Shown piece after piece: positions 1 to 64,000 of a DNA stretch of 64,000 bases. Made by a program: the position numbers and the translations under genes. Origin of the DNA: Prototheca cutis (taxonomy: Eukaryota; Chlorophyta; Trebouxiophyceae; Chlorellales; Chlorellaceae). The notes below the pieces were generated by a model. It was not told the origin of the DNA. It made no database searches and was given only the letters and a program-made list of their open reading frames with translations. The stretch is from contig BCIH01000008.1 in assembly GCA_002897115.2 (NCBI GenBank), positions 1,086,945-1,150,944 of the forward strand. The letters are read 5' to 3'. Each line of letters opens with the position of its first letter. The stretch's first letter is position 1.

Positions 1-1
1 G

Positions 2-577
2 GCCTGCACTGTGGCAGACTTCTTGGCGTACCTGCGCGTGTTCGGCCAAGTCGAGGCGACGCTCAGCAAGCACTATGCCAAGCCCATCTTCCGGAAGCTC
101 CGTCTTTGGGCGTACATTTACCGGCAAAAGGCCTACGCGGCGGCCATCGCGCGCCTGCGCAAGTTTGCGAACGGCGCGACGCTGGTCGTCGGCGACTGCT
201 CGCCGGGCCCGGCACGCTACCACGAGCCGATGCCACACGTCGGGCTGCTGCGGGCGCTGGTCAAGGCGGGGTTCAACGTCGTGCTCATCGACGAGTTCCG
301 CACCTCCAAGCGCTGCCCGGCCTGCNAACACGAGGAGTGCACGGTGGAGACGTTCCTCCGCGTGCCCAACCCACGCCCGTACCGCAGGGAGCAGACGCCC
401 GACGTGGTGTGCCACGGGCTGCTGCGCTGCACCAACGAGAAGTGCCGCCCCCCGAACGGCGAGCATCGTCTCTGGAACAGAGACTTGATGGCGTGTCTNA
501 ACATGAGGCACATCGTGGAGCAGCTGCGGAAGACCGGCAAGCGGCCGGACCGCTTCCAGCACCCAGCGCCGCAGTAA
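2..577 (+). CDS. Fanzor-like RNA-guided nuclease, C-terminal 191 residues (partial)
   Basis: The frame is open from base 2 to the TAA at 575-577; the N-terminus is outside the window. Visible motifs are GD in VVGDCS, then LIDEFRTSKRCPAC, which carries the RuvC-II glutamate and the first half of a zinc ribbon. The second cysteine pair follows in RCTNEKC, then WNRDLMAC with the RuvC-III aspartate. This order (DEF-TS-C-x2-C ... C-x4-C ... NRD-x2-A) is the hallmark of TnpB/Fanzor nucleases, and eukaryotic hosts carry the Fanzor branch. Known Fanzors are guided by an RNA encoded at the 3' end of the element. All zinc-ribbon cysteines are present here, unlike copy 2. Ambiguous bases at 326 and 499 leave two residues unread. 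The assignment to Fanzor1 rather than Fanzor2 is an inference. Confidence 0.8.
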   Translation, partial: ACTVADFLAYLRVFGQVEATLSKHYAKPIFRKLRLWAYIYRQKAYAAAIARLRKFANGATLVVGDCSPGPARYHEPMPHVGLLRALVKAGFNVVLIDEFRTSKRCPACXHEECTVETFLRVPNPRPYRREQTPDVVCHGLLRCTNEKCRPPNGEHRLWNRDLMACXNMRHIVEQLRKTGKRPDRFQHPAPQ

Positions 578-815
578 AATCCATCCTGGAAGGTTATAGC
601 CTTCCAACGGGGGTGGGAACTCCCGGGGCTCCTTCCCTTCCCCAAAAAGGGAAAGCAGCCCCGGAGGTGGTCCATCATTAAGATGGTCATCCACCTTCCT
701 ATTGCCATGCAAAGAGTGTGAAAATTTGCGGCCATCAGTGATGCCCAGCAACCCCCGGGGTGATGTGACGCTGTTGCCGGCTGAGCTGGTTGCATTATTT
801 TTGCCCTGCATGGTA
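578..815 (+). ncRNA. Structured Fanzor 3' tail, candidate guide (omega/f) RNA region, copy 1
   Basis: This is non-coding sequence between the nuclease stop and the inferred element end, conserved with copy 2. It contains a perfect 6-bp hairpin (588-593 with 600-605), a composite hairpin (625-630 with 657-662, inner arm 633-639 with 647-653), and a short hairpin (672-676 with 682-686) that is identical in both copies. In characterised Fanzor and TnpB loci the guide RNA scaffold occupies exactly this place and reads out across the right end. Whether this segment is transcribed as such is inference. Confidence 0.5.
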
Positions 816-1076
816 TGGAGGCACCACCCAGCTGGCTGGAAATGGGTTGGACTCTGGAACCTGATGCAGCGCCCGTTCTGGCCCGTGCCAGGACAGCTTG
901 CTCCACCACACGACCCTGCTAGGCTCCTGTCACAAGCAAGATGCGCGGGCGTGCGGAACGGCAAGGCAGATTGAATGAAAGGGAATGAAATGGCATGGAT
1001 GTCTGCGCCTGTGAGGGGCCCCCCAGCGGCATCGTCCTTGGTACACCCGCCTGGCCAGGGCCAAAGCCGGGCCACG
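816..1076. other. Intergenic, no feature seen
   Basis: This spacer lies between the element end at 815 and the stop codon of the minus-strand membrane-protein gene at 1077. It probably holds the 3' UTR of that gene. No other structure was recognised. Confidence 0.5.
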
Positions 1077-3039
1077 TCATGCGGGCAGGTTGCTGACCTT
1101 CCTGGCCGTCTGGCCCGGCACGACCTCGATCTTGCTCTGCTTGGTGCGCACGGCCGCCACCCACTCGTCAGTGGAGGGGTCCCTGCCTGTGAGCAGCGGG
1201 TCGGACTGCCGCGGCGCATCGGGGGCGTGCGAGTCTGCGCCGCCCCGCACCCGCTGCTGCGACCGGGACCTGCAGTGTGGTGATTGCGTGCTGGTTGTTT
1301 GCAAGGTGAGGCATTATCTTCTTGTTTGGAATCGTCAAACGAAACCGAAGCAGAGCAACTACTCGACCACACATACGCACCAGCCCACGATGAAGACCAG
1401 GGCGGCCAGGAGGCAGCACAGCGCCACGCCGGCCACGACCCCCCACCACCGGGCGTCCAGCTGGTCGGAGCTCCCATGGACATTGTGTGGCACCTGAAAA
1501 TGCAGGAGGAAACAGTGAGTGTGAGAGTTTACGTTGGAAAGGGCATCGCCCCAGGGCCCACTGCCTCCCAAGCAGCAAAGCAAAAAAAAATCTCGCCTGG
1601 GTGCGCGCGGCATCCTGCAGGGGTGCCACGATGATATCCGCAGCGTGCTGACGTGGGATGGTGGGTGGCTTATCGGCCGGGTCGGTAATTTCGCGTGTCT
1701 CGCCCTGCTCGCTACCGCGCTGTGGCCCAAAGATGGCAAACTGCGGCAGCTCCGCGACCGTGTCCTCGTCGCTAGAGTCGTTGGTGGGGTTGTCTAGCAC
1801 GACGGCGATGACGTCCTCCGCTGCCGGAGCAGCGCTACCAGGATCTGGGCCGGTGCGGACAACAGGGTTGATAATCACGGGCTCCATAGCCACGATGGAG
1901 CTCAGGTCGGCGCCATATCGGTCCAGGATCGAGTCAAACACAGCGGCCAAGTCATCGTCTCCCATCCTGGAAATGGGGTGTGTGGTGCTAGTGGTGAATA
2001 CGTGGTGGCGGTGAATTGGTGGCGAAGGAAGGCACTGTGCTGCTTGGTAGTGGAAATGTGCATGTATTGCTATCATTCCGGTGGCCCCAGACAACCCACG
2101 CCAGGGGTCGACTTTTCACTCCATTCCCCAGCAGTCAAACTGACACACCCGGCCAGCTGGTCCAGCCCGCTGCTGCCGCCCCATGGGTTGAAGCTGTCAT
2201 CGTCCTCGTCGTCATCAGGGTCAATGTACCTGGAAGCAAGGCCAGCGATAGCAGCAGCAGCATTGTGAATGCGGCAGCCTCGCCCGAGTGGCAAGCACTT
2301 GTTACATATGCCGCTGGACGCAGCCCCGCCAAACCCCCCGGGTCACGGCTGGGACATGGCCAGAGGTCGCCTGTCCTGTTTGAACAACATCGCATCAACA
2401 GAGACATAGCAACACGGCATGATACATTCGCACCAACAGCGCACACCAACACCCCTCATCCCACCGACCGGTAGTTGTCGAGGCTGGCAACGGTGATGAC
2501 CTGGAAGCCTGAGAGCTCGGGCATCTGGAAGAAATCATCCTCTGCAGACTTCAGCTTGCGTCCCGTCTGTACACTCGTGTCTGACAGCAGAGAGGACAAG
2601 GTGTCGTTCAGGGAGGTCAGGATCATTCCCGCCATGGCGTTGGTTGTGGCATCCACGGCCTGCGCTGTGGGCAGCCCCTTGGGACCCTCTCCAGCCGCGC
2701 CGAATATTTGCTGCAGGCCGTATGCCAGTTCCTGCAGCGTGTCCTGCGCTTCCAGTGCCAAAAGGTTGATTGGAATCTTGGCGAATTTGCTATAAGTCGC
2801 CGATGCCGCTGACAGCACCTCCTGCGAAGCGATGGGCGGGTGGGTGGTCGGGATGTGCTGCGCACACACGACTCGTCCGGGTTGTTGGGCCGGCAGGCGG
2901 CACATGCCACCAGCTCCCAGTCCCTGCCACACGGCGCCTAAATAAAACCCAGAAAACATACTTCTGGAGATGGTTCATTGCCCGCTAGTGCTCCATGCAG
3001 CAGCAGTGTGGCCGCGAGAAAGAGCGCGGCGAGGCGCAT
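1077..3039 (-). CDS. Predicted type I transmembrane protein, function unknown (6 exons)
   Basis: Exons 3039-2962, 2821-2469, 2229-2149, 1966-1630, 1493-1381 and 1269-1077 join in phase to give 384 residues. The start encodes a clear signal peptide (MRLAALFLAATLLLHGALAG). A lumenal or extracellular region of about 270 residues follows, including an acidic run (DPDDDEDDD). A single membrane helix (WWGVVAGVALCCLLAALVF, about residues 299-318) leads to a basic C-terminal tail of about 65 residues (TKQSKIEVVPGQTARK). The predicted topology is outside-in with a cytosolic tail. I recognise no domain. The clean phase agreement across all five introns makes the model convincing although the family is unknown. 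It could be a secretory-pathway or plasma-membrane receptor-like or cargo protein. Confidence 0.7.
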
Positions 3040-4931
3040 GGTGTTTCGGAGGCTCGGTCCTGTCACTCCTGGACCATCACACAGAGTACGAAGATGCTGA
3101 GTGGAAGGCAATATGTGATGGCCGCCAAAGATGTCGTGTAAATCATTACAAGCGTTATGGGACCCACCACAACGCAACTTGGTAACCTCCGGGATTGTTG
3201 TGCCTCGGGAATTGCAGGGGCGATCGGAGGTTTCACCAAACCGAGTTGTCGCATTTCCCCGGCGCACTTTCTTTTTGCGGTGATTCCAATTTCCAAACAG
3301 AACAGGCGGGGCTGTCTGCCGGCGGAGGTGCCCAAACCCACACATAATCAACGTGTATTCAACGCCGCGCAATTACCAAAATATTTTTATCATCAAATCG
3401 CTTGTATCGCCGTGCAAGAAGAGCGATTCTGCTGTGTCGTGTGCCTGCAGCACAAGCCTTGAGGATTTTCTAGGACAGTGCAAGCCCACGTTGGCGCTGT
3501 TGGTGTGCCCTTGAGCGGCACTAGTCCGTAAACCACATCACAATCTCCGTGAATATGGAGACAGTTGTCAAGCGACGTGATGATATGAGATTGTTAGGAT
3601 TCCGCTTGCGCTTCTCAAGCACTGCCTCACTGGAGAGCCGGCGTGGGGCGAGGTGCTGCGGTCAGCATCCAGCCGGACATTCAGGTGCAGGTATTATGAT
3701 CTGTACATGTGACAGTCCTGAAGTATGGAGGGAAGTGGATGGATGGGGCTGGGCATGATGCCATGGCGGCTGTCATGCGGGAGGATCCCATCTGCCACCT
3801 GCTCAGCGGGAGTTGGAGCCGGACGGAGGCGCTTCGGAACGTGAGACAGAAAGGGCCAAGGGTCCCACGGTGAGATGGCCCATCGGCGCAACTCAAGGCG
3901 GCTCTGCATGGCCCATTGGCAGTGATTATACAGGACACAGTGTCCGCCTTCAAGAGCAGCTTGGTCTGCCCTGGCCTGGGAGGCCGGGGGGTGCCGGTCG
4001 AGGCGCAAGGGGTCGGAGGACCCACGGCACGCGCTCGCAGCGGCGAATGGGCAGAGATAGCAACGGATACGTACTAATCGATCATATTAACCTGGTGCGG
4101 CACTGGCGGCAAAGGGAGTGACTCCTGCGCAGAACGGAGACTGGGGCGCCTGGCACCTAGATATCTCCGCAGTCTGAGGTGAGCGCAGGGGATTCCTCTG
4201 CGGCAGGTCCCGGCCCCGTAAGCACAAGGCGTCAATTCCGTTTCGACAGCGCCATTGAGATATATGGATCTGATCTATACCATTCAACTGTATTCATGCT
4301 GCCGAAACATGGGCAATTTTGCGCCGGGAAGCTGGAGTTCCCATGAGCCCCAGATGGCAGGCATGACAGTCTCCACAAGGCTTGCACGCATCTAGACAGC
4401 CGCAGCATCGATAGATTCAAGCCCACAACACGTTGGCATTGCGAGAAAATGCCATCACCGTCACCTACCCCAGGACAGTAAGGTTGGGCCGCCTGTCCAG
4501 ACTCCCTGCAGACAGCATTTCTGCCCAAATACCGCTGATAGAAGAGTGGGAGATCAAATAGATGCCGATGGAAGGCAGATCAGAGGCTTTACGGGCACCT
4601 GCTGCGTCTGACTGCCATGCTGATGGCAGCTGGGCATCACAGCGCACGATTGCTGCCAGCTGACAATGGCATTCTTTGGAGCCAACAAGAAAGCATTTTG
4701 GTGATGTGAACAATGGTAATGATGCACAGTGGGGCGATGGTGAGCACGTGCTTGCACTTCATTTTTGGGTACAGATGTCCTGGCCACATCATGCTGTGCG
4801 TGCCCGGGGGGGCCGTCCCGGGTGTTCTCCCCTGCCCACCCTCCCGCTTCGGCGAACAAAAGGCGATGGCGGGCTCCTGCTCGGCCTGGTTTTGAGGCGG
4901 CTCCTGATGGCGTGGTAGCGTTCTTGCCACC
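3040..4931. other. Intergenic, no gene recognised
   Basis: The spacer lies between the divergently transcribed membrane-protein gene (starts 3039, minus) and the RBM45-like gene (starts 4932, plus), so both promoters should be in it. The first kilobase is visibly richer in A/T than the genes. The open frames here lack recognisable domains and none is convincing. Confidence 0.5.
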
Positions 4932-7900
4932 ATGTCCCTGGACATTGATGACCCACCCAACTCTCGCCTCTTTGTTGTCGCCGGGCGGTCCACCAGCGTG
5001 AGCAGCGGGGCACCCTGCCTTGCCCGCCCTGGCCTCGATGCTGGCCTGTACCCACACACCCTCCCATTCGTACTGCAGGCTGAGTTCCTAAGGGATGTGT
5101 TTGAGCAGTTTGGCACGGTGTCATTCGTCAAGTACCTCCGTGACAAGGGTGAGGAACCCGGGGGTCACTACGCCGACCCTTGTTGCCGCTGTGCCGTACA
5201 TTGCCAAGGACTTTAGCCGTCTGAATGCATCATGATGGTTGGTTTTGTGATTGATACCGCCTCGTGCTTGGTCGTCAGTGCCCCCCGCCGGCGAGCGCGA
5301 TCAGGGTGGTCATGCCCCGCCTCCTCCGCCCCGTGGCACCCGCGATGGCATGCCGTCGCGCCCGTCGGGCGGACATGGCGTGGCGGCATGTCTTGGGTCT
5401 CGGGTCGGGGCCCAAGCGGGCCGTGGGGGCCCGGCATGAGCTTCGTAATCGGGTCCTGACGTGTTGCGTCTCAACCCCGAACCCACCTTCCTCCTCAGGT
5501 GTGGCCTATGTCAAGTACGACCGTGCGTCATCTGCGGCTCTGGCGATAGAGACGTTGCATGAAGTAACATTGAACGATGGCAGAGGACCACGTTTAAAGG
5601 TTATTCTGGCCGACTCCCCACACATGAGGTGAGAGGGACACCAGAACATGGGCAGTCGTTGCAGCTGTGCGGCGGCGCCGCGCGCCAGCAAACCCACAAT
5701 ATTTGTTGGGCTGGCGGGTGGACTTGGGCTGCCTGCACCACTGATCTGGACTGTGCACATCCCATGTCTCATTGCATGCTGGTCTGGCCATGCCCAATGC
5801 ATGCTGGCTCATGTCCCCCTTGAGTCGTTGTTAGCCGGCTTAGAAGCTGGTACGGACCGGGGGGACCCCTCTGCCAGGTGGCGGCCATGCCTGTCGCCAA
5901 AGCCCTGGCTGCTGTTGCCCGGCACTTTGCATTCTTTTCTTGATTGTGTCCTTTTTTGTTTCTTTATTGTCCGTTGGAACGTACACCTTGCTTTCCAAGC
6001 AATTGGGCGATACATCCCATGCCCCGTGTGTGTGACGTCGGCCCTTCCCCGGTGGCGCTCTGGGGTCGCCAGACTACACCTGACAGGTGCCCCCTATGTC
6101 AGTCCCCTTTGAGTAACGTTCCCTCCCATACATGCAACGCAATGTACACTTGGCCATTGGTCCAGCCCAGCCGGGCCGACGTGCTCTTGCCGGCGACCGT
6201 TGGCACCCTGCCACGCCTCGCACTACAAACATCCTGAACTCATGTCCACCTTGCACACAGGAATCTTGGCACAGGCATTGCGATGCTGGGCGTCCCTCGG
6301 CCACGCGAGGACGCGGCTGTGGACCCCGACAACCTGCCGCCTCGGTCGCGGTTGTTCCTGGTTGTGCCCAAGAGCGCCGAGGGCTCCGCGATCGAGGCGC
6401 ACATGGCCCGGTTCCCCGGCCTCCAGTACTGCAAGACGGACCTGGTCGCATCCAAGGGCATCGCGTTTGCCAAGTACACGCGTGCATCGTCGGCCGCGGC
6501 GGCCATGGAGGCCGTGCAGGCGACGGGCACGGTGGCCGGGTACCGCGTCAAGATCATGCTGGCCGAGCCCAAGGTCCGGCGGTCGCCCAGCGCGGGCGTG
6601 CTGGCGGGCCCGGGCGTGCTGGCAGGGCCGGGCACGAGCGTGTCGGGGTTGGCCCCCCAGCTGGGCGCGAGCGGGCTGATGCAGCAGGGGCAGGGCCACG
6701 GCGCGCGTGCCGCAGCGCTATCGGCGCTGCTGTTCGCCGGCGGCGCCGGTGCGGGCGATGCAACTGCTGGCGCGGCATTGGGGTACGATCAGCTCCTTGC
6801 CGCGGGCGGGCTGCCCGGTGGCGTGCTGCCCGGGCTCCTGGGCGGCACTGCGGAACCGGGTGCGAGTCTGGGCGTTCCAGGCGCGGGTCCCGTCGCGGGC
6901 GCGGCGGGGTTTGCCTCGCCGGGTCCCTTTGACCTGAGCTTTGGCATGATGGGGCTCTTTGGTAATAGTCCGGGTGCTGCGGCGACTACAGCGCATGGCG
7001 CCGACGCGGCAGCTGTGGCCGCGGCCATGGGCATGGGAAGCATGGCCGGCTTTTCTGCAAACACCCCCGTTGCGGTCGCGGCGCCGACGCCCTCTTCCTC
7101 GGGCAGCGCGGGCGCGGGGTTCCTGAGCCCTCTGACGCCTTCGTTGTCTCCCGCTGCACCAAATGCTTCGACCACCGCGGCGGCGACGGCCGCTGCGGCT
7201 GCTTCGGCGCTCAACCGCCACCGTCTGTTTGTTGTCCTGCACAAGAGCGTGGGCGAGGAGACGGCAGCGTGCCTGTTCCGCGCCTTCCCCGGCATGGAGT
7301 ACTGCGATTTGAAACGCGAGCGCGGCACGGGGCGCTCCAAGGGCTATGCCTACGTCAAGTATGCGGGCGCCGAGGGCGCGGCCGCGGCCGTCGCCGCGCT
7401 GCACGGCGCCGAGTTCCCGCCCGGGTCGGGGTGCCGCATGAAGGTCATGTACGCCGAACCGGCCATGCACCGTGTGCGGTCGGGGTCTGTCGACTCGTCC
7501 TCGGCCGACACGGGCACGCAGTTTTGCCTGCCCGACGAGCACCGGACAGCGGGAATGATGGTTTCGGATGACAAGGGCGTCAGCGTTGGTGGTGTGGGCG
7601 GGGCGTCGGCGACGCCGACGTCGGCCACGCCGCCGCGCGGCGATGGAGCGGCCGCCGGCGACCAGGCCGGCGCTCGTCATCATGGAGGACACCCGCCGGC
7701 GCGGTCGGTGAGCCCGCCCAGCCCCCAGTTGGAACCTGGGGCCTACGCGCTGGCCACCCCCGCGCCGGCGCCGCGGCCCATGGCGGCGCTCGATGCAGCA
7801 GCCGACGGCGCCGCCGTTGCCCACCGCGCGCCGCTGGGGTCGCCGCTGCCCGGGTGGGACGCGGCGTGCGCGCTGGGTTGCGGCGACGGCCTGGGGCCCG

Positions 7901-8652
7901 CGCCGGGCTCGGCGGCCTCGGCGACCGAGCCCGCGGGCGAGCACGTCGGCGCGGCGCGCCTGCGTGCGCTGTCCTCCCCCAGTCTTTTGTCGGCTGGCAC
8001 GCCTGACCTGCTGGGTTCGCGCCTGGCCGGGTTTTGCTTGGATGACGTCGATTGTGCCCGCTGCGGCCCTGCAGCGGGGACGCCCTCGTCGCTGCTGTCT
8101 TCGTCGTCCACGGCCGTGGGCGCTGCGTTGAGCGACGGCGGCTACCACCCGCAGCACCGCGGCGGGGTCGTCGGCATGGCGGCGGCGCCGCATCAACAGC
8201 AGCAGCAGCACCAGACGGCAAAGAACGACGGCGCAGCCACGCCGCAGAGCGCCCCGGCGCTATCGGCTTCGCTGCCGGGGTCGTGGCACGACCTGAGCCT
8301 GGCCGCGGCGGCGGGGAATGGAAGCATGAGGGGCAACGGTCTGGCGTCGCCGCTCCTTCCTGTCGCCATCCCAGCTGCTCCTCCCACGAACACTTCCGAC
8401 AGCGACGACGGGACGCTGGTTTACTCGGCGCTGACGCGTCCCCTGCCGGACTTTGCGCTGAGCCACGTGTTTTCGCAGTGCGGTCCCGTTGAGTTCGTGC
8501 GCATGCTTGGCGACGATCGGCTGGCGCTGGTCAAGTACCGCGACGCAGCTTCGGCGCGGCGCGCCGTCGCGCTGCTGCACGGCACGCAGGTCCTGGGAGA
8601 GGTGCTCAGCGTGTGCGCGGGGCCGCCCACGGGGGTCGGCGCATCCGCCTGA
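4932..8652 (+). CDS. RBM45-like RNA-binding protein with four RRMs
   Basis: Exons 4932-4997, 5079-5148, 5499-5628 and 6261-8652 join in phase to 885 residues. RRM1 (about 11-88) is spread over the first three exons and opens with DDPPNSRLFVV, very like the start of animal RBM45. RRM2 (about 118-190) has RNP1 SKGIAFAKY, RRM3 (about 408-490) has SKGYAYVKY, and RRM4 is at about 807-878. Long Ala/Gly/Pro/Ser-rich linkers separate RRM2, RRM3 and RRM4, and a poly-Gln stretch lies near residue 740. RBM45 is a nuclear RNA-binding protein linked to RNA processing in animals; a similar role here is inference. Much of the large last exon is also open on the opposite strand, but that frame is Arg-rich nonsense. 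Confidence 0.85.
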
Positions 8653-9580
8653 GCATGGTTGGTCGATTGGAGGAGGGGGTGTGGGGGACTTGCGGTGGAC
8701 CGGGGGACCTGAGGGCCATCGTCCCGTGTTTTCGTGGGCTTGCTCGTCGAGAGGACGAGCGTGGGCCGGAGCCACGTTCATTGCTGGTTCGCCAGTTCCA
8801 GCCCGCCCGCCCCCCTGCCACACCCATGACTCCCCCCCCCAACCCTGCACACACATGCCTGAGAAATGCGATAGAACATCTTCCCTTTTTAGCCCCAGGC
8901 GGTGTTGGTGGCGGCACACCACGTCCCACCACTAACACCGCCTGCGGGAGCAGCAGCAAAAGAGCAGCAGAGTGTTACGTGCCCGTTCCTGCGACTGTCC
9001 TTGTTCTGTCATGTCGGAAAGAAACCCTCGCCAGTGCCATGCCCCTTCCCTCCACCGTGAGTGCGCATGTCCCTCGTCCGAGTGACAGGGCAGCCCCCGT
9101 CCCCGGCACACAACTGCTGACGTCCCAGAGAATGCTCGGCGGCCCCTTGCCCGTGCAAAGGGGGGAGGAGCCGCTGGTTTGACGCTTGGTTTGATTTGCC
9201 TGTGGCCCACACATCCCTTTCCCTTTGAGCCGGCATCGTCTGCTCAAGCCCCTGGCAAGGACAGGTTGTGAGCGTCGTGAGGGTGAGGATGGCACACGGT
9301 GCAGTTCTTGGTTCAAGAGGGTAGTACCCTGGTCGATATGTGTGGGTGGGGGTAGGGGTGGTCCATCTCAAGGGCTGGTGCTCTATCAGTGGGTGGGTGG
9401 GTGGGGACGTAGCAGCTCCGCTTCATCCACACACACACAAATCTCCTACCCAAACCATCGCCTGGGCGAGCGCATTGCATGTCCAGGGGGGGGGGGGGGA
9501 AGCCACGCCTTCAGAGCATGGCCATTTGCAAATCAACGGCAATCATAGGAAAATCTGTGTGATTGAAAACGCGTGTCGGC
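8653..9580. other. Intergenic with a G15 run; no gene seen
   Basis: This contains the 3' flank of the RBM45-like gene and the promoter of the plastid S17 gene. A run of 15 G lies at about 9486-9500. No coding or RNA feature was recognised. Confidence 0.5.
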
Positions 9581-9955
9581 ATGCCGTGCGCGAGCCTGGT
9601 CCCCACGGGGAGGCATTCCGTGCCGGGGGCGTTCACGACCCGCCAGCCTTCAGCGCCGAGGCTGTCGGTGGTGTCGGTGACCCGGCTGGACATCCAGGCC
9701 GTGCAAAAGTTCACGGGCAAGGTTGTCTCCACGGCCCCCGCCAAGACGGCGGTGGTGGCGGTGGACAGGTGGCGCCAGCACCCCGTCTACAAGAAGCGCC
9801 TAAAGTCCACCAAGAAGTACATGGCCCATGACGAGGAGGAGGCCAGCAAGGTGGGCGACGTGGTGCAGATCACGGCGTGCAGGCCTCTCAGCGCTCGCAA
9901 GCACTTCACGGTGACCAAGATCGTGACGCCTGCCAAGGAGCCCAAGGAGGAGTGA
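9581..9955 (+). CDS. RPS17: Plastid 30S ribosomal protein uS17c precursor
   Basis: A single exon of 124 residues. The first ATG in frame is at 9581; an upstream TTG at 9563 is not a likely start. The N-terminal 40 or so residues (MPCASLVPTGRHS, rich in Ser, Arg and Ala and poor in acids) look like a chloroplast transit peptide. The rest is the uS17 OB fold: KTAVVAVDRWRQHPVYKKR, then TKKYMAHDEE and VGDVVQITACRPLS. uS17 binds 16S rRNA early in small-subunit assembly. The GDVV-I--CRPLS motif is typical of bacterial and plastid S17, so this is the nuclear-encoded plastid form. Confidence 0.93.
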   Translation: MPCASLVPTGRHSVPGAFTTRQPSAPRLSVVSVTRLDIQAVQKFTGKVVSTAPAKTAVVAVDRWRQHPVYKKRLKSTKKYMAHDEEEASKVGDVVQITACRPLSARKHFTVTKIVTPAKEPKEE

Positions 9956-10549
9956 ATGCCGCCAGTGGCGGCAGGCGGACGGTCGTCAAAGCCCATGCTG
10001 CGCCGCCATCTCCACCCCGCGCTCTGCTGCAACAGAAGACTTGATATTGCAGCTCATGAAACTATGTACGATGTCCCACGTGTACTACTTCCTTGCTTGC
10101 TCCGCATTTTGTTCCCGGCTGTGTGGTGACCCCATGCTCCTTTGGCCGTCCTGTCCACCGTGCCTTGTTGCTGCGGCCCTCCCGCCCCCCGCGCTTGCCA
10201 GCTCCCCCCGAGGCAGCGGTTCTCCTTCTTTTCTCCTCCCACACCCACTTTGTGACACGCCAATCAATGGCAACAGATATGTCCAGTGTCGTAGACTATG
10301 GTCGAGAAAGTCTAGGCACATGCCCCACCCTGAACGGGTGGCCGCATGAACGTTGGCAGCTCAGAAGAGACAGGTGGGCACACAATGGTGGAGTGCACCC
10401 TAACCCAAAAGGGCACGACCATGCGTGAGCAAGGGGTGTACCAGGTCAGACGCGCAGGAGCAGCGGGAGGATTCTAAGAGAACCTGCACTCTTAGAGCCA
10501 TCCAATGGACCCAGCACAGGCTCCTCCAAAACAAAACCATGCCCAGTTG
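9956..10549. other. Convergent intergenic region, no gene seen
   Basis: This lies between the 3' ends of the plastid S17 gene (plus) and the SAC1 gene (minus), so it should hold both 3' UTRs. No TGTAA motif was found close behind the S17 stop codon. Open frames are short and featureless. Confidence 0.5.
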
Positions 10550-12694
10550 CTACCACGGCCTCGCAGCCTCGGGCTTGAGCTGCGGCACGTTGACAAACTT
10601 GCGCCCGTTTTTAAAGACAAAGACAAGGACGGCGATTGCCAGCGCCAGCAGCACCAACACATGCTGCGCCAGCTGAGCCGCCACGACGCCGGCCGTCCGC
10701 GGCCCCCCATCCGGCGCCGCAAAGCTCTGCCAGTGTTTATTGTTCTTTTAAAGAGGTGAGCATGCCGGACTTTTCGTGTAAACTCACGTTTGCGGAGAAA
10801 TGACATGTCCATGGAAACGCCTATTTCCATCGACGGTGGCCAACGATCTCCCCCCCCCCCCCCCCCCCCCCCCCCGAGAGAGCCTACTCCAACTCACCTC
10901 CGTGCCATGCAGGATACCCGAGAGGTTTGACAGCGCCAGGAAGAAGGCCACTGCGACCGCAATCAATGGCATAGCCGGCGACGCCTGGCCCCTGAACCGC
11001 GGCTCCTTGCCTGTTTTGGACCGTTAGCTTGGGTGGGTTTGCACATGTCCACAGAAACTGCACTAGGCAGAATTGAAGACATGCATGCATGCATGCACAT
11101 GTCCACAGGAAACCCGGCCGGTACTCCAGACAGCACCTGGCTTGACGGTGTACACCCCCGTGACAAGGTCAAGGGCATCCTGCTTTTCGCCGTCTTGAAA
11201 GTTGTTCAGGTAGTACCGGGTGAGGGACTTGGCGCCGTCATCCAGCAGCCCCCAGACGTCGCGCTTGCCGGTGCGGGTGAAGGCTGACTTCATGGCCCCG
11301 GTGCCCGCATACTGGCGGGAGATGGCGTCGCCGTGGTCGGCCCACGCGACACGGAAGCGGCGGTCCGCGGCCGGGTAAGCCGCGGCCAGCCCCGCGCCGC
11401 CGCCCGGCGGCAGGACGCCCAGCGTGCTCAGCACGCGCTCCAGCGCCTTGCGCGCCAGCATGCCCTGGACCACATTCGTCCGGTCCAACGTGTCGATGCA
11501 GTTTGTCCGGAAGACGCCATGCTGCCGTGACGTAACCACGCCACGCCGCGTGGAAAAGTAGCCGTACTTGTCGAAATCCCCGGAAATGGCATCCCACAGG
11601 ACCGACAGCCGGGCATAGTTGGTTGCCCCGCAAATCTTGTGAAAATCAAACGGAACCATGTGCAGACCCGGGTGGGTGGTGGAGTAGGATTCGGCTGCGG
11701 AAACATACGCTGATGTCAGCACGCCCTCGCGCCCCGTTCCGTTGGCCAGCGAAATGGCAGTCACGCCGCCATGGACCCCAATCAGCGCGTCCATGTGGCC
11801 CTCGAACAGCGGCGCGGTGCGCGACGCGGGGGCCAGGCGAATGGGGATCTTGTACGACAGGCACGGCGTCTGGGCCCACAGCAGCGGCAACGAGCCACGG
11901 ACCTGGACGAAAGACGCCAGCAGCTCGCCGTCCTCGGTGGCCATGATCTGCTCCGTCTCCACGTAGTTCGCCACATTAGACTCGGCGTCGATGCCACGGC
12001 GCCACTGCCGCGTGCCGGGGCGACGCGCCGAGCGTCGGGCCACGAGCGTCAGCGTCAGCTGCACCTGCCGCCCGCCGCCCAGGAATGCGAGGCCACGCAG
12101 CTCTTCCACGAAACCCATAAATGCGGGCGGGCAAAAGATCTCCATCCCCGCATCAAGGAAGGGCTTGGCCAGCGCCGCGTTCCAGGTGACGACCGGGTCG
12201 GCGCGCTTCCAGGCGCCGAGGCCCTCAAAGGTCGGGTCGGCCGACAGATCGGCGGCACGCTGGGAGGTCAGCGTCACGTCCCCTGCATGGGCGATATACA
12301 TCCCATAACCGTGGCGGCGGGGGTCGACGGCTGCAGCCAGCAGGCGCAGCAAGCGCCGGTCAGACTTGCTCCACCGCGTCGAGCCGGCGTCGGTGAGGAC
12401 CTGCGTGGCCGTGACGCGGAGGACCAGCTGGTCGCGAATCACGCCCGCGGCCTGTACCCCCGTGATGACAACCAGCGCGGGGCCGGCGTCCAGGCGCAGC
12501 AGGCCCAGCGCGCCATAGCAGGGCGTGTGGGGCCCGGAGATGGGGGGGTGTTCCAGCAGCGCCAGTGTCCCGGTCTCCAGGTCCACGGTCAGGGAGGGCA
12601 GGGGAGGCGCCTCGTCGGACACGGGCTGCAGTACCGCCACGGAACCCAGGCGCTGCAGGCGCAGCGCCGGGTAAAAGTCAAGGGCGGTCGCCAT
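10550..12694 (-). CDS. SAC1: SAC1-family phosphoinositide (PI4P) phosphatase
   Basis: Exons 12694-11137, 11010-10898 and 10726-10550 join in phase to 615 residues, close to yeast Sac1 (623). The catalytic CX5R-T motif is present as RTNCIDTLDRTNVVQ, at about residue 385. Two hydrophobic C-terminal helices (PLIAVAVAFFLALSNLSGIL and HVLVLLALAIAVLVFVF) form the hairpin that anchors Sac1 in the ER and Golgi membrane, and the protein ends in a basic tail. The enzyme removes the 4-phosphate of PI4P and so sets ER/Golgi PI4P levels. The annotated start is the ATG at 12694; an in-frame GTG upstream is not used. A second small ORF overlaps the start (see 12678-12929). Intron 2 contains a run of 26 C. 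Confidence 0.93.
10850..10875 (+). repeat. C26 homopolymer in SAC1 intron 2
   Basis: Twenty-six consecutive C, read as G in the SAC1 transcript, close to the splice donor at 10897. Confidence 0.93.
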
Positions 12695-12929
12695 GGGAGG
12701 TCGGGGCCCTGGCACCGGGGCCCGGGCTGCTGCTGGACTGGGGAGCCGGGGTGATACCCCACGCCACGCCGCTTGTGTTCTTGATTTCTTGGTTCAGAGC
12801 CTCCTCCAGAGACGGGGGGCGGGTGGGGGACGAGGTTGGGTACAGCGACTTGTAGAGTACGGCCGCGAGGCCACCGCCGATCCCAACCTGGAGCACGATC
12901 TGCAGAGGCGTGGTCCGCGCGTGGGCCAT
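12678..12929 (-). CDS. Small single-pass membrane protein, upstream cistron of SAC1
   Basis: An 83-codon ORF starts at ATG 12929 and ends at TGA 12680-12678, overlapping the SAC1 start (12694) by 17 bases in another frame. It encodes a short polar N-terminus, one membrane helix (IVLQVGIGGGLAAVLYKSLY) and an acidic then Pro/Ser-rich tail. Within the ORF the only other ATG in any frame is the SAC1 start itself, the pattern expected if ribosomes reach SAC1 by leaky scanning. Bicistronic mRNAs of this kind are established in green algae. The protein family is not recognised. It could also be a long uORF with no product. Confidence 0.55.
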   Translation of the reverse strand: MAHARTTPLQIVLQVGIGGGLAAVLYKSLYPTSSPTRPPSLEEALNQEIKNTSGVAWGITPAPQSSSSPGPGARAPTSHGDRP

Positions 12930-13261
12930 GAGGTGGGCCCAATATGCAATCGATGGTTAGATGACGAGCACAAGTACCCGCTGTCTCAGGGTGGTCGTCT
13001 GCCTGTCAGGAAGCCTCGCGCGTCATGCTATCGTGATCGGAATTGCTGGGACCAATCACCATGTGGCATTTCCTCTCTCATCCTTCTGGTACGTTGTAGC
13101 TGTTGTTAAAGAAAAACTCCTCCTCCAACGAAGGAGTGTCAAAAAAGAACATCTCACCAATCTTTTTTTGGGTGCATCTTTTCTCTTCATGGCTGTGTGG
13201 CGCTTTGAAGTAAGGAGAAAGTTGGGAAGGATACACGAGGCCCAGGTGTGGCTGGGGCCGC
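12930..13261. other. Short spacer, no feature seen
   Basis: This lies between the SAC1 transcription unit and the stop codon of the FGAM synthase gene. Both genes run on the minus strand, so it should hold the SAC1 promoter and the FGAM synthase 3' UTR. Confidence 0.5.
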
Positions 13262-16200
13262 TCACTGGCGGCGGGCGGATGTGGCCCATTCCGCAGCGTT
13301 CTGGAACATCTTGAGCCATGGCGAGGGGTCGCTGGGCTTGAGGCCCGTGGACTCTGGCCACCAGGGGTTTTGCCACATCTGCAGGCAGCGCTCGGGGTGG
13401 GGCATGAGCGCCAGGTGGCGGCCGCACGGCGAGCACAGCGCGGCGACTGCGTCGGCCGAGCCGTTGGGGTTGTAGGGGTACTCTTGAGTGAGTTCACCGG
13501 CCGCGTCGACGTAGCGGATGGGCGCCAGGTGGCGGTCGACCACGTCGCGCTTGACGGTCTCCGAGGGGAACATGGCCCTGCCCTCGCCGTGGGCGGCCCA
13601 GACACCCAGCGTCGCACCGCCCATGCCCTTGAGCATGACCGCGGGGCTGTCACCATCGATGGTCACGTTGACCCACCGGCACTCAAACCGGCCAGAGGCA
13701 TTGTGCGTGAAGCGTGGTTGCTCCGCGTCGGGGAGCTGAGGCCCCGCGACCCCGGCGCCCGTCCCCGGCACCCAGCCCAGCAGTGCCATGAGCTGGCACC
13801 CGTTGCACACGCCCAGCGAGAACGTGTCGGGGCGTGCGTAGAAAGCGCGGAACTGCTCCAGCAGACGGTCGTTGAAGCGGATGGTCGCCGCCCAGCCCTT
13901 GGCGCTGTCCAGCACGTCGGCGTAGGAGAACCCGCCGGGGAAGATGATGCCCTGGAACGACTCGAGGCTCACCGTGCCCGACAGCAGGTCGCTCATGGTC
14001 ACATCCCACGGCTCCATCCCGGCCATTTGCACTGCAACGGCCATCTCGCGGTCGCCGTTCGTGCCCTCCTCGCGAATCACGGCCACGCAGACCTTGTTTG
14101 GAGCGGCGAGCTTGTCCGCGGGCGTCCAGGCGGGGACATAAGGCAGCTTCCAGACAGGCGCCTGCGCCTTGGCCAGCGCGGCACGCTCGGAGCTCACCGT
14201 CTCCTCGGCCGCCTGCCGCTTCTCCAGCTCAAAGCTGGTCGCCTCCCACACATCACGCAGCTCCGCCACGTCACCTGTCATTTTTGCCGGAGGGAGGGAG
14301 CACGCAGTCAGTTGGTGTTGATGATGATAGGAGGTGTGCAGCAGATGGATAGAGAACAATCAGCAGACAATGAAACAAAGATTGACGTACCCTTGACAAC
14401 GCTGCGGCCGTCGACGGCAACGGAGATTCCAGCATCCGACTTTGTCTTGCCGATGACAACGGCGGGCACGCCTGCGGCAGCGTACGCCTCGATGACCGCA
14501 CCCTCTTGACCCGTGGGCACCTCCAGGATCAGGCCTGGCTCCTCGGCAAAGAGGGCGGCGAGCGTGGGCAGGCGCTCTTCCCGCGCACCCGCCAGGTTCA
14601 GCTCCAGGCCGCAGTTTCCGGCGAAAGCCATCTCCAGCGCCGCGACCGCCAGGCCGCCGTCCGAGATGTCGTGCCCAGCGAGCACCAGGCCCGGCTGGCG
14701 GATCAGGCGCTGGGTGACGTTGAACGCGTCACGCAGCTGTGCAGGGCTCACATCGGGGCAGTCGTCGCCGATCTGAGCATACGCCTGTGCCAGCGCACCC
14801 GCGCCCAGCCGCCGCCGGCCATCTTTCGCGAGGTCGACGTGGATCAGAGTGCTACCTCCAGCCTTCTTGAGGTCGGGCGTCACAACCGCAGTGACGTCGG
14901 GGCAGCCGACGTAGGCCGAGACAACCAGGTTCCCAGGGGCCAGCACCGTCTCACCGGCCGCAGCAGCGGCCATGGACAGCGAGTCCTTGCCGCCGTCGAT
15001 GCCGACGCGCAGCGTGGCCATGGCGTCACGCATGGCGTGCGCGGCATCCACCATTGCCGCCCCCTCGCCGCCGACCTTGGCCGCGTACATCCAGTTGACG
15101 CTGGCCTTGACGTCCTCCAGCGCGGTGATGGGAGCCCAGACCAGGTTGGTAAGCGATTCTGCCACTGCAAGCCGTGCCATGGCCGCGGGATCGATCAGCC
15201 CTTTGATCGGCGCCTCGCCGATGGCCGTCGCAGCGCCTGATTTCGCATACAGGGATTGCGCCATCACCGCGACGTCGGCCAGGGGCGTGTGCAGGGGCCC
15301 GACGCACTGCTGCTGGGCCACCAGGCCCGTGACGCAGCGGTCCACCTTGTTGGTCAGGAAACGTTTGCTGCACACGGACGGCAGGCGCAGCACGCGGTCC
15401 AGCGCCTCGGCAGGGTCGGTCTCCAGCGTCCCGGGCAACTCCAGCGCATTCAACTGCGGCACGCTGCGCTCAAACGTGTAGCTCTTGTTGGGCATGTCAC
15501 CCAGGACGTGCTCCAGGTCGAGATCCACGGGCGTGGGCGCGTCGGCCGGCGCCGCCGGGTCGACGACCCGCACGCGGCCCGAGCCGTCGATGGAGCCGAT
15601 GACCTGCATGCCGCAGCGCTCGCGCGCAGCGATGGTCGCCAGCACGGACTCGTCCGCCGGCCGGATGAGAAGGCAGTCGTTCTCCTGGTACTCGGCGCCC
15701 CAGATTTCAAGGACCGAGAGGGAGGCATCGCCAAGTGTGACGTTGCGGACGTTAATTTCGGCACCAAGGGGATAGATAATCTCCTTGACGACGTTGCAGT
15801 TGCCACCCGCGCCCTGGTCGTGGATCTGCTGAATGGGGTTGGCGTCGCCCAGCTCCACGCACGCGCGCACGACGCGCCACAGCTTCTGCGCGACTTCCGC
15901 GTCGCCGCGCTGCACCGCGTTGAAATCCAGCTCAGCGGAGTTAGAACCCGAGGGCACGGAGGAAGCCGCGCCGCCGCCCATGCCGATGCGGTACGCCGGC
16001 CCGCCCAGCTTGACCACCAGCATGCTGACCTCGGGCGGATACTTCTCCAGGTGCCTGTGGTCGATCTGGCCCAGGCCCCCCGAGAACATGATGGGCTTGA
16101 TCCACTCGCGGCGCTCGCCGTTGGGCAGGCGCTGGCCGAAGCTGCGGGTGTACCCAGCCACCAGGGGCTCACCAAACTTGTTGCCGTAGTCAGACGCGCC

Positions 16201-17622
16201 ATTGGACGCGTCGGTCAGGATCTGGCGTGGGTGCGCCAGCGACGCGGGGTACTCTTCGGCGTCAGCGCTCTCCCAGGGCATCTCGTAGCCCTCGAGGTGC
16301 AGGTTGCCGACGCAGTATCCGGCCGTGGCAACGCCCATCATGGAGCCGATGCCCGTGGCATGCGTGTCGCGGATGCGGCCGCCCGCGCCGGTCTCGGCAC
16401 CCGGGTAGGGCGCCACCGCGCAGGGGAAGTTGTGCGTCTCAGCGGTTAGCAGCAGGTCCAGGTCGCGGGTGGCCTGGGTGAGTCTGCCCGGCCGGCCAGG
16501 AGTCTCGGGCAGCAGGGTGGGCACCGCTCCACCGCGGAGCGCGGAGGAATTGTCCTTGAAGGCCAGGACAGAGTTGTCGCCGGAGGCCTTGAGCGTGCTC
16601 TTCACCACCTGCATCAGCGACTCGGGCTGGACCACGCCGTCGACGGTCAGGTCGGCCCGGAAGAACCAGTGCCGGCTGTGCTCGCTGTTGCTCTGCGCAA
16701 TGTCAAACAGCTCGACGTTTGTCGGGTCGCGCCCCAGGCGCGTGCCAAACATCTCGGTGTAGTAGTCCAGGTCCCAGTCGTCAAAGGCCAGACCCATCTC
16801 GCCATTGATGCGCTCCAGAGCTGCACGGCCCTCGGACAGCACGGGGACCGTGAACACGGGGGCGGGCACCGCACTGCTCGCAAAGCTCGTCAGGGGGGCA
16901 GCGTACACCTCCTCCGTCATGCGGTCGTGCACCTGTTCATTAATTTGTTGAGTGGGCGAAGTGCTTGGCGTGTGCATTTGGAATAGAACGGAGGATGCTT
17001 GATTCATTGTATCCCTGCATTCACTTCACCCTCAACCCCACCACCCAACCAAAAAACAATCGACTCGCAGCCACACTGGACTTACCATGGCGGCAAAGTC
17101 CTGGACCTGGTCGGCAGTCGCGGCACCGCGCAGGAGGAAGCGGCGGCTGACCTCGACTCGGTCGATCTTGGCCAGGCCGACGGAGGAGCAGATGCTGACG
17201 GCGTTGGCGCTCCAGGCTGTGCTGAAATTCATGCGGGGGCCGACTTCGAGGACGCTTGCGCCCGAAGCCACGGTGGCAAAGCTCGACTCGGCCGTCAGCC
17301 TCTCGGGTTCAAACGTCTCGCGCAGCAGCCAGGCCAGCGTGCCCGCCTCGGCGGCCGTCAGTGGCGCGGTCAGCGACACATTGAAGCAGACCTCGGTGTC
17401 GAGAGCCGCCACATCGGGCAGGGGGCCGCGCTGCGCCGCGTGCAGCAGCGTCGCCGTCTTGGACGCCGACAGGCCGGGCGTGCGGTAGAGCTGCAGCACG
17501 CCGGGCCCAGCGGCGACCAGCTTCTCCTGCACCGCTGCGATGGCAGCCGCAGCGGTGGGCGAGGGGGCCGGCGCCTGCAGGGCCGAGTGCGTGAAGGCAG
17601 GGAGAGGGGGTTTTGGCGTCAT
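13262..17622 (-). CDS. PFAS: Phosphoribosylformylglycinamidine (FGAM) synthase
   Basis: Exons 17622-17086, 16932-14391 and 14274-13262 join in phase to 1363 residues, normal for the large one-chain FGAM synthase. The enzyme converts FGAR plus ATP and glutamine to FGAM, step four of purine synthesis. In order there are an N-terminal PurS-like region, two PurL ATP-binding halves (SNSEHSRHWFFR, ETHNFPCAVAPYPGAETGAGG, IHDQGAGGNCNVVKE, HDISDGGLAV) and a class I glutamine amidotransferase. The last contains nucleophile FSLGVCNGCQLMALLG and the His-Glu pair in HPERCLQMW. Plant and algal forms are usually organellar, but no strong transit peptide is obvious in the first 30 residues. Large frames on the opposite strand are shadows. 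Confidence 0.96.
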
Positions 17623-19776
17623 TGCCAGTTAAGATGATGGGTGGCTGCTTGACTACCACCAACGTTCCATCTAACCATTCAATCTTGTGGGGTCGCAATG
17701 TCAAGCAACAGTGATTCAAAAATTATCAATGCACAACCACACACAGACCTGCTGGACGGAGGAAGTGGCGGAAAGGCGCAGGCCCAGGCGGGGCCGTGCG
17801 CTGCCTGGGAGCGCCTGAGCGGGGCCTGCATGTCATGGGGGCAAAGGAAACTGCATGCGGGTCCGCTAATCGGCATGACACGAGGCATCAACCCCGGGAG
17901 ACGTACAGGACGGGGATCCAATCGCCCACGTACGCTTGGCACCGCCAAGGGTGGGGCGGCGACCGAGGACAGACCGTGCTCCGGCCCTCACCCTGCATGG
18001 ATTGCGCACAGAGTGCGCTGGGTTTTCTATCGATAAATTACGTCCTCATGCATCGAAAGCACGCGCTGCGCAATATGCAAACCTGCAGTTCGCCAGGGTG
18101 GGGAGGCACAGGGCCCCGCCCGTTGGGCGGGTCAGGCGGCAAGACTCCATCGCGATGGTTCAACCAGAGGGTCGGGGCGTCAGCAATGCTGAAGCACCGC
18201 CTTCGAGGCGATTGTGCAGAGCCCGGTGCATGCGCGGTGGCGTTTGTTCAGTTGGGGGAGCCGGGGGTGATCGGTTGTTCAGGTTCGGCGCCCTGGGTCC
18301 GGCGGCCCGGCATTCCGCTTCCCCTTGCCTAGCGGTTCCGGGACCAGCCTTGCTGTGAAATGCTGTCATGCAAGGGTTCCGGAATGTCTTAATCAGGATC
18401 AATTCTAGCGTTGGCTTGGACTTTCCAGCTTTACCCACGCTATAAATATGATCGATGGGGTGGTTCTTTGAGTGAATGAGTGAATGGCGCCTGCCCCTGT
18501 TGTCTTGGTCATTCACTGGCAGACAGTGCTATCGCCAATGCTGGCTCGACACAGTGGGCCGGGGATGAGATCGTGTGGGCCGCCCACATTGCTGCACTGC
18601 AAAGTACCCACGCCAGACACAGAGAGAAAGAGTGCGACACCCTTGACTGTTTCCGACAATTTCAAAAGGTGCAACCTGTTGCCGCCGAAACAAGTGAATC
18701 TTCTGGTTAAAACAGACGAATGCATCTTATTGTTCTGTGCTAGAAATGAGTCTGCGTGTCGCAACCACAGTTGCAATAGCAAAAAAAGGCATGCTGGGAC
18801 TGCCCGACTTGCCAGAAGTTAATCATAGGCTCTGCAGTCAGCACTGGGTGCGGATGCAGCCAAACCCATACACAGGACTATGACACGCTGTGGCCATTGG
18901 AAACCACAGAAATGTAACACCATGATGACTCCTGTTGCAAGTCATCAGTCTGGGAGCGAGAAGGTCGGCCGAATTGAGCAGCAGCTTTTTTGACAAGATG
19001 TTTTTGGCGTCAGCACCCAATCGTCTGGCCTTGGACTGATTGATCGATCGCGCAAGTGCCCGGGACATCCCAACGACTAGGGAGATACAGACCCCAAGCG
19101 ACACATGATATTCAATTTTGAGCTGCACTGAGCAATTCAGGTGTTGTGCTGCCCTGGATCGCAAGAACACGACCAGTCAGTGGCCGTGAGAGCGAGCGGG
19201 CTGGGCTCGGGCGCCAGGGTGCCCACGGCCCTTCGAGGGGCCATGCAGGCCGGCTCGGTGGCCCCCACAAGCTTGTGCAGGCCGGTGGGGCATGTAAAGT
19301 CATGTTTTAAAAGTTTTCAATCGGGTGAGAAGGCTCCCGTGGCGGTTTTTACCCTGCAGAATCATATCATCTGGTCGGGGCCGGTTGCTGGAAGCTTTTG
19401 GCCCACTCTGCACCGATTTCCCGTCCGCCACAGGAGCTCCCCTGCGGAGACGATGCATCCCCCAGGCCAAGCAGGTCGGGACATGTTTTATTGAGGATTG
19501 CATGGTGCAACTGTGAGAGCCTGTCCTTCTGCGGATGCAGGAAGACTGACCGACCTCAACGCCGTGCCTTCCCATGTGCAGGAGGGAGATGGTCCCAGAT
19601 CTCTTGGCAAGCTGGCTCTATTCACATCGTGCGTTACACAGGATTGACTTACTGGTTTTGTTGCTGGGGTGAGCATGGCGTCTTGTGTTGCATTGTTGGT
19701 ATCGGCTCACTATTCCGGGCCTAGACGGTCTCATAGTGGAAGCCTCTTTGCGACGGCCACCATTCCGTCCACGCAG
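17623..19776. other. Intergenic; may hold the unassigned 5' exon of FtsH
   Basis: The spacer lies between the FGAM synthase start (17622, minus) and the first recognised FtsH exon. A transit peptide and first exon of FtsH must lie in the right part of this interval, but I could not choose between several short frames. A minus-strand frame at 18838-19170 has a helix-like composition but no recognisable domain. Nothing else was recognised. Confidence 0.4.
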
Positions 19777-22774
<2,998 letters not shown>

Positions 22775-23837
22775 GATCACCCAGAACCCCCACAAGGCCC
22801 CGCTGCCCCAGGTCCTCTTGAACGCCGCTCTACCAACCACCGCTCTCTGCATCTGCCCTGCCAAGTCGGTTCAGCAGGATGGCTTGTAACATGTCAGGGG
22901 CTGTTGAGAAAGCGAATCCAAGGGGCGCCAACGAGGAACCAAATGCAACCCATGCCAAGCAAGCAGGGTCTGGGGCTACCAACCGCTGACCCGGCTACGC
23001 TTGTAGCACGGGCCGCATGAGTGGGTGCAGCTGCGCCAAGTACACCACGCTCCACCTGTGGGGAAACAAGCGAGACACATTTGCATCAGCATGCGTCATA
23101 AGCACGCACCGCACAAGTGAAAACGGCAGTCAGCTGCGTAAAGAGCACATCCCCTCCCGAGGACCCGCCATTCTCCTACTCACATCAGCCAGCAGCAAAG
23201 CACGCTGAGCGCCACCAGCAGCTGCTTCAGCCTGCGCCAACGAGTGCAAAGGAGAATGCCTTGCATCAGGGGTGCGATGCTCCGGGACAGGGAGCGGCTC
23301 TCCTTGTCGGACGCCCCAGGCACCCAAGCCCTTGGCCGGCCACCCTAGACTCAAACCCTGCAAGTGCCGACCCATGAGCGAGACCATCTCCCAGGGCCAC
23401 TGATGCCCACTCACTGCTTGTTACCAGGTCGACCGCTGGATGCATAGACCACTCCAAATCCGATCGCCTCCAGAACTGCAAAGAACAAGGTGCCGAGCCA
23501 GAAGCCCATGGCCGGGCACCCTGGACCGGGGGTTCGGGACCGAAAACCAAGTTCCTCTGCGCAAAGATTTACTCTTTAAATTATCGTAGAACAGTTGTCT
23601 TGCTGCAGGGGGAGAACCGCTGTGTGGATTCTCCCTGCGGACCTTGAATCTAACTCCGGGCCCGGCCCAGGGAGTTGCATCGCGCTGGGAGAGAAGTGCA
23701 TGTCCGTGGTCAATTCGCGCCCGCCCCTCGCCCCTGCCGCCCCACTCTTGGTCACTGCCCACGCCGAGTCCTGCCTCTTTCAAGCCTGCGCTGGCCACGG
23801 GGTACGGAACGGATCGTCGGCTGCCCGTGGAAACAAC
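22775..23837. other. Intergenic, no gene seen
   Basis: This contains the FtsH 3' UTR with TGTAA at 22885 and the promoter of the RPS3A gene. Frames at 23.0-23.9 kb are open on both strands but have no domain and poor composition. Confidence 0.5.
22885..22889 (+). terminator. TGTAA polyadenylation signal of FtsH
   Basis: TGTAA is the usual poly(A) signal of green algae and here lies about 110 bases after the FtsH stop. The same motif follows RPS3A (25184-25188), NDUFA6 (30863-30867), MAK16 (43199-43203) and WDR18 (60208-60212), and on the minus strand the gene at 40520 (40485-40489). Confidence 0.55.
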
Positions 23838-25092
23838 ATGGCGGTCGGCAAGAACAAGCGTGAGTGGAGCACCTGCCATCGCGCCGGCTGGCTGGACCTG
23901 GTGCCCGGCGACAGTGTGTCACGACGGCCCCCTCTCTCCCCAATTTGCAGGCCTGTCCAAGGGCAAGAAGGGTGGCAAGAAGAAGATGTAAGTGTGCGGG
24001 CTGTGGCCGCAGCGCATTGGCCCGTGCGTGGAGGGTACTGGGCTTCGCGCCTCCCGGCGTCGGGCTCCAGTTGGATGACCGGCCGCTTCCCCGCCCCCCT
24101 TTTTGCAGTGTCGACCCCTTCAGCAAGAAGGACTGGTATGACCTGCGCGCCCCGAGCATGTTCCAGCAGCGCGCCATCGGCAAGACGCTGGTGACCCGCA
24201 CGCAGGGCACCAAGGTGCGTGACGGCAGCTGTGGGCCCTGAGTGCGGGAATTTGCTGGGAGTAATGAGAGGGCAGAGAACCTCCTTTTCCAGCAGCGTGC
24301 TGCGTGTAACTTGTTCCATAGACTACTCTTGGTCGTGATTTAATCCATGGACTGCTCCAGAGGACGGCATGGAAGGACCATTCCCACACTCATGTTCACA
24401 AGCCACACACGCCCATACATCCCCCCCTACACCCACACTCACTCCCCCCAATAAACACGTAACAACCCCTGCAGATCGCATCTGACGGTCTTAAGGGCCG
24501 TGTGATCACGGTGAACCTGGCCGACCTGCAGAACAACGAGGCTGACGCGTACCGCAACATCAAGCTGAAGGTTGAGGACGTGCAGGGCCGGCACTGCCTG
24601 ACCAACTTCCACGGCATGGATCTGACGACCGACAAGCTGCGGTCTCTTGTCCGCAAGTGGCAGACGCTGATTGAGGCTCACGTGGACGTCAAGACCCAGG
24701 ACGGCTACACCCTGCGCCTGTTTGCCATCGCGTTCACCAAGAAGCGCGCCGGCCAGGTGAAGAAGACTGCCTACGCGCAGTCCAGCCAGATCCGCGCCAT
24801 CCGCAAGCGCATGGTCGACATCATGACCCGCGAGGCCACGTCCTGCGACCTCAAGGAGCTGGTTGCCAAGTTCATCCCCGAGGCCATCGGCAAGGAGATG
24901 GAGAAGGCCTGCCAGGGCATCTACCCCCTGCAGAACACCTTTGTCCGCAAGGTCAAGGTCCTGCGCGCGCCCAAGTTTGAGCTCGCCAAGCTCATGGAGG
25001 TCCACGGCGACCTCCCCGTCGAGGCCTCCGTCGCCGTCGAGCGGCCTGCCGAGGAGATCGTGGGCGACACCCCGGCCGAGGCCGAGGCCTGA
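23838..25092 (+). CDS. RPS3A: 40S ribosomal protein S3a (eS1)
   Basis: Exons 23838-23859, 23951-23987, 24109-24214 and 24475-25092 join in phase to 260 residues, the normal length. The protein opens [31 protein letters not shown]. Diagnostic segments follow: [45 protein letters not shown] and the acidic end AEAEA. eS1 sits on the platform of the cytosolic 40S subunit near the mRNA exit. Tiny 5' exons separated by introns directly after the start are common in ribosomal protein genes. TGTAA lies at 25184-25188. Confidence 0.97.
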
Positions 25093-25487
25093 GCTGCATG
25101 TGGCAGGGCAGCAGGGGGGATGACGGCCCCTTGGTAGGCACCCCCCCGCACGCCCCGCAACCCACGCTCACCCTTCCCTGGTCTGTAACGCACGCCCCGC
25201 CTTCTTCGTCGCGTTTCGGTTGGGGGGAGAATGCAGAGAATCACGACAAGGAGCAGTCGTGGGGCGCATTTGCTGAACAGGCAGCGCTGGGTTTGGATGG
25301 GGACCTGTTGGGAGCACCTCATCGGGGCACCGTGGGGGGGGGGGGGGGGGGGGGACGATGGGCAGAGAGAGAGGTGTCGTCCGCAACGATACGCCCGTCT
25401 CGTTCACCGCCCAATCAGCAGAAATCGCACGGATTTATTTCAGCGACGCATTATACGAACATTCTGCAGCGTGGTATCCGGAAACAC
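25093..25487. other. Intergenic with a G21 run
   Basis: This spacer lies between RPS3A and the SDR-like gene. It holds the RPS3A 3' UTR with its TGTAA and a run of 21 G at 25334-25354. Nothing else was seen. Confidence 0.5.
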
Positions 25488-26439
25488 ATGGGTGACGAGC
25501 TGGGCAGGTCGCTCAAGGGCAAGCGGGCTGTGATCGTGCCCGCTGACTCCCACACGGGCTCCGCCGTGGCGGAGGCCTTTGCCCAACGTGGCGCCGAGCT
25601 CATCCTAGGCGCTCAGGACACTCACGCTCTCCACGACATCGCTGCTCGAGTCAGAGGGGGGTCTGGCTTCGACGCAGCCGCCTGCGAAACCCTGGAAATC
25701 AACCCCACGGACTCCAGCCAGGCAAGTGCGTGGGACTCGCAATGGTCGGGGGTGCATGTCGTACGATCCTTTTGTCCTCCTGCACGGGATTAGATGCTCC
25801 TCATCTAGTGGAAGGTCAGGCAGCCTGCTGTCAAACACCGTGCGGAAAGCAGCCTCCCTGCAGATCCTCAATGCGTGCAAGAGCATCGCCGAGCGGCACG
25901 GCGCAGTGGACATCCTCGTAATCTGTGCAGGTCTGTGTGTTTTTTAGCATGTACTGTGATGTGCACATGCAGAGCTCGATACGCGTCCCATGTTGGAAAA
26001 GAGCATGTTTTGCGTGGCAGTCGGCAAAGCTGCCAGATGCACTGCAAAATTCTCGCGTTAGCGAGGCCCTGAAACCCACTGCATGATCTTCGGTCCCTAC
26101 CAGAACCCAATCCTCTGAACCACCCCAATCTAGTACAGATGCCATGGACGATGTAGGCGACAGCGACTCGGGCAGCGGCAGCGAGGCGGGGTCAGACGTG
26201 CCCAGCGCATTGGACTTGCTGGCACAGGGGCTGGTGCCTTGCCTGAGCCCGCAGGGCGCACTGCTGCTCATGGAGCTTGACTACCGGGGCCGCACGCACT
26301 CGGACGCGCTGCGCGCTTGGGCTCGCGATAACGCGGCCGACCTGGGACGAAGGGGCGTCGCCTTTCACCTGGTCGGCGCAGGCGCCGGGCCGCCGGGCAC
26401 GGTGATTGATGCGGGAGCTGCCGCACTCCAGGCCCTCAG
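25488..26439 (+). CDS. Degenerate short-chain dehydrogenase-like protein (3' end unassigned)
   Basis: Exons 25488-25721, 25864-25930 and 26139-26439 join in phase. The Rossmann start is LKGKRAVIVPADSHTGSAVAE, where the usual TGxxxGxG is altered, and the NNAG motif appears as DILVICAG. In the segment that aligns with the catalytic YxxxK helix the sequence reads GRTHSDALRAWAR, so neither Tyr nor Lys is in place. The downstream GVAFHLVGAGAGPPGTVID resembles the SDR region leading to the PG motif. The protein is therefore probably a catalytically dead SDR or a decaying gene. The first intron begins with GC (CAG|GCAAGT). A donor at 26439 implies further exons that I could not place. The start is the ATG at 25488; an upstream exon is possible. 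Confidence 0.6.
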
Positions 26440-29400
26440 GTCGTTTGTGCGCTTTTTGTTTCTGGTGACGAGGTGCTGGTTCGCATTGTCAAAGTTGCCA
26501 GCGGGGCATGTGCGTTGCTCTCGAGCGAATTTCACTGGTTTAATCACTGGCAAGGCCAATCGAGCTGCTGCTGAACAACTTCCCTTTCCTACTCAAATCA
26601 TTGTGTCCAGGGAGCAGCTGTAGCAAACACAAACAAGATGGCTGGCGAGCAGGCTCGCCCTGACCTTTCCCACTAAACATAACGCTCTGATGACTTGCAG
26701 CACAGGCCCCAAACCCTTCCTGTGCTTGCTCGACTGCGGCTTGCGGGTTGGAGGACCACCATTACAGAAATTCCATGCTTGCGTTGCATCGGCAGGCGAG
26801 TCACACATGGTTCCTCCGTCGGACTCCAGGGCCGTTGAGTCTCCTCTGGACAAGATCTTTCATGTTGAGGACAACCGTGGTTGTCCTCAGATTCACAGCC
26901 CAGTTTTGCCTGAGCTTGAACCCCCGTCCGACAACCTGCGAATTGAACCACGGGCAGCGACGATTTCGATGCGACTGTCATACCCTGTTGCTTTCCATAC
27001 TTGTATTAATGCCAGTCGGTGCCGCAGGCATGCAAAAACAATAAATCAGACAAGCAGGCTTGGCAGAGGGTCAGAGTGGTGCATAACAACTTCCTGTTTC
27101 ATCAAAAGGGGCCACCCCTTAAGAACAGGTCTGTGGTGGTTGGTTCTTCACCCCCTTGTGCCAAGCGCACAGTGTGACAAGTTCAACGGCCAACCCTGTC
27201 GCACCGCCTCACCTCGCAGCTGGGGGGTTTGTCCCTGGGGAGGAACATGTCTCTGGACGAGAACATGTAATTCAGACATATTCAGGAGCCCGATGATGCT
27301 TTGAATTCTCTGGATCGACGTTCCTGGATGCGCTGCCTGGTGCCTGAATGCCAACAGACTACACATCCTCCTGAACGAGTGCCATCTATACATGATGGTG
27401 GTGGGTGGAGGGGTGGGGGCGTCAGTGCAAGAGTAAGCCCCGTTGAGTTGACGATGGGGAGCGCACACGAGGTGCTCCCCCCATCGCCGGCCACATGACT
27501 GTAACTATGGCGAGCTGCCACGCCTGTCGAGCTCAGAGGTGCCGAGAAGGGACCCTGGCGGGGCACGAGGCTCCGACGGGACCCGCCCCCCGGCACCACC
27601 CAAGCAAGGCAGGCGAGGGTCCTCCCCTTTCGGGGTGGCACTCTCTGCCTCGTCGCCCGGGGACTTTCTCCCAGTACATGGTCGCCCTCCGCCGGGCCTA
27701 GACCCGGACAGGCAGCGTCCCGTAGGACGAGTGCCGGGCCCGGGGCCCAGGGAGGGCAGCGGATCAGCGGCCTCCGCAACGCGAGGTTGCAGTGGCAAGG
27801 TTGTACCGAAGTGGCCCTTTGCACTGCGCCCTTACCATTCTGGTGGTGTTTGGAGAGCGCCATAAGTCAATCGGTCGAAGGAGGCGACGCCACATCGTCA
27901 CCATGCCTGCTGGGACTCCCTGCATGGAGGCGGTCATCCGTTTGGGGGAAAGCGTCTTGTAAAAATCGCAGCTGCGGAGACAGCGTCTTTTTGATGGAAG
28001 ACTTTCAAAGCAGCAAAAAAAATTACAATTGTGCGCGACGGGGTTCCATCAGATAGTGGTGCATGTAAGAGTATCAACAGAGATGTTTCAGACAAGCGAC
28101 GTTACTATGGTTATTTCTCATCACCTGGGACGTCCGTAGCGCACAAGAATTCAAACATGCCATAACAGCAGCATCCCAAGGGAGGAGGGGGGGGGTTGAA
28201 CCACGCACCTCGTTCATCAGCATTGTTTACTTGCGGCAGCAGACTGGGAGCTCTCGCCTGCTCAGCTTGCCACATGGGTGCCCATGCATCATCTCGACGG
28301 AGGCTCTGCTGCCTGCGTGGGAAGAGCGCAGCCAGGCACGAATGTGTGAGATGGCCTAGGCGATCAATCTGAACGAACAAGGTGCCGCACAATCCATAAC
28401 GTCGCACGCAGCATGAGATGATGGGGGGCACGTGAGCAGGTTCAACTTGAGAAAAAAAGAAACGTGAACAGGCCCCAAAAGCCCTCAGTTCAGGTCTCCA
28501 AATAATTTTCTCTACACAGTCGGTGACTGCTCAGTAGAACGAAAGTTATTTTTTGACATCCTTGGGCCCATCAAGGTGAGTCAGGACGAAAGAAAGAAAC
28601 GGGAACCAAACATATGTGGCACGGGTCGGCGATCATTTCTTCTCACAGACAGCGGGCGTTTGTATTGCTGTCTCCGAAGGTGTCCTAAGAATTTTGATCG
28701 GGTGTATCTCCTCATCCCCACGCGCACACTGACACGGCACAAATAGAAAGAGCAACAGACACAAACCCAAGAAGATCGTCAGTCAGTCAAGGTCAGAAAG
28801 AACGCAGCGAAAATGTTCGTGTCTCATCAAGCTTTTCAGCTCAGAAACCATGTCACGAACGGTGTCATCATCCCTTGCTGCTCTTCAAAGCCGGAGAATG
28901 CAGACAGCGATGCCAACTAGGCAAAGTAGTATAGGGGTCGGAAGCGTGGAGGGCACCACCTGGGCCCTGCCAAAAGGACATGCTCATTCCAAGCACCCAC
29001 ATACCGTGATTGATTGATTGATGAAGTCAGTCCATTCCGTCCAGGCAGGGCTTGTTCAAGATGGGCCGCCTGCATGCAATGTTCCAACAGGTCAGAGTCA
29101 GCTCACACCACCTGTTGCAGATGCACAAGACAGGGGGTGGAGAGTGCCACAAAAGGTCAAGTGTGATGTCGCTGTGCTGCTTGTCGGGGTGGCAACCGAG
29201 GAAGCCGGCCCCGATCAAAAGCGCAACGGTTGATCTCCTCGGGGTCAAGGTGGTATGGGACAGGCTCGTCTCATGGCCTCGAGACGGCTGTACGGAGGAT
29301 ATCCCGAGGCTTGCATGCAGGCAGGCCGGGCCACCCATGGGATGGGTCCCGGCCTCTTCACAAGCATCGCAACACCGCCCTCAGGAATGCTTGAAGTGTC

Positions 29401-29904
29401 CACAAAAGGATTCAGTTCTCAAAGATTATATTCAACATCTTAGGGCGGCTACAACACTGCACAGACATGCCCAGAAAACGCAGTCGCGGCGCGCACCTTG
29501 CCAGCCCAGAGCCAGCGATGCCTGCATGGCACCGAACCGGGCTTCCCAGTCCGGTGTCATCGGCATGCGAAGTATCCCGCTGGGCAATGCGATGTTCAGG
29601 AGGGAATCCGTAAAACGATAAAATGCATGCCTTTCTCAGAGATGATGGAAACTTTATGTGCATTGATGGCGGGCCACTGGAGGCTGCCCCAGGGTCGAGT
29701 GCTTTGCTTTGGTGGAAAAATGCAGAAATCGCAAAAACAATCCCCCTTTCCCGCACTCGCGCCAGGGGGTGGTCATCCCGCATGGCAAGGCTCCACCCAA
29801 GGGCCCAGGCGACAACGCTGTTCCACCCTACCTGATTGAACAACATCTTTCAAGTTTTCGTTAAGACCTGGGGTCTGCGCTTGGGAGGGCGTGTTGGCCG
29901 TGGA
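26440..29904. other. Gene-poor 3.5-kb stretch; part is A/T-rich
   Basis: No protein gene was recognised on either strand. Missing terminal exons of the SDR-like gene may lie in the first few hundred bases. The part from about 27.9 to 29.1 kb is visibly richer in A/T than the rest of the window. It has several short T-runs and could hold non-coding RNA genes, but no tRNA, snRNA or snoRNA could be matched by eye. The longest frame (26690-27304, plus) has no domain and low-quality composition. Confidence 0.45.
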
Positions 29905-30814
29905 ATGGCAGCTCGCCAGGTTGCAAGGAAGGCCTTGGGCCTTGGGGCACACCACGTGAGCCCTGCAAAGACTGTGGAGCACGGCAAGGCCACCCTGTTT
30001 TTCCGTGAGGTGCGTGACGGATCGCTAGCCTGAGCACGGGCTGGTAGAGCTCCCGGATCAAGAGGGGCTTGTGGGCTTGCTCGTACCAGGGCTCGCTTTT
30101 CCGACCCTGCGCTTGGCGCCTCCCGCAGGTGTGCCGGGTCCTGCCATGGGTTCGTCGCACGTACAAGCTTGAGGAGCTGACGACAGTGCCCGAGCTCCGG
30201 CGAGTGGTGAACAAGATGTTCCGTGAGAACGCGGACGTGAAGAACCAGGAAGTGGTGGACCTGCTCATCTACAAGGGCCGCGAGGAGCTCCAGGTAAGGA
30301 AGCTTGGCTAAAGCAGAAGTGTGGGTCCATTTTCTTGTTCGAATGGGATGCTGCGTGTGTGGATTGGTTGGCACGGGTGTGCAGTGACGATGCGTGAGGG
30401 TGGGGACTCCCGGACGCTCGGCTCTGTGTGTGCGCTCCGGCGGTTGGCCGCAGGCACAAGCCCTCACCGTGCTGGTCATAACCCGCTCATTTTCACCGTT
30501 TTATTGCCCTATTTCCAATTCGTTTGGGGCAGTGGCTGTGCCTTGTGGTTTCCCGCGAGATCGCTGGGCAGCAGTAGTCGCACCCCGCTGTGTGTCCTCC
30601 ACTGTCCTGCACCGTCCAAGCACAGTCTGTGACTGCCCCCCCCCCCCCCCCCCCCGGGCACACACACAACCCCGTTTTGCAGTTGGTCATCATGCAGCAC
30701 AAGCAGCGGCATCACTTGATCGACAAATACGTGCGCCTGCCCACGAGCACGGAGGGCGTGGTCCAGGAAACTGAGGCGTCACCGTTCCTCCAGCAGTTTT
30801 ACCTGGCGAACTGA
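29905..30814 (+). CDS. NDUFA6: NADH:ubiquinone oxidoreductase subunit NDUFA6 (B14, LYR family)
   Basis: Exons 29905-30009, 30129-30293 and 30683-30814 join in phase to 133 residues. Diagnostic parts are FFREVCRVLPWVRRTY at the LYR region, VVNKMFRENADVKNQEVVDLLIYKGREELQ in the middle, and the end ETEASPFLQQFYLAN, which matches the conserved C-terminus of B14. The subunit belongs to the matrix arm of mitochondrial complex I and binds the acyl carrier protein. The LYR tripeptide itself is changed to LFF. Intron 2 has a run of 20 C shortly before the acceptor. TGTAA at 30863-30867 follows the stop. Confidence 0.92.
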
Positions 30815-31011
30815 CCGGCCTGTATACTCGCCTGGAAGGCGCAAGAAGAATGGCGGTGATGATGTAACAACAGCATTGGACAATGGTGGTCACAGGAGTG
30901 TGTTTTTTTGGTTGGGTAGGGCGGGCCTGGTTGGTGGCACTGTGCAGGGCAAATCTCTGTGGGAAGGATTCCCTTGAAAAAAACCGATGGAAGGGGTTCG
31001 TCCTAAGTCCG

Positions 31012-32187
31012 TCATTGATGCTCGTCCCAAGAAAACTCGTGGGGCCAACGTTGTGCTGCGGCATAGAGGTTGCCCATGCCGCCCGTGTGCAGCATGAGCA
31101 CCCGATGAGCAGCATCTTCCCGCTGTGCCGCCGCCAATTCTTCCGCCACTTCCCAAGCGGCCAACGTCCACAGCGGGTCCAGGAGGATGCCCGTGCACGC
31201 TGCGATGCGCCGCACGCGCTCGCCATCTCCCGGCAGAATGCGGCCAAACTTTCGTCTCCGGGGCCGTTCCATCCAGTCTATCCGCGCCAGTGCGGCAGCG
31301 GCCGTGCTGGATGGGAGGTTGTATTGAACTTCCGCTGCAGCCAGCAGCGACATGGCAGAGGCGTGCAGTTCCTGTGGCCCCGCGGCCACCGCGACGCCCG
31401 TGATGCGCCAGCCTGGGGGGGCGCACAACGCGCATCCCAGGGCCAGGCCCGCCGCCGTCGCCCCCGTGCCACAGTCTACCACGAGCATCGTTGGCTTTGT
31501 TGGATCCTGACCTACCAGCCAGCGCACCAGGCGCACAGAGCCCAGCAGTGCCGCGGGCAATGCTACGCCCTCGGGGAGCAGCACAATGTTGTTGGTGGGA
31601 ACCCCTCCTGCCTGCAGCTCCACAGCTCGGTGCTCCAGCATGGCCTGTCGATCGGCAAACTCGCGACGGGGCACGTAGCGCAGGCTGCCGCCGGCCAGCA
31701 GGCCATGCAGCAGCCCGTTGCCGGTCGGAATGGCAGGGCGTTCGCCACGGATGAGTAAGTGTGCACGTACCCTCCCTCTCGACCGTGCTGCCAGTGCAGC
31801 GATTGCGGCGAGATTGGCAGATTGCGCCCCGCCGCAGGCGACCACGTCGCGGCAGCCGCATGCCAGCAGCTCTGGCCATAGCGCGTCTAGCTTGCGCAGC
31901 TTGTTCCCGTGGACGATGGGGTCGGCGAGGTCGTCGCGCAAGATGGCAAAACCCCCGGTCTCGGTAACCTCCGCGTCGGGTCTTGGCAGCAGCCATGCGC
32001 GGTCCAGCAGCCTGCTGACATTGTCATCATGTGTGCTCGCAGTGCTGCTTGACTCACGGCGCATGCATCGCCATACCACATGACTAGAGGCGCAGACATG
32101 TCCAATCAAGTGTAGGCGGACCCTAGGGGCCTGGCCCAGCCAGGCAGCCCGCCGCCAGCCCGGGCAACCCCTGAGCCCCATCATCAT
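31012..32187 (-). CDS. PLP-dependent D-cysteine desulfhydrase / ACC deaminase family enzyme
   Basis: A single exon of 391 residues. The PLP-lysine motif is present as IVHGNKLRKLD, preceded by RDDLADP. Further family signatures are CGGAQSANLAAIAALAA, VVDCGTGATAAGLALG (phosphate-binding loop) and LMLHTGGMGNLY near the C-terminus. Members of this family release pyruvate, ammonia and H2S from D-cysteine, or deaminate ACC; which substrate is used cannot be told from sequence by eye, and plant-like proteins are usually D-cysteine desulfhydrases. The first 50 residues are Arg-rich and non-acidic, consistent with a mitochondrial presequence. It is divergently transcribed from the KDO8P synthase gene, with a 352-bp shared upstream region. 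Confidence 0.87.
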   Translation of the reverse strand: MMMGLRGCPGWRRAAWLGQAPRVRLHLIGHVCASSHVVWRCMRRESSSTASTHDDNVSRLLDRAWLLPRPDAEVTETGGFAILRDDLADPIVHGNKLRKLDALWPELLACGCRDVVACGGAQSANLAAIAALAARSRGRVRAHLLIRGERPAIPTGNGLLHGLLAGGSLRYVPRREFADRQAMLEHRAVELQAGGVPTNNIVLLPEGVALPAALLGSVRLVRWLVGQDPTKPTMLVVDCGTGATAAGLALGCALCAPPGWRITGVAVAAGPQELHASAMSLLAAAEVQYNLPSSTAAAALARIDWMERPRRRKFGRILPGDGERVRRIAACTGILLDPLWTLAAWEVAEELAAAQREDAAHRVLMLHTGGMGNLYAAAQRWPHEFSWDEHQ

Positions 32188-32539
32188 GGCTCCGTATTAT
32201 CATCGCATGCTCGCTTCACTCAGGCCACGCAGGGCATGCCTGATGCACATGGAGTGCTCTGGAGTGAACCAAAAACCCCCTGAACATGGTAATGGCTTTG
32301 CAAAGGGAGGGCCATGTTTCTAGGCACAGGGTGCGCATCGAACTAACCCCCCTCCCCGGGAGGGAGGGGGGAAGCCGATTTCGAAAGCCCAAACTTCGAC
32401 TGGGAGCGATCAAGATCGGCGACCGGGGCGCATGCTTCAGCGCCGCGCCGCACACAAGAATTCCAGGCATCCAATGGCTTCCCACCGCATTCAACATTCA
32501 TTACCTTCACACGGAGCTATCCAGGGATCGACAGACGCA
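32188..32539. promoter_or_regulatory. Divergent upstream region of the desulfhydrase-like and KdsA genes
   Basis: This 352-bp spacer separates two genes that run outward from it, so both promoters should lie here. No obvious TATA box or repeated operator was seen. Confidence 0.35.
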
Positions 32540-34276
<1,737 letters not shown>

Positions 34277-34855
34277 TTATGTCATGTGGGCGTTCAGGCC
34301 AACGTGTGCTGGTCCACCACCATTCCTGGAATCTGTTGCTCTTGCTAGAAAGGATGCCGTGGGCTTGAGCTCGTGTCTGCAGCGTTTTGGGACCATCTGT
34401 TGCGTTGAAGACATGATGGTTGGCCGGGCATCCCATGATAACCAATGGGGCATGGACAAGAGGGGCCTGGGGGCTCATGCAGGCCACAATCCCCCAAGAT
34501 TGGGTCGTGGCACGACTGTGGAAGCCTCAGAAAGAGGCGCAATCAGAACAGAAGAATGACTCTGCTAGCACATCTTGCTGCAGCAAGACATCTGGAGTGA
34601 CGTGTTTTCCGAGAAAGCAACTGGCCTGCTTGCCTTCCAATGGCTAGCCAGATCATGGCAGGACTGGCAGGCGCAGAAACATGCCCCCTTGGCCATGACC
34701 GCGTTGTAATGGTATTCGTCATGTCTGACCATGGCCACGTGAAATGTGAATGATGGCGGTCGCGTGTCCTCCGTTTCATGGACACGATCCAAATCTAACA
34801 GATCGTGCCCGAGTTCCGACACTATCAGAAAAGATATGAGGTCGCTTTGTATCAT
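34277..34855. other. Spacer, no gene seen
   Basis: This contains the 3' flank of the KDO8P synthase gene up to the right end of Fanzor element copy 2. No feature was recognised. Confidence 0.5.
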
Positions 34856-35101
34856 TACCATGCAGGGCCAAAATTATGCAACCAGCTCAGCCAGTGACAG
34901 CGTCATATCACCCCGGGGGTTGCTGGGCATCACGGATGGCCGCAAATTTTCACTCTCTGCAGGGCCATAGGAAGGTGGATGACCATCTTAATGATGGACC
35001 ACCTCCGGGGCTGTTTTCCCTTCCCGGGGGAGGGGAGGAGCCCCGGGGGTTCCCACCCCCAGTTGGGAAGGCTATAACCTTTCAGGATGGATACATGTTC
35101 A
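34856..35101 (-). ncRNA. Structured Fanzor 3' tail, candidate guide RNA region, copy 2
   Basis: This is the counterpart of 578-815 in copy 1. The 38-base composite hairpin keeps its outer stem (GGGGCT with AGCCCC) while the inner arms have several changes, most of which leave the bases able to pair. The small CCATC/GATGG hairpin is identical. The first hairpin of copy 1 is weaker here because of one mismatch. Confidence 0.45.
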
Positions 35102-36238
35102 TCAGCACTGCGGCTTTGGGCACTGGAAGCACAGAGGCCGCTTGCCGGTCTTCCGCAGGTGTTCCACGATGTGCCTCATGTTCAGACACGCCATCAAGTC
35201 TCTGTTCCAGAGACTATGCTCGCCCTTCAAGGGGTGGCACTTCTCGTTGGTGAAGTGCAGCAGCCCGTGGCACACCACTGTGGGCGTCTGCTCCCTGCGG
35301 TACGGGTGTGGGTTGGGCACGCGGAGGAACATCTCCACTGTGCACTCCTCGTGTTTGCAGGCCGGGCAGCGCTTGGAGGTGCGGAACTCGTCGATGAGCA
35401 CGACCTTGAACCCCGCCTTGACCAGCGCCTGCAGCAGCCCGACGTGCGGCATCGGCTCGTGGTAGCGTGCTGCGCCCAGCGAGCAGTCGCTGACGACCAG
35501 CGTCGCGCCGTTCGCGAACTTGCGCAGGCGCGCGATGACCGCCGCGTAGGCCTTTTGCCGGTAAATGTACGCCCAAAGACGGAGCTTCCGGAAGATGGGC
35601 TTGGCATAGTGCTTGCTGAGCGTCGGCTCGACNTNGCNGAACACGCGCAGGTACGCCAAGAAGTCTGCCACCGTGCAGGCCCTGGTGCCATTGGGCACCT
35701 CGGTGGCCAGGCGCCGCAGGGCCTTGCGCACACCCTTGGTCATGAGCCTCTGGAGCAGCCTCCGGAACTTGCGTGACCGTGTGAGGAACACTCACTCCCT
35801 GCTGCTGATCCGCATGGTCAGGCGGCGTCCCTTCCCATGGCTCGAGTCCTCGTGCATGCAGTACATCAAGTCCCTGCGGCTGGGGTCGATGAACACACAC
35901 TTGCCCAGCTGCTCCAGCTCCTCGGGGCTGAGGTCATCGACGTAGCGCAGGCCCTCGAGGCCTCGGCGTCTCACGACCCTGCGTCGTGCGGCCGGCTGCT
36001 GTGTATCCGCGCGGTCCTGCTCCTTCCGGCGGTCCTTGACGTTGAGGATCAGGTTCATGGTGCCCCGCACATTGTTGCCAAAGTACTTGCGAACGTTGGC
36101 CTCCACCGCTGCGCACTGGGTTTTCCCCCCAGTACTTGGCATCCTGCACGTCAAGCAGAACGGGAACTCACGAGCTGATGTCGACTTGGCTCTCCTAGTC
36201 GTCCAGAAGACCGTGGAACCTGCGCTGCCAGGTCGCAC
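35102..36238 (-). pseudogene. Fanzor-like nuclease with an in-frame stop
   Basis: One reading frame runs from 36238 to the stop at 35102-35104 but is interrupted by TGA at 35794-35792, between ...MRISSRE and VFLTRSRK. The first half carries the RuvC-I segment KCVFIDPSRRDLMYCM. The second half carries LIDEFRTSKRCPAC (RuvC-II Glu) and WNRDLMAC (RuvC-III Asp), so all three acidic catalytic residues remain. The second zinc-ribbon pair is damaged: copy 1 reads RCTNEKC, this copy HFTNEKC. Three ambiguous bases lie at 35633, 35635 and 35638. Further N-terminal coding sequence probably lies in another frame at about 36195-36350 (AKRMARDFWGSGREVHQNAM), joined through an intron. The best reading is a decaying copy. 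Confidence 0.75.
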
Positions 36239-36419
36239 GCACTGACGCCTTGACGGTCGTCATGGCGTTTTGGTGCACCTCCCGCCCACTACCCCAAAAG
36301 TCGCGGGCCATTCGCTTTGCACCCGTTATTGTAATGGGTACCTGAAATAGGAGGTCAGCGGGGAGTCCCCGTATGTTATACCGAGTTCCCACTGGCCGAC
36401 CCGCCTCGGGAAACCTGGT

Positions 36420-36470
36420 GTCGTGCCAGGGGGTCAATTTCCGGGACCTTCTAAAACCTCCTGGCACGAC
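36420..36470. repeat. 11-bp perfect inverted repeat
   Basis: GTCGTGCCAGG at 36420-36430 is repeated as CCTGGCACGAC at 36460-36470 with a 29-base loop. It lies upstream of the Fanzor coding region of copy 2, where the left end of the element would be expected. Confidence 0.6.
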
Positions 36471-36480
36471 CCGTCCTACT

Positions 36481-37220
36481 GCCGAGAAGGAGCCAAACCC
36501 ATCCTCTGAGCGACGCGGCTAGGGAATGCGGTCCAACAGGCATTTCGTCTGATAAACATGCCCTTGCTGTGCAGGTGGGAGTCGACCAGTCTCGAGAAGG
36601 TTTCATCATTTTTGCCCTGCACTGTAGAGATACGTTCCTCTGGGCAGTGCGCGGGGTGCATCAGTACCGCCATGATTATAACGTGCTCCGATGGCACAAT
36701 ACTCGAGCCTTCTTTTTGTATTTTGCTTGTCCAGCACAAGGCGTGCCGTGATCTGATCGACAACCCTGGCCGCCACATTCTGCGGCGCACTGCACAGTTC
36801 GCACGACGGTCTGGATTGCACGAGGCCAAGCACAGCTACTGATCCATGCTTTTGGAACCATAGAACGTGATTCTCTTGTTTTGCTCGTCTGGAATAGGCG
36901 CAGCGGTTATACGAGCAGCCAAGTCTGGGCCCCAACATACCGAGGTGAGCTTGCCGCGTTCAGCCAGTGCCTGGGGGAATGGACATTTGGATGCAATACT
37001 GCCCAAGCACAGTCACTGCTGAAACAGTTTCATGATGAACTGTGTCACGCCAGTATGAGGGTGACTGGAAATGCAAGCCGGTTGCGAATGGGCACTGCAT
37101 TGTCTGGACTGGGTTTTCTATACATGCACCATCTAGAAACCCCGGCAAAACAGACGGTTGGACTTAGCAGGAGTCCCTGTTCATGCAGACATGCTGAGCT
37201 CCGGGACTGATGCTTGCCGG
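36481..37220. other. Spacer, no gene seen
   Basis: This lies between the inferred left limit of Fanzor copy 2 and the helicase start. It should hold the helicase promoter. A short plus-strand frame at 36881-37210 has no domain. Confidence 0.45.
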
Positions 37221-38555
37221 ATGGGGCCTGAGGTGGGGCACTACCCCCTGCTGGGTCTCGACAGCGACTGGGGTCCCGTGGACGTTGCCAGATATGCTGC
37301 GGGGATGAAGAAGCTCATCGAGTTGGAACGGAGGGAGGACAGACGACAGTCGGCCGGCGGTGTGCCTGCCAAGGACGGCGCCACCCAGCCAACGGGGGAC
37401 CTGCCAAACTTAAAGCTGGTCAACATCGAAAACGGCCTGCTGGACCGGAGCCTCCTTACATTTGTCAATGCAAAGGTTAGTAGTCAGTTGAGGTGCTGGG
37501 TCGTATGGTGGGATTGAGTTCAAGGAGGATGCATCCTGCATTGCGGACGCCACATTCCCCTAGGAACAGTTGGCCACCGGCACAAGCTGCTGTCCTTGGG
37601 CCATTCTTTCTCTAACCAAGCAGATGGCCTGCACCATCCATAGATTCACGCCCCTTTTTGCGCACCCACCCGTACACTCCCCCTCGTGCAGGGTGTGCCG
37701 CCGCACCCGCTGCCTCCGCACCGGCTGACAGTTCGGCGGTCGGTGTTAGTGAAGACGGAGCCGGAGGAAGCCAAGGGCACGTGGCAGCCTGTGGGGCAAG
37801 GCATTGTATGGAAATGCAGTGAGGGCTCGATTACTGTGGCAGTGGACAGCGAGCTCGATGCCGACCCCAGCGCAGTGTTTTGGCTGGAGCCGACAGCAGA
37901 GGAGGCAACCTACAATCGCATGCTGGCCGCCTTGCGGACGCTGGAGCTCGTGAGCTCGGCCGGGTCCTCAACGCTGGTCGACGTCTGCTTTGGACGCACG
38001 CCTCCTGGGCCGCCCCTTGCCGACTGGCAGGATCCCGTGGTCTGGATCAACGAGGGACTGGACGCCTCACAGAAGGAGGCGGTGACCATGGCACTCCGCT
38101 CGCCAGATGTGGCGCTCATCCATGGCCCGCCAGGAACGGGGAAGACCACCGCCGTGATTGAATACATCCTCCAGGTGTTCCCCAGGGCTTTTCTTTTGAA
38201 TCAGATGGGATGGAGTTTGGGAAGATTTTGGGGTGGGCTCTTCTCCACCAGTCCACAGGGTCCTCCATGTTTGTATCGCCATTGTCGTCAATAAACTTCC
38301 AGAAAATCTGCACGAAGAACACCTGCGCCACGCAAAATCTACAAGCACTCGCGCAGGAAGTGAAGCGCGGGTCGCGGGTGCTGGCGTGCGCGGCTTCCAA
38401 CATAGCCGTGGACAACCTGGTCTTGCGCCTGGCGGCCACAAGTACCACCGTTGTGCGGTTGGGCCACCCGGCAAGGCTGCTTCCCCAGGTGGGACTTTGG
38501 AAGGTGGAATCGTTATTTTTGTGATGTCACCGCATCTGTGCCCCAGACAGGCCAT

Positions 38556-38622
<67 letters not shown>

Positions 38623-40221
38623 CCCTTGGATCCACCGAAGACATGGCGCCCAGTGAGAGGAGCGTTCATATTCCAAGCACGCCCTCTAGGTACTGAGCTG
38701 CTCCCTTGAGGCCAAGATTAGGAAGGCAGACAATGCCAAGCTGGCCATTGACTGTGCAAAAGAGATTCAAGACATCACCAAGAGGATCCTCCAACTCAAA
38801 GGTGGGATGACCGGGCATTTCACCGGCCAGGCCCACTGAAGGCTGCGCTCATCTGAGCAGAGCGCCACAGCAGTGCTGCCGTGCGCTGCTTTTGCGGCTC
38901 CAAATGCACAGCACTCCATGAAACCCGACCCTCACAGGCAAGAAGAATGCCGCCACCCGACGAACCTTGTGGGCAGAGGTTCGAGAGTTGCGGAAGGAGA
39001 AGAAGAAGCGGGAGAACCTCGCAGTGCAGGACGTCCTCCGGGAAGCCCAGGTCGTGTGTTGCACGCTCACAGGTCGGTCGGTGCAGGGTGGTGGAACTCC
39101 TTTTCTTTACAAGGATTGCGCTGCACCCCCGCTGACCCTGTCCACATCCACTCCTTCCCCCAACACCATCTCATGCAATAAAAGGTGCGGATGTCCCATT
39201 GATGGAGAAGCAAGGGTTTGATGTCGTTGTCATCGACGAAGCAGCACAGGCCGTGGAGCCTGCCTGCTGGATTGCCCTTTTGCGGGGCGAGCGAGCGGTT
39301 CTGGCAGGGGACCACCTCCAGCTGCCAGCTACGGTGCTGTCCAATGCCGCGGCTCGGGGGGGCCTGCAGCAGTCGCTGTTTGCCCGCCTGGCACCCCGCA
39401 TTGTGGATGGAATGGAGCTGCCAGGGGCAGCTGGCGGGGCTGCAGGGGCCACTGAGGCTTTGGGCCCTGCCCGCGAGGCAGCAGCAGACGCGGAGTCATC
39501 AGCCACCGACAAAGCAGCAGCAGACACCAAATCACGAAACCCCGCCTCCCTGCAGCCCAGCCGCCGCTCATCGGACATCCCATCCACGCTGCTGACTGTG
39601 CAGTACCGCATGCACGAGGAGATCATGGCATGGTCCAACACGATGCTGTACGGCGGCCGCCTGGCCGCAGCCCCCGCCGTGGCGGCGCACGTCCTAGCAG
39701 AGCTGGCAGGCGTGTCGTCCGTCCCTGGCGTGACCGATGTCCCCTGTCTGCTATTGGATACGGCGGGGACGGGGGCGGAGGAGGCGCAGGACCCTGCCAC
39801 GTGCTCGTCCTTTAACGCCATCGAGGCGCGGGCGACCATGGCCCACGTTCGTCGGCTCCTAGCCGCCGGGGTCAGCGCACAGGACATTGGCGTTGTCACC
39901 CCCTACGCAGCTCAAGTCTGCCGGCTCCGCGACGCACGGCCTGAGGGCATTGGCGCCGAGCTGGAGATTAGCACGGTGGACGGGTTCCAGGGCCGGGAGA
40001 AAGAAGCCATCGTGTTTTCCGCGGTTCGTACCGGCACGGATCTGGGGTTTGTCACCGATACGCGCCGGGCAAACGTCGCGGTCACGCGTGCTCGCCGGCA
40101 CTTTGCGCTGGTCTGCGACCCGGACGCGCTGCGACGAGACGACTTTCTCGCATCCCTGGTCTCGCACTTTGAGGACTGCGGCGTCTACGAAATGGCCGAG
40201 CAACTCCTGGAGCAGGAGTGA
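37221..40221 (+). CDS. IGHMBP2/SMUBP2-like superfamily 1B DNA/RNA helicase
   Basis: Exons 37221-37475, 37692-38174, 38357-38488, 38690-38801, 38938-39072 and 39185-40221 join in phase to 717 residues. The N-terminus (MKKLIELERRED, then NIENGLLDRSLLTF and HRLTVRRSVLV) matches the beta-barrel region of IGHMBP2-type proteins. Helicase motifs are I GPPGTGKTTAVIEYI, II VVIDEAAQA, III AVLAGDHLQLPAT, IV LTVQYRMH, V ISTVDGFQGREKEAIVFSAVRTG and VI RRANVAVTRARR. These UPF1-like enzymes unwind RNA or DNA 5' to 3' and act on ribosome-associated RNA. No R3H or zinc-finger domain follows the core, unlike human IGHMBP2. The third intron carries a run of 52 G. The start is the first in-frame ATG of the exon; an upstream exon cannot be excluded. 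Confidence 0.93.
38570..38621 (+). repeat. G52 homopolymer after a (GT)n run, helicase intron 3
   Basis: Fifty-two consecutive G follow a short GT repeat inside an intron. The length given by the assembly may not be exact. Confidence 0.9.
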
Positions 40222-40364
40222 GTGGTGATCGTGAGAGTGATGGGCTGTTGGAGCCCATCGCTCGTCTCCTTCAACCAGCTGCTTCTCCTGGGAAACCGCC
40301 GTGGTCACCTCTAGCCCAGGAAGAACTCCCCAGGAAAACCCAACATCTGCAAACATGTTGTGCA

Positions 40365-40452
<88 letters not shown>

Positions 40453-40519
40453 GGCCCTGCTGTTTCGATGCTGTGGTACAAGAGTTACAACATGAGTGCG
40501 ACCAGGCACGCAGCGCAGT
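40222..40519. other. Convergent 3' region with a C83 run
   Basis: This spacer separates the 3' ends of the helicase (plus) and the small basic protein gene (minus). It is dominated by 83 consecutive C at 40368-40450. A minus-strand TGTAA (40489-40485) serves the minus gene. Confidence 0.8.
40368..40450 (+). repeat. C83 homopolymer
   Basis: Eighty-three consecutive C between two convergent genes, the longest single-base run in the window. Open frames through it (poly-Pro, poly-Gly) are artefacts. Confidence 0.95.
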
Positions 40520-41279
40520 TCAGGCAGCAGGCTGGGGCGCTGCGCTGATGCCGTGGGGGTTTTCCGCCCGGTGGCGCTGGAAGGCGGCCCGGTTTTCCAA
40601 CAGCAAATAGCCAAACTGCTTGCCCTTCTTGTGTGCATGCGCGCCCAGCGGGACGGTGGAGACCACACGGGAAGCCTTCATCTGTGCCAGCATCTGCTTC
40701 ATGTGCCGCTTGCTCTTCACGCCCTCAGCCTGTGATATCGTATCGGGGGAGATGTGGGGGTTGGAAAGGGTATGGCAGGGAATGGAATCCGTGTGAAATG
40801 GCAGTATTCAGAGTAGGCATCTCCAGGCCATAGCACAGACTGCCAGCAAAGCCCCGAACACAGCATATCGTCGGTTTAAAACGAGCAAAAACACCTGGAA
40901 AGCAGCCTGACCATCACCGGCACATCTCTCCTCTCCTCCCCCTGGAAAAAAATCAGTGCACCAACACCACCCACCTCTGTCCGTGACCAAAGCTCGTCAG
41001 CCGTCAGAGCAATGTGTCCAGACTCCTTGAGGTGAGCCATCAGCTTGGTCTTGACGCCAATCTCCTCGGGACCCTCTGCACGATAATATTGGGGGGGAGA
41101 TCGGGCGGATTTGGCACATGCCATGGCTGCCGGCACAGGCTCGCATGGCAGCAGCGGCAACCCCCCACTCCCAAACCGAGCCAGCTCTCACCAAGAACTG
41201 CCCTGGTGCGCACTGTCCGGCATGCCGTTGCCGTCCGCGGCAAGGCCTGGAAGATCGAGCGGGAGAAACGCAGCAACAT
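40520..41279 (-). CDS. Small basic protein, probably mitochondrial, function unknown
   Basis: Exons 41279-41192, 41075-40975 and 40729-40520 join in phase to 132 residues. The N-terminus (MLLRFSRSIFQALPRTATACR) is an Arg-rich amphipathic helix without acids, typical of mitochondrial import. It continues EGPEEIGVKTKLMAHLKESGHIA, then AEGVKSKRHMKQMLAQMK and HKKGKQFGYLLL. The basic composition and size resemble a mitochondrial ribosomal protein, but I cannot name the family. It is divergent from MAK16 across a 480-bp spacer, and a TGTAA lies 31 bases behind its stop. Confidence 0.75.
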
Positions 41280-41759
41280 GGGAAGATTCGAGGCCCTCGG
41301 GCCTACAGCTGTGGGACCAATGAGTGGCCTAGGCCGTACGCCCAAACAACAGTGCCACCCCCTAGCAGCAGTGGCTTCCTGGACAACAGGGCGTGCAACA
41401 CTGGAACTCAACGGAAATCGCACACGAAATAATGGCTGCAAAAGTGCTATAGTACGGGGCTGGGGGTGAAGCATGACCGAGCGGGGAGTGTCCGATTGCC
41501 AATACCGTTCTGCTCTGAGCTTGGTGGATACGAGTGCCTCCGTGGGCGCGGACGCTTTCCGCACCTCAAGCGGAGAAGAATTTGCCCTGAAAAGTGACGG
41601 AATAGCCTGCATGCATGATGATACATATGTTTATATTGACTTATAAAATAAAAGAGAGGTACATAGTGGATCAGGAGTCTCAGCCACTGTCTATCGTCGT
41701 TTCCTGGGGCTGGCAGCGAGTGGACGTGGCCGGGCCCTCGCCGACCAGCGCGAGCAGCC
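41280..41759. promoter_or_regulatory. Divergent upstream region of the 40520 gene and MAK16
   Basis: Two genes run outward from this 480-bp spacer. The right part is A/T-rich (about 41620-41655) with a TTATAAAATAAAAG segment about 120 bases before the MAK16 start that could act as a core promoter element. Confidence 0.35.
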
Positions 41760-43066
41760 ATGCAGCACGACGAGGTAGAGCTTGGGATCTTTTGTCCGGA
41801 GTTTGCGTTGTATTTGAGTGCTGGGATGCTGTGCGTATGTGGTTTTTACGGATTGTGGGGGTAGTTCCTCGTCGACGCCATGGTCCTTCCTGGTGGGCCT
41901 TTGCCCCGAGACAACAGTCTTGTCCAGGCCCCCCCCCCCCCCCCCCAACACACACACACACACACAGGTGATCTGGCAGCTCATCAACCACGGGCACTGC
42001 AGCTTCCGGGCAAAGACCAAGACCCAGAATTTTTGCCGGAATGAGTACAACGTGACGGGCCTGTGCAACCGCAGCTCATGCCCTCTCGCCAACAGCCGAT
42101 ATGCTACCATCCGCGAGGACAACGGCCGATGCTACCTGTACATCAAGACCATCGAGCGCGCGCACTCGCCCAAGCACCTCTGGCAGCGCATCCGCCTCAA
42201 GAAGAACTACACCCAGGTGTGTTGGTGTGTGAGGTGGGGGGTAAGCGGGTGAGAGCATCCTGCCTGTGTGCGTAGATGTAGCTATGGCCCTGGACCCCCG
42301 CTCCATTTGGCGCCTCCTGACATAACACGATCTTCAAACCCAAATCCTGATCCCCTCCACCGGGCAGGCCCTGGAGCAGCTGGACGAGCACCTTGCCTAT
42401 TTCCCAAAGTTTCTGGTCCACAAGAACAAACAGCGGTTGACCAAGATCACGCAGTATCTCATCCGTGTGCGGAAGCTGGCACTCAAGGCGCGGCCCAAGA
42501 TTGTTACCATGCCTGCGCGCAAGGAGAAGTTGATGAAGCGCAAGGAGGCCAAGGCCGAGACGGCGGCGCAACTGGACAAGTCCATCGAGCGTGAACTGCT
42601 GGCGCGCCTGCAGGCGGGGACCTACGGCGACATCTACAACTTCCCCTCACAGCAGTACGCCAAGGTCCTCAAAGGCCAGACGGTCACCGATGAGGCCGAA
42701 GAGATGGAGCGTGAGATTGAGGAAGAAGAAGAAATGGAGGAGTACGTCGAGGGCGACAGCGAGGACGAGGAAGAAGAAGAAGATGAGGAAGAAGAGGAGA
42801 TTGAGTATGTCGACGATGTGGACTTTGATGAGGAGGACAGTGACATTGAAGACTTGGACCATGAGCCATCTTCTTCGGGAGATGACGAGGAGGGGGATGA
42901 TGATGACGAGGGCCCCGCACCGGCCCGGGCGCTGCGGCACAAGCGGGCGGCTGCAGCTGCGGCGGCTGCTGCGCCAGCCCCGTTGTCCTCCAAGCGCCGG
43001 CGGCGCCGCGGCGGCATCGAGATTGAGTATGAAGAAGAACGGGAGGCAGGCACGGCCCGCCGATGA
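41760..43066 (+). CDS. MAK16: MAK16 ribosome biogenesis factor
   Basis: Exons 41760-41774, 41968-42216 and 42368-43066 join in phase to 320 residues. The start MQHDE-VIWQLIN is joined across the first intron. It is followed by the family signature [20 protein letters not shown], whose cysteines are thought to bind metal. Then come [19 protein letters not shown], the Mak16 domain ([37 protein letters not shown]) and a long acidic tail. A basic cluster ([10 protein letters not shown]) lies near the C-terminus. MAK16 is a nucleolar factor needed for early 60S subunit maturation. Intron 1 carries 18 C followed by a CA repeat directly before the acceptor. TGTAA lies at 43199-43203. Confidence 0.96.
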
Positions 43067-44011
43067 TCGCGTCCCTGTTTTATTTCGTATGTGCGGCCCC
43101 TCCCCAGTGAAGACCTTGCACGCATCTCTTGCAGAGACACACACAGACCCCCTCTTGTGAATCTGTTCTGGCGCTGGTGCCGTGTCCCTGATGCAGAATG
43201 TAACGCTATCAAAATCTGAAGAGAGTGGCAAGGTCAGCACTGCTGGGGGCCCCATGGTGGGCAACGGGTCGTTGGATGGGCAGCAGCCACGTGGGGCTTC
43301 AGGTGAGGCCCCCGGGCGCGCCGCACCGGCCTGCCTCAGCACACACAGGCAGTGACAACAAAAAAAGTCTTTCCCACTATGCACACTGCGCAGAGATCTT
43401 GATTCATGTGTGATCGCAGGCGGGAGGATGGGTATCGGCGGGACACAGCTGATATATCATGCATGCTCAGAAAGACAGGCACAAGATATGTTTTGACGAC
43501 CAGCCAATTCGTTCAAGCCCAGCACAAGGGGGGCGGGCCGGGGGGATGGGGAGTGGAGTGATGTTCGGCTCCCCCCCACAAGCATGGATGTGTCCTGTGT
43601 TCGGCAAGCCAAATCAAGATCGAGCCAAGAAAGGGAGGATGACGTTTGTGGAAGCAGAAGCGCCATGAAAAGCGCTCGACCAAAAACCACGGCGGCCACC
43701 GCAGGAGGGCAGGCGCGCAGGGCCATGTGCATGTGGGAAGCGTCCATTGGAAAGTGCCTGTTCATCAGCACCACCTGTCGCTGCCCACAGCAGCACAGCA
43801 CTCACAGCTGCAGGAAAAACATTCAATGTGGAGGGGACCTGCACACCAAGGGTCGCCTTCGGGGGCCTCTGCCTGCGCTCCCGCAACGGAAATCCGCAGC
43901 GATGAGTGCGAGGCAAAAATGGTAATTTCAAAAGCACGCAAGGACGGGCCAGGCAAGAATTCCTCAAGTGCTGCACAGCTTGGAGTCACAGACCTCGTTC
44001 CTGCCGGCGCT
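43067..44011. other. Convergent intergenic region, no gene seen
   Basis: This lies between the 3' ends of MAK16 (plus) and the aquaporin gene (minus). It holds the MAK16 TGTAA at 43199. Frames on both strands lack domains. Confidence 0.5.
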
Positions 44012-45314
44012 CTAGGTGCACAGCACAGAGCCGGCCGGGACGTTGGAGTGGTTGAGCTTCTGGAGGAGGAGGTAGATGCCCCCCGCAGCGGCACCACCGC
44101 AGAATGGCGCAATCACCGGGATCCAGCCGTAGGATATGAACTCGCTGGAGCCCTTGCCCGGGATGGGCAGGATCCAGTGCGCGATGCGGGGTCCCAGGTC
44201 ACGGGCAGGGTTGACGGCCAGGCCCGTGGGCCCTCCGATGGTCAGCACCAGCAGGAACACCAGGAAGCCCAGCGCAAACCCAAACCAGACGCTGAAGAAC
44301 TCACGCTCGCCCTGCAGGAGCTGGCTGCCGCGCTGGGCCACCATGTTGGCCATGAGCTGTAGCGTGAAGGAGCAGATGAACTCGCAGAGGAAGTTGTGGA
44401 GTGGAGCGTAAATGGCCGGGCGCGTGGAGAAGATGCCGAGCTTGATGTTGGCATCGGCGACGAGTTCGGCCTCGTAGCGCAGCTGCGCAGCAGACTTGGC
44501 GGGCATCACCGCGCGTGCGCCGTCCTCGTCGATGGTGGAGATCTTGTGAACCTGGCTGTTGCGGGCCGTTGCGCCGGGGGACGTGTCCAGCGCGGCACCC
44601 TGGTGCATCCGTACCGCCTCGGAGATGCGCTCCTCGGCCTGTCGGGCACGGAGCTCGTGCTCCTGCAGCGTGCGTGACTGTTGCTCGACGTCACGCAGCT
44701 GGGCCTCCACGTCCTCACGGTTCTCCAGCGAGCGCCGCCGCAGCGAGGCCTGCAGCTCGTCCCGCTTCTTGTTCAGGTCATGGCGGGCCAGGCCCAGCAG
44801 GCTGCCGATGTCGGTCGCCGCGGCGTGCAGCGCTGCGCCGGGGTGCCCGCGCAGGTACTGGTCCTCGGGGTTGTTGTTGTACGACCCAATGTTGAGCTCG
44901 GTGGTCGTGAAGGCACGGCGACCGCCGCCCATGCGCAGCAGTGGGTCGGCGTTGTAGGGGTCGGCCTCCTCCTCCTCCGGCGGCTCGGGGACCAGGTTGA
45001 AGTGGGGCAGGAACGTCAGCCACACCAGGACCGCGCCCAGGAACGCGCCCAGCAGCTCGCTGAATGACAGCGCAAAAAACTCTTTGGCATTCAGGTTGCC
45101 GACGACAACACCAAACAGGTTACCCGAGGGGTTGAAGCTCGCGGAAATGTAGTTGAACACTGCAGTAGCGATGATGGAAGGGGAGAGGTCGACGGGGGAC
45201 TGACCAATGCCGCACAGCAAAAAAATATTTGATAATCGTCAGGGGACGGGGGCAGCAGAGTCGACCAGACGGCACCGTCGTCGTCGCATCAACCGTGCCT
45301 CCACCACACCTCCA

Positions 45315-45373
<59 letters not shown>

Positions 45374-46073
45374 ACCCCCCACCCCCCCACGCACACGACT
45401 CCAACTCACTCATGGTGGCAAAGCCGAAAGCAAGACCAAAGCCCATTGACAGCCAACCCCAGCCGTAGCCATTGCCCTGCAAGAAGGAAGGCCACAAATG
45501 TGGTTTGAATGTGCCATGATGATACGGTGAAGCCATGGGCTACGGTCATGGTGGTCATGGTGTGGGGTGGATGGCGGGATGGGGGTCCGGGGCCAACAAT
45601 CCGAGCAAATGATGCAGTTGATCCAAGGAGCAGCGCAGGGAAGCCTCGGTAAAAGGTTGAATTTTGCAGGAAAAGGTGCCACAAAGCCAGGGAGATGTCC
45701 AGAGGAAGCAGTGATGCAGTCATCCACCATGCTAGCACATCCTCAAACCAGCGTCACCATGCCAGCATGACCAGTCACCACGACCGACGTCGCCCCTATC
45801 AATGTGGCCCTTTCGAGCGCGCACCTTGGCTTTGCCCAGCAGCATGTTGGCCACCGCAGAGTCCCCGATGTACATCTGCAAGGGTGCGAGTGTGCGTGCA
45901 GTACGGGTTCGGTGTCGTCGTCCGCACCGACACAGATGCGCGAGCCGCCGCCTGTATTGCACGCGCGCGTGACCCCATCCTTCACTCACCGCAAGCATCA
46001 TGCCGACAATCTCGGTGCAGCATCTCGCACCGAGGCTGTACGCGCCCGGAGGGCTGAAAAGCGGCGAAATCAT
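44012..46073 (-). CDS. Aquaglyceroporin-like MIP channel with a large coiled-coil insert
   Basis: Exons 46073-45990, 45875-45825, 45476-45410 and 45159-44012 join in phase to 449 residues, far longer than GlpF (281). TM1 includes CCTEIVGMMLAMYIGDSAVAN, TM2 is GWGWLSMGFGLAFGFATM, and the first NPA box is SASFNPSGNL (NPS instead of NPA). The second box is GLAVNPARDLGPRIAHWILP, where the Asp after NPAR is typical of aquaglyceroporins. TM6 is PVIAPFCGGAAAGGIYLLL. Between TM3 (SELLGAFLGAVLVWLTFLPHF) and TM4 (FSTRPAIYAPLHNFLCEF) there is an insert of about 185 residues. It has an acidic start (PEPPEEEE) and a charged coiled coil (about 190-252). The channel should pass glycerol or similar solutes. 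Glycerol kinase is the next gene upstream on the same strand. Confidence 0.87.
45317..45373 (+). repeat. C57 homopolymer in aquaporin intron 3
   Basis: Fifty-seven consecutive C (G in the transcript) inside the third intron, about 37 bases below the splice donor. Confidence 0.9.
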
Positions 46074-48042
46074 TTCGCAGAATGCAGTGTCAGTTTGGTG
46101 GTTTCAGACCCAACGAGTCGGCCACGGCAGCTCGCCGATTCTCGGCCAGACGCAATGCGGAACAGGAAAACAGTGCGAGAATAACAAACCCGCCTGTTTA
46201 TTAATCTCCTTTGTTCTCGGACGTTGATCAAGTGAGCTGGCGCATTTTTCATCGTCAGAATGTCGTCAGGCTCCAACTCTCTTGTCCCCGGTCCCGACGC
46301 CAGGCAATGCCGTCAGCAGTTGCAAAATCGGGCCGCGGCCACCCTCTGGCTCGAGTCTGAATTCCGGGGGAAGCACATTCTTGACAAATGGTCTTCAGGG
46401 CCCTCCTACGCCCACCAACCTCGCCCGCTGCACGAAAATTTTTATCCCAAAACACTGACGCAATGGGCGAGTACCCCTGGGAAGAAGATAGCCGTGCCCT
46501 TAAGCAGCTTTCTCCGAAGCACATCCCGGAGCGCCATACCTGGGATCGGGACCTGTGAACGGCGCAGATAGGGCCTTCGCAATACCGGTTCCTTTCAGAA
46601 TTATTCACATTACAAAATTGAAGGACATTCCAAATGAAAAAGTGTATCTTCTATTTACAATTGAAGTGGTTTCCGGAAACCCCCTTACAGACCACCCAGC
46701 ACGACGGCAGAAGTGTCCATGGGGACAGGAAGGAGTCCGCTTTGGAGCCCTCTGCACACCCTCCGTCTGAGCTATTCCCCCCAAAGAGCTCGTGGCACTC
46801 CTTCTGCATGGTTATCACGTTGATGGATTGACAATCCAAGGCAGGACACATTTGGTCAGGGAGTTGTACGCAGTTCAGCCTGCCTGTGAACTTGCGCTGT
46901 CGGGAGCATGGAGTAAGTGGCACCCAAGGTTGCCAGGATTGCCAGGGACTGTTGCTCTTCTTGGAGTTGACATCCAGGCAATGTGTATCGTCGACCTGGT
47001 GCTGATATTGCTATGGGGCTACCTGAAATAGCGACAATACTGTTAAGAATTGGACTGCCAATCCAGAGCAGGCTCTCTGGGCAAGCTCAGATGCCATTTG
47101 TCTTCAAAACTGACAGAATTCCCAGGCATGCCTTTGGCCTTAGCTGTACCACCGTGGGTTTCGGCCTCCGGGCTGGAGCCCGGGCCGACTTCTGCACAGC
47201 GACAAGTGTCGAGGATCACGCAATGAATGCGCGCCAAGTCTGACTGTGCATTGCTTGCATACCTGCACGGACGCCTGTCAGCATTCTGGCACATCTGTGC
47301 CAGCGGCAGTACAACTCGAAATCCAGCAGACCCCAGCACACCCAATGCTGCCCTGCCAACCTGTGACGGCAGATGCGAATAATCGAAATTAGGGGGTCCC
47401 CCAACGCAGGGATGGGGTCGGGGCGACCTCTGGAGGCCAAGCGCACCCACTGATGGATCTCCAAACCAGATGATCCCACCGACCCTCCTCTCTTCAAGGA
47501 GAAACAGACCCTTGTGTTTGATAACCTTGTGAGGACGTACCATCATAGCTCTCTTTTCAAACCCAGAAGAAGAAGGACAAGCTACTCAACGCGGATTGCC
47601 ATGGCATAGCCTGACCACTGGGGACCACAACAATATCAGGGAAAGAAGCGGGGTGCAGGGAACGGCATGTTGGCCAAGGGCGGCGACAGTGTGCCCGCCC
47701 AGCAACTGCCGCAGCGTTCACATGATGATGGGCATGGCTTGAGGGCAAGGCGATCGGACAAATGTCTATGCAAGGCTGGAGTGCAGATGAAAGCGCGGCG
47801 AGGCGCATCCACGTTTTGAAACATGGAGCACTGACGTCAAAAATTGGACCCCATTCTCTTTCTCTAAGGGGGCGGGGAGGCAGAACCGCCAAGGATTCTG
47901 CGGCAAGCACGGCCGTGTCAAAATTGCGGTTGAGGGTCACTGGGCGATGTGTCTCATTGTGTGTGTGGAACGGTGGGGTGGCACTGCCTGATCCCCTGGG
48001 AACCCTGGGCACACAGGAACACAAGGCGCTCGTCAATCCACT
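46074..48042. other. Spacer between aquaglyceroporin and glycerol kinase
   Basis: This should hold the aquaporin promoter and the glycerol kinase 3' UTR. A plus-strand frame at 46260-46571 opens with ATG 187 bases from the aquaporin start but has no recognised domain. Nothing else stands out. Confidence 0.45.
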
Positions 48043-49996
48043 TCAAGCGCTGCCATCTTCGTCGTCGACCAGGCCATCGAGGGCCATGGCGCGCTCAACG
48101 GCCAGCTTCCACTTTGCGTGGCGTTTGTCCGCTGCGGCCGCAGAGATGCGCGGCTCAAACATGGTGAAGTCGGCGTCGGACCCCTTGGTGTCAAACAGAG
48201 TCTTGCGGTCGTAGAACCCTGTGGCGATGCCAGCGGCGATGGCCGCCCCCATGCTGGTCGTCTCCTGGTTGGCCGGACGCGCGACGGTAGACTGGATGAG
48301 GTCAGCCTGGATCTGCATGAGCAGGCTGTTCCCCGTCGCACCGCCGTCCACGGCCAGACGGCTCAGCTGGTGCCCGCTGTCCGCCTCCATCGCCCGCAGC
48401 ACATCCACGGTCTGGAACGCGATGGCCTCCAACATCGCCCGTACGATGTGGGCCTTGGTCGTGTACTGCGTCAGACCCACCAGCACGCCGCGCGCGTCGT
48501 CGCGCCACCATGGGGCCAACAGGCCTCCGAACGCGGGCACGAGGTAGACGCCGCCGGAGTTCGGCACGCTCGCAGCCAGTGCCTCGGAATCAGCCGCGTC
48601 TGCAAACAAGTTCAGGTTATCGCGCAGCCAGGAGACGCCCTGGCCCGCGACGGCAATGGCGCCCTCCAGCGCGTACTCGGCGGGCGCGCCCGCACCCAGC
48701 TGGTAGGCGATGGTGGTGAGCAGACCGTGGCGCGAGGGGGTGGCCTTGGTCCCTGTGTTGAGCAGCATGAAGCACCCCGTGCCGTAGGTGTTCTTGGCCT
48801 CGCCCACGCCGCAGCGCTGGCCCAACACCGCCGCCTGCTGGTCGCCCAGGCAGCCACACAGCGGCACGCCGCGCAGCGGGCCCGCCGCAATCTCGCCGTA
48901 CCGCTCCGCATTCGACCGAATTTCGGGCAAGTGCACCTTTTCAAACCCGAACAGCTCCACCGTCTTGCGGTCCCACACGCGGCGCTCAATGTCCATCAGC
49001 GACGTGCGGCTGGCGTTGGACACGTCGGTGACGTGCACGCCGCCGTCCACGCCGCCCGTGAGGTTGTACAGCACCCAGGAATCAACCGTGCCAAACATCA
49101 GGCGGCCGTCGTCCCGCGCCTTGGCAACTTCGGGCACATGCTCCACCATCCATTTCAGCTTGTACGCGGAAAAGTAGGTCGAGACGGGGAGACCCGTCAC
49201 GCCGCGAAGGCCGTCCTTGTCCCCGAGGGCCGCCTGGATGGCGTGGCACACGGGCGCCGTCCGCACGTCGGACCACACAATCGCGGGGGTCAGGGCCTTG
49301 CCCGTGGTCTTGTCCCAGGCCACCGTTGTCTCACGCTGATTGGTCAGGCCCACGCCAACAACGCGGTACTTGTCGCCCGCCGCGGCCAGCGTCTGCTTGA
49401 TCGCCTCGTGCACGCTAGACATGATGTCCTCGGGGTCCTGCTCCACCCACCTGTGGTATGTTTGTTCATCAGTTTGTGTCTGCTTTCTAACAGGGGGTTG
49501 AAGGTAAGAGTAATGGAGATGGGCAGGATGCATGCACATCATGTTGTGTGTGTGCGTGCGTGCAGTAGGGCTCGGGAGGGTCGTGTGTGGACAGAAGCCA
49601 GGACCATGGATCAATGCCCGAGGGGTTGATCCTGGTCCCAGGCAGTACCACAGGCGCGGGCCGGAGAACCCGAGCGCCTAGCACCAGCACCCCACGCAGC
49701 GCGGCACGCCCGATGGCAATTGCAAGCACGGGCATGGCGTTCGCAGTTGCGCGCCGGCGTGGGGTCCGCAGGGCCCCCAGCCACCGTGCCTCGTGTCGAT
49801 TATATGGTAACCCGCCACGAAAGCTGACGTCGACACGTCAGCGCCGTCGACACCCACCCGACCCTTACCCTGCGTGGGGAGTCTTGGCATTGAGCATCAC
49901 CCGGGAGCTCCCAACAATGTTGAGATCCTTATCATAGAGGAAGAACCGGGTGGACTGGGTGCCCTGGTCAATGCTGCCAATCACGTCCTGAACCAT
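48043..49996 (-). CDS. GLPK: Glycerol kinase
   Basis: Exons 49996-49869 and 49450-48043 join in phase (GG|G at the junction) to 511 residues, the normal length. The protein opens with the FGGY-kinase motif IGSIDQGTQSTRFFLYD. It continues with WVEQDPEDIM, GLTNQRETTVAWDK, VTDVSNASRTSLMDI, NTYGTGCFMLLNTG, FGGLLAPWWRDDARG and VDGGATGNSLLMQIQAD. The enzyme phosphorylates glycerol to glycerol-3-phosphate in the cytosol. No transit peptide is visible. An equally long frame on the opposite strand is a shadow. It lies about 2 kb from, and on the same strand as, an aquaglyceroporin, the same functional pair as bacterial glpF-glpK. Confidence 0.96.
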
Positions 49997-51026
49997 GGTG
50001 GCGGTGATCGACTGCCGTACGTGCCGCGCCGAAGGATGAGGTGCAGTATCCCAGGTTCACACAAGAATCAAATGTGCTTAAAGATATTTGTCGCATAATT
50101 GAGTGGGGGGAATGCATCGGGTGGTCGACTTGTAGACACACTTCGATACTGTTGTCCTCGTCAGAAAACGTCGGAAGCTGGGCGCGAGAGCCGTGGGGGG
50201 CGTGCGGGGTCCCCACCACTGCCATTTGGGCCCGCATGCCCAACGCCCGAGACTGAGACTCGAGACCATCTCAAACATCATTGCCGGGCAAGCCATCCAT
50301 GGATGCTCGCATTCATCTCCATCGTTTTATTTCATACTTTACCTATGTGTTTTCCGATGTGAACGCGGACTTGGAGAGGGGATGCGCTGAGGACACAGCA
50401 CAGTTTGGTTGCCCGCGACTTGCTAGCGAACGGCCCTCTGGGCCGGCGCTGTTACAATGAAGCGCCAGCTGCTACGGGCAATGCAATTCAGGTATTATCA
50501 TGTTTGGACTGTAAATCATACAGTAATTATCTTGCATGCGGGCCTCGACAGCTGAGCACCATTGTTTGCTGTTGCCTCCATATGCAGCCCGGCCCAGCTG
50601 CTTGTGGAGAACCTCGGCCAAGCCCCCGCACGCGCCGCTGGATCCTGCTCGGCTGGATGGTAGGCATGTAATGGATTAGGACTGTGTGTCTGTCATGCTT
50701 GAGGAGATAGGCGACTCTGTATGTTGTTTGTGTAGACCGATAGAATGGACAAAGGGGGGGGAGGGCAGGGCAGGGGTGTTTGCCACCGGCCTGCCTGCAT
50801 GGAATTATTGCACGCTTCAGCCTGAGCGCATTGCACCTTTACACACACATGCAGGCCTGGCAGTGCGACTGGCCTGCTGCAACGCCGCTCATGGGGATTC
50901 AGACCCTTTTCAGCGGCACCCGCACCGCCGCGTCGGCCGGCCCACGGCGGCGGCAAGGGTGGCCGACCGGCCCGGACAAGTTCTAGCCACAAGGGGCCGG
51001 CCCAGCAGCAGCGTGGTCCCCGCGGG
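49997..51026. promoter_or_regulatory. Divergent upstream region of glycerol kinase and the RAP protein gene
   Basis: About 1 kb between two outward-running genes. The middle part is A/T-rich. No gene or clear regulatory motif was recognised. Confidence 0.35.
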
Positions 51027-52606
51027 ATGGCTACCCCCAATGCAAAGCAGGCCCGGCGCATGCCCGGGGGGGTGCAGCTCTTTCAGCCAGACGCACATAT
51101 CCCCAGCCGGCGGCAGCAGCAGTACGAGACTGCAGAGGCTCGAGTCAAGGGAATACTAGCTGCAGTGCCCGAGGCCTGGACATCAACTGGCAGCCCCGAT
51201 CCGGCCAGCAGGCACAGCGTGCTGCTGTCGGCACTGGGCGAGGCAGAGCGCGCTGCGGCAGGCTTGCCCCCCGCGCGCCAGCTGGCGCTCCTGGTGTCCA
51301 GTCTGGCGGAACTGTCCACGTCGCCCCTTGCGGCAGGGCTGGACGTCCACAGCGTCACACGACCGTACGCTGAGCTGTTTGCCAAGACGCTCGCGGCCCG
51401 GCGCCGCGGGGCCTCGCCCAGCACGCCGTCAAGCGCCCTCCCCGCCCCGCCCAGCCGCGCCGCTGCGCTGGGGGTGTGGTCGGCCCTGGCGGGGTCGTCG
51501 TACCCCATGAGTCACCGCATGCTGGAGCGCCTGGCTCGGGCCGTAACTGGCGGGCTTACCGGCTTGACCACGGACCAGGTCTGCACTGCGCTGTGCTGCA
51601 CGCTACGCTACGCGTACGAGCCGGGACGGGGGGCGGTGGCCGCGGCGCTGGAGACCGAGCTTTCTTCCCGGCCACCCGGCGAGTTTACACCGCAGGCCGT
51701 GCAGTCGGTGCTCCTGGCAGGGCGGCGGCAGGGCAAGTCGCTGCCTGCCGACCTGGTCGAGCACCTTGCGCTGTGCACTCTGGGCCACATCGCCGCGCGT
51801 GATGTCGACTTGCTCACCCTGAGCAGGTCCTGGAACCTGCTTCTCCATTTCCCGGCCACGCCCCTGCACCCCAAAGTCGTGCGGTCTGCCATGGGGGAGC
51901 TGTGGAGACAGCTGTCCGACGCTGATCCGCAGGGCCTGGCGTTTTGCCTGCTGGCCCTGGAGCAGTCGGGCATGAAGCTGGGGCCGGGCCTGTTGGAAGC
52001 CTCGGCCGCGCGGTTGGGACAGCTGGCGCCGGGGAGCATCCCGCCCGATGCCCTGGCTTCCTGTCTCTGGGTCTACGGCCGCCTGAAATGGCACCTGCCC
52101 GCGCAGCAGCCCGGCGCGGTCAACAGGCTGGCTGCCCAGGTGCTGGCATCGGGCGCCACCATGGACGCCAGGGGCGTGGCCTTTGGACTCCCCACGGCGG
52201 TGGCGCTTCCTGAGCCGCAGGGGGGCACGCTTCCCGAGACCCTGGGATTCCAGCGCCTGGCCATGGCTGCCAAACGAGCACCCGGCGCTGGTGGTGGCGA
52301 GCTCGGATCCGGCCCAGACCTGGGATTTGATGCAACAAATGCCAGGGCGACTGGCGGTGCAGATGCGCAATTCACAGCAGCACCGCTGGCACTCGACGAC
52401 GCATCGCTCCGTGCTTTCTTGGCACGCAATTCAGCCCAGCGGGCGACCATGGCCGCACGTGTGGCCACAGCCGAAGTCCTCACTGCCACAAACAACATTG
52501 TCGCCGCCATCAGAGCAAAATACCGCCTGGGCACGGTGTGTGTATTCGTTGTTTCTTTGTGTTTAGGTGGGGAGTTTGCATGCACGTGTGTGTGTGTGTG
52601 TGTGTT

Positions 52607-52672
<66 letters not shown>

Positions 52673-55600
52673 GGGGGGGGGCCATATGTCTTTTTGGGGG
52701 GCTTGTGTCTTTTAAGAACGGTGGCAATTGAGTTCTGTTTGAGAAGCTTGGATGCCGTATTCATCGCAACACCCTTTCCCCTATCTCAACTGCCCAACAA
52801 AAAAAAAAAATCATAGGACTCGCCGGTGCCCGAGGCGGTGGCGCCGAGCCCTGCTGCAGAGCCGGAGAGTCTGGCGCTGGAGGGCTCGGCCTGGGCACTG
52901 GCCAATGCCATTACGTGCCCCGACCGCCAGCCCGGGCGGCTGCCGCCAAAGGTGGTGCTCCGCAGCGAGGACGAGCGCTGGCCCAGTGTGACTGTGGTGG
53001 ACCCGCTGACCGGGATCACGTCCATCCTGCCCCACTACACTCCCGCGCTGCTGACGTACCGGCCAGACTGGGAACGACCTGCCTGGCTCGATGAGCAGCG
53101 GGTTGTGGCTGCCAGCGACAGTGCCTTCCCCGCCGATTCTGATCAGGGAACCCGGCGATGGGATGAGCCCATCTACTATGCCCGGCTGGGTCCCGGAGGC
53201 GAGTTTTTGCCCCCGGGCATCGTCTCGGGATCAGAAGACGGCGGCGCCGGTCAGGAGGAGGCGCTGCCTGGTCTGCTCAATTTCGACATCGACGAAGCCG
53301 CGGTCGACGAGGCCACGGGCGCCGAGGCTGCTGTGCCTCCAGGGGGCCCGCAGGTCGCTACAGGTGTGCAACGGCCGCCGGCGGCTGGTGGGTCGACGGA
53401 CTCGGCAGGAGACCGCGTGCCGGCGGAGTTGGACACCATCCCGGACTTGGACGACGAAGAGGAAGAGGACGACGACGAAGAAGAAGATATCGATGATGAA
53501 GAACCTGAGACACAGCTGACCAGCCAGGGTGACGACGGTGGACCCGTGCCAGGGCAGCGCAGCAGGGCAACAGAGGGTGCAGCATCTTCTTCCACCTCTC
53601 AATCGGCATTCTCAAACAGACCGCAAGGTCTGACGGGCCACGAGCGACCCCCTTCTGCAGTGCCAGACCGTCACGAGCCGTCGCCATCTTCGCGCGATGA
53701 CAGCAGTGCAGGCTCTGGCCTTCAGCTCATGCTGAAGCGCCCCGGCGCCAGCGGGCATTCGCTGTGGCGCCAGCGAGCGGCGGAGGATCTGGTCATCCGG
53801 CACGAGCTGGATCGCGTGGAGGTGGACGCCTGGGTCAAGTGGATGCGTGCACCTCGACCCAGTTGCGCTGCCTGTTTTTCGGGGCTGGAGGACCGTGTCG
53901 GCGACCTGGCTTGGCAGGCGAGTTGAGAGGGTGCGGTTTAGGCTGTCATGGGGACGTCAGCAAGAGAGATTTTGTTCACGCGCAAGGGAAGTTGGCCAAT
54001 GGCAGCGCTCGTTGCTGAGAATGGGCTGCAGTCGTGCTTGCTTGCTTGCCAAGGACTGATGGTATGTCTGCCAGAATCGGGCTCCAGGATCCACTATTGA
54101 CCGTCCGTCCAGGATGCACGTATGCACACCCTCGCCAGCAACCTTCTCCACAGGGCATTGCACGCACCCTCGAGGCGATGGCCTTCCACCACGAGCGCAA
54201 CGAGACTCTGCTCCGGGCGATCCAGGACCGGCTGCTGACCGAGCTCCAGACGGTCGGCACCAACGTGCGTGGCAATGACATGCGGCGGCAGTTGTCGTGC
54301 TGCCCTGACAATAATGGCAGTGCTAGGTGCTGTGCCCTGATGACCATGCGGCACTGCACAGCACTGCCTGCGTAATCAACAGAGCTGCAGAGCGCTCTAG
54401 TAGTCCACAACGAAAAACACCCACCCAATCTTTGCAGCAAATCACGCGGTTCTTGGCGACGTGTGCAGCACTCCAGTTGTCTCCCGGGCGAGATTTCTTT
54501 GCTGCAGTGACCTCTGAAATCGAGGACCGCCTGGTGAGTGACGCTGGGGGTTGGTGCGGTGCACAGCCCTCGCATGCTTGGTCTAGGAACCATTTAAAGA
54601 ACAACCTCCCCACTTCCACACACTCTCTGCACAACACCAACCGCCCAACGAACCCAAATGCTGTGAAGGCACGACGGGAGGCCAAGGCGGCTCACGTCAT
54701 CATGCTTGCATGGACGAGGGCAACTCTAGGCGAACTCACGCCATCCGAGTTCCAGGGACTCCTGGATCTGGCCCCGGAAGCCGTGGCCCCCTCGCACGCT
54801 GGCAACTATGGCCGTCTCCTCCAGATTGCGCTGTACCTGGAGGTGAGCTTTTGGGGGAAAGAGGGGGTTTGCGCTTGATCAGAAGAGGGCCGTTTCAAGC
54901 ACGCTGCGGTGTCTGTGGATCGTACTTGGGAACCATGCCAAAGATGCAGTGTGCCTAACGATGCCTGCTGTTGCTCCGGTCATGCCATGTATGCAGATGG
55001 AGACGGGGCAGCCCTACTCCAGCTTCCTGCCTCCGGAGATCCTGAACCTGGCAGTGCATCGGGCCAGAGGGGATAAGCCCACCGTGTCCTTTCTCCAACG
55101 AGATGTCCTGGTGAGTGCAGCAGGGAAATGGCATGCTGCACTCATGTCCCCGCCACCTGGCTGCTGGAATTGGTGGCCAGAACGCGGGGCACACACCCCT
55201 GTTCTCTGCCGGGGTTGGATCAGCAAGAAAACAGTGCACGGAATAGTGAGAACCAACCATTCTCTCTTTCTTCCCCAACCCTACAGTCGGCGCTGAACTC
55301 GATTGGACTGGAGCTCGAGCTGGAGGCACGGGCAGTGGATGGCCTGTTGTCCGTGGACTTTGCCGGTGCGAGTGCAGGGTGGCAGAGGGGCTGTTGGAGT
55401 GCCGTGGGGTGTGTGTGCGATGACTACAAAATGGGTAGTATGTTCTCAAGCTCTCTTGGCGACAAGGCAAATGCTGAGCCTGTTGGCCACGCGCTCAGAG
55501 GGCCCCAGCCGCAAGAATTGAATTGTCCCTGGCATCTGGGAGGCTAAGCATCCCAACACACTCCCACCCCCTGCCTGCTCACAGTGACCGGGGCCCATTC

Positions 55601-56030
55601 GAAGGGGAAAAGTATCGCCATTGAAGCAGATGGGCCGCTGCACTTCTCCCCGCAGCCACCGTACAGGCCACTGACACACACAAACTTCCGAAACCGATTG
55701 CTCGAATACCACGGGTGAGTCTGCTGTTTTAGGGGGGTGGGAGTCTGCAAGGCAGCCCAGGATTCTGCAGAGGGCAAGGGCTGTGCAGTTGCCTGAAATT
55801 CATGCAAATGCAGTGGTTCTCCTGGGTTGGCATGCCTGTGCCCCGTTCCCCTGCATTTCATTCCCAGATGACGACCCTGATTCATGGACTCTCTAATCTA
55901 TCTTTCCACCCTCGCCCTGCACAGATGGGAAGTTGTGAGCATTCCCTTCCACGAATGGCTGCCACTGCGGTCACTGCCTCAGAAACAGGCGTACCTCAGG
56001 GACAAACTGGAGCGAGCCCTGCCCTCATGA
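51027..56030 (+). CDS. RAP-domain helical-repeat protein, probable organelle RNA factor
   Basis: The first exon runs from ATG 51027 to about 52535, the second from 52817 to about 53851. At least six shorter exons follow, to TGA 56028-56030. The N-terminal two thirds are helical, Leu/Ala-rich repeats (DALASCLWVYGRLKWHLP, FCLLALEQSGMKLGPGLLEA, QITRFLATCAALQLSPG) of the kind found in FASTK and octatricopeptide-type proteins. A very acidic, low-complexity stretch (DDEEEEDDDEEED) sits in exon 2. The C-terminus is a RAP domain: KSIAIEADGPLHFSP, then NRLLEYHGWEVVSIPFHEW and KQAYLRDKL. Such proteins usually act on chloroplast or mitochondrial transcripts. The N-terminus is Arg/Gln-rich; targeting is unclear. 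Intron 1 has a long TG repeat. Joining of the middle exons is approximate. Confidence 0.85.
52585..52671 (+). repeat. (TG)n microsatellite in intron 1 of the RAP gene
   Basis: An almost pure TG dinucleotide repeat of about 85 bases, interrupted once by TTCA and followed by a short G run. Confidence 0.9.
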
Positions 56031-56396
56031 GGAGTGGGTCCAACGGGTGTACAGAGATTTTGTATGTGTTGAGCGATGGCAGTGTCTGCCCAACGAGAAG
56101 AATTCTTGCTGCAAGAGATGTACCAGATTATTCATGTGTCAAGCAATCGACGCCTCACTAGGGATCAGTGCGGGTTAGCGGCCACTCGTGCAAGGAAGGA
56201 GGGGGATTGGAAAAAAGGGGAGTGCAGTCGATCGCCGTGATTTCGAAGACTGCGCGATGTCTAAGCACCCCAAGAAAAGGTAAAGCAAAGTGTGTGTGGG
56301 CGGGGAAGAGGGGGGGTGTTTTGATGATCTCCCCCCGCTTTGGCCCTTTCTTGGTTCCAGGGTGCAATCAACATGGTAGTGCTAGGACCGAGCATC
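56031..56396. other. Convergent spacer, no feature seen
   Basis: This holds the 3' ends of the RAP gene (plus) and the alpha/beta hydrolase gene (minus). No TGTAA was found close to either stop. Confidence 0.5.
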
Positions 56397-57816
56397 TCAT
56401 TGGTTGTCTGGGTCAAACATGCCACGCAGCCAGGCTTCCGCATAGCTTGCCATTTCGGTGAGCTGGTCCAGCCAAAAGTGGTCCGCTCCCCGCCAGACGC
56501 GGAGCTGGAGCGGTGCCATGCAGTCTGCGCTGATGCCCCCTGGCAGCAGCTGGTTTGGTGCTCGGGCCCCGGAGCCTGATTCTGCTGGTAGCAGGCTGTC
56601 ATCTTCTACCAACAGCTGTCCACCAGCACTCTGCACCGCCTTGACCATGCTTGGCTCCCCGCAAAACTGATCCTGCACAGGTTTGGGGGTGGGGGTTCTG
56701 GGGGGGGGGGGATTTATGGTGCATTCGATGACAAAGCGTTCAAATACGTGCATGCATGCATGCAGTTAGTACAGAATAAAAGCCATACATTCATTGGACG
56801 GAATAATTGCGTTCCAAACTTGACCGATCCCAACTCCAGTCATGACAGCCCACGGACCTGGGACCCGAGGATGAGGAGGCGGGGGATGTGCTTGGCCCCT
56901 GCCACTTGGTCAAAGATGCCTCGAGTGCCCAGAATGGCACTCAGTCCACCCAACGGGAAGCTGACCGAGACATAGGCTGCGACCAGCGGGTGCCGCAGGG
57001 AATGCGCGGCGACGCAGCTGCCCCACGAGTACCCCACGACCACCAGCTTCCGCCCAGCTTCTGGCAGCTGTGCCGCCAGAAAGTCAGCGACGTCCAGCAC
57101 GTCCGAAAAGTCGGCCACCCCACGTAGCTGCTTGTACCCCGTGCTCCCGCCGACGCCTCGCTGGTTGTACCTCAGCACCACCCCCACCCAGGGGCAACGG
57201 CTTAGCCGACTGTGAGGCAGTGAGTGAGCAGGAGGTAGTGGGTCCAGCGTCGGGGCAGTACAATGACGATAAGGACCAGGAGAAAGCTGTGCATCGAGCA
57301 TGCTCATTTGCGCAAGCACATTGACATGTGCCTGCAGGCACCCGCATGATGCAGCTGCGTGACCCACGACAGCTTCCGGGCAGAAACACAATGGCCAACA
57401 CGTCCCGGACGCACTGAAAGAGTTCCGAGACAACAGGGTCCATCATGCTTCCTGTCACATGGAGGATTTCAGGGTCAAAGGAATTGGGTCTTGTGGTGCG
57501 TGCCATGTGACATGTCGTTGGCCATGTTGACGATGGGCGCCACCGCCACCAGCATCCAGACACTCAGGTGCTGCCGTGTCAAACAATCCCTGCCACCTAC
57601 CACCGCCATCCAGCAGCCTGCCAGGCGCCATTTTACAAAAAATCGCATATATCGTCCGCAACACACAGAGACCATCGATGCGCTCGCACCTCCCAAATAA
57701 GGGTATGGGTGGATGACAAGGACCCCAACCCCATCCCCTGCTGGGCTCGGACGACAGAGCTCGCCCACCAGCGTCTCCCCGCCTGACACAGGTATGAGCA
57801 CGGATTCCCGGCTCAT
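56397..57816 (-). CDS. Alpha/beta hydrolase-fold protein
   Basis: Four exons were recognised: 57816 to about 57689, about 57447-57380, about 57201-56858 and 56672-56397. The frame of exons 3 and 4 is firm; the junctions of exon 2 are inferred from phase. The start MSRESVLIPVSGGETLVGEL and the strand VGVLVIHPYPYLGG are followed by VVLRYNQRGVGGSTG. The nucleophile elbow is VVVGYSWGSCVA (Ser) and the C-terminal histidine is in GADHFWLDQ. The fold and catalytic residues resemble small bacterial-type hydrolases that act on esters or thioesters. The substrate cannot be told. It is divergent from the WDR18 gene across 296 bp. Confidence 0.82.
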
Positions 57817-58112
57817 CCTTGCAAGACAAACTTAAAACATGAGGAAAATCCAGGCGAGACAGCAGAACGGGGCCCCATGGAGATTATTCGACTTGCCTCG
57901 ATGAAGATCGGTCAAGCCGAGGACGGGAAAACACGGCTTGAAAAAAAATGCAAGATTCGTACGCATCGGTCGCGCGCAGGGGGCCTGGTAGGGGTGCACC
58001 GCGATGAACTGAGCCTGTCCTCATAAAACTTGTCTGCATGCATTGCAGAACAACATTATTCCAGTGTAAAAGCAAAAGAACGCCACTGCAGGTGGCGTAG
58101 CAGCCCCCGCGC
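57817..58112. promoter_or_regulatory. Divergent upstream region of the hydrolase and WDR18 genes
   Basis: A 296-bp spacer between two outward-running genes; no distinct motif was seen. Confidence 0.35.
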
Positions 58113-60103
58113 GATGCAGCCGGAGGTGGTGCTGGTTGCCGGCAAGGAGGAGGGCGTCATTGGCGTCTGGTGCGCAGTTGGAGGGCCAGGAAACGTTGTA
58201 TAGTGTCGTGTGCATGGGTATGATGTCGTGAATTTTCTCTATGTGTGGACATTTGACTTGCCCCTCTCCCCCGGGTTGGCTAGCTACAGGGATGTCGAGA
58301 GGGGCAGTGCTCTGACCAGTTACAAGACCAACGCCTGTCCTCCCAATGGCTTGTCCTTATTGGGCAAGGAGTATTTCATCGCCGCCCAGCTCACCAAAGC
58401 CGCCATCCACGCCTGGACATGGTCAAAGGCACGTCCGCGTGTTTGTGTGTATGTTGTTTGGGGGAGGCATGTGCTTCTACCATGGTGGCTTGCACCGTGC
58501 GACAGAGGGGAGTGCCAGCTGCCAAGCACCCATCCATTTCCCCCAAATGCATGCAGGACCAGGTACTGCTCCGGAGCTTTGCCCCGACGCCACTGGCCTC
58601 CATTGCAGGGAGCCCCTGTGGCTGCTTCGTGGCCGGCGGCGGCGCCGGGGGCACAGCAAACCTGTGGTGCGCTTCCTCTGGCCGCCTGCTGCGGTCCTGG
58701 CCCGCGCACTACAAGCCTGTCACGGCGCTGGTTTGGTCGGCCGATGGGGCGCTGCTGTGCACGGGCGGCACCGACGGCGTGGTGTCTGTCTGGCAGACCG
58801 CGGCGCTATTGGATCCGGCGACCGCCGGGGTCGCTGCCCCCCGGCCCTGGCGGTCGTGGCCCGCCCACACGTTAGGCGTGACGGCGCTTGCCTTGCTTGG
58901 GAATGCCACGGTCCTGCTTTCTTCCAGCCTCGACTGCACCATCCAGGCGGTGCCCTTGGGCGAGGCCAGCTGGCCACTCCGCCGCTGGGCCCTGCCCGCC
59001 GCAGCGCACTCGGTCCTGGCAGACCCCGCCGGCACGGTGGCCTATGCCGGCACCGCAGACGGCGCCATCTGCCGCCTGCCTCTCGTCGGCGACGGGGCCG
59101 CCGGGGTTGCAACATTGCCGGCCCTCGAGGGCCACACCATGGCTGTTGTGACCCTGGCTCTTGCCGGGCCAGATGCCGGCACCCTCATCTCAGGCAAGCA
59201 TCACCGGCCTTGTTGCTGGTGATGGTGGTGGCTGCTGGGCTTGGGCATGGTGTTGTGAACAGACCGGCATGGCTGGCTGATAAGATCAGGACACGTCGGC
59301 TGGGTGGCCGCCATGTAGTCCTCAGCAGCATCATGACCCGCAGCTCATTGCAACCTAACGAGCTCTGTCATCACAGAACGCAACTTCAAATTCCTCACTC
59401 ATTTCCGCAACCCCACTCCACAAATTTGTCGACCACTGCAGGGTCGGAGGATGGGAGCGTGCGATTCTGGGACCTCCGGACAAGCCAACAGACGCGGGTG
59501 CTGGAAAACGCGGCCAAGGGCGGGCCTGTGTCGGCGGTGCTCGTGCTGGAACGGCCGGCGGCAATGCCGGTGCTGGGCAGCCGGGGCCGGGCACTCACGG
59601 GGTCAAAGACCGCGTTGCCAATGCAGCCCTTGGCCGTGCTTTCCAAATTTGCTGGTGCACCTGCAGCGGGAGTGCAGCCCTGGGAGGAACCACTGGTGGC
59701 CCTTCGGCGTTGTGCAACGGGTGGTGACGGCCATGCTGAAGATGAGGATGATGAGCAGTGGCTCCGCAGGGCGGCGGGCCGGGAGGGTCTGGGAGAGGCC
59801 GCGCCAGCGCATGAACAAAGTGGGGGCCCAGAGGGACCCACACCGGCTGCTGCATTGGCAGCATCACCCAATGCCCCCGGCGCTGCCCAGCCACAGCAGC
59901 CTGAGGCCGATGCGATGGAGGTTGAAAGTGCCACCGACGACAAACTGGTGCAGCTCACCGCGGAAAATGCCGAACTCCAGGCAAAACTGGTGCGCCTCAC
60001 TGAGGAGAACGCAGAATACCAGGCAAAACTCGCAAAGGCAGCCACAGCAGTAGAGAAGCTGGTGGCGTTGAACACATCGTTGCAAAAGCGCGCACAGCAG
60101 TAG
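58113..60103 (+). CDS. WDR18: WD40-repeat protein WDR18 / IPI3
   Basis: Exons run from ATG 58113 to about 58195, about 58291-58428, 58557-59193 and 59442-60103; the first junction is approximate. The start MQPEVVLVAGKEEGVIGVW and the next exon RGSALTSYKTNACPPNGLSL with HAWTWSK match the WDR18 N-terminus. WD repeats follow (TALVWSADGALLCTGGTDG, TALALLGNATVLLSSSLD, GSEDGSVRFWDLRT). The C-terminus is a heptad-like coiled coil (LTAENAELQAKLVRLTEENA). In yeast and animals this protein belongs to the Rix1/PELP1 complex that matures 60S subunits. Introns 2 and 3 both begin with GC (AAG|GCACGT and CAG|GCAAGC), because no GT donor preserves the frame. TGTAA lies at 60208-60212. Confidence 0.88.
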
Positions 60104-60420
60104 ATGTACTGCGTGCGTGCATGTGTGTGTGTGCGCACGCGTGCATGTGTGCGTGCTGCTGCGGTGGAATAGTTGAAATGTTCTGTGCCAGCGATCAACC
60201 AGGGTCTTGTAACCTATGCTCTCCATTCTTTGACCGAGCCGTTGCCTCTTAGACGAGCGGGAGTGATGGTGGATGCTCTTTAGCAGGGAGCCCAGCGGCC
60301 CGTCTTGTAAAACAAAAACACAGTATGAAGAAACAGTCTCCTCCTGGGTAAAGGAATCGTGTCACGGTCAGAACCCCAGCCTGCAGATTACTTTCTCGGT
60401 TTCTTCATTGCCAGGTCAGC
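60104..60420. other. Convergent 3' region of WDR18 and kinesin
   Basis: This 317-bp spacer carries the WDR18 TGTAA at 60208-60212 and a short GT-rich stretch at 60105-60155. Nothing else was seen. Confidence 0.5.
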
Positions 60421-63000
60421 TCATGCTGGCGTGATGGCCTGCACGGTGGCGCCCACGAGGCTCTGAACGTAGGCCAGCTGCTGGGCAAGCCTTTTCACAG
60501 CCGTGCTGCCATCAGTTCCCTGAGCGTTGGGGGTTAGGGGATTTTGAGTCGGGTGAGCACAATTCCCCCGCTTTGCTATCCACAATCCTAGTCCCCCCGG
60601 ACGCACACGCGCGCACGCGCACATACACACACAAATGCTCTCCCTCACCTGGTGCTGAGTCAGTTCTGACAGGCATCGCTCAGCATCGGCCATTACGATG
60701 CTGACCTTGTCCTGTAGGATGCACCGCAGTGCTTCCCGTTCTTTTTCCAACGTTTCCACCTTGGCTCCGAGATGGCTGGCAAGCTTGGCCTCTGCACTCT
60801 GCGGCAGGGCCGAGTCCGTCCCTGCCAGAGACGGTTTGGCTGGTAGAAAGCTTGTGGCCAGACGGGTTGAGCCCACCTGAGCCAACCCGGGGTCAAAGTC
60901 CGCGAGCCCACTGCCGCTGGAACGCAGGCTCGCCGCAGGGCTCTGAAACACACTGCCCCCACCAGCATCGTCGTTGTAGTCCTGAACATTGATGAATTGA
61001 TGCAATTTTGTTTTGGAGATTTCAGACAGCAGACAGTTGATTCTGTACTAGTTGGGTGATGCTGTTTTAGGGTTCTTTGTCAATCCCCCCCCAAAAAACA
61101 CCTACACCCATACCCACCCACACCTGACACACACCCCAACAAGCGAAACGTACCACGAGGTGTGGGCGGCTGGGCACGCCACTGCTGCCGGTATCGCTTG
61201 TGCCCGTGCGGGCAGTGACCATGATGGGCCCGGTCGGAAGACCCTCCACGCTGCCGCCACTGTGCCGCACCGGCCGCAGCGCCGCGACCTGCCAGTCGTC
61301 CCCGTCCTGCTCCGGTTTTGTGGTGCCGCCAGCTGACTCGCCGGGCACAGCGCCGCCCCGCACTTCAGTCACTTCCCGTCGCAGCAACAGCAGCTCTGCA
61401 GTCCGACTGTCCAGCTGGTCCTCCAGTTCCCTGAGAAACAGGGAGACAAGGGAGCTCCGGCGACGGTGAGAACGCGGTGTGCTTGGTCGCAGGGGCTTTA
61501 CCCATGCATCTCACTGCAGGCATACTGTGCTCAGAATGAATGAACCAGATCCCGCCTCATGCCTTACCAAAGAAACCATCAGAGATATCCCATTATCACC
61601 AACTCAGCAGCACCTGGTGCGCGTGGCTGCAGCTTCGACAGTGGTCTGGAGCCCCAGCACTTGGGCATCCCGCTCGGACAATCGCTGCGTCAGCGCGGCC
61701 AGGACATCGCGCTGCTTGCGCAGCAGGCCCCGATACCTGTCCAGCTGCGCGGCGCCTTCCGCGGCCGACTCGCGCTCGGCCTCCAGCTCGGCGATCCGAG
61801 TCGCATAGGCGTCCCGGATCCGGGCCTGCTCCGCGGCGAGCAGTTGCCGAAACTGTGGTGTCTGTTCCAGACGCTGGCCTCCCACCAGGAGCTGGCTCTG
61901 CAGCAGGCTGATGCGGCCCTGCAACGCCGCCATGGCGGCCTTGTGCCGCATGATCTCCGCGCTCTGACGCTCCAGCGCGCTGATCGCCGCGAGCTTGTCG
62001 GCCTGCTCCCGCCGTCGAGCGGCGTCCAGCTCCAACAGCAGTCGCTTGTCCACCAAGTCCCGCGACCGCTGCTGCAGCTCGGCACGAAGTTTCTTCAACT
62101 CCTGTTCGTACCGCCGCAGGAGTGTCCGATGGTCCAGATCCTCATTCAGCACGGGTGCATTCCGCACATTCTTCGCTCGATTCGCAAATTTAAGCGTCGA
62201 CAGCGACTCTGCAGGTGGTATCGATGGCGGGGAGTTGTGGGTGGAGTTTGGGGGCTGTGGATGCTATTGCCGTCTCGCACGGCCCAACCCAGCTCAAGCC
62301 CCCCCAACAAACAGGTACCCTGGAAAGCCTCGACTGCGGGACTGATCATGGCCAGGAAGGTTGTCTTGCAGTTGCCACCCAGACTATCCTCCAGGATCCT
62401 CGTCAACTTGCTATCCCTGTAGGGAACGTGAGGGCGATCGCGGTGGCGGCCGGGCCCCGCCGGCGTGCCCGCCGCCAGCGCGGAGATGACGTTGCCTAGT
62501 GCACTCAGACTCTGGTTGATTTTCTTACTCTCTTCCAGGCGCTGACCCGTGGCACCCGTCACGTGCACACGCTCGCTCCCCGCCAGGTCCACCAGGTTGA
62601 GCTTGCCTACCCGCACCGTCTGGCGCACACCCGTCCCGGGCCCCGCGGCAGCTGCGGCGGCCGCGGCGTCATCGCCGGTGCCACCCAGCGCGACTGCGGC
62701 TGCCAGGGCACCACTGGCCCCGGCCTCAGCCCCCGGCTCGGCGGAAAAAGTGGCTTTTTCCACAGTCAGTTGGAATATGGCGTGGGAACGGGAACTGAGC
62801 TCGTTCATCTTGGTCGCGCCCGTCGCCCGGGCAGCAGCGCCTTGCCGCATCAGCATGAACACCTCCTCTGGTGTCCGTACTACCCACTCCGAGAGGCCCT
62901 CGACGTGGACGCCACGGCGCCGGTCCTCCCGCACGCTCAGATTGGTGCCGCTGGGTTTCAACAGATCCGAGATTACCTTCAATTTGTTTGGACATGAGAG

Positions 63001-63069
<69 letters not shown>

Positions 63070-63960
63070 GAAGAGGGAAGGGAGGTCTCTCTTCAAACCG
63101 ACAACAACAACAATAGCAAAGCCGCCTTCTGCACACCTGCCCAGTAAATAAAATCAAGCCGTGGTTAAAAAACGGACCTCGTTGTAAATCTGAAGATACG
63201 ACGCTCTGACCAGGAATCGGCAGGCCTCGCCCTTGTGCCGCAGAATGCTTGCAAACACATCCTGTATGGCGCGGGGGATGATACCCGCATGTTCGCCCTC
63301 AGCATCGCCCTCCATCGTGTACGTCTTGCCCGTGCCCGTCTGGCCATAGGCAATGATACTCGCATTGTAACCCTGTATTGTTTGGGTGCAATGGGTGGTG
63401 GATTCACAAAGTGTGGGTTTCACACAGCAACACCAGTACAAACAGCCACTGAGGTAGTACCACACCTGCAGGACGTTCAGAACCGCCGGCTGGGCGCATT
63501 GGTTGTAGACTTCATCTTGCGCCGCGTCCGGTGCATACACACGATCAAAGGCAAACCGATATGTGTTGTAGACCTGTCCAGGGGGCATGAGGGGACAAGA
63601 AGGGGCATTCGGTTTCTATTGCCATGGGGAGCTAAAGCTCCATGATAGGGCGGCTGAGACAGCTTGCATATGGCAGCCCAGGAGGTACCGAGCTGCAACA
63701 TATGGTTCCCTGCCATCATACCCCCGCTTGCCCTGTTGAGAAAGCATGGTCCAGGAGCACCAAGAGGACACCCAGCCATCGATCCCATCCATGCATGCGC
63801 GCACCATGCCTCCCTCCACTCCAGAATTTGCCAGGGCCGCCAAATTTTCTGAGAGTGTGATCTGCCTGCCGGAGCCATCCACCGACACGGCATCTCGGTA
63901 GCCCATGTATCCAGACAGCTCTCTCGGCAGCGGCGGTCGCACCCGGATCACCACCTGCAT
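60421..63960 (-). CDS. Kinesin with N-terminal motor (5' end near the window edge)
   Basis: About eight exons. The motor starts MQVVIRVRPPLPREL (ATG 63960; an upstream exon may lie beyond the window) and continues VYNTYRFAFDRVY. It then has the P-loop IAYGQTGTGKTYTMEG, switch I NELSSRSHAIF, switch II LVDLAGSE, KINQSLSALGNVI and YRDSKLTRILEDSLGGN. The neck region is LKFANRAKNVRNAPVLNEDLD, followed by a long coiled coil (61.6-62.1 kb) and a Ser/Gly-rich tail ending at 60421. An Ala/Gly-rich insert of about 50 residues precedes switch II. Kinesins move along microtubules using ATP. The subfamily is not certain; the NEDLD-type neck does not match kinesin-1, -5 or -14 closely. A (GT)n repeat fills one intron. 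Confidence 0.9.
63001..63068 (+). repeat. (GT)n microsatellite in a kinesin intron
   Basis: About 30 GT units, inside the intron between the exon ending IYNE and the exon starting VISDLL. Confidence 0.93.
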
Positions 63961-64000
63961 TTTCGGCGAGTATTTTCTCGGTAGAAGACACCAGATGCTG

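Follow-up and report, generated by a model that had tools for sequence, protein, structure and literature searches.

A family of DNA transposons with a Fanzor1-homologous gene, TA duplications at its ends, several classes of internally deleted derivatives and a T[C/G]TA motif confined largely to one side was found in the genome of Prototheca cutis, with two copies in the window (the whole stretch of 64,000 nucleotides that was analysed). Fanzor1 is a eukaryotic relative of the CRISPR nuclease Cas12. It is considered probable that these elements are Fanzor1 carriers with TA/mariner-like ends, whose right end would provide an omega-RNA and whose Fanzor, acting in trans, would cut empty T[C/G]TA alleles. 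The role of Fanzors for their carriers is called unknown in the available part of the Discussion of Saito 2023 (PMC10432273). Many independent insertions, protein-less classes and a one-sided motif together offer a statistical handle on this role as well as a sharp prediction, namely a target-adjacent motif (TAM) T[C/G]TA with the guide starting after TA.

Two copies of one element in the window

Copy 1 (window 1-815, forward strand) and copy 2 (34856-36626, reverse strand) are two copies of one element. A sequence-only reading of the same DNA had described a Fanzor-type element present twice, and the pair is confirmed by inverted-repeat matches far above chance level, which connect 1-575 with 35107-35681 (93% identity), 609-718 with 34951-35060 (91%) and 713-815 with 34856-34958 (92%). 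Copy 2 had been taken to end at 35681 and in fact reaches 36626. The common 3′ end sequence noted in that reading was found again, with right ends TTGCCCTGCATGGTA and TGGCCCTGCATGGTA in copies 1 and 2, each followed by TA.

A run of N lies immediately 5′ of window base 1, and therefore copy 1 is not completable here and its front half is hidden. An open frame extends from base 2 up to the TAA stop codon at 575-577, and the signature order DEFRTS, CPAC, second cysteine pair and NRDLMA, as described earlier, can be read in its translation. Copy 2 lies between outer TAs at 36626-36625 (left) and 34857-34856 (right); relative to E35, a longer genomic copy outside the window, it lacks about 1.6 kb altogether, its RuvC-I reads DPS, and it is not a working gene. 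Copy 1 had been preferred as the candidate for activity: it does keep all zinc-ribbon cysteines, with copy 2 short of one, but it cannot be called active, and judged by sequence neither window copy can. The features of both copies are compiled in Table 1.

Table 1. Features of the two window copies (window coordinates).
Feature	Position	Strand	Basis
Copy 1 Fanzor1 CDS, 3′ part, 191 aa plus stop, entering from N run	2..577	+	translation, homology
GDCSPG, RuvC-II position, without canonical Glu, as in Fanzors	191..208	+	PpFz1 alignment, motif survey
DEFRTS, carries relocated catalytic Glu of Fanzors	290..307	+	alignment; Glu place from excerpt of PMC11423790
CPAC, zinc ribbon, first Cys pair	314..325	+	sequence
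RCTNEKC, zinc ribbon, second Cys pair	425..445	+	sequence
NRDLMA, RuvC-III with third catalytic Asp	476..493	+	alignment, sequence
Copy 1 predicted omega-RNA scaffold	740..815	+	position only; no folding/covariation support
Copy 1 right terminal inverted repeat	798..813	+	sequence
Copy 1 TA target-site duplication, right side	814..815	+	sequence
Copy 1 predicted guide, flanking sequence	816..835	+	inference
Copy 2 element with internal deletions, outer TAs included, 1.77 kb	34856..36626	-	sequence
Copy 2 TA target-site duplication, left side	36625..36626	-	sequence
TC adjoining copy 2 left TA, giving TCTA (a T[C/G]TA motif)	36627..36628	-	sequence
Copy 2 left terminal inverted repeat CAGTGCAGGGCAAAAATG	36607..36624	-	sequence
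Copy 2 junction, ~0.63 kb missing vs longer copy E35	36156..36161	-	E35 comparison
Copy 2 junction, ~0.96 kb missing vs E35	36015..36021	-	E35 comparison
Copy 2 in-frame TGA, past RuvC-I stretch	35792..35794	-	translation
Copy 2 TTC (Phe) replacing zinc-ribbon Cys	35252..35254	-	translation
Copy 2 predicted guide, flanking sequence	34836..34855	-	inference

Homology of the encoded protein to Fanzor1

The copy 1 protein matched the solved Fanzor1 of Parasitella parasitica (PpFz1) with E 1.7e-32 and SpuFz1 with E 4.4e-20, and the corresponding values for E35 were 2.1e-56 and 8.5e-30; matches to GtFz1 were weak (E 0.85 and 1). The assignment to Fanzors made in the sequence-only reading is supported by the PpFz1 match. 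According to the available text of PMC10711439, Fanzor1 is marked by DPG at RuvC-I together with a relocated Glu (Ealt). E35 carries both, with FIDPGRGD at RuvC-I and DEFRTS, and copy 1 shows DEFRTS, its RuvC-I being hidden by N. The four-cysteine zinc ribbon followed by RD is present in copy 1 and E35, a match to the Fanzor fold with RuvC was found for the relative P0004, and a test for closer kinship to Fanzor2/IS607 TnpB than to Fanzor1 did not find such kinship. Direct matches to solved Fanzor1 chains were obtained, and Pfam TNB scored copy 1 at only 21 bits, under the cut-off of 26.3. This low score would fit an unrelated zinc-ribbon protein that is not a Fanzor, the outcome named in advance as refuting; the chain matches and the P0004 fold match already refute that explanation, which is regarded as next to impossible. 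The element protein thus appears, by homology, to be a new family member of the known kind Fanzor1, with RNA-guided DNA cleavage as its predicted activity.

Like PpFz1 (PDB 9CF0-9CF3), the family has DPGR at RuvC-I, the relocated Glu in DEFRTS, a four-cysteine ribbon and NRD, and part of the N-terminal lobe of E35 also aligns. Among the tblastn alignments listed for E35, the RuvC part aligned well and the N-terminal part weakly. Unlike PpFz1, E35 has a long Gly/Ala/Arg-rich stretch ahead of RuvC-I, and the Parasitella protein P0032 reaches 40% identity over 56% of the query.

A region search for protein relatives gave 57, and a first protein search and a profile search with A2 gave 2 and 1, both probably swamped by Gly-rich words. 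In a tree of 38 rows, P0003 and P0004 form a pair (100/100) that groups with unnamed rows, next to the named fungal group but outside it; branches are long, which makes more detailed readings of this tree unsafe. Ahead of its Fanzor part, the fungal relative P0005 (Coemansia biformis) has an N-terminal part that we presume to be transposase-like. One source labels this protein Transposase. P0004, the nearest database relative, reads GRN where others carry NRD, so that Asn replaces the third catalytic Asp, a change also reported for GtFz1 in the available text of PMC11423790.

Transposon ends

Under a fixed rule, 72 of 76 left ends and 81 of 94 right ends had a TA at most 3 bases from where the border was expected. 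The left terminal inverted repeat of copy 2, CAGTGCAGGGCAAAAATG, mirrors right ends of the TTTTTGCCCTGCATGG type. The left repeat occurs in two forms, GCAGGGCAAAAATG (40/72) and ACGGCAGAAAATG or similar (32/72), of which the second matches right ends less well; most right ends share a single form. We take these inverted repeats to resemble Tc1/mariner ends. Searches for the transposase domain PF13358 (control positive in 3) and for PF01359 and PF03184 (controls silent) found none. The element is a DNA transposon with TA duplications, mariner-like repeats and a Fanzor1 gene; as far as it was read it contains no transposase, and its movement therefore probably depends on one encoded elsewhere.

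Genome-wide family and deleted derivatives

In the 19.9 Mb of genome searched (23 contigs), the copy 1 protein gave at least 152 matches (150 of 302 candidates scored), of which the window pair makes up two. At least 13 rows with 87-100% identity, including both window copies, span at least 190 of 191 residues, and at least three further rows span 188-190 residues at 69-72% identity. Three copies of a 69-72% identical sister subfamily (L040, L042 and L043) lie within 7 kb at C4:1444102-1451013 (G000). Among the matches listed, most others begin between residues 104 and 151, because the short copies are internally deleted, as was read from their DNA.

From the fetched loci, 61 complete short elements were obtained that keep both ends and carry an internal deletion with shared junctions, in three main classes. 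In class A ghosts (n=16) the left end stops near 165 and the right end resumes at positions 1-5, and in class B ghosts (n=23) these points are near 172 and at 19-23, respectively. Nineteen of the 61 are only 358-371 bp long and three are 687-704 bp; 36 of the longer ghosts have a mean pairwise identity of 86%. A left-end DNA search yielded at least 40 scored matches among 301 first-look candidates. The short elements are amplified ghost/MITE derivatives with both ends. The ghosts gave no sign of coding constraint, as mean minor frequencies varied little across codon positions (0.061, 0.044 and 0.052); ghosts with at least 10 N were left out of the conservation analysis. At three loci (L060, L067 and L092) two elements stand back to back with their left ends facing. 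A scan of viral contigs with copy 1, sensitive to close relatives only, found none.

One-sided flank motif

With right ends read outward as left ends were, T[C/G] stood directly before TA at 52 of 72 left ends and 18 of 81 right ends (p 4e-10), the baseline being 15.4% for all TA dinucleotides of the window. At position -1, C or G was found at 69/72 left and 45/81 right ends (p 2.3e-9). In a paired count over the same 53 elements, 31 had the motif on the left only, 5 on the right only and 7 on both sides (p 1.3e-5). For 13 loci fetched after the motif had been noticed, T[C/G] was present at 9/12 left and 3/11 right ends (p 0.039), and position -1 was C or G at 12/12 and 5/11 (p 0.0046); T at -2 alone was not significant in these loci (9/12 vs 4/11, p 0.10). 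An earlier count under another rule gave C/G at -1 for 58/60 left and 38/68 right ends, and the fixed rule gave 57/60 and 40/70 for this first set. Before counting, L024 and L036 (which duplicate the window copies), ends beyond the reach of the profile (match start after position 12 or end before 455) and ends without TA within 3 bases (4/76 left, 13/94 right, some too near the locus edge) were dropped. The left flanks represent distinct loci, with 71 of 72 25-mers distinct; three that resemble one another (L060, L067 and L092) were kept in the counts.

The target of the known Tc1/mariner enzymes is a palindromic TA. Elements landing either way at TA by means of a symmetric transposase should have mirror-image flanks, unlike the one-sided motif observed. 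The main rival to a Fanzor-based explanation is a transposase that alone makes the motif, inserting its unequal ends in one orientation at an asymmetric target, with no part of the Fanzor in persistence. The left and right ends do differ, the left one even having two forms, and the transposase of the element is probably one encoded elsewhere; yet both left-end forms carry the motif (28/40 and 24/32), which makes it independent of one end sequence, and it occupies the side on which TAMs of Fanzors are located. Elements and ghosts of Spizellomyces likewise have a conserved CA before the left repeat, as given in the available text of PMC10432273. Weighed together, a transposase acting alone is judged unlikely.

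T[C/G]TA ("TSTA") is the likely TAM predicted for this Fanzor, because of the one-sided flanks together with the conserved CA and the CATA TAM in Spizellomyces. The latter is read from the excerpt of PMC11423790, in which GtFz1 and SpuFz1 are listed together in a single order and TTAA is assigned to GtFz1 further on; for PpFz1 the same source gives ATN, different from the T[C/G]TA predicted here.

Putative guide RNA and proposed mechanism

According to the available text of Yoon 2023 (PMC10711439), Fanzor1 right-end RNAs extend about 15 nt past the target duplication, and the inverted repeat and duplication are predicted as part of the scaffold. By this model, the scaffold of copy 1 would end at 815 and its guide would start at 816. 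A structured guide RNA at the right end is suggested by this position. Folding of four stretches gave z-scores of -0.09, -0.70, +1.04 and +1.03, shuffles folding about equally well, and RNAalifold on 81 right ends predicted 12 pairs, of which 2 were changed on both sides. In ghosts, the 76-nt right-end block, though conserved, was not significantly more so than the left-end body, the coding remnant or the 3′ region (p 0.057, 0.23 and 0.23), and Rfam gave one weak match in window 1-1200 (mir-4484, E 0.46), far below cut-off. An omega-RNA structure claim was dropped, folding and covariation giving no support; these tests neither support nor exclude a right-end guide RNA.

In the proposed mechanism, transcription of the right end would yield an omega-RNA with a scaffold ending at TA, and the next 14-20 flanking bases would serve as guide. 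Fanzor protein supplied in trans by a few coding copies may then cut the empty allele at T[C/G]TA followed by the guide sequence, and repair from the occupied chromosome would restore or copy the element. Insertions beside a matching TAM would persist better and thus leave the one-sided motif behind. Counted against this mechanism were the positional basis of the omega-RNA, the empty searches for Tc1/mariner transposase domains, the non-significant result for T at -2 alone in the later-fetched loci, and the fact that an orientation-specific transposase preference could also produce the motif.

More tentatively, and with the balance leaning towards doubt, the ghosts may be mobile guide RNAs that use their own insertion site as guide, with a Fanzor from elsewhere cutting the empty allele, so that mainly T[C/G]TA insertions persist and spread. 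If so, this genome would be a large store of natural, site-specific Fanzor guides, and its one-sided motif would document, at genome level, a role of Fanzors for transposons. The family could also be a fossil that no longer produces any nuclease, its motif being a trace of past activity only. In favour of this are the state of the window copies, each either broken or cut off, and the 86% mean identity among 36 of the longer ghosts. Against it, E30 keeps an open frame of 708 codons and E35 one of 748 codons across the main coding part, both with intact motifs, though with scattered N; this explanation has an appreciable chance that falls somewhat short of even.

Comparison with known Fanzor carriers

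A close parallel in the available text of Saito 2023 (PMC10432273) is Spu-1 of Spizellomyces punctatus, in which ghosts (134 loci) likewise outnumber Fanzor1 copies (42 loci) and retain the two ends together with the RNA region at the right end, and in which conserved bases (CA) precede the left repeat and no transposase was found inside. Help for ghosts by a Fanzor acting in trans is an idea already published there for Spizellomyces. Omega-RNA and cleavage were measured for Spu-1. In the present family, the ghost classes keep differing amounts of the coding end, and the motif differs. In the excerpt of Bao and Jurka 2013 (PMC3627910), mariner-type elements such as PUl-4 have Fanzor1 alone, mariner-like repeats and TA duplications; they are from other hosts, and the likeness is by description, not by end sequences. 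Three Chlamydomonas elements in that text are Helitrons, unlike the family here. A Fanzor-encoding repeat is the most abundant one of Auxenochlorella and is called uncharacterized in the available part of that paper (Plant Cell 2025, PMC12636532), the likeness again being by description only. Fanzor copies in hundreds were remarked on in the excerpt of Yoon 2023 (PMC10711439).

Among titles and abstract openings, the family was not found described elsewhere, which is no proof of absence, and no left-versus-right flank test for Fanzor elements was found in the available parts of the literature. What is new is the one-sided flank motif as a line of evidence; the family itself joins an already described kind of element.

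A second Fanzor-like family and genome surroundings

A second Fanzor-like family (L011-L023; contigs C1-C8 and C12) reads VFMGNASFRHN ... DEFRTSQ ... ICSAC ... NRDVNAARNI; additional sequence, probably an intron, separates DEFRTS from the zinc ribbon. Twelve of its right ends terminate at or close to GATCGTACCCCACCC, their flanks differing, and no mariner-like repeat was found at these loci. Its member P0002, an open frame probably running through the intron, scored 48 bits with Pfam TNB; against PDB it matched no Fanzor chain and gave chance-like matches, mostly to a Gly-rich stretch.

Six-frame genome searches, which introns can hurt, found no light-harvesting protein (LHC; control positive in Synechococcus) and no Chitin_synth_1 (control silent), and no TTTAGGG repeat was found in the genome. 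A six-frame search located DXR, which belongs to the plastid isoprenoid pathway, once, on a contig of 2.3 Mb. The empty LHC search and the DXR gene would both fit a colourless, Prototheca-like green alga. The window further contains a gene with RNA recognition motifs at 6238-8649 (forward strand) and a formylglycinamide ribonucleotide amidotransferase gene at 14311-17025 (reverse strand), and long G or C runs and GT repeats lie near 38570-38621, 40367-40450, 45317-45375, 52580-52670 and 63000-63070.
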